Source: a virus
Strand: one strand, 5' to 3'
Virus record (IMG/VR): IMGVR_UViG_3300030118_003134
Location: 1-24,591 of that record
DNA: 24,591 nucleotides
Below the pieces are notes generated by a model. The model saw only the letters and a program-made list of their open reading frames with translations. It was not told where the DNA came from and made no database searches. This document shows, piece after piece, positions 1 to 24,591 of this stretch; within the stretch, counting starts at the first letter, position 1; each line of letters opens with the position of its first letter. Position numbers and translations under genes: made by a program.

Positions 1-2957
1 GTGGTTCTCCTGAAGGTGGACAAATAGAATTACATACAGCAGCCGACCACGATAGCACTTATGCTTTTTATAGAATAGATGCTTACGAAGATGACTTAAG
101 AATTGGTAGAGAAGGTACGACAGACATTACGTTACAAAGCACAGGTAATGTAGTATTTGGAGGTAACATAACTTTAAATACAGCAACTCTTTCAGGTTCA
201 GTATTTACTGAATTTATAAAAAGTAATTCATCAGTTAGAATAGATATAGACAATGATAATAACCAAACAGATAGATCATTTTTAGTCAGTAAAGACAACG
301 CTGGTACTGAGTTGATGAGAATTAATGAAGATGGAAATATTGGAGTTTCACAATCAAGTCCGATTAGTAATATAAATTCAGGTTCATTCTTTAAGCCTGA
401 TTCTAGTGGTAGATTTTTAACTATAAATGGTGCTGCTAATGGTTCATTTATTATGTTAGAAAGTAGCTCAACAACAGATGATGACCAAATAGGTGGTGTT
501 TATTTTACAGCTACAAGTGGACAAGGCGATGCTCATAAACAAGTTGCAGGTATAGATGCTATAGTTTATGCACACGGAACAACAAGTCTAAATGGTGCAG
601 ATTTAAGATTTTTTACTAAACCTGCAGGTGCTGGACAAACGACACCAGCTTTAATATTAGAACATAATTCAAACGCTTCTTTTTCAGGAGATGTAACTAT
701 TGGCAGTACTACCTCATCATCAACAGTATTAAATTTAACAAAATCTTCAACAGGCGTTTCAGAAATTAAATTTTTAAACGTAGCCAACGAAAAAGCGTCA
801 ATACAATTAGATGCTGCTGAAGATTTACAAATTTTTGCGAATACAAGTCAAAAAATAAAACTAAGGTCAGGTGGTGCTGACACTTTAACATTAAACACAG
901 ACCAAAGTGCAACATTTGCAGGGGATGTTACAATTAATGGTACATTATCAGGTGCAGGATCGTTTGTTCCTGTTGGTGGTGGAACTTTTACAGGAGATGT
1001 TACTATTAGCAAAGCTGCAACTCCTTTATTCAAATTGTTAGATACAACAAATAATGTCAATTTATTATTAGGTGCTGATGATACAAATACTTTTTTAAGA
1101 GGGTCGAGTGGTAGTTTAATATTTCAAACTAATGGTGCAAACGCAGCTTTAACACTTGACGATTCGCAAGGAGCAGTTTTTGCTGCTAATGTTTTTTTAG
1201 GAGATGGCAAAAAATTAAACTTCGGTGCAGCACCAGATTTTGAGATATTTCATAACAATACTTCAAATGTCAATGTGATTACTTCTTTGTTGTCAAGACA
1301 AATGAATATTCAGTCTGACACTTTAAATATTACAAATCAAGCTGCAAGTACAACGTATTTAGGTTTTGCAAGTGGTGGGGCAGCAACTTTTTCAGGTAGA
1401 GTGTCTGTTGGTACAGGTGTTACAGGTAACAGTACTTCAGGTGGTCAGTTAATTATTGATAGCAGCAACTCATTTAAACAATTAAGTTTTAGTTCTGATG
1501 TTTCAGGCGAAACAGAGGGCGTTACAGGGATGGTGTTTGTAGATGACACAGGCAACAATCAAAATGATTTAAGAATTGGTGGTGGTTTAGGCGAAAATAA
1601 TGCGATGAGTAAAATTAGATTCTTTACAGCATCTAATAATACTACAAGGACTGGAACTGAAAGAATGAGAATACAGGGAACAGGCGAGGTAGGCATTGGA
1701 ACAACATCGCCTGAAAATCTTTTACACATAAAAGCAAGTGATGGAGTTACTGGTGTTTTAAAAATTGAAGGTGGTAAAAATACAGTTACTTCTGTAGGTG
1801 AAATTAATTCTCAACTTGATTTTGGTTCTAATGATGGCTCAGTATGGAGTAGTGGTAATGTTGGCGGTAGAATAGCATCTGTTACTGAAGCTACTAATGG
1901 AGCATTTGTAGGAATGGCTTTCTCTACTTTTAGACAAGGAGCATCAGCGCCAGATTCTTTAAGTGAGAAAATGAGAATCACAAATGATGGTAATGTAGGC
2001 ATAAACACAACTCAGCCAAGTTATAAATTAGATATAATTAGTGTAGGTGCTGATGCTATAAATGTAGGGGCTGGTAATGATTTTACAGGTGTAAGATGGA
2101 CAGGTGATAATCACGCATTTTCTTGGAGAATTGGAGGTGATAGTTTTTTTATATATGATGTAATAAATGCGGCTCAAAGAGTAACTATTAAAGATAACGG
2201 TAATGTAGGAATTGGTGAGGATGCACCAGACAATAAATTACACGTCAAAGGTGGCTCTACAACAAGGGTAAAAATAGAAAGCTCTGGAACTAATACAGGT
2301 ATTTTACTTAATGAGCAAGGTACTGATAGATACAGTATTGCAAGTACATCAAACGGTACTTTCCAAATTTTTAGTGAAGTTGCAAGTGTAAACAGACTAT
2401 CTATAAGTAGTGCTGGAGACGTGCAAATAGGCTCATCAGGAACATCAAATTTATATTTTGGTAATACAATAAGCGCATCTTCAGCAGATAGAGGTATGCG
2501 AATACACACTAATAATGCAAATGTTTTCTTTGATTTTCAAGGAGAAGCAAATGACGAATTATTTTTTAGAGATTATGATGGCTCAGGTGGAATACATACG
2601 AGACACGAGTTTGGTATCAGTAATGGTGCATTAATTATTGCAGGAGGTTTAACACAAAACGGAAGTCCATCAGACATTAAATACAAAGAAAATATAAAAA
2701 CAATATCAAATGGTATTGACAAAATAGAAAAATTAAATCCTGTTGAGTTTGACTGGAATGATAAATCAGATGCTCACAAAATAGGTAAAAAAGAAGATGC
2801 AGGATTTATAGCACAAGAGGTGCAAAAAGTTTTACCTAATTTAGTAAATGAAAATGTAGATGGAGATTTAGTATTAAATTATCAAGGTATTATACCTTAT
2901 TTAGTGCAATCAATACAAGAACTAAAAAAAGAAATAGAAATTTTAAAAAGTAAATAA
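1..2957 (+). CDS. Tail fibre / receptor-binding protein with C-terminal S74 chaperone (5' partial)
   Basis: The frame is open from base 3, so the first ATG at 312 is internal and the gene begins upstream of the window; 984 residues are visible. The body is a run of short beta repeats: five or so of the MRI/VTI-GNVGIG type (as at GEVGIGTTSPENLL) and four or five of the FSGDVTIG type. Such repeats are usual in trimeric phage fibres. The last ~100 residues are an intramolecular chaperone of the peptidase_S74 family. SDIKYK at 2670-2687 supplies the Ser and Lys (S at 2670, K five residues on) that match the Ser-Lys dyad of the endosialidase chaperone, which cuts itself off after trimerisation. 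A coiled coil (IQELKKEIEILK) ends the protein. It probably forms the distal fibre that meets the host surface. This gene contains no GGCC, unlike most of the window. Confidence 0.88.
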   Translation, partial: GSPEGGQIELHTAADHDSTYAFYRIDAYEDDLRIGREGTTDITLQSTGNVVFGGNITLNTATLSGSVFTEFIKSNSSVRIDIDNDNNQTDRSFLVSKDNAGTELMRINEDGNIGVSQSSPISNINSGSFFKPDSSGRFLTINGAANGSFIMLESSSTTDDDQIGGVYFTATSGQGDAHKQVAGIDAIVYAHGTTSLNGADLRFFTKPAGAGQTTPALILEHNSNASFSGDVTIGSTTSSSTVLNLTKSSTGVSEIKFLNVANEKASIQLDAAEDLQIFANTSQKIKLRSGGADTLTLNTDQSATFAGDVTINGTLSGAGSFVPVGGGTFTGDVTISKAATPLFKLLDTTNNVNLLLGADDTNTFLRGSSGSLIFQTNGANAALTLDDSQGAVFAANVFLGDGKKLNFGAAPDFEIFHNNTSNVNVITSLLSRQMNIQSDTLNITNQAASTTYLGFASGGAATFSGRVSVGTGVTGNSTSGGQLIIDSSNSFKQLSFSSDVSGETEGVTGMVFVDDTGNNQNDLRIGGGLGENNAMSKIRFFTASNNTTRTGTERMRIQGTGEVGIGTTSPENLLHIKASDGVTGVLKIEGGKNTVTSVGEINSQLDFGSNDGSVWSSGNVGGRIASVTEATNGAFVGMAFSTFRQGASAPDSLSEKMRITNDGNVGINTTQPSYKLDIISVGADAINVGAGNDFTGVRWTGDNHAFSWRIGGDSFFIYDVINAAQRVTIKDNGNVGIGEDAPDNKLHVKGGSTTRVKIESSGTNTGILLNEQGTDRYSIASTSNGTFQIFSEVASVNRLSISSAGDVQIGSSGTSNLYFGNTISASSADRGMRIHTNNANVFFDFQGEANDELFFRDYDGSGGIHTRHEFGISNGALIIAGGLTQNGSPSDIKYKENIKTISNGIDKIEKLNPVEFDWNDKSDAHKIGKKEDAGFIAQEVQKVLPNLVNENVDGDLVLNYQGIIPYLVQSIQELKKEIEILKSK

Positions 2958-2959
2958 TT

Positions 2960-3289
2960 ATGGCAAAAGCAAAAAAATCAGTAATAAACTATAGCTGGGT
3001 AGTTAATGCTCTTGATGCAAGGGTAGAACACGACAAAAATAGTAATGTTATATATAATATACATTGGGGTTATTATGCAAATAAGGGAGATATTTCTGTT
3101 AGTATGATAGGCACTATGGCTGTTGAGTATGACAAAGATAATTTTATCGAGTATGACAATTTACAAAAATCTGATGTCATAGAATGGTTAGAAGCTAAAT
3201 TAGATATAGATTCTATGAAAGCTAACTTATCAGATCAGATTAGTAAACTTGAAAATCCGACTGATGTTGTATTACGTCCAAGTTGGTAA
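2960..3289 (+). CDS. Small virion-associated protein, DUF7936-like
   Basis: A 109-residue acidic protein that starts 2 bases after the fibre stop, so it is probably co-translated with it. It has no signal peptide or membrane segment. The segment VIYNIHWGYYANKGDISVSMIGTM, described here by its ends VIYNIHW and MIGTM, looks like a short beta domain. It is followed by an acidic alpha region (VIEWLEAKLDID) and a tail ending RPSW. The layout resembles the small phage proteins grouped as DUF7936 that often follow tail-fibre genes; this is from memory and not verified. A role in the virion or as a fibre accessory is inferred only from position. Confidence 0.6.
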   Translation: MAKAKKSVINYSWVVNALDARVEHDKNSNVIYNIHWGYYANKGDISVSMIGTMAVEYDKDNFIEYDNLQKSDVIEWLEAKLDIDSMKANLSDQISKLENPTDVVLRPSW

Positions 3290-3295
3290 ATTTAT

Positions 3296-3303
3296 TATAT
3301 TTG
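3296..3303 (+). promoter_or_regulatory. Possible host-type -7 box (TATATTTG)
   Basis: TATATTTG fits the Bacteroidota -7 consensus TAnnTTTG and lies in the 30-base gap before the gene at 3320, 16 bases from its ATG. No convincing TTTG element sits 19-21 bases upstream; the nearest TTG leaves about 26. It may therefore be only an AT-rich intergenic sequence. Confidence 0.3.
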
Positions 3304-3319
3304 AATAAAATATAAAATT

Positions 3320-3589
3320 ATGAGTAAAAAATTAGAAAAATCCGAATTAGAGTACATCAAAGATTCATTTGATAGTAAAACTAAAAACTATATTGCAATA
3401 GGTCAAAAGTATGAGCAAAGAGAAATAGCACAAGCAGAGATGAATAGTCTTGTGCAAGAAAACTTAGAAACTCAAAAAGACCTAAATAAATATATGCAAA
3501 AGTTAGAAGGTAAATATGGCAAGGTCAATATTGATTTGAATGATGGCTCTATTCAAGAAATTGAAAACAATGAGCAAAGTAATAAATGA
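3320..3589 (+). CDS. Hypothetical coiled-coil protein
   Basis: This 89-residue, highly charged protein has no membrane segment. Residues ~35-65 (AEMNSLVQENLETQKDLNKY) have a coiled-coil pattern, so an oligomeric rod or adaptor is likely. It sits between the fibre genes and the lysis cassette and overlaps the next gene by 20 bases, which suggests translational coupling. I do not recognise a family. A minor structural protein or an accessory to lysis are both possible. Confidence 0.6.
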   Translation: MSKKLEKSELEYIKDSFDSKTKNYIAIGQKYEQREIAQAEMNSLVQENLETQKDLNKYMQKLEGKYGKVNIDLNDGSIQEIENNEQSNK

Positions 3590-3851
3590 GGAAACTCAAG
3601 TAAAACTTGATTTAAAGACAATAGGTTTGATTTTAGCAGGTGCTATATCACTTGCTGGTTTATATTTTACCTTAACTGCTGAGATAGAACTCGCAAAAGA
3701 ATTACCAAAGCCTGAGCTAACGCGAACAGAATATGATTTAAAAGATCAGTTAATTCGAGAAACTATAGAAAATACAGCAGAACAAGTACAAGAGAACTCA
3801 GAAAAATTAGATAGAATAGATGAAAAACTATATGAAATTATACAGAAATGA
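3570..3851 (+). CDS. Single-pass membrane protein with C-terminal coiled coil (lysis region)
   Basis: I chose the ATG at 3570, giving 93 residues, because it follows the context GAAAACA-ATG seen at other starts here; the upstream ATG at 3540 would lengthen the overlap with the previous gene. One transmembrane helix lies at about residues 14-34 (LKTIGLILAGAISLAGLYF), followed by a charged helix predicted to lie outside the membrane (IRETIENTAEQVQENSEKL). That is the shape of an inner-membrane spanin, and the next gene encodes a secreted protein, but that partner lacks a lipobox, so a true spanin pair is not shown. The stop overlaps the next start as ATGA. Confidence 0.6.
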   Translation: MSKVINEETQVKLDLKTIGLILAGAISLAGLYFTLTAEIELAKELPKPELTRTEYDLKDQLIRETIENTAEQVQENSEKLDRIDEKLYEIIQK

Positions 3852-4186
3852 AACAGATATTTGTCCTAATTGCACTATTTGCATTTGCATTAGGTAGCAG
3901 TCAAGAATATACAGTTTTACATATAAATAGTAGTTGGAACTATAAAAACGATTATAAAGACCTTAATAAAATTAAAGGTGCTAAAATAGTAACAGCATTA
4001 TTAGAAGAACAAAAACCAAGTGTAAAACAACAAATAAAATCCGTACCTGTAATATTTATTTATAGAGACAGAAATTTAATAGGCAAGTATGATGGTGGTA
4101 TTTCATTATCAATAGATACACCTGTCAAAGAAATACAAGACCTTATAAACGATAAAACACCAATTAGAAGAATTAGCACAAATTAA
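3848..4186 (+). CDS. Secreted thioredoxin-fold-like protein lacking cysteines
   Basis: This protein has 112 residues. Residues 1-18 form a Sec signal peptide (MKQIFVLIALFAFALG) with probable cleavage near SSQE. The mature part reads like a thioredoxin: a first strand, YTVLHINSSWN, placed where W-C-x-x-C would be, and later VPVIFIYRDRNLIGKYDGG, which resembles the cis-proline loop and the following hairpin. It has no cysteine at all, so it cannot be a disulfide oxidoreductase. A structural or binding role in the periplasm is more likely. It starts in an ATGA overlap with the membrane protein and is followed by the amidase, so it may serve lysis. The fold is inferred from pattern only. Confidence 0.62.
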   Translation: MKQIFVLIALFAFALGSSQEYTVLHINSSWNYKNDYKDLNKIKGAKIVTALLEEQKPSVKQQIKSVPVIFIYRDRNLIGKYDGGISLSIDTPVKEIQDLINDKTPIRRISTN

Positions 4187-4202
4187 TTTTAATTGATGTC
4201 TT

Positions 4203-4628
4203 ATGAGAAAAATAAATAAACTTATAGTACATTGTTCAGCTACACCTGAGTTTAAAGACTTTGATGTAGAAGATATAAGAGAATGGCACGTTAAAGGTAA
4301 TGGATGGTCAGACTGTGGCTATCATTATGTTATTAAACTTGATGGTACTGTGCAAGAGGGCAGGCCTGTAGAAAAAACAGGTGCGCACGTTGCAGGACAT
4401 AACAAAGATAGTATTGGAGTTTGTTATATTGGTGGTATGGATAAAAATATGGAAAGCTGGAAAGATACTAGAACACCTGAACAAACAGAGGCCATACATA
4501 ATTTACTTTGCGATCTGAAAACTAAACACCCAGAAGCTATAGTATATGGCCATAAAGACTTTACAGATAAAAAAGAATGTCCGTCTTATGACGCTAAAGA
4601 AGAATATAAATTAATAAGTAATGAGTAA
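4203..4628 (+). CDS. Endolysin: N-acetylmuramoyl-L-alanine amidase (T7 lysozyme type, Amidase_2)
   Basis: A single-domain amidase of 141 residues, close to the ~150 of T7 lysozyme. It is predicted to cut the amide bond between N-acetylmuramic acid and L-alanine in peptidoglycan. The zinc ligands are visible: His10 (KLIVHCSAT), His117 (YGHKDF) and Cys126 (KKECPSYD). Tyr40 in GYHYVI and Lys124 in KKEC match the catalytic Tyr and Lys of T7 lysozyme. There is no signal peptide, so it needs a holin, and the next gene (overlapping by 8 bases) encodes a holin-like protein. This is the best-supported member of the lysis cassette. Confidence 0.92.
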   Translation: MRKINKLIVHCSATPEFKDFDVEDIREWHVKGNGWSDCGYHYVIKLDGTVQEGRPVEKTGAHVAGHNKDSIGVCYIGGMDKNMESWKDTRTPEQTEAIHNLLCDLKTKHPEAIVYGHKDFTDKKECPSYDAKEEYKLISNE

Positions 4629-5079
4629 GCCTAAAAAAAAATTTAAAGAAACTAAACTTGGTAAAATTATTGGAGGTATAGCACCAAATATATTAGGTGT
4701 AGCTGGAGATTTATTGCCAGATGCAGGTGTATTAGGTATTGTTAAAAATTTAGTTTCAAAAGACAAAAATATATCAGCAGAGGATAAAAAAATGATACAC
4801 TCACAAATAACAGAAATGTACGAGCTTGAAGTTGCAGATAGAGATAGTGCAAGAAAAAGAGAAATAGAAATAGCTAAAACAGGTAAAACTGATTATATGC
4901 ACGCTTTTACAGGTGTAGTCGGTTTAGTAAGTTTTTGTTTTATGATATATGCTGTAGTTTATCTTGAAGTACCAGAGAATAATAAGGAAGTATTTATAAA
5001 TATTCTAGGTATAAGTCAAGGTATAGTGTTATCTATTTTTGGTTTTTATTATGGTAGTGCAGTTAAAGGTAACAAGTAA
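4621..5079 (+). CDS. Holin-like protein (GTA holin-3TM type)
   Basis: This protein has 152 residues. The N-terminal part is basic and glycine-rich, with a possible amphipathic or membrane helix near residues 15-45. It is followed by the charged segment ADRDSARKREIE (about residues 72-83) and two clear transmembrane helices at ~95-115 and ~124-146, ending GFYYGSAVKG. The D-SAR-RE motif before paired C-terminal membrane helices is what I associate with the 3-TM holins of gene-transfer agents and related phages. It would form the inner-membrane lesion that frees the amidase. It overlaps the amidase gene by 8 bases, and the following gene starts on its stop codon. Confidence 0.75.
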   Translation: MSKPKKKFKETKLGKIIGGIAPNILGVAGDLLPDAGVLGIVKNLVSKDKNISAEDKKMIHSQITEMYELEVADRDSARKREIEIAKTGKTDYMHAFTGVVGLVSFCFMIYAVVYLEVPENNKEVFINILGISQGIVLSIFGFYYGSAVKGNK

Positions 5080-5213
5080 TGGCACGAAAAGTAAAAGTAA
5101 ATGTATATAAATCAAAAAGTAGAAAACGTAAAGGTGTACACTCAAAAACTAAAATGAGTAAAGTAAAGCAAAGTAAAAATTACAAAAAAAGATATAGAGG
5201 TCAAGGTAGATAA
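5079..5213 (+). CDS. 44-residue highly basic protein
   Basis: Its start shares the stop of the holin-like gene (TAATG). The product, MARKVKVNVYKSKSRKRKG... ending KKRYRGQGR, has roughly 20 Lys/Arg in 44 residues and the segment GVHSKTKMSKVKQSKNYKKR. It has no hydrophobic stretch and probably binds nucleic acid or another polyanion. Short basic proteins with this pattern (GVHSKTK...SKNYKK.Y.GQG) are, from memory, common in marine phage genomes near lysis genes; no function is known to me. The tight coupling on both sides (the next gene starts on its stop) makes it a real gene despite its length. Confidence 0.72.
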   Translation: MARKVKVNVYKSKSRKRKGVHSKTKMSKVKQSKNYKKRYRGQGR

Positions 5214-5347
5214 TGGAAACAATAAAACATATATTAGGATTTTGTGGAGAATCACATATAAACATATTTACAGTTATATTATTAATAGCATTAGTAAAGT
5301 TTGTGTTTGATATGTTTTCTTTCACAAAATATAAATTAAAAAAATAA
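5213..5347 (+). CDS. 44-residue single-pass membrane protein
   Basis: It starts on the stop of the basic protein (TAATG). The product METIKHILGFCGESHIN... has one membrane helix at about residues 17-36 (NIFTVILLIALVKFVF) and a basic C-terminus (KYKLKK). The N-terminal motif LGFCGESHIN, with a single Cys, looks conserved in similar phage proteins I recall. Placed at the end of the lysis cassette, it could be a second holin or an antiholin; this is inference from size and position. Confidence 0.68.
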   Translation: METIKHILGFCGESHINIFTVILLIALVKFVFDMFSFTKYKLKK

Positions 5348-5510
5348 TTATATATTTGTCTTGCTTATAGCAAAACTTGTGCAACCTAATAAAGTTGGAA
5401 GGCACTTGGATCAGGTATTTTGATTATTTTCTTTTCTTGGTAAGGCTTTTCTTTTCTTTCTTTTTGTTTACTTTTTCTTTCTTTTCTTTAATTTTAAATA
5501 TATTTGTGAT
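5348..5510 (+). other. 163-base noncoding stretch, pyrimidine-rich, with a hairpin
   Basis: No ORF is credible here. The left part has a -7-like box TATATTTG (5351-5358) and a stem made of GTGCAAC and GTTG...CAC (about 5381-5407, with a five-base bulge). The right part, about 5424-5492, is almost pure T and C on the + strand (repeats of TTTTCTTTTCTT), the opposite of the A-rich coding strand around it. It could be a small RNA, a replication or packaging site, or a leader for the next gene. I cannot tell which. Confidence 0.5.
5499..5506 (+). promoter_or_regulatory. Possible -7 box (TATATTTG) four bases before an ATG
   Basis: TATATTTG matches the Bacteroidota -7 consensus and ends four bases before the ATG at 5511. 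Transcription starting there would give a leaderless message. No TTTG lies 19-21 bases upstream because that stretch is all T and C, so the promoter is incomplete by consensus. Confidence 0.4.
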
Positions 5511-5738
5511 ATGATACAATATGTTATAGAAAAAATACTAGGCTATACTTCAATATCTTTAAGAGACAAAATAGATAGACTTCTTGAAATGGATGCTACT
5601 ATATATTGTAATTTAGGAATAGATTCTACAAAGACAGAAAGACAAGAAGCAAAAAAACAAAGCAGAATAATATACAGAGCTATAAAGCAATTAGATGAAA
5701 GACTAGGTAATAGTTTACTACAAGCTATGGACAGATGA
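5511..5738 (+). CDS. Hypothetical 75-residue helical protein
   Basis: This small, mostly helical protein (ILGYTSISLRDKIDRLLEMD; GIDSTKTERQEAKKQSRIIY) has no membrane segment or known motif. It follows a TATATTTG box by four bases and overlaps the NinG-like gene as ATGA, so the two form one small operon that ends at the terminator at 6173-6204. I do not recognise a family. Its neighbour suggests a part in DNA metabolism, but that is only context. Confidence 0.65.
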   Translation: MIQYVIEKILGYTSISLRDKIDRLLEMDATIYCNLGIDSTKTERQEAKKQSRIIYRAIKQLDERLGNSLLQAMDR

Positions 5739-6139
5739 GAAAAATATCTCGTAAAGGTCTTATAAAAAAACTCGATACTATATTCTCAGAATACATAAGA
5801 AAAAAAAATGCAGATAAAAAAGGTTATGTAACTTGCATCACTTCCGGTAAAAAATATCACTATAGCGAAGTAGATGCAGGACATTTTATATCTCGTAAAG
5901 AAATGAGTACAAGGTGGCACGAGGACAATGTATGGCCACAGAGTAGGTATGATAATAGATATCGATTTGGTATGCAGTATGTCTATAGTCTTGCATTAGA
6001 AAAAAAGAAACAAGGCCTCCCTAAACATCTATATAACGAATCAAAAAAAACAATAAAGTATTCTATAAGTGATCTTAAAGAGATGGTAGAAAAATATAAA
6101 AAATTGTTAGAGATAGAGAATAAAAGATTATCTTTGTAA
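5735..6139 (+). CDS. ninG: NinG/Rap-like recombination protein lacking the zinc cysteines
   Basis: This protein has 134 residues. It matches the phage lambda NinG (Rap) pattern: an N-terminal LDTIFSEYIRKKNADKKGYVTC, the core DAGHFISRKEMSTRW (residues 47-61), then NVWPQSRYDNRYRFG. NinG proteins act on recombination intermediates and usually bind zinc through C-x2-C and QC-x2-CN. Here the first pair is Cys34 and Ser37, and the second is Ser70 and Asp73, so at least three of the four Cys are missing while GHFISR is kept. It may be a metal-free subfamily or a diverged nuclease. It is the last gene before a strong terminator. Confidence 0.75.
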   Translation: MRKISRKGLIKKLDTIFSEYIRKKNADKKGYVTCITSGKKYHYSEVDAGHFISRKEMSTRWHEDNVWPQSRYDNRYRFGMQYVYSLALEKKKQGLPKHLYNESKKTIKYSISDLKEMVEKYKKLLEIENKRLSL

Positions 6140-6142
6140 GTT

Positions 6143-6160
6143 CTTACCACCTTCGGTAAG
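6143..6160 (+). other. Hairpin just upstream of the terminator
   Basis: CTTACC (6143-6148) and GGTAAG (6155-6160) pair as a 6-bp stem around ACCTTC, three bases after the ninG-like stop. It may protect the 3' end of the message or assist the terminator that follows. Confidence 0.6.
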
Positions 6161-6172
6161 CGTTTTGTTTTT

Positions 6173-6204
6173 AGGGGAGGATTTATTTTCTCCCCTTTTT
6201 TTTT
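6173..6204 (+). terminator. Rho-independent terminator
   Basis: AGGGGAG (6173-6179) pairs with CTCCCCT (6190-6196) around a 10-base loop, and is followed by nine T from 6196 to 6204. This is the GC-richest stem in an AT-rich area and lies 33 bases past the last gene. It probably ends the late/lysis transcription coming from upstream and insulates the replication block. Confidence 0.9.
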
Positions 6205-6214
6205 GGTATTATGA

Positions 6215-6246
6215 TTTGTTTTATCCACATTTTTTAATTAATTTAG
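6215..6246 (+). promoter_or_regulatory. Early promoter (TTTG-N20-TAATTTAG) containing a DnaA box
   Basis: TTTG at 6215-6218, 20 bases, then TAATTTAG at 6239-6246 fit the Bacteroidota -33/-7 promoter (TTTG, ~19-21, TAnnTTTG with one mismatch). It sits just after the terminator and 23 bases before the first gene of the replication block. Between the two boxes, TTATCCACA (6221-6229) is a perfect bacterial DnaA box, and the next ~20 bases are almost all A/T. The site could be a promoter controlled by DnaA, an origin, or both. Confidence 0.55.
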
Positions 6247-6269
6247 ATTCTCATTTAAAAACAAAACTT

Positions 6270-6515
6270 ATGAATATAAACAAAGAAACACAAGATACAT
6301 TAGAAATAAAAGAGCAGTTAGCTTTTATACAAAACCATTGGAATAAAACAGGAGAATGGTTATTGACTAACAATCTAAATAAAGTACAACTTAAAACCTT
6401 AATTATAATTTTAGAACAATTTAAAAAAGGATTTGTAAGTAAAGAGGTTATGGTACAGACTATAGATTCTCTTATTGATGTAAAAATTAATGATAGTAAG
6501 TATGGCAGCTCCTAA
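6270..6515 (+). CDS. Hypothetical 81-residue protein, first gene of the replication block
   Basis: The ATG at 6270 follows AAAACAAAACTT and gives 81 residues. The longer open frame back to 6165 would run through the terminator and promoter, so I reject it. The product is helical (LEIKEQLAFIQNHWNKTGEW; QLKTLIIILEQFKKG) and soluble, with no motif I know. It overlaps the next gene by 14 bases. As the first early gene it could act on the host or on regulation, but nothing in the sequence shows this. Confidence 0.62.
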   Translation: MNINKETQDTLEIKEQLAFIQNHWNKTGEWLLTNNLNKVQLKTLIIILEQFKKGFVSKEVMVQTIDSLIDVKINDSKYGSS

Positions 6516-6687
6516 TATAGACGAACTAAACAACAGAATAAAACTTTTAGGTAAGAAAGTAAATACTTTAATAAATTTATTCAACGAACTTAAAAGTGAA
6601 AACAAAGACTTGAAAATTAAAGTCAGATTAGTTATGAAAAAAAACAAAATTACTAACGAAAGACAATTAGAAGAACATTTAAAATAA
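6502..6687 (+). CDS. Hypothetical 61-residue coiled-coil protein
   Basis: I start at ATG 6502 (MAAPNIDELN); an ATG at 6490 would add four residues. Nearly the whole protein is a basic coiled coil (LLGKKVNTLINLFNELKSEN), and the end, KNKITNERQLEEHLK, is a second short helix. No family is recognised. Overlap with the previous gene and a 4-base gap to the next support a real operon member. Confidence 0.58.
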   Translation: MAAPNIDELNNRIKLLGKKVNTLINLFNELKSENKDLKIKVRLVMKKNKITNERQLEEHLK

Positions 6688-6691
6688 AACA

Positions 6692-7129
6692 ATGAAAGAA
6701 ACAGGTACAATCACAAAAATAAATCAAACAGGACAATATCCTACAAAAGATAGGGAAACAAATAAACCTATCATTATGAAAATATATACAATAGATTTTA
6801 AGCACATACAAAATACAACATATTATAATCCTCACGAATTGAAAGTAAAAGAAGGAGATTACGTAGAATTTGAATATAATAAAGCTGATGCAAAAGTTTC
6901 AGCAATAAAAAAAATTGTACAACCTATGCACGGAAACTACAAACCACAAACAACTACAAACAAAGAACCTTACGTTACTGCTGACCAACAAAGACAAAAT
7001 GAAATCAATTTTGGTAATAGATTAAATGTAGTTGCAACATTATATTCTGGTCAGGGCGATAAAATTTCCCTTGACGAATTATATGAAAAAGCAGTATATT
7101 TATTTAACAAACAAAAACCTTTCAATTAA
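6692..7129 (+). CDS. Hypothetical protein, possible OB-fold, next to SSB
   Basis: This 145-residue protein is preceded by AAAACA. Residues 1-75 are beta-rich (ETGTITKINQTG; KIYTIDFKHI; VKEGDYVEFEYNKADAKVSA), a pattern compatible with an OB-fold. The middle is a low-complexity linker rich in Thr, Asn and Gln, and the end is helical (ISLDELYEKAVYLFNK). It lies one base before a gene for a DUF3127 SSB-like protein, so a DNA-binding or replication accessory role is reasonable. I do not recognise the family. Confidence 0.6.
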   Translation: MKETGTITKINQTGQYPTKDRETNKPIIMKIYTIDFKHIQNTTYYNPHELKVKEGDYVEFEYNKADAKVSAIKKIVQPMHGNYKPQTTTNKEPYVTADQQRQNEINFGNRLNVVATLYSGQGDKISLDELYEKAVYLFNKQKPFN

Positions 7130-7130
7130 T

Positions 7131-7466
7131 ATGGAACTAATAGGAATTATAAAAGAAATAGAAGAAACAAAAAAATTTGGTAGTAATGATTTCAAGGTCA
7201 GAAATATACTGCTTGAAACAAAAGAGAAATATCCACAAAAAATACAAATAGCTTTTCAACAAAAAAACTGTGAATTACTAAATGATTTTTCTGTAGGAGA
7301 TGAAGCAAAAGTAAACATTAATATAAGAGGCAGGGAGTGGACTAATAAAGAAGGTGTTACCAAATATATCAATACAATAGTGGGATGGAGAATACAGCAC
7401 GACCAAGTTGTTACTTTACAAGATCAACAACCTGATAGAGTAGAACCTGACCCATTACCTTTCTAA
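7131..7466 (+). CDS. Single-stranded-DNA-binding-like protein, DUF3127 family
   Basis: The ATG at 7131, one base after the previous stop, gives 111 residues; an open frame back to 7032 lies inside the previous gene and is not used. The order MELIGIIKEIEETKKFG, RNILLETKEKYPQKIQIAF, GDEAKVNINIRGREW, INTIVGWRI is that of the Bacteroidota DUF3127 family, thought to be an OB-fold. The protein ends DRVEPDPLPF, like the acidic tip ending in PF by which bacterial SSBs recruit partners. It most likely coats phage single-stranded DNA during replication and recombination. Confidence 0.8.
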   Translation: MELIGIIKEIEETKKFGSNDFKVRNILLETKEKYPQKIQIAFQQKNCELLNDFSVGDEAKVNINIRGREWTNKEGVTKYINTIVGWRIQHDQVVTLQDQQPDRVEPDPLPF

Positions 7467-7669
7467 TGCCTAAAACACCAGAGTATTATAATGGAAAGAA
7501 TGGTTATACAGCTCGTGAAGTTGTAGAAAACTTTGACCTAAATTATAATCTTGGAACTGCTTGTACTTATATACTTAGAGCATATAGAAAACACAAAACA
7601 CCTAATAGATGTTTAGAGAAAGCAATACATCATTTACAATTTGAATTAGATAAATTACAGAAAGAATAA
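7466..7669 (+). CDS. DUF3310-like small protein
   Basis: A protein of 67 residues whose start codon shares a base with the previous stop. The pattern EYYNGKNGYTAREVVENFDL, then NLGTACTYILRAYRKHK and CLEKAIHHLQFELDKL, matches the phage DUF3310 layout (a Tyr-rich start, L.Y..G....YI.R...K, KA..HL...L). DUF3310 proteins are common in phage replication regions; their role is not settled. It lies between the SSB-like gene and the ATPase, joined to both by single-base overlaps. Confidence 0.7.
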   Translation: MPKTPEYYNGKNGYTAREVVENFDLNYNLGTACTYILRAYRKHKTPNRCLEKAIHHLQFELDKLQKE

Positions 7670-8580
7670 TGCTAATAAACTTTGGAGACGAATTAGATAA
7701 GGTAGATAAAATAAGACAAGGCCTACTTAAAGAAGCTCCAAAGTTAGGGATAGATGAGATAGACAATGTAATTAGATTCAAAAGAAATGTAACTTGCTTT
7801 GCAGGACACGCAAACGTAGGTAAAACATCTATTATACTTTATTTTATGTTACTCTTTGCTATGAAACATAAAACTAAGTTCTTGGTATTTAGTTCCGAAA
7901 ATGAACCTTATGGCCTTATCAGAAAACTTTTAGAGTTCAAATCTTACAAACCTATCAACAAAATTTCATCGGAAGAATTAGAAAAAGATTCAGAATTTAT
8001 ATTTAATCATTTTAAATTTATTGACTGCGAAAAGAACTATGATTACTTAGATTTATTATCTTTATGTGAAGTTGTATATCCTCAATATAAGTTTGACTGC
8101 TTAATTGTTGATCCGATAAACAGCTTGAGAAAAAATAAAGGTATGATGAAATATAGTAATGCTTACGAGTATCTATATGAATGTATGACAGATTTTAGAA
8201 TATTTGTCAAACAATACAATGTAGGTCTATGGTTAATTATGCACTCAGTTACTGAAGCATTTAGAAAACGTTATGCAACAAATCACGAGTTTGCTGGACA
8301 TCCCTTACCTCTTGCTATGAGTGATGTAGAAGGAGGTAATGTTTTTGGAAACAGAACAGATGACTTTTATACAATACACAGACTTACACAGCACGAATCA
8401 AGATGGATATATACAGAGCTGCACTCAAAAAAAATTAAAGATCACGATACAGGAACAAAACCAACACCTTTCGATTCTCCCTTATTACTACAAAGTATAC
8501 CCAACAATGTAGGTTATAAGTTAGGAGACAAAGACATAATAAATAAATCAATAATAGAACAACTTAATTTTCCATTTTGA
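7669..8580 (+). CDS. RecA/DnaB-type ATPase, probable replicative helicase
   Basis: This protein has 303 residues. Walker A is GHANVGKT (46-53) and Walker B is FDCLIVDP with Asp148. SSENEP at 75-80 carries the Glu typical of DnaB-like helicases, and WLIMHS (188-193) has a sensor His. This is the single RecA-like core without a DnaB N-terminal domain, as in AAA_25/RepA-type phage ATPases. It likely unwinds DNA at the fork or loads the host helicase; a recombinase is the alternative. The C-terminus ends LNFPF, similar to the tip of the SSB-like protein. It overlaps the sigma-like gene by four bases. Confidence 0.82.
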   Translation: MLINFGDELDKVDKIRQGLLKEAPKLGIDEIDNVIRFKRNVTCFAGHANVGKTSIILYFMLLFAMKHKTKFLVFSSENEPYGLIRKLLEFKSYKPINKISSEELEKDSEFIFNHFKFIDCEKNYDYLDLLSLCEVVYPQYKFDCLIVDPINSLRKNKGMMKYSNAYEYLYECMTDFRIFVKQYNVGLWLIMHSVTEAFRKRYATNHEFAGHPLPLAMSDVEGGNVFGNRTDDFYTIHRLTQHESRWIYTELHSKKIKDHDTGTKPTPFDSPLLLQSIPNNVGYKLGDKDIINKSIIEQLNFPF

Positions 8581-9056
8581 AAACACCTGTAGAAAAGGCA
8601 TACGATAGACACGAGAAATGGTTAGAAATAACTAAATCTTTCGGTGGCCTTAAAGATACAGAGGTAGAAGATATAGTACAAGAAATGTATGTTTTATTGA
8701 TTCGTAATACACAAAAAGGTATAGATTTTAGTTATGGTAATGATATAAATTATTATTACTGTTTTAGAATCCTTAGAGGTCTTTATGTCGATTTGATTAG
8801 AAAGAAAATGAAATACACGCTTGTTGAACTTAATGGCCTTGAAATTACTCAACAAGATTCTTGTAACTATGTTGAGGTATATGAAAAAATACAAAATGCA
8901 CTTAAACAAATATATTGGTATGACAGAAAGGTATATGAGATAGTCGATGAGCAAGGGGTAAGTATAAGTGAGCTGTCAAGAAAAACAGATATATCTTACT
9001 ATTCACTTTACAATACATTCAACAAAGTTAAATTAAAACTCAAACAATTATTATGA
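8577..9056 (+). CDS. Sigma-70-like transcription factor (ECF type)
   Basis: This protein has 159 residues, typical of an ECF sigma factor with regions 2 and 4 only. Region 2 is at ~28-80: DTEVEDIVQEMYVLLIRN, then CFRILRGLYVDLIRKKM. Region 4 is at ~116-157: RKVYEIVDEQGVSISELSRK, then a recognition helix ISYYSLYNTFNKVKLKLK. The start is TTG, in a TTGA overlap with the ATPase stop, because no ATG occurs in frame before residue ~37. It should bind host core RNA polymerase and send it to phage promoters. The repeated AAAAT-N13-CGATATAT element before the late genes is the obvious candidate target, which is inference. Confidence 0.82.
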   Translation: MKTPVEKAYDRHEKWLEITKSFGGLKDTEVEDIVQEMYVLLIRNTQKGIDFSYGNDINYYYCFRILRGLYVDLIRKKMKYTLVELNGLEITQQDSCNYVEVYEKIQNALKQIYWYDRKVYEIVDEQGVSISELSRKTDISYYSLYNTFNKVKLKLKQLL

Positions 9057-9229
9057 GATTAGGAGACAAATTAGAATATATAATAAACATCATTACATTT
9101 GGCAAAGGTAAAGCAATAGCTACTTGGATAGCAAATAAATTAGGGTATGATGACTGTGGATGTGATGAGAGAAAAGAATACTTAAACAACATATCAAGAA
9201 ATGGCGACAAAATGGAAGAAACTAAATAA
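9053..9229 (+). CDS. 58-residue protein with DCGCD motif
   Basis: It starts in an ATGA overlap with the sigma-like gene. MRLGDKLEYIINIITFGKGK is followed by ATWIANKLGYDDCGCDERKE and LNNIS. The middle may be an amphipathic or membrane-associated helix. The DCGCDxRxxxLN end is, from memory, shared with many small phage proteins of unknown role and could bind a metal through its paired Cys. It overlaps the next gene by 29 bases in another frame. Confidence 0.68.
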   Translation: MRLGDKLEYIINIITFGKGKAIATWIANKLGYDDCGCDERKEYLNNISRNGDKMEETK

Positions 9230-9434
9230 AAAAGAATACGACAGATGGACTGTATTCAAGTCTGTAAATAGTAGCAGTATTAACAAAGAGGAACAAGTAT
9301 TAATAGCAAAAATACATTCTAAGTATTTCGTACACGATTATTATATACCTTGCTCTTGTACACCTCGACAATGGAATCAATGGATTAGTGATATAAATAC
9401 TATTTACGACAATGGGTATAGAAACGATAAATAA
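9201..9434 (+). CDS. Hypothetical 77-residue protein with PCSC motif
   Basis: The product has a basic start (MATKWKKLNKKEYDRW) and a core YYIPCSCTPRQWNQWISDIN. The CSC pair and the tryptophans suggest a small folded domain, perhaps metal-binding. It overlaps its neighbours on both sides (29 and 23 bases). It sits directly before a PD-(D/E)XK nuclease gene and may work with it. No family name is known to me. Confidence 0.62.
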   Translation: MATKWKKLNKKEYDRWTVFKSVNSSSINKEEQVLIAKIHSKYFVHDYYIPCSCTPRQWNQWISDINTIYDNGYRNDK

Positions 9435-9825
9435 GTTTGAAAAAACTGTAGTATCATTCCTCAATGAGTTTGAAGGATGGGATTTGAAATGGAGTGAAGG
9501 AAAGTACGAACATTATGACGCATCTGGTCTTACGCCAAAAGGCCACAAATGCGTAATGGAAATGAAATTTAGAAACAAATACTACAAAGACAAACTACTT
9601 GAAAAGTATAAGTATGATAAACTTATGGAAATGGATTCTGAAATCGTGAAACTTTATTTTGTTAGCGATCCAAAGGGAACATACTTGTATTGGATAAACT
9701 ATTTAGAAATGCCAAAAGTAAAAGAATTGTATTGTCCTGATACGACCTTATGGACAAAAAAGAAGTTGTTAAAAAAAGTGTATTTACTTACAGAAGATAT
9801 GGCAAGTATTGTACATAAATCATAG
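9412..9825 (+). CDS. PD-(D/E)XK nuclease-like protein
   Basis: A protein of 137 residues. The catalytic pattern is visible: Asp36 in HYDASGLTPKG, then Glu50-x-Lys52 in VMEMKFRNKYY, and a following helix LLEKYKYDKLMEMD, as in PD-(D/E)XK nucleases. The next strands (VKLYFVSDPKGTYLYWI) complete the fold. It is a single small domain, like the resolvase- or VRR-type nucleases of phages, and may process recombination intermediates or degrade host DNA. It overlaps the preceding gene by 23 bases and is followed by a short noncoding gap. Confidence 0.68.
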   Translation: MGIETINKFEKTVVSFLNEFEGWDLKWSEGKYEHYDASGLTPKGHKCVMEMKFRNKYYKDKLLEKYKYDKLMEMDSEIVKLYFVSDPKGTYLYWINYLEMPKVKELYCPDTTLWTKKKLLKKVYLLTEDMASIVHKS

Positions 9826-9837
9826 TTATATTCAAAT

Positions 9838-9860
9838 GTGAATTATTTTCACTATATTGC
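9838..9860 (+). promoter_or_regulatory. Inverted repeat and -7-like box before 9865
   Basis: GTGAA (9838-9842) and TTCAC (9848-9852) form an inverted repeat around TTATT, immediately followed by TATATTGC (9853-9860), which resembles TAnnTTTG and ends four bases before the ATG at 9865. It could be an operator and promoter for an internal early transcript. There is no T tract after the repeat, so it is not a terminator. Confidence 0.4.
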
Positions 9861-9864
9861 AAGA

Positions 9865-10005
9865 ATGAAAAAACAAAGACAATATCGAAGCAATCAAGGT
9901 AGAAACCCAAAGAAAGAAGAAGTTACCTACCAAACCTTAAAGTTTGCATTAATACTATTTACAATATCTATTGGTAGCTATGTAATTTTAAAACTATGGA
10001 TATAA
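9865..10005 (+). CDS. 46-residue single-pass membrane protein
   Basis: The product has a basic N-terminus (MKKQRQYRSNQGRNPKKEE) and one membrane helix at about residues 25-45 (LKFALILFTISIGSYVILKL). Positive-inside topology puts the basic part in the cytoplasm. It follows a possible promoter and inverted repeat, and overlaps the next gene by 10 bases. Such small early membrane proteins can act in exclusion or host takeover, but no homolog is known to me. Confidence 0.58.
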   Translation: MKKQRQYRSNQGRNPKKEEVTYQTLKFALILFTISIGSYVILKLWI

Positions 10006-10247
10006 AAGAAAAACAAAAGTTTGAATTAGCTTTCAACTATATTGGTAATGCTATGACAAAAGCATTTGAATCAGCAGAACCACAAAGAAAAAAAGAAATA
10101 GGAAACTTTATAAAATGTTTGAATGTAATGTATATGTACACAAACAAACTAGAATCAAATATAATAATCAAAAAACAAGAGAATGATACAACTTTTAGAC
10201 GGAAACGAATACAACAAGAAAGACTTGTTAGAAAAAATGGTGGATGA
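9996..10247 (+). CDS. Hypothetical 83-residue helical protein
   Basis: It begins inside the previous gene. The product is helical (KQKFELAFNYIGNAMTKAFE) with a basic C-terminus (TTFRRKRIQQERLVRKNGG). No family is recognised. Its last 65 bases overlap the start of the exonuclease gene in another frame, so the basic tail is coded by the same DNA as the exonuclease N-terminus. Confidence 0.55.
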   Translation: MDIKEKQKFELAFNYIGNAMTKAFESAEPQRKKEIGNFIKCLNVMYMYTNKLESNIIIKKQENDTTFRRKRIQQERLVRKNGG

Positions 10248-10956
10248 TAATTTTTATTATGGAGAACTAAACAAACTTGCTCTAAGTAGCTCAACTATAA
10301 AACTTTTAATGGATAGTCCTAAAACATATAAATATATATTAGAATACGGAAATCCTGAATCACAACCTTTGAGAGATGGAAAACTTGTTCATTTAAGTAT
10401 ATTAGAGCCACATAAATTCCAAGAATTAATATTCGTAAATGTATCTTCCAAAAATACAAAAGCATATAAAGAAGCTAGAACAAAATACGGAGAAGTATAT
10501 ACAAGAGCTGAGAAAGAATATGCTGAAAGAATTACTGATCATTTTTTAAGAAACGAGTATGCTCTAAAATGTATAACAAACTGTGAATTTGAGATTCCAA
10601 ATATAGGAATGATAGGTGGCTACCCTTTTAGATGTAAAGCAGATATAGTTTCTGAAAAAGGTATCATTGATATAAAAACAACAGCTAGTAAAATTAAAAA
10701 TTGGGAATATGATATAGATAAATATTCTTATGATGTTCAATTATATATATACTGTTCTATTTTTAATATTCCACCATCAGCATTTAAGTTTCTAGTTATA
10801 AATAAAAATAATTTAGATATAGGATATAGAGATGGCAACCAAAGAATTTTTGACAATGGAAAACAAAAAACTTATTTAGCATTAAAAGAATTTGAAAAAT
10901 ATTTTATAAATGGAGAAGATTTAGACAATAGAATAATAAAAATAGGAAAAGACTAA
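10183..10956 (+). CDS. RecE/exonuclease VIII-like PD-(D/E)XK exonuclease
   Basis: This protein has 257 residues. It matches the C-terminal nuclease domain of RecE (DUF3799/PDDEXK_1): ALSSSTIKLLMDSPKTYKY near the start, His70 in DGKLVHLSILEP, Asp154 in FRCKADIV, Asp163-x-Lys165 in IIDIKTT, and QLYIYCSIF, with Gln186 and Tyr190. It would resect double-stranded ends for recombination. An annealing partner was not identified; the SSB-like protein may serve. I keep the ATG at 10183 because the first 19 residues look like part of the domain; ATG 10240 is the alternative. Confidence 0.82.
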   Translation: MIQLLDGNEYNKKDLLEKMVDDNFYYGELNKLALSSSTIKLLMDSPKTYKYILEYGNPESQPLRDGKLVHLSILEPHKFQELIFVNVSSKNTKAYKEARTKYGEVYTRAEKEYAERITDHFLRNEYALKCITNCEFEIPNIGMIGGYPFRCKADIVSEKGIIDIKTTASKIKNWEYDIDKYSYDVQLYIYCSIFNIPPSAFKFLVINKNNLDIGYRDGNQRIFDNGKQKTYLALKEFEKYFINGEDLDNRIIKIGKD

Positions 10957-10971
10957 TTTTAATAAAACAAT

Positions 10972-11718
10972 ATGAAAACAAAAATACTCAACAAAGGAAC
11001 ATACACACCTGATTTTAAAATTAAAAATTTAAAAAAAGCAAAAGTAAATAGAGATTTATTTCTCAAACATTCAGAAAACTTTGATCAGAAATTAAATAAA
11101 TATGGATGGCTTTTGCCAATAACAATTTCAGCAAGTGGATTAATTTTAGAAGGTCAGCATAGAGTTGAATCTGCAAAAAGAATGAAACAAAAAACTATTC
11201 CTGCATACATAGTTAATTGGTTAAATGATAAAAACGAATTAGAAGTTTTAAATACAATAATAAGTTTAAATAATTCTAATAGAGGTTGGAATACAATAAA
11301 CTATTTAAAATCATTTAAGGAACATAATAAAGATTATAAGTTAGTTTATGAAGCTATAATTAAAAATAAAGATACAATAACAGCAGGTAATATGATACAT
11401 ATATATTTTGGAAAGACTGTAAATGTTTTTAAACAAGGCCAAAGTAAAATATTAAATTTAGAATTTGCAAAATATTTGTGTAAACATATATCTAATTTGG
11501 TAACTAAATATGGTAAAAGAAAAATACAAGCATACCAGATAAGAGAAATGATTATAGTAGGAAATGTGAAAGCAAAAGGGAATATTCAAATTATGGATTA
11601 TTTGTTTAGAGAATATGATAAAATGGCTCAAGGAAATCACCCTGCATTAACATCTATAGCAGAATTTAGACCTTACATAGAAAGAGAATTAAATTCTTAT
11701 TTATCGCTTACAAAATGA
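10972..11718 (+). CDS. ParB-like nuclease-domain protein
   Basis: This protein has 248 residues and an AATAAAACAAT context before the ATG. Residues ~22-82 carry the ParB N-terminal fold: NRDLFLKHSENFDQKLNKYG, WLLPITISASGLILEGQHR (GQHR at 61-64, the ParB nucleotide-binding box), and IPAYIV. The rest is helical and basic, with no clear HTH. Phage proteins with this domain beside a DNA methyltransferase are common; ParB-like domains can bind CTP or have nuclease activity. It overlaps the methyltransferase gene by four bases (ATGA), so the two probably act together. Confidence 0.75.
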   Translation: MKTKILNKGTYTPDFKIKNLKKAKVNRDLFLKHSENFDQKLNKYGWLLPITISASGLILEGQHRVESAKRMKQKTIPAYIVNWLNDKNELEVLNTIISLNNSNRGWNTINYLKSFKEHNKDYKLVYEAIIKNKDTITAGNMIHIYFGKTVNVFKQGQSKILNLEFAKYLCKHISNLVTKYGKRKIQAYQIREMIIVGNVKAKGNIQIMDYLFREYDKMAQGNHPALTSIAEFRPYIERELNSYLSLTK

Positions 11719-12347
11719 TAAATATTTATAATCAAGACTGTATGGAAGCTATGCAAAAAATGTCAAATAATCAATTTGACTTAGCTATTGTTGATCCTCC
11801 ATATGGAGGTGGACAAAACTACAATTTTAGATATACTGAGAATGAAACAAAAAAAGTTTATGATAATGTAAGGCCAAGTGATTTTTATTTTAAAGAACTT
11901 TTTAGAGTTTCTAAAAATCAAATTGTTTGGGGGGGTAATTATTTTACTAATAATTTGCCAGAAAGTAGAGGATGGATATGTTGGGATAAAAAACAACCTT
12001 TAAATGGTACACAGTTTTCGAACTTTGAATTGGCTTGGACTTCTTTTGATAAAGTTGCAAAAATGGTAGTTTGTGCTAATGCTGGTTTCAATCACGGAGA
12101 CAAACGTATTTACAAAGAAAGTACAATACACCCAACTCAAAAACCAATTAGCTTGTATTATTGGCTGCTTAAAAATTATGCAAAAAAAGGCCAAAAAATA
12201 CTTGATACTCATTTAGGTTCAGGCAGTATAGCTGTAGCCTGTAATCAATTAGGTTACGAACTTACAGGTTATGAAATAGATAAACATTATTTTGAAGAGG
12301 CTAAGAAAAGAATACAAAAACATAAAAGACAATTAAGATTATTATGA
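11715..12347 (+). CDS. DNA methyltransferase, N6-adenine/N4-cytosine type (beta order)
   Basis: A protein of 210 residues. The catalytic motif IV is DPPY (27-30) in DLAIVDPPYGGG, HPTQKP follows at 139-144, and the S-adenosylmethionine site is LDTHLGSGS (163-171). Catalytic motif before cofactor motif is the beta-class order (PF01555), and DPPY favours adenine-N6. No restriction enzyme is seen, so it is probably an orphan enzyme that protects phage DNA or marks replication. The target specificity is unknown. It is coupled by ATGA overlaps to the ParB-like gene before it and the DnaA-like gene after it. Confidence 0.88.
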   Translation: MINIYNQDCMEAMQKMSNNQFDLAIVDPPYGGGQNYNFRYTENETKKVYDNVRPSDFYFKELFRVSKNQIVWGGNYFTNNLPESRGWICWDKKQPLNGTQFSNFELAWTSFDKVAKMVVCANAGFNHGDKRIYKESTIHPTQKPISLYYWLLKNYAKKGQKILDTHLGSGSIAVACNQLGYELTGYEIDKHYFEEAKKRIQKHKRQLRLL

Positions 12348-12760
12348 ATAAACAATTAAGAATAGCAAACAGAATAAACAAAATAGCAAAGGTAGATGTA
12401 TTTGAGAACTCAAGGAAGTCTGATGTAGTAGAAGCAAGATCGCTACTTGTATTCATACTATACAAATATGAAAAGATGAAGTTACAAGAAATAGCAAACT
12501 TCTTTCGCAAATATGGAAAAACTTCAGACCACTCATCAGTATTACACGCACTCAATATGTTTGAGATATACTTAACTACAAATAAAACTTTAGGAAAGTG
12601 GCTGACAATGCTTACAAAGAATATTAAAGATGTAAACAATGAGGCCAAGATAGAATTTATAAAACTTAAAGTAAATTATTTAAGTGATGAAAGCATCAAG
12701 ACAATGGTAGAGCTGGTAGATACAATGGAACAAAAAGAATTTGAAACAATCGAAAATTAA
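12344..12760 (+). CDS. DnaA domain IV-like DNA-binding protein without ATPase
   Basis: A protein of 138 residues. Residues ~24-70 match the DnaA C-terminal HTH (Bac_DnaA_C): RKSDVVEARSLLVFILYKY, KLQEIANFFRKYGKT, then SDHSSVLHAL, which fits the DnaA signature (DH-T/S-VLHA). There is no AAA+ domain. It may bind DnaA boxes as an initiator adaptor or as a competitor of host DnaA, and a perfect box lies at 6221-6229. It is the last gene of the replication block; its final bases overlap the first late-promoter element. Confidence 0.75.
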   Translation: MNKQLRIANRINKIAKVDVFENSRKSDVVEARSLLVFILYKYEKMKLQEIANFFRKYGKTSDHSSVLHALNMFEIYLTTNKTLGKWLTMLTKNIKDVNNEAKIEFIKLKVNYLSDESIKTMVELVDTMEQKEFETIEN

Positions 12761-12778
12761 TTAAATTTTACGATATAT
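12752..12778 (+). promoter_or_regulatory. Phage late promoter candidate A (before terminase)
   Basis: GAAAAT (12752-12757), 13 bases, then CGATATAT (12771-12778). The same pair with the same spacing recurs at 14758, 22038 and 23861. Here the ATG lies 45 bases on, so the message would have a leader of about 40 bases. That leader contains a run of ATTA repeats (about 12792-12806). Confidence 0.65.
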
Positions 12779-12823
12779 AGATATAAACAGAATTAATTAA
12801 TTAATGTTTTATTAATTTTTACT

Positions 12824-13078
12824 ATGGACGGAAGAAAAAATAATGGAGGCCATTCTACAAAAGGACGAGCAGGTAGAAAACCTAAAACACAAGAAAAAGA
12901 ACTCATAGAAAAACTTGATAACATAATCAACAATGAAGAGGTAATAAAAAAACTAAAACATTTAATTGATAAAGGAGATATGAGAGCTTTAAATTTATAT
13001 ATGGGTTATAGGTACGGCAAACCAAGAGAGACTAAGGACATTAGTATAAACGAGGATATGCCGTTATTTATAGACTGA
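12824..13078 (+). CDS. Probable terminase small subunit
   Basis: A protein of 84 residues ending one base into the large-subunit gene (TGATG overlap). It has a basic, Gly-rich start (MDGRKNNGGHSTKGRAGRKP) and a helical middle (EKELIEKLDNIINNEEVIKK), then ALNLYMGYRYGKPRETKD. Short proteins of this form precede the large terminase gene in many Bacteroidota phages; it would recognise the packaging site and hand DNA to the motor. It is assigned mainly by position and general form, as no classical HTH is evident. Confidence 0.68.
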   Translation: MDGRKNNGGHSTKGRAGRKPKTQEKELIEKLDNIINNEEVIKKLKHLIDKGDMRALNLYMGYRYGKPRETKDISINEDMPLFID

Positions 13079-14244
13079 TGTTTACCAAAACTACGGCACT
13101 CGACAAACTTAGAGGCCTTGATAAAAGACTACGAATAATTAGAGGAGGCTCGTCAGCAGGAAAGACTATTGCAATACTTATGATCTTGATAGATTATGGT
13201 ATGCGTTATCCATTCAAAGAAATAAGCGTTGTTGCAGAATCAGTGCCACACTTGCGTAGAGGAGCTTTAAAAGACTTTCTCAATATACTTAAGGTATTGA
13301 ATAGGTATGATGAAAGAAAGTTCAATAGAAGTATCTTAAAATACGAATTTAGTAATGGTAGCTACATAGAGTTCTTTAGCACAGACCAACCAGACAAACT
13401 GAGAGGTGCAAGAAGAACAGACTTATTTATCAATGAGTGTAATAATATTAGCTTTGAGGCCTACCAACAATTAGCTGTAAGAACATCAGGTAATATATGG
13501 CTTGACTACAATCCAACTAATTTGTTTTGGGTAGATAAAGAATTGATAGGACAAGAAGATACAAACTTTGTAACACTTACTTACAAAGACAATGATAGTT
13601 TACCAAAGTCAATAGTAAAAGAAATAGAGAAAGCAAGAGTGAAAGCTAAAACATCTACATATTGGGCTAATTGGTGGAAAGTATATGGACTTGGAGAGAT
13701 AGGTAGTTTAGAGGGTGCTTGTATTCCTGACTGGAAGTCAATAGATAAATTACCAGATGATGCAAGGCTTCTTTGTGCAGGTCTTGACTTTGGATATTCT
13801 GTTGATCCTACAACCTACATAAGATTATACAAATGGAACAATGCTTATATATTTGATGAGCTGCTGTATAGAAAAGGTATGTTAAATAGAGACATAAGTA
13901 ATTTTATAACTGACAGTAGAGCATTAGAACATATTTACGCAGATAGTGCAGAGCCCAAATCAATACAAGAGATTAGAAGTTACGGCCATAGAATATTCCC
14001 TGTAACAAAAGGAAGAGATTCTGTAATCTATGGTATAAACCTTATAAACCAGAATGAAGTGTATGTAACATCAAGATCGAAGAATCTAATTAGAGAACTA
14101 CAAGGCTATGTATGGGATAAAGATAAAGAAGGAAACAATATACAGAAACCTACAGGCCTACATCCTGACTGCATTGATGCAGCTCGATATGCACTTATGA
14201 TGCAATTAGAAAGGCCAAACAAAGGTAAATATGTTATAAGATAA
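13078..14244 (+). CDS. terL: Terminase large subunit
   Basis: A protein of 388 residues, near the usual ~400 for the PBSX/Terminase_3 group. Walker A is GGSSAGKT (23-30), Walker B ends in Glu120 (DLFINECN), and WLDYNPTN is typical of this group. The RNase H-like nuclease has Asp237 (GLDFGYSVDPT), Asp289 (YADSAEP) and Asp367 (DCIDAARYAL). It cuts the concatemer and drives DNA into the prohead. It shares one base with the small-subunit gene. A portal gene would normally follow, but here a two-gene cassette and then tail genes do. Confidence 0.93.
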   Translation: MFTKTTALDKLRGLDKRLRIIRGGSSAGKTIAILMILIDYGMRYPFKEISVVAESVPHLRRGALKDFLNILKVLNRYDERKFNRSILKYEFSNGSYIEFFSTDQPDKLRGARRTDLFINECNNISFEAYQQLAVRTSGNIWLDYNPTNLFWVDKELIGQEDTNFVTLTYKDNDSLPKSIVKEIEKARVKAKTSTYWANWWKVYGLGEIGSLEGACIPDWKSIDKLPDDARLLCAGLDFGYSVDPTTYIRLYKWNNAYIFDELLYRKGMLNRDISNFITDSRALEHIYADSAEPKSIQEIRSYGHRIFPVTKGRDSVIYGINLINQNEVYVTSRSKNLIRELQGYVWDKDKEGNNIQKPTGLHPDCIDAARYALMMQLERPNKGKYVIR

Positions 14245-14297
14245 CAGAGGTAGATAAAATATTTATTAAAAAATGTTAATTATATTCAAAAAAGTAT

Positions 14298-14305
14298 TAT
14301 ATTAG
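14298..14305 (+). promoter_or_regulatory. Weak -7-like box (TATATTAG) before the 14329 gene
   Basis: TATATTAG lies 23 bases before the ATG at 14329 in an 84-base noncoding gap and differs from TAnnTTTG by one base. The gap also has TTATATTCAAA (14280-14290), a string repeated at 9826-9836, upstream of another possible promoter. No TTTG is found at the -33 position. Confidence 0.35.
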
Positions 14306-14328
14306 CAATATAATTAAAAAACAAAACA

Positions 14329-14580
14329 ATGAGTAAAATAGATATTTTTATAAACACAGAGGATTACAAAAATCCAAAAGTAGAGATTACTGAGAAAAAA
14401 GAAATGAAAGTAATTAGACAAGCTGCCGACAAATTTACAAGAACAGGTCTTGTATCTAATGCTTGGTTTACTGAAACTAAACAAGATGTAATAAAACAAA
14501 TAGGAAAAGAAAATTATAACAAGTTGCAAAAAGAGGGAATATATAAATCAGATTATGCAACATTTAAAATAATATCGTAA
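14329..14580 (+). CDS. Hypothetical 83-residue protein in a moron-like cassette
   Basis: It is preceded by AAAACAAAACA, the start context common here. The product is charged and soluble: MSKIDIFINTEDYKNPKVEI, then RQAADKFTRTGLVSNAWFTE and DYATFKIIS. No motif is recognised. With the 27-residue ORF at 14585 it sits between the terminase gene and a terminator, with its own possible promoter, apart from the late operons. Such insertions often carry accessory functions, but none can be read from the sequence. Confidence 0.6.
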   Translation: MSKIDIFINTEDYKNPKVEITEKKEMKVIRQAADKFTRTGLVSNAWFTETKQDVIKQIGKENYNKLQKEGIYKSDYATFKIIS

Positions 14581-14584
14581 AACA

Positions 14585-14668
14585 ATGAATCACTTTAAAT
14601 TTTTCATAAAAGCATTACTACTTTGGTTAGCATTTTATATAGGAGTATACATTCAGTTAATTAGTTAG
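14585..14668 (+). CDS. 27-residue membrane peptide (tentative)
   Basis: An ATG four bases after the previous stop, again in AAAACAATG context, opens a frame for MNHFKFFIKALLLWLAFYIG plus seven more residues. Nearly all of it is one membrane helix. It is very short and could be chance, but the start context and its place before the terminator favour a real gene. Confidence 0.4.
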   Translation: MNHFKFFIKALLLWLAFYIGVYIQLIS

Positions 14669-14723
14669 TTGTTTAATTTAATTGCAACATATTTAGTTTA
14701 GTTTTTCATAATAACTGAATGAT

Positions 14724-14754
14724 AGGAGGTCTCAAATTGGCCTCCTTTTTTTTT
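14724..14754 (+). terminator. Rho-independent terminator
   Basis: AGGAGGTC (14724-14731) pairs with GGCCTCCT (14739-14746) as an 8-bp stem with one G-U pair around TCAAATT, followed by T from 14746 to 14754. It closes the small cassette and lies four bases before a late-promoter element, so it separates the two transcription units. Confidence 0.9.
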
Positions 14755-14757
14755 GTC

Positions 14758-14784
14758 AAAAATCCACTTTAGATTTCGATATAT
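14758..14784 (+). promoter_or_regulatory. Phage late promoter candidate B (before the tail operon)
   Basis: AAAAAT (14758-14763), 13 bases, CGATATAT (14777-14784), then four bases and the ATG at 14789. It starts directly after the terminator's T tract, which is where a new promoter is needed. Confidence 0.72.
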
Positions 14785-14788
14785 ATAT

Positions 14789-15439
14789 ATGAGAGTTAAA
14801 ATAACTGTACCAAATGATTTGTCAGAAATCAAATTATGGCAGTATCAGAAGTTTGTCAAGATACAAGAGGATAATACAGACGAAAACTTTCTAGCTTCTA
14901 AAATGATAGAAATATTTTGTGGTATAAGTCTCAAAGAGGCCTACACATTAAAAGCAAAAGACGTTCATAGAATTACAGGAATACTTGCAGATATGTTTGA
15001 ACAAAAGCCACATATCAAAACAAGGTTTGTACTCAATGGTGTGGAATATGGTTTCATACCAAACCTAGATGATATGACTTTGGGAGAATATGTTGATCTT
15101 GATACTTACTTAGGTAAATGGCAACAAGTAGAAAAAGCTATGGCAGTTCTTTATAGGCCAATTATAAACACTTATAAAAACAAATATACCATAGAGGAGT
15201 ATAAAGCAGAAGGTCAAGATGTATATAAGGATATGCCAATGGATATTGTACTTGGTAGTATGCTTTTTTTTTATCGTTTAGGAATCGACTTGTCGAGGCT
15301 TATGACAGTTTATTTGGAACAGAACAAGGAGAAGCCCTTACCTCCGTCTCTCAATTTGGGCAGAAATGGGGATGGTATCAATCAATTTTTGCACTCTCTC
15401 AGGGGGATATTAGACGATTTGAGCATATCGTTGAACTAA
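14789..15439 (+). CDS. Tail assembly chaperone, zero-frame product (gpG-like)
   Basis: The ATG at 14789 (MRVKITVPNDLSEIKLWQYQ) follows the late promoter by four bases. A TTG-initiated frame from 14753 would start in the terminator T tract and is rejected. The 216-residue product has the core IEIFCGISLKEAYTLKAKDV, then VEYGFIPNLDDMTLGEYVDL and MDIVLGSMLFFYRLG. This is the layout I associate with tail assembly chaperones of Flavobacteriia phages, which bind the tape measure during tail building. A run of nine T at 15264-15272 allows a shift into the -1 frame to make the longer form; the last ~56 codons of this ORF overlap that extension. Confidence 0.75.
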   Translation: MRVKITVPNDLSEIKLWQYQKFVKIQEDNTDENFLASKMIEIFCGISLKEAYTLKAKDVHRITGILADMFEQKPHIKTRFVLNGVEYGFIPNLDDMTLGEYVDLDTYLGKWQQVEKAMAVLYRPIINTYKNKYTIEEYKAEGQDVYKDMPMDIVLGSMLFFYRLGIDLSRLMTVYLEQNKEKPLPPSLNLGRNGDGINQFLHSLRGILDDLSISLN

Positions 15440-15525
15440 ATGTACACAAGTGTTTGACTATGTTAAGTTTTATGAAAGAGAAAAGTGAATTAGAATCTAA
15501 ACAATTAAAAAATAGAACAAGATGA
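14789..15525 (+). CDS. Tail assembly chaperone, -1 frameshift product (gpGT-like)
   Basis: After a -1 shift on the T run at 15265-15271, translation continues to a TGA at 15523-15525, adding 84 residues for a total of about 245. The extension reads LSFRNRLVEAYDSLFGTEQG, then FGQKWGWYQSIFALSQGDIR and MLSFMKEKSELE, clearly protein-like and similar to T-type extensions of tail chaperones. The -1 frame opens after a TAG at 15256-15258 and has no ATG, GTG or TTG until 15457, so it can hardly be translated on its own. The extension would bind the tail tube subunit as in lambda gpGT. The next gene starts in an ATGA overlap with its stop. Confidence 0.72.
15263..15296 (+). promoter_or_regulatory. Programmed -1 frameshift site
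   Basis: In the zero frame the codons are CTT TTT TTT TAT, so T-TTT-TTT (15265-15271) is a perfect slippery heptamer. A small hairpin follows: TCGA (15285-15288), CTTG, TCGA (15293-15296), with a stable C-U-U-G loop, 13 bases after the slip. The hairpin is short and its role is doubtful; the slippery run is clear. Confidence 0.7.
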
Positions 15526-15992
15526 GTAATCAAGGTATAAGAGGATTTTATCAACTTACAACAACTATAAAAGACAACCTGTTAAACGATAGCAATATCA
15601 ATACAGTAACGACAGGAGATATAACAGATATTGATTTGAACAAACAAACAATATTTCCTCTTGCTCATATTATAGTAAATAACGTAACTACACAAGAACA
15701 AGTATTGTCTTTCAATATTACAATTATGGCTATGGATATGATAAATGAATACAAAGATGCAGAGACAGATATATTTGTAGGAAATGACAATGAACAAGAT
15801 GTTCTGAATACACAGTTGGCCGTACTTAATAGAATTATAGTGTTACTTAGAAGAGGTAGTTTATATACAACCAAATACCAATTAGATGGAGACCCTTCTT
15901 GTGAACCTTTCTATGAAAGATTTGAAAACAAGTTAGCAGGATGGGCAGCTACAATGAATATACTAATAGAGAATGATATAAGTAAATGCTGA
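15522..15992 (+). CDS. Tail completion/terminator-like structural protein
   Basis: A protein of 156 residues in an ATGA overlap with the frameshift extension. MSNQGIRGFYQLTTTIKDNL, then LAHIIVNNVTTQEQVLSFNI and QDVLNTQLAVLNRIIVLLRR followed by KLAGWAATMNI fit an alpha-beta fold like that of tail terminator or completion proteins, which cap the tail and join it to the head. The operon position (after the chaperone, before a gp10-like gene) agrees. The assignment is by pattern and context; I recall close relatives only as hypothetical phage proteins. Confidence 0.6.
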   Translation: MSNQGIRGFYQLTTTIKDNLLNDSNINTVTTGDITDIDLNKQTIFPLAHIIVNNVTTQEQVLSFNITIMAMDMINEYKDAETDIFVGNDNEQDVLNTQLAVLNRIIVLLRRGSLYTTKYQLDGDPSCEPFYERFENKLAGWAATMNILIENDISKC

Positions 15993-16492
15993 TGGAATTA
16001 CAAGAAACACAAAAGATATTAAACAGTTTTGCTAAGTATGTAATTCAACAATCAAGAAGCAATCTTACAAAAACAAATAAGAATGTTTCCAAGAAACTAT
16101 ATAACTCTCTTGACTATAAAATATTGTCAGATAGTTCAGGTTTTATCTTACAATTCTTGATGGAGGAATATGGTGCGTATCAAGATCAAGGTGTTTCAGG
16201 TATAAAGAAAAAATATAAGACACCTTTCAAATATACAACTAAAAGGCCACCTTCATCAGCTTTTGATAAATGGACAGTTAGAAAAGGTATTGCACCAAGA
16301 GAAGAAGGAGGTAGGTTCACAAAAAGAAAAGGCCTAAATTTTATTATAGCCAAATCAATATTTGAACAAGGCATAAGGCCAAGTTTATTTTTTACAAAAC
16401 CTTTTGAGAAACGATTTAAAACTTTACCCCCAGAATTAATAGCAGCATTTGTAAATGACGCAGAAAAAACAATAGAAGATGGCAATATATAA
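15992..16492 (+). CDS. HK97 gp10-like head-tail or tail protein
   Basis: The ATG at 15992 makes a TGATG overlap like that at 13078; an ATG at 15986 would add two residues. The product, about 166 residues, is basic: VIQQSRSNLTKTNKNVSKKL, then FLMEEYGAYQDQGVSGIKKK, a Lys/Pro-rich loop, and FEQGIRPSLFFTKPFEKRFK. The YGAYQDQG and IRPSLFFTKPF elements resemble HK97 gp10-type head-tail completion proteins. It overlaps the next gene by 14 bases. It is assigned with moderate trust. Confidence 0.62.
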   Translation: MELQETQKILNSFAKYVIQQSRSNLTKTNKNVSKKLYNSLDYKILSDSSGFILQFLMEEYGAYQDQGVSGIKKKYKTPFKYTTKRPPSSAFDKWTVRKGIAPREEGGRFTKRKGLNFIIAKSIFEQGIRPSLFFTKPFEKRFKTLPPELIAAFVNDAEKTIEDGNI

Positions 16493-17594
16493 AGTAAACA
16501 TAAATAGTCCTGTATATGTAAAAGTTGCACACGCATCATTAGCGAGTTGTACTCTAACAATTTCAATATATTCAGGAACATACCAAACAAGTCCAAGTAC
16601 AACTTATGCACTTAGAAAAAACGAAGTAGCAAACAATAACTTTGTAATATTTGAGATAGGAGAACTGATAAAAGATTATATCACATATAGTTTCAATGGT
16701 ACGTTTGGAAACAATGGACTAAACCTTTGGGTAAAGACTGTTGCAACTCCAAATGACGGATCGTCAAACTTGAGTGCAGTAACAACAAATATGTTGGCCT
16801 TTGATGGTGTAGGTTATTTTGAAAATGGTTTTACAACAGAAACACAGACAAATAGTGGAACAACTGTATCTCTTAGTAGTTTTGTAGGTAGCACATCTGT
16901 ATTGATGTCAAACAATAAAATATTTAGAGAAAGCCAAGAGATTCTTAAAATACCTGTATTAGCAAACCTTAGTGTAAATTCAGGTGCAGATACTTTGGCA
17001 GGAGCAACAACAGTCAATTTTAAAAATGGCTCAAGCACAGTTACAAGTGTAACAGTAGGTACAGGAATAGATACAACAAATACAGCAATAGAATATGCAA
17101 CAAGTAACACGGCCACACTCACAAGCGTAGATATTGTAAAAGGAGGCACTACAGAAACGATACTAATAGAAGAACAGCCTTGTAATAAATTTACAAATCT
17201 ACCTGTAACATTTGTCAATAGATTCGGTGCTTTGCAAAGAGTAAACTTTTTTCTAAAATCTATAGAAAGTATTGATGTACAAAGAGAAGAATACAAAGCA
17301 AATACATTAACAACAGGTGCGAGTTATTCTATAAATAACCATCAATACAAAACAAGAAATGTAATGAGTAGAGAAAGCATAGTATTGAATACAGGCTATG
17401 TGAATGATAGTTACAACCAAGTAATAGAAGAGCTATTGATGTCTCCAAGATGTTGGATATTCAAAGATAGTCAGCAGCTTCCTGTTGTACCACAAGATAA
17501 ACAAGTAGTATTTAAAACAAGTCTCAATGATAGGTTAGCAAACTATACTATCAATTTTAAATTTGCATTTGATAAAATAAATACAATCAGATAA
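16479..17594 (+). CDS. Tail structural protein, beta-rich
   Basis: This 371-residue protein is rich in Thr, Ser, Asn and Val with a beta pattern. It has an N-terminal segment YKVNINSPVYVKVAHASLAS, a central repeat-like stretch (NGSSTVTSVTVGTG), and a C-terminal part with RFGALQRVNFFLKSIESIDV, NDRLANYTINFKFAFDKI. It may be the tail tube or a minor tail subunit; its place before the large tail protein and tape measure supports a tail role. No catalytic motif is visible. It ends on the A of the next ATG. Confidence 0.65.
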   Translation: MAIYKVNINSPVYVKVAHASLASCTLTISIYSGTYQTSPSTTYALRKNEVANNNFVIFEIGELIKDYITYSFNGTFGNNGLNLWVKTVATPNDGSSNLSAVTTNMLAFDGVGYFENGFTTETQTNSGTTVSLSSFVGSTSVLMSNNKIFRESQEILKIPVLANLSVNSGADTLAGATTVNFKNGSSTVTSVTVGTGIDTTNTAIEYATSNTATLTSVDIVKGGTTETILIEEQPCNKFTNLPVTFVNRFGALQRVNFFLKSIESIDVQREEYKANTLTTGASYSINNHQYKTRNVMSRESIVLNTGYVNDSYNQVIEELLMSPRCWIFKDSQQLPVVPQDKQVVFKTSLNDRLANYTINFKFAFDKINTIR

Positions 17595-20188
17595 TGAATC
17601 AAGTAGGCCTATCAATTCCAAGTATAATACTAGAAAGTCCTCAGCCAAATCCTGACTTATGGAATTTGACAGAAACTCTTTGGGAAAATACTTTTAGAAA
17701 ATGGGATGAAATAAATCTTATTACTGATATAAACTTTCAGCATTTAGATTTGTTTGAAGATGAGCAAATCACACTTACACAAACTATACAAGATATTAGA
17801 GATATAGAAAAAGTATTTACAGATTTTAGTAGAACATTTAATCTTCCTGCGAGTAGTATAAACAATAGATTATTCAAACACTATTACAGAAGAGACATAG
17901 TAAGTGATGCTACGCCTGATGCTATATTTGATGCAAACTCAAAACTTGATGCAATACTTGAATTAAACTACAAACCATTTAGAGCTGGGTATATTGTAAT
18001 GAATGGTGTAAAATTAAAAAACAATGTACCTGATAGTTATAACATTACATTCTACGGCCAAACTATAAGATTAAAAGATAGAGTAAAAGATAGAAAACTA
18101 AGTAGTTTAGACTTTAGTCAGTTTAATCACGATTATAATGCAACTACTGTAAAACAAGGTGTTGAAACATTTGTAACTCAATTAAATGACCAAACAGTAT
18201 CAGTACCACATATTATCTATCCTCTTATATCACATACACAGAGATTTATATTTGATAGTTTGAATCAAGGTGTTTTGACTTCACAAGATAGAAGTCAGCT
18301 TACAAGAAACTTGTATACTAACGAATGTGGTTCACAAAACACTACAGGTTCAGGTGCAACAGAAAGATTAAGTAGTACACAAGGTTTCCAATTTACAGAC
18401 CTAAAACCAGCATTAAGAATAATAGATATTATAAAGGTTATAGAACAAGACCCTAATATAAATTTAAAATTTACAGATGATTTTTTTAAGGAGACAGGTT
18501 TCTTTGCAGATTTATATATGTGGCTACACAGAAATAAAGGCGACATAGGAATCACACCTTCAAATAGTTCAGGTACAAACTTAATAGTGCTTGACAAGAT
18601 TTCAAGTTTTACAGGAGATGTGATAGAGTTCTTCGATAGTACAGGTGGCCTTAATCCTCCACATAGTTTTACAGGTTTTTCCCCTGTTTTTGATGGAGGA
18701 ATATTTAGATTTAAAACAGGTATATTAGGTTCAACTCAGTTTGATGAAATAGAAAGAATGAGAGTTACTTGGACAGTAACGCCTACTGTTAATACAAAAA
18801 GTTTTACAGTAAGATTAAGAAAGACAGGAACTAACGAAACTATTGTAGAACAAGAACACATTTCAGGTACAGCAGCAACTACAATAGACCATTTATTTGA
18901 AAGTGTTGATCCTCTTTCTTTAGAAGATAATAATATAGAATTTGTTATTGAAACGACAGAGACAGCTCTTACTGTTAGTTATGTACTTACTTGTCAAAAA
19001 ATACTTGAAGAGATAGCTACAGGTACAACAACCTATTCTGTACAACCACAAACAATAGCGCCTACAGGAGTTGTAGATACTATATATATTACAGAACAAA
19101 TACCTGATATGAAAATACTTAATTTTCTTACCTCTTTATTTAAGACTTTTAACTTAACAGCATTTGTAGATAATGATGTAAATAGTTCAACCTTTGACCA
19201 AGTAAAGGTGCAAACACTTGACGCTTTTTATGCAGGTGGTACAACAAGAGATATTACAGAGTTTGTTAAGATAGATGAGAGTGAAAGTAATTTTAGTGTA
19301 CCTTTTAATGATATAGAATTTAAGTTTAGTGAACCTAAAACATTTGCATCATATTATTATGATAGGTTAAATTCAAGAGAGTATGGTTCTGTTAAAGCAA
19401 GTAATGCTCCTAATAGTGGTAGAGACCCAAGATTAAATAGAGGTCAAGATTATAGAGTTGAGGTAGGATTTGAAAAAGTACTCTATGAAAGACTTACAGA
19501 CCAGAATAATGATGCTAGTACAAATATAGGTTTCGGTTATTTTGTGGATGACAACCAAAATTCAGTAGTGGCAAATCCTTTGATGTTTGTAAGAAAAAAT
19601 ACAAGCAGTCCATCTCCACAAAAAATTATGATGCACTCCGGTATTGATGCAAGTACACCTGCTTATTTAGCAACATACAATAGGCCTACAAATTTTAGAC
19701 AAGGTACTTCTAATGTAACCTTAACAGTTGCTTCAGCAGAATCGAGTTCAATTACATTTAGTTACTTTGATAGTAATAATGCAACTCAAACAGCAACAGT
19801 TGCACCAAATAACAATACAACAATAAATAATGTAATTACAAATAGTGTAGTTATAACAAGTAATTTTGACAGTATATCTAACATTACAATCGCATATACA
19901 GAGGTTACAGAAAATCAAACAATAAACTTCAGTACAGAAATCGATCCGTTTATACCAACTATAGATACTGAGACATTATTTAAAACTTATTATAGAAATT
20001 ATTTAAGCGACATATTCAGTTTCAACAGAAGATTAGTAAAAGTCAAAGCAATACTACCACAAAGTTTTCTTATTAATTACAAACTAAGTGATACAATAGT
20101 TATTGCAAATGAAGAATTTATCATAAACAAAATAACTACAAACTTACAAACAGGAGAAAGTAGTTTAGAATTATTAAATAAAATATAA
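17594..20188 (+). CDS. Large tail/baseplate-like protein
   Basis: At 864 residues this is one of the largest genes here. Near the N-terminus DIRDIEKVFTDFSRTFNLPA, FKHYYRR, and ILELNYKPFRAGYIVMNGVK with YNITFYGQTIRLKD resemble the start of minor tail (distal tail or hub) proteins in Bacteroidota phages. The middle is beta-rich (FSGTAATTIDHLFESV-type strands) and the end, EEFINKITTNLQTGESSLE in part, looks like a small beta domain. No lysin motif was found. It would sit at the tail tip, though unusually its gene precedes the tape measure gene. The exact role is inferred from context. Confidence 0.65.
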   Translation: MNQVGLSIPSIILESPQPNPDLWNLTETLWENTFRKWDEINLITDINFQHLDLFEDEQITLTQTIQDIRDIEKVFTDFSRTFNLPASSINNRLFKHYYRRDIVSDATPDAIFDANSKLDAILELNYKPFRAGYIVMNGVKLKNNVPDSYNITFYGQTIRLKDRVKDRKLSSLDFSQFNHDYNATTVKQGVETFVTQLNDQTVSVPHIIYPLISHTQRFIFDSLNQGVLTSQDRSQLTRNLYTNECGSQNTTGSGATERLSSTQGFQFTDLKPALRIIDIIKVIEQDPNINLKFTDDFFKETGFFADLYMWLHRNKGDIGITPSNSSGTNLIVLDKISSFTGDVIEFFDSTGGLNPPHSFTGFSPVFDGGIFRFKTGILGSTQFDEIERMRVTWTVTPTVNTKSFTVRLRKTGTNETIVEQEHISGTAATTIDHLFESVDPLSLEDNNIEFVIETTETALTVSYVLTCQKILEEIATGTTTYSVQPQTIAPTGVVDTIYITEQIPDMKILNFLTSLFKTFNLTAFVDNDVNSSTFDQVKVQTLDAFYAGGTTRDITEFVKIDESESNFSVPFNDIEFKFSEPKTFASYYYDRLNSREYGSVKASNAPNSGRDPRLNRGQDYRVEVGFEKVLYERLTDQNNDASTNIGFGYFVDDNQNSVVANPLMFVRKNTSSPSPQKIMMHSGIDASTPAYLATYNRPTNFRQGTSNVTLTVASAESSSITFSYFDSNNATQTATVAPNNNTTINNVITNSVVITSNFDSISNITIAYTEVTENQTINFSTEIDPFIPTIDTETLFKTYYRNYLSDIFSFNRRLVKVKAILPQSFLINYKLSDTIVIANEEFIINKITTNLQTGESSLELLNKI

Positions 20189-20189
20189 T

Positions 20190-20336
20190 ATGTTACAAAG
20201 TATATTACAACTATTGGAGTTTGCAAATGGAGAAACTGAGAATATCAGAATAGCACAAGGCAAGTATAATCTTCCAACTACGTTTACAGATACGTTTAAA
20301 CAAATAAAAAATGAAATAAAATGGCAAAAGAAATAA
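20190..20336 (+). CDS. 48-residue protein before the tape measure
   Basis: An ATG one base after the previous stop opens MLQSILQLLEFANGETENIR, then IAQGKYNLPTTFTDTF and a basic end, KNEIKWQKK. It overlaps the tape measure start by 16 bases, which implies translational coupling. It is soluble and helical at the N-terminus. It could be a small chaperone or tail component; no family name is known to me. Confidence 0.65.
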   Translation: MLQSILQLLEFANGETENIRIAQGKYNLPTTFTDTFKQIKNEIKWQKK

Positions 20337-22036
20337 TAGTAGATTTTACAATTAAGTCTGGTACAGCAGTAAGAGAAGTAAAAAACTTAAAGAAGGAAAT
20401 ACAAAGCGTAAATAAAGAAGCCGTTAAGACTACAGATAAAACATCAAAAGGCCTAAAAGACGTAGAAAAATCTTCTGGCAAAGCTGCTGGTGGCATTACA
20501 AAAATAGGTACTGCACTAAAAGCTATTGGTATTGGTTTGGTAATTGCAGCTTTTGCAAAATTTACAGAAGTCTTAAATTCAAATCAAAGAGTTGCTGATT
20601 TTTTTGCTACTACTTTTGAAACTGTAAGAATAGTTTTTAATGATTTCATAAACTTAGTATTAGATAATGTTGGTGGTGTAGCAGATTCATTCAAACAAAT
20701 ATTTTCTGTAGAAGGCCTAAAGAATTTTGGTAAATCACTTTTTGATAATGTAATAGAAAGATTTAGGTCAATGTTAGATGCTATAGGATTTGTAGGCACG
20801 GCCATAAAAAAAGTATTTGAAGGAGATTTTAAAGGAGCAGCAGAAAGTGCAAAAAATGCAGGTAAAGAATTATTTGATGTTATTACAGGTGTAGATGATA
20901 GTTTTGACAAAACAGTTGAAACAGTTACTAAAGTTGCAGAAGCAACAACTAAATATGCTACTGAGACAGTTAAGACAGCAAGTGCAAATGTTAAACTTGC
21001 AAATTCAGCACAGTTATTAAATGCAGAAAATCAAGGCCTCATAGAAAAGTATGATGTACAAGCAGAGCAACAAAGACAATTAAGAGATGATACATCATTA
21101 AGTATAGAAGAAAGAATAGAAGCAAATAGAAGATTAGGAGAAATATTAGACGAACAAACAGAAATAATGCTTAAGAACTCTCAAGTAGCAGTAGATGCAG
21201 CAAGAGCAGCTCTAAAAGGTAATGAGGATAATATTGAGTTACAAACTGCTTTACAAGAAGCTCTTAATGAACAAGGAGCAATCCAAGCAAGAGTAACAGG
21301 TCAAAGAAGTGAACAACTTACAAATGAAAATGCTTTACTCGAAGAACAAAAGGAGTTAAATAAAGAACTTGCTTTAATCGGTAAAACAGAAAGAGAAATA
21401 GAACTTATAGAACTGCAACAAGCGTTAGAGGAGAAAAAAGCATTGATAGAAAAAGAGGTAACTGATGAAGAAGAAAAGAATAGACTGTTATTAGCTGCTC
21501 AAGATGATTTTAACAAAAAGAAAGAAGAATTAGAAAAAGAAAGTGGAGAGGCAGAGGTTAAAATTACAGAACTTACACAAGAAGCTAAACTGTCAATAAT
21601 ATCAGGTGCTTTAGGTGGACTTGGTAAATTAGCTGGAGAAAATAGTAAATTCGGAAAAGCCGTTGCAGTTGCACAAGCTATAATTGATACATACGCAGGT
21701 GCAAATAAAGCTATTGCTCAAGGAGGTATTTTCGGTGCAGTTGCAGCCATTGGTATTATTGCAGGTGGTCTTGCAAACGTAAAAACAATATTAGCTACAA
21801 AAACCCCTGAACCACCAGCAGGTGCAACAGGAGGTGGAAGGTCTTATAGCACAGGAGGTGGAGCAGCTCCACAAGTACCTTCATTTAATATTGTAGGTAG
21901 CGATCCTCAAAATCAATTAGCACAAACTTTGGCAGAACAAACAAGTAAACCTGTAAAAGCATTTGTAGTTTCAGGAGACGTAACAACAGCACAAGGATTA
22001 GAAAGAAACATAATTCAAGAAAGTGCTTTAGGATAA
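20321..22036 (+). CDS. Tail tape measure protein
   Basis: This protein has 571 residues. It has a polar start (KEIIVDFTIKSGTAVREVKN), a hydrophobic stretch at ~63-80 (GTALKAIGIGLVIAAF), and a long charged coiled coil at about 220-410 (EEQKELNKELALIGKTEREI). A Gly/Ala-rich hydrophobic part near 460-490 (VAAIGIIAGGLANVKTILA) and a Gly/Pro linker follow. This is the build of tape measures, which fix tail length and thread DNA into the cell. At about 0.15 nm per residue it predicts a tail of roughly 85 nm, so a siphovirus. It is the last gene before late promoter C. Confidence 0.85.
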   Translation: MAKEIIVDFTIKSGTAVREVKNLKKEIQSVNKEAVKTTDKTSKGLKDVEKSSGKAAGGITKIGTALKAIGIGLVIAAFAKFTEVLNSNQRVADFFATTFETVRIVFNDFINLVLDNVGGVADSFKQIFSVEGLKNFGKSLFDNVIERFRSMLDAIGFVGTAIKKVFEGDFKGAAESAKNAGKELFDVITGVDDSFDKTVETVTKVAEATTKYATETVKTASANVKLANSAQLLNAENQGLIEKYDVQAEQQRQLRDDTSLSIEERIEANRRLGEILDEQTEIMLKNSQVAVDAARAALKGNEDNIELQTALQEALNEQGAIQARVTGQRSEQLTNENALLEEQKELNKELALIGKTEREIELIELQQALEEKKALIEKEVTDEEEKNRLLLAAQDDFNKKKEELEKESGEAEVKITELTQEAKLSIISGALGGLGKLAGENSKFGKAVAVAQAIIDTYAGANKAIAQGGIFGAVAAIGIIAGGLANVKTILATKTPEPPAGATGGGRSYSTGGGAAPQVPSFNIVGSDPQNQLAQTLAEQTSKPVKAFVVSGDVTTAQGLERNIIQESALG

Positions 22037-22037
22037 A

Positions 22038-22064
22038 CAAAATAGTTAATTATAAACGATATAT
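22038..22064 (+). promoter_or_regulatory. Phage late promoter candidate C (before the protease)
   Basis: CAAAAT (22038-22043), 13 bases, CGATATAT (22057-22064), four bases, ATG at 22069. The element fills the whole 32-base gap after the tape measure stop. Confidence 0.72.
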
Positions 22065-22068
22065 TATT

Positions 22069-23679
22069 ATGAAGATAGTTGAATTAATTTTAGATGATAA
22101 CGAAGATTTAACTGGAATCGAAGCAATAAGTATAGTTGAAAATCCTGCAATAGAAGAAGATTTTATAGCACTCAATAATGAACAGGTAATTCAACTTGCA
22201 CAAGTAGATAAAGAAAAAAAGATTCTTTTGGGAGCTTTACTAATTCCAAACAAACCTATTTATAGGAAAAGTGGAGAAGATGAATATTATATATACTTCT
22301 CACGAGATACAGTAAGAAAGGCCTCCCAAATTTATTTACAGAAAGGCAACCAAAACAATTCTACATTAGAACACAAGCACACTTTAAAAGGCCTTTCATT
22401 AGTTGAGAGTTGGATAGTTGAAGATACAAAGAAAGACAAAACAGCTTTGTATGGTCTTGAATATCCTGTTGGAACTTGGGTAGGTGCAGTAAAAGTAAAC
22501 AATGACAAAGTATGGGAAGAGTTCGTAAAAACAGGTAAAGTAAAAGGTTTCTCTATTGAAGGTTATTTTGCTGATAAAGCAGAAAGACCAAAAGACCAGA
22601 CAATAAGTGATCTTGCAAAAATAGAAGAAGAAGAAGCACAAGCACTTTTATCACAAGTCAAAGGTATAATTAGAAATGACAAAAGATATAAAGGTGGTAA
22701 AAGAATAATATTTGAGAGTTTCTCAGACTATCCTGATGCAGTAAAGAATAATGCAAAAAGAGGTATTGAGTTAAATAAAAAAGTAAATAACAGATGTGCT
22801 ACTGACGTTGGTAAAATAAGGGCGCAACAACTTGCACAAGGTAGAGCAATATCAGAGCAAACTGTAACTCGTATGTATTCTTTTCTGTCAAGAGCAGAAG
22901 AGTATTATAAACCAGAAGATAAAGAAGCCTGTGGTACAATATCATATTTATTATGGGGTGGCCTTGCAGGTAAAAGATATGCAGAGAGAAAACTAAAAGA
23001 ACTTGGCAAATTAGAACTCTATAGTGAAAAAGTAAATGATGACTTTGCAATCATTATGGATAGGTTAGCTTATGCTTCAAAAGAGATGGCAGAAAAAATT
23101 GCAGAAGATATTGGATGTGAAGGAATACACGAACACGATTTTGAAGGTCAAACTTGGTATATGCCTTGTGAAAAACACGCACTAACAGAAGAAGAATTTA
23201 AAAAGTATAAATGTCCAAAGGGATATAAAAAAGATTATCAAAAACATAAATGCGTAAAGATGGCTGAGATAGGCCCAAGAGGAGGTATAAGAAAAAGTCC
23301 AAAAGCACCAAAGTCAGGTACACCAAATCCAAATCCAAAAGGCAAGGGTACAGCAAAGGGAGATGCTTCTACAAGTAGAGGTGCAAAAGTAAGTAAGAAA
23401 GATGAAGCAACTTTGCAAAAAAAGTCTGACGATTTTAACAAAAGATATAAAGAAAAATTAGGTTATGGTGTTACAATCGGACAGTTAAAAGCAGTATTTC
23501 AAAGAGGACTAGGTGCTTTCAATGTATCACATAGTCCAAGAATACAATCCCCTACAGCTTGGGCGCAAGCGAGGGTAAATGCGTATCTCTATTTAGTAAG
23601 AAATGGTAGGCCACAGAATCCTAAATACACAGGAGACTTTGACTTACTACCAAAAGGACATCCTAAAAGTAATAAGTAA
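22069..23679 (+). CDS. Head maturation protease (XkdF-like) with extra C-terminal domains
   Basis: This protein has 536 residues. Residues ~50-170 match the XkdF-type prohead protease: LGALLIPNKPIYRKSGEDEY, His102 in STLEHKH, LSLVESWIVED, GTWVGAVKV, and Ser162 in VKGFSIEGYF, giving a likely His-Ser pair. Residues ~205-312 form a second helical domain (FSDYPDAVKNNAKRGIELN, NNRCATDVGKIRAQQLAQGR, ACGTISYLLWGG). Residues ~350-400 have a Cys/His set (MPCEKHA, KCPKGYKK, KCVKM). After a Pro/Gly/Lys linker comes a C-terminal domain at ~445-536 (FQRGLGAFNVSHSPRI, YLVRNGRPQNPKY). Only the first has a clear role: cutting scaffold and capsid proteins. The extra parts make it longer than usual (~200-350). 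Confidence 0.78.
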   Translation: MKIVELILDDNEDLTGIEAISIVENPAIEEDFIALNNEQVIQLAQVDKEKKILLGALLIPNKPIYRKSGEDEYYIYFSRDTVRKASQIYLQKGNQNNSTLEHKHTLKGLSLVESWIVEDTKKDKTALYGLEYPVGTWVGAVKVNNDKVWEEFVKTGKVKGFSIEGYFADKAERPKDQTISDLAKIEEEEAQALLSQVKGIIRNDKRYKGGKRIIFESFSDYPDAVKNNAKRGIELNKKVNNRCATDVGKIRAQQLAQGRAISEQTVTRMYSFLSRAEEYYKPEDKEACGTISYLLWGGLAGKRYAERKLKELGKLELYSEKVNDDFAIIMDRLAYASKEMAEKIAEDIGCEGIHEHDFEGQTWYMPCEKHALTEEEFKKYKCPKGYKKDYQKHKCVKMAEIGPRGGIRKSPKAPKSGTPNPNPKGKGTAKGDASTSRGAKVSKKDEATLQKKSDDFNKRYKEKLGYGVTIGQLKAVFQRGLGAFNVSHSPRIQSPTAWAQARVNAYLYLVRNGRPQNPKYTGDFDLLPKGHPKSNK

Positions 23680-23855
23680 TGAAAGATTATATACCAAGTT
23701 ATACAAGTCCTATTGATGGCAGAAGAGCTTGTTTATGTAAAGATGAATTAACATACAAGATAGAATGTTGTACAGGAGAATTACACGCACAAGGTATAGG
23801 TGCTTTGAAAGGTGGCAGTAATGCAACTGTAAATGGAGTATCTAGAACAGGGTAA
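23679..23855 (+). CDS. 58-residue Cys-rich protein
   Basis: It starts on the protease stop (TAATG). The product MKDYIPSYTSPIDGRRACLC, then KDELTYKIECCTGELHAQGI and GALKGGSN, has four Cys in a CxC-x9-CC pattern that could bind zinc. I recall similar ACLC...CC.G.L.AQGIG proteins next to head genes of related phages, with no known role. Its position between the protease and the scaffold suggests a small head protein. Promoter D follows within five bases of its stop. Confidence 0.68.
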   Translation: MKDYIPSYTSPIDGRRACLCKDELTYKIECCTGELHAQGIGALKGGSNATVNGVSRTG

Positions 23856-23860
23856 AAATG

Positions 23861-23887
23861 CAAAATAAATTTTAAAAATCGATATAT
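23861..23887 (+). promoter_or_regulatory. Phage late promoter candidate D (before scaffold/capsid)
   Basis: CAAAAT (23861-23866), 13 bases, CGATATAT (23880-23887), four bases, ATG at 23892. The geometry is identical to sites B and C. Confidence 0.72.
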
Positions 23888-23891
23888 AATT

Positions 23892-24497
23892 ATGAAAGCA
23901 ACAGAAATTTTAAATCAAGTTAAAAATCTATTGGGAGTTGAGCTATCTGAATCTGATATTCAATTAGCTGAATTAAAATTAGAGAATGGAACTGTTTTGG
24001 AAGCAGACGCTTTTGAATCAGGTAAAGAAGTTTTTATTCGTACTGAGGATGAGAAAGTTGCTCTTCCTGTTGGAGAATATGAACTTGAAGATAATAGACT
24101 TCTTGTAGTTGAAGAAGAAGGTATCATCAAAGAAATCAAAGCAGAAGAACACGAAGAAGATGAGGACAAGGAAGAAATGAAATATGTTACAAGAGAAGAG
24201 TTCAGAAAAGAAATGGATGAATTGAAAGAGCATATTGATAAAATGATGGATCACAAGGACAAAGAAAAAGAAAAAATGTCCTCTCAAGTTGCAGAAGAGG
24301 TTTCTCTTGCAGTAACAGAAGTCTTGAATAGTGAAGCAGAAGAAAAAGAATCTCTTAAAGAAGAGTTATCTAAACCTGCTGCTGAACCTATGAAACACAG
24401 TCCAGAAGAATCTAAAACAGAGATGAAATTTAAATTCGCTGGAAACAGAAGAAAATCTACTCTTGATAGAGTGATGGAAACTATAATAAATAAATAA
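23892..24497 (+). CDS. Probable head scaffolding protein
   Basis: A protein of 201 residues, very rich in Glu and Lys. The N-terminal part (ILNQVKNLLGVELSESDIQL; GEYELEDNRLLVVEEEGIIK) is a small beta domain. A long acidic coiled coil covers ~80-165 (EEFRKEMDELKEHIDKMMDH), and a basic end (FKFAGNRRKSTLDRVMETI) resembles capsid-binding tails of scaffolds. It lies between the protease and the probable capsid gene and would be removed by the protease. Assigned by composition and position. Confidence 0.72.
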   Translation: MKATEILNQVKNLLGVELSESDIQLAELKLENGTVLEADAFESGKEVFIRTEDEKVALPVGEYELEDNRLLVVEEEGIIKEIKAEEHEEDEDKEEMKYVTREEFRKEMDELKEHIDKMMDHKDKEKEKMSSQVAEEVSLAVTEVLNSEAEEKESLKEELSKPAAEPMKHSPEESKTEMKFKFAGNRRKSTLDRVMETIINK

Positions 24498-24512
24498 ATA
24501 AAATAAATAATT

Positions 24513-24591
24513 ATGGCAGTTTTAACACACGTTAATAATGATGTTGTAAGAATTAAAAATGATGTTGATGCAGTATCAGCAGCAGTTACTC
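24513..24591 (+). CDS. Start of probable major capsid protein (3' partial)
   Basis: The ATG at 24513 lies 15 bases after the scaffold stop and opens MAVLTHVNNDVVRIKNDVDA, reaching the window edge after 26 codons. The call as major capsid rests only on its place after protease and scaffold genes; 26 residues are too few to name a family. Confidence 0.5.
   Translation, partial: MAVLTHVNNDVVRIKNDVDAVSAAVT

Follow-up and report, generated by a model that had tools for sequence, protein, structure and literature searches.

ECF-kind late sigma factors have been documented in few cultured phages, and a literature search on phage ECF sigmas found the phiEco32-type as the only case. Gp36 of phiEco32, the sigma factor of Kuravirus phages, serves some of the middle genes and all late genes together with the host core RNA polymerase (PMC9965538). 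The contacts of an ECF sigma factor with its -10 element are described for Mtb SigH. Its open complex shows Asn88 wedging the base at -10 and forming hydrogen bonds with it, and Asn92 in contact with the -11 pair; the authors of the structure suggest that position 88 may help to determine -10 specificity (PMC6411747).

The window analysed here, which is the whole stretch of 24,591 nucleotides from IMG/VR record IMGVR_UViG_3300030118_003134, is a 24.6-kb viral contig of 31% G+C. Its tail and lysis genes are followed by an early block and then by terS, TerL and the structural genes (Table 1). The named TerL proteins nearest to that of the window belong to Flavobacterium psychrophilum phages (48%), which makes a host from the Bacteroidota probable. 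An 89-kb contig in which host genes were sought carries only phage-like or unassigned proteins, and the host assignment therefore remains one that we infer. Ahead of the early block, the region 5080-5511 holds two TAnnTTTG sequences (at 5351 and 5499) and is a candidate host-read early promoter region; as both sequences are without a clear -35, a host-type TAnnTTTG early promoter is not claimed.

Table 1. Coordinates, strand and characteristics of the features discussed in the window.
Feature	Position	Strand	Characteristics
Early block	5511-12760		NinG-like nuclease, helicase-like ATPase, sigma, exonuclease, ParB-like protein, methyltransferase, DnaA-C-like HTH protein
Putative ECF-like sigma factor, 159 aa	8577..9056	+	Starts with TTG, in overlap with the stop codon of the preceding helicase-like ATPase gene
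Sigma region 2, residues 25-78	8649..8810	+	EDIVQE motif conserved, predicted -10-reading helix; from alignment, profile alignment to solved ECF sigmas, and model
Gly68 codon	8778..8780	+	Aligns with Mtb SigH Asn88; column best tracking the third base of CG[A/T]
Asp72 codon	8790..8792	+	Aligns with Mtb SigH Asn92; D72 goes with G at -11 in the family
Sigma region 4, residues 98-158	8868..9050	+	Helix-turn-helix nearly invariant (I..YYSLYNT); from alignment and model
Candidate late promoter 1, AAAA-N14-CGATATAT	12753..12782	+	Upstream of terS (ORF 12824) and TerL; predicted start ~12783, leader ~41 nt
Candidate late promoter 2, AAAA-N14-CGATATAT	14759..14788	+	12 nt ahead of ATG 14789; predicted leaderless
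Candidate late promoter 3, AAAA-N14-CGATATAT	22039..22068	+	12 nt ahead of ATG 22069, prohead-protease-like gene; predicted leaderless
Candidate late promoter 4, AAAA-N14-CGATATAT	23862..23891	+	12 nt ahead of ATG 23892; predicted leaderless

By its sequence and its predicted fold, the 8577-9056 protein is an ECF-like sigma factor, divergent from every curated subfamily. It has the ECF layout, with regions 2 and 4 only, in 159 aa (ECF sigmas usually have about 150-200 aa and are without regions 1 or 3). The NCBIfam SigZ model TIGR02959 aligns with residues 27-159 at E=8e-8, below its curated cut-off. The sigma70-ECF model TIGR02937 gives E=1e-5 and 25 bits for a curated cut-off of 42.9, and it is matched by 28 of 36 family members (best 2e-11). 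Pfam alone would miss the protein (Sigma70_r2, E=0.03), and the scores of the family profile against single solved ECF sequences are weak. The AlphaFold model (mean pLDDT 84) is composed of two helical domains, at about residues 1-77 and 98-158, with a disordered linker at about 81-95; given a pTM of 0.47, the model does not predict how these domains are placed relative to each other. Mobility of the domains is normal for a sigma factor off the polymerase. In a PDB fold search with this model, all ten folds with E<0.001 were ECF sigmas, the best being Mtb SigE, SigL and SigH and E. coli sigmaE. These profiles and folds bear out an earlier sequence-only reading of the window, which had recognised sigma regions 2 and 4 in the protein and had placed its gene in the early block, where it indeed lies. 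The TTG start proposed in that reading is also seen: the ATPase stop and the sigma start overlap as TTGA, read in ...ccatTTTGAAAAC, and 17 of 17 close relatives that were checked have the TTG in an identical TTTTGAAAAC setting. Such a start may, as suggested in that reading, hold the sigma level down.

Autoregulation and anti-sigma factors are common among ECF sigmas, not universal. In the window, no late element lies ahead of the sigma gene that would indicate positive autoregulation, and no anti-sigma was recognised. The sigma stop is overlapped (ATGA) by a 58-aa gene at 9053-9229 with a CGCDERK motif, homologs of which are present in 252 contigs, usually near the sigma gene. Its product might be an anti-sigma or a sigma partner.

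Full AAAA-N14-CGATATAT sites, which represent the late element described in the sequence-only reading, number exactly four; each of them is on the + strand and located before late genes. CGATATAT itself occurs four times in the window, only on the + strand, for an expected number of 0.41, and four occurrences were never reached in 100 shuffles. An AAAA box lies exactly 14 nt before the C of CGATATAT at 4/4 sites. When a matrix made from other phages was applied, the four sites scored 18.6 bits and the next best window site 9.6. From the C of CGATATAT to the A of the ATG, the distance is exactly 12 nt at 14789, 22069 and 23892. With the SigH numbering applied to the element (G-11, base -10, T-9), this distance brings the predicted start onto the A of the ATG, so that the mRNAs would be leaderless at three of the four sites. 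Among the relatives, the distance to the ATG also peaks at 12 nt (179 sites on the + strand, 0 on the - strand), and a lesser peak at 10 nt (85) results in part from the repeating TATA register. The predicted terS leader (12783-12823) contains a palindrome-like stretch, TTAATTAATTAA, which appears as TTGATTAATCAA / TTGAATAAACAA in relatives and is kept in most of them; it is possibly an operator or an RNA feature.

The element had been said to fit the general form of ECF promoters. Its bipartite layout agrees with this description, but an "A-rich" -35 as the hallmark of ECF promoters does not stand. Canonical ECF -35 boxes are GGAAC-like, not merely A-rich, and AAAA(T) is thus a family-specific -35.

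The association of the element with the sigma gene was followed among relatives of the window phage. Of the non-redundant loci in which TerL is accompanied by more than 5 kb of upstream sequence, 129 of 129 have the sigma gene; these include 26/26 loci fetched by TerL alone. An element without the sigma factor, named earlier as the observation that would speak against the link, was sought in these loci and not found. The sites are concentrated around the late genes: 144 are located at most 700 bp ahead of TerL, in 98 kb searched, 141 follow TerL, and only 4 precede the sigma gene in 552 kb of relatives. In the Flavobacterium phage Fpv5, the TerL of which is 48% alike, no sigma match was obtained and the motifs are without strand bias.

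Whether sigma-bearing phages carry the element can be answered positively, with the refinement that several forms exist, each with its own sigma type. Four forms were identified, and the AAAA box is present in every one of them: CGATATA characterizes the window clade, CGTTATA most other relatives, TTATATA a third clade and CTATATA a fourth. The spacing of the box is near-fixed across the relatives (N13/14 before CG[A/T]TATA). In the third clade, the element appears as GTTTATATATTA; it was tallied as GTTTATATA, and the register given by the 12-nt distance to the ATG and by the AAAA box reads TTATATA. A marked strand bias was observed over 284 loci (+ vs -), with 117 vs 6 for CGATATA, 205 vs 13 for CGTTATA and 60 vs 0 for GTTTATATA. 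Mixed forms at the orthologous late promoters of one phage occur in 0/118 contigs. All promoters of a phage thus switch together, as is expected from a changed trans-acting reader. An extra CGTTATATAG with an AAAA box is found shortly after the sigma gene in L330 (8793), L383 (3934), L332 (3128) and L400 (2471), which form one lineage; these extra sites are not directly ahead of an ATG.

Gene trees were compared by the number of form changes that each of them needs. The sigma tree needs fewer changes than 9 of the 12 other gene trees and ties with three, those of the linked genes g9412, g14789 and g15522. The counts (other tree vs sigma tree) are 8 vs 3 for the ATPase, 18 vs 5 for the methyltransferase, 9 vs 5 for the DnaA-like protein and 8 vs 6 for TerL. 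In 687 pairs of phages with TerL proteins at least 80% alike and different forms, the sigma likeness has a median of 43%. When the sigma factors are at least 65% alike and the TerL proteins less than 50%, the form is shared in 283 of 300 pairs. Prediction of the form from the nearest neighbour was correct in 129/135 cases with sigma vs 124/135 with TerL, a slight gain, so the separation between the two is real but not total. The methyltransferase gene (11715-12347), the tree of which is strongly discordant with the motif form, seems to be often swapped. Just ahead of the first late promoter, the DnaA-C-terminal-like HTH protein (12344-12760; PF08299), found in 197 contigs, may be a replication initiator or a second switch factor.

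Two residues of region 2 vary with the form of the element. HMMER aligns residues 68 and 72 with the Asn-xxx-Asn/Asp positions of solved ECF sigmas, and on the basis of this motif match they correspond to Asn88 and Asn92 of SigH. The varying base of the element was placed at -10 by the register fixed on the distance to the ATG. In the first data set, on which residue 68 was both noticed and first tested, Gly68 is present in 30/30 CGATATA phages and Ser, Thr, Asn or Ala in 70/70 CGTTATA phages, which makes column 68 the only perfect one of 159. Over all data, the pairing of Gly68 with A at -10 (CGATATA, TTATATA and CTATATA) and of any other residue with T holds in 140 of 143 phages, and the second-best sigma column for the -10 A/T reaches 87%. 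At position 72, Asp is found in nearly all CG forms (G at -11), Asn in TTATATA and Ala, Ser or Gln in CTATATA. The sister phages L228 and L330 have a g14789-type promoter box that is identical except for the -10 base.

One lineage departs from this correspondence. L330, L331 and L400 combine Gly68 with CGTTATA, and in the L330 lineage the sigma residues 59, 60, 64 and 65 differ as well, which indicates that neighbouring residues matter and that Gly68 is not sufficient. The rule that G68 means CGATATA, which these three phages broke in held-out contigs, was consequently given up as a sufficient rule and kept as a strong one. In the first held-out contigs, the scorable CGTTATA predictions were right and two CGATATA predictions wrong; in new contigs, obtained after the rule had been stated, nine were right, one wrong and one unscorable. 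Part of this success reflects shared clades, as the held-out contigs partly share them with the first data. Independent A/T switches on the sigma tree number only four, so the sign test (p=0.125) cannot pass 0.05.

It is very likely, from these sequence comparisons, that the 8577-9056 sigma factor directs the host core RNA polymerase to the four late promoters and opens the late phase. Made from the early block, the factor would bind the host core RNA polymerase, and both would go to the AAAA-N14-CGATATAT promoters before terS/TerL and the structural genes, transcription from which would open the late phase. The constant AAAA box at -35 would be the target of region 4, the helix-turn-helix of which is likewise nearly invariant. 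The -10 element would be recognised by the region 2 helix, through residue 72 for base -11 and residue 68 for base -10. The predicted transcription start lies about 12 nt beyond the C of CGATATAT. We infer core binding, timing, start sites and the dependence of transcription on the sigma factor. Several lines of comparison, for the most part independent of one another, support the link between sigma factor and element, and the earlier proposal of this protein as the candidate reader of the late element gains from both the co-occurrence and the co-variation of form with sigma type. By comparison between phages, the ECF features found are the bipartite promoter, the near-rigid spacing and the co-variation of residue 68 with base -10, with exceptions in one lineage.

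A different reader of the same promoters was also considered. The late promoter could be served by an ECF sigma of the host or by the host's primary sigma together with a different activator, and the phage sigma would then serve other promoters or only compete with the host sigma. Bacteroidota hosts encode many ECF sigmas, and the element is without the TAnnTTTG form of the host primary sigma, which both suit a host reader. However, the sites of a phage switch form together, the form tracks the phage sigma and not TerL, and the co-varying residue of that sigma aligns with the residue in contact with this base in a solved ECF complex. Nor was a further class of conserved sites noticed that the phage sigma could serve, and a host reader is considered improbable. 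The protein could also have lost its sigma function and act as a sigma-like regulator, for instance a RinA/ArpU-type HTH activator, which would agree with the weak match to solved ECF sigmas and with Pfam missing the protein. Since both sigma domains are present, the EDIVQE motif of region 2 is conserved and the two -10-linked residues are those reading the -10 element in SigH, we regard a non-sigma function as very improbable.

Another early DNA-binding protein of the phage as reader of the element, either the DnaA-C-like HTH protein or the 9412-9825 product, appears less likely still. The former has a DNA-binding domain (PF08299, E=3e-8), is widespread (197 contigs) and sits at the early/late junction, and the latter (g9412) ties with sigma in tree changes. 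Yet 9 form changes are needed on the DnaA-C-like tree for 5 on the sigma tree, the 9412-9825 product has no PHROG match, and the element has an ECF promoter layout in which the co-varying base is the one that an ECF sigma reads. The lowest probability is given to a translation-start or leader feature (an A-rich stretch before the ATG, without Shine-Dalgarno) that is not a promoter. Such a feature would explain the position of three of the four sites exactly 12 nt before an ATG; Bacteroidota are described as having no Shine-Dalgarno sequences and as tuning initiation through the bases near the start (PMC6847099). Against it, the element is complete also at the terS site, although the ATG there is about 45 nt downstream, a conserved AAAA box keeps its fixed spacing 13-14 nt further upstream, and the form switches in step with sigma.

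The sigma family is large in marine viromes and essentially absent from named phage records. In IMG/VR, at least 591 matching stretches were confirmed. Neither the window sigma nor L027 gave a relative among the 50,697 named phage records; L041 gave one weak partial match, in an unannotated fecal phage record. A pattern search of 84,980 cellular genomes gave 48 pattern matches, none of them a relative. Some contigs of the family carry unusual sigma genes. A second, divergent sigma-like protein is encoded beside the normal sigma in L167 (5045-5650), and a divergent one (927-1589) is the sole sigma-like protein in the short upstream stretch of L139, with Ser68 and CGTTATA sites. L148 / L238 (IMGVR_UViG_3300030061_000336, 47,685 bp) has two sigma genes 29.2 kb apart, about one genome length, and would be a concatemer or else two related genomes joined together.

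The phage-encoded, ECF-like probable late sigma is abundant, unstudied in the sources searched, and accompanied by a natural record of promoter re-specification. With somewhat better than even confidence, we propose that leaderless late mRNAs are driven by a sigma family not described before and very abundant in marine phages, and that the specificity of this family has been rewritten several times via residues 68 (-10) and 72 (-11), with every late promoter in step. If true, this would constitute a natural record of sigma-promoter co-evolution. As hundreds of marine viral contigs carry both the sigma factor and its promoters, specificity could be read from natural variation, and the proposal drawn from the SigH structure, by which position 88 helps to set the -10 base, could be tested directly on this family. 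It might also be of use in annotating the late promoters of uncultured phages and as a source of small orthogonal sigma-promoter pairs for Bacteroidota.

Compared with cellular sigma factors, the phage family has its best profile matches in the bacterial SigZ and Bacteroidota ECF models (TIGR02959, TIGR02985), but all its scores are far below the curated cut-offs. PHROG 31712, to which no function is assigned, is matched by 24 of 36 family members, which suggests that it contains late sigma factors. Mtb SigH shares region 2 and region 4 with the window protein, and its N88 and N92 align with residues 68 and 72 (PMC6411747). In contrast, SigH acts as a cellular stress regulator, its -10 is GTT and its -35 differs as well, and the canonical Asn that it has at the position of residue 68 is replaced in the phage family by Gly, Ser, Thr or Ala, and only rarely kept. 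Like the window phage, phiEco32 and its phage 7-11 relative encode a small ECF-type sigma among non-structural genes, and gp36 steers the host core to a motif specific to the phage, which lies ahead of late genes and of some middle genes (PMC9965538, PMC7881722, PMC4331800). Their promoters have an extended -10 (TAATGTATA) and no recognisable -35 (PMC5333181, PMC4331800), whereas the window family has a fixed AAAA box 13-14 nt before CG[A/T]TATA. The gp36 protein has no significant profile match to the window family (hhalign probability 2%), and the phiEco32-type hosts are Enterobacteria, compared with probable Bacteroidota here. By analogy, the window sigma would work like phiEco32 gp36 but would represent a separate family with a bipartite promoter.
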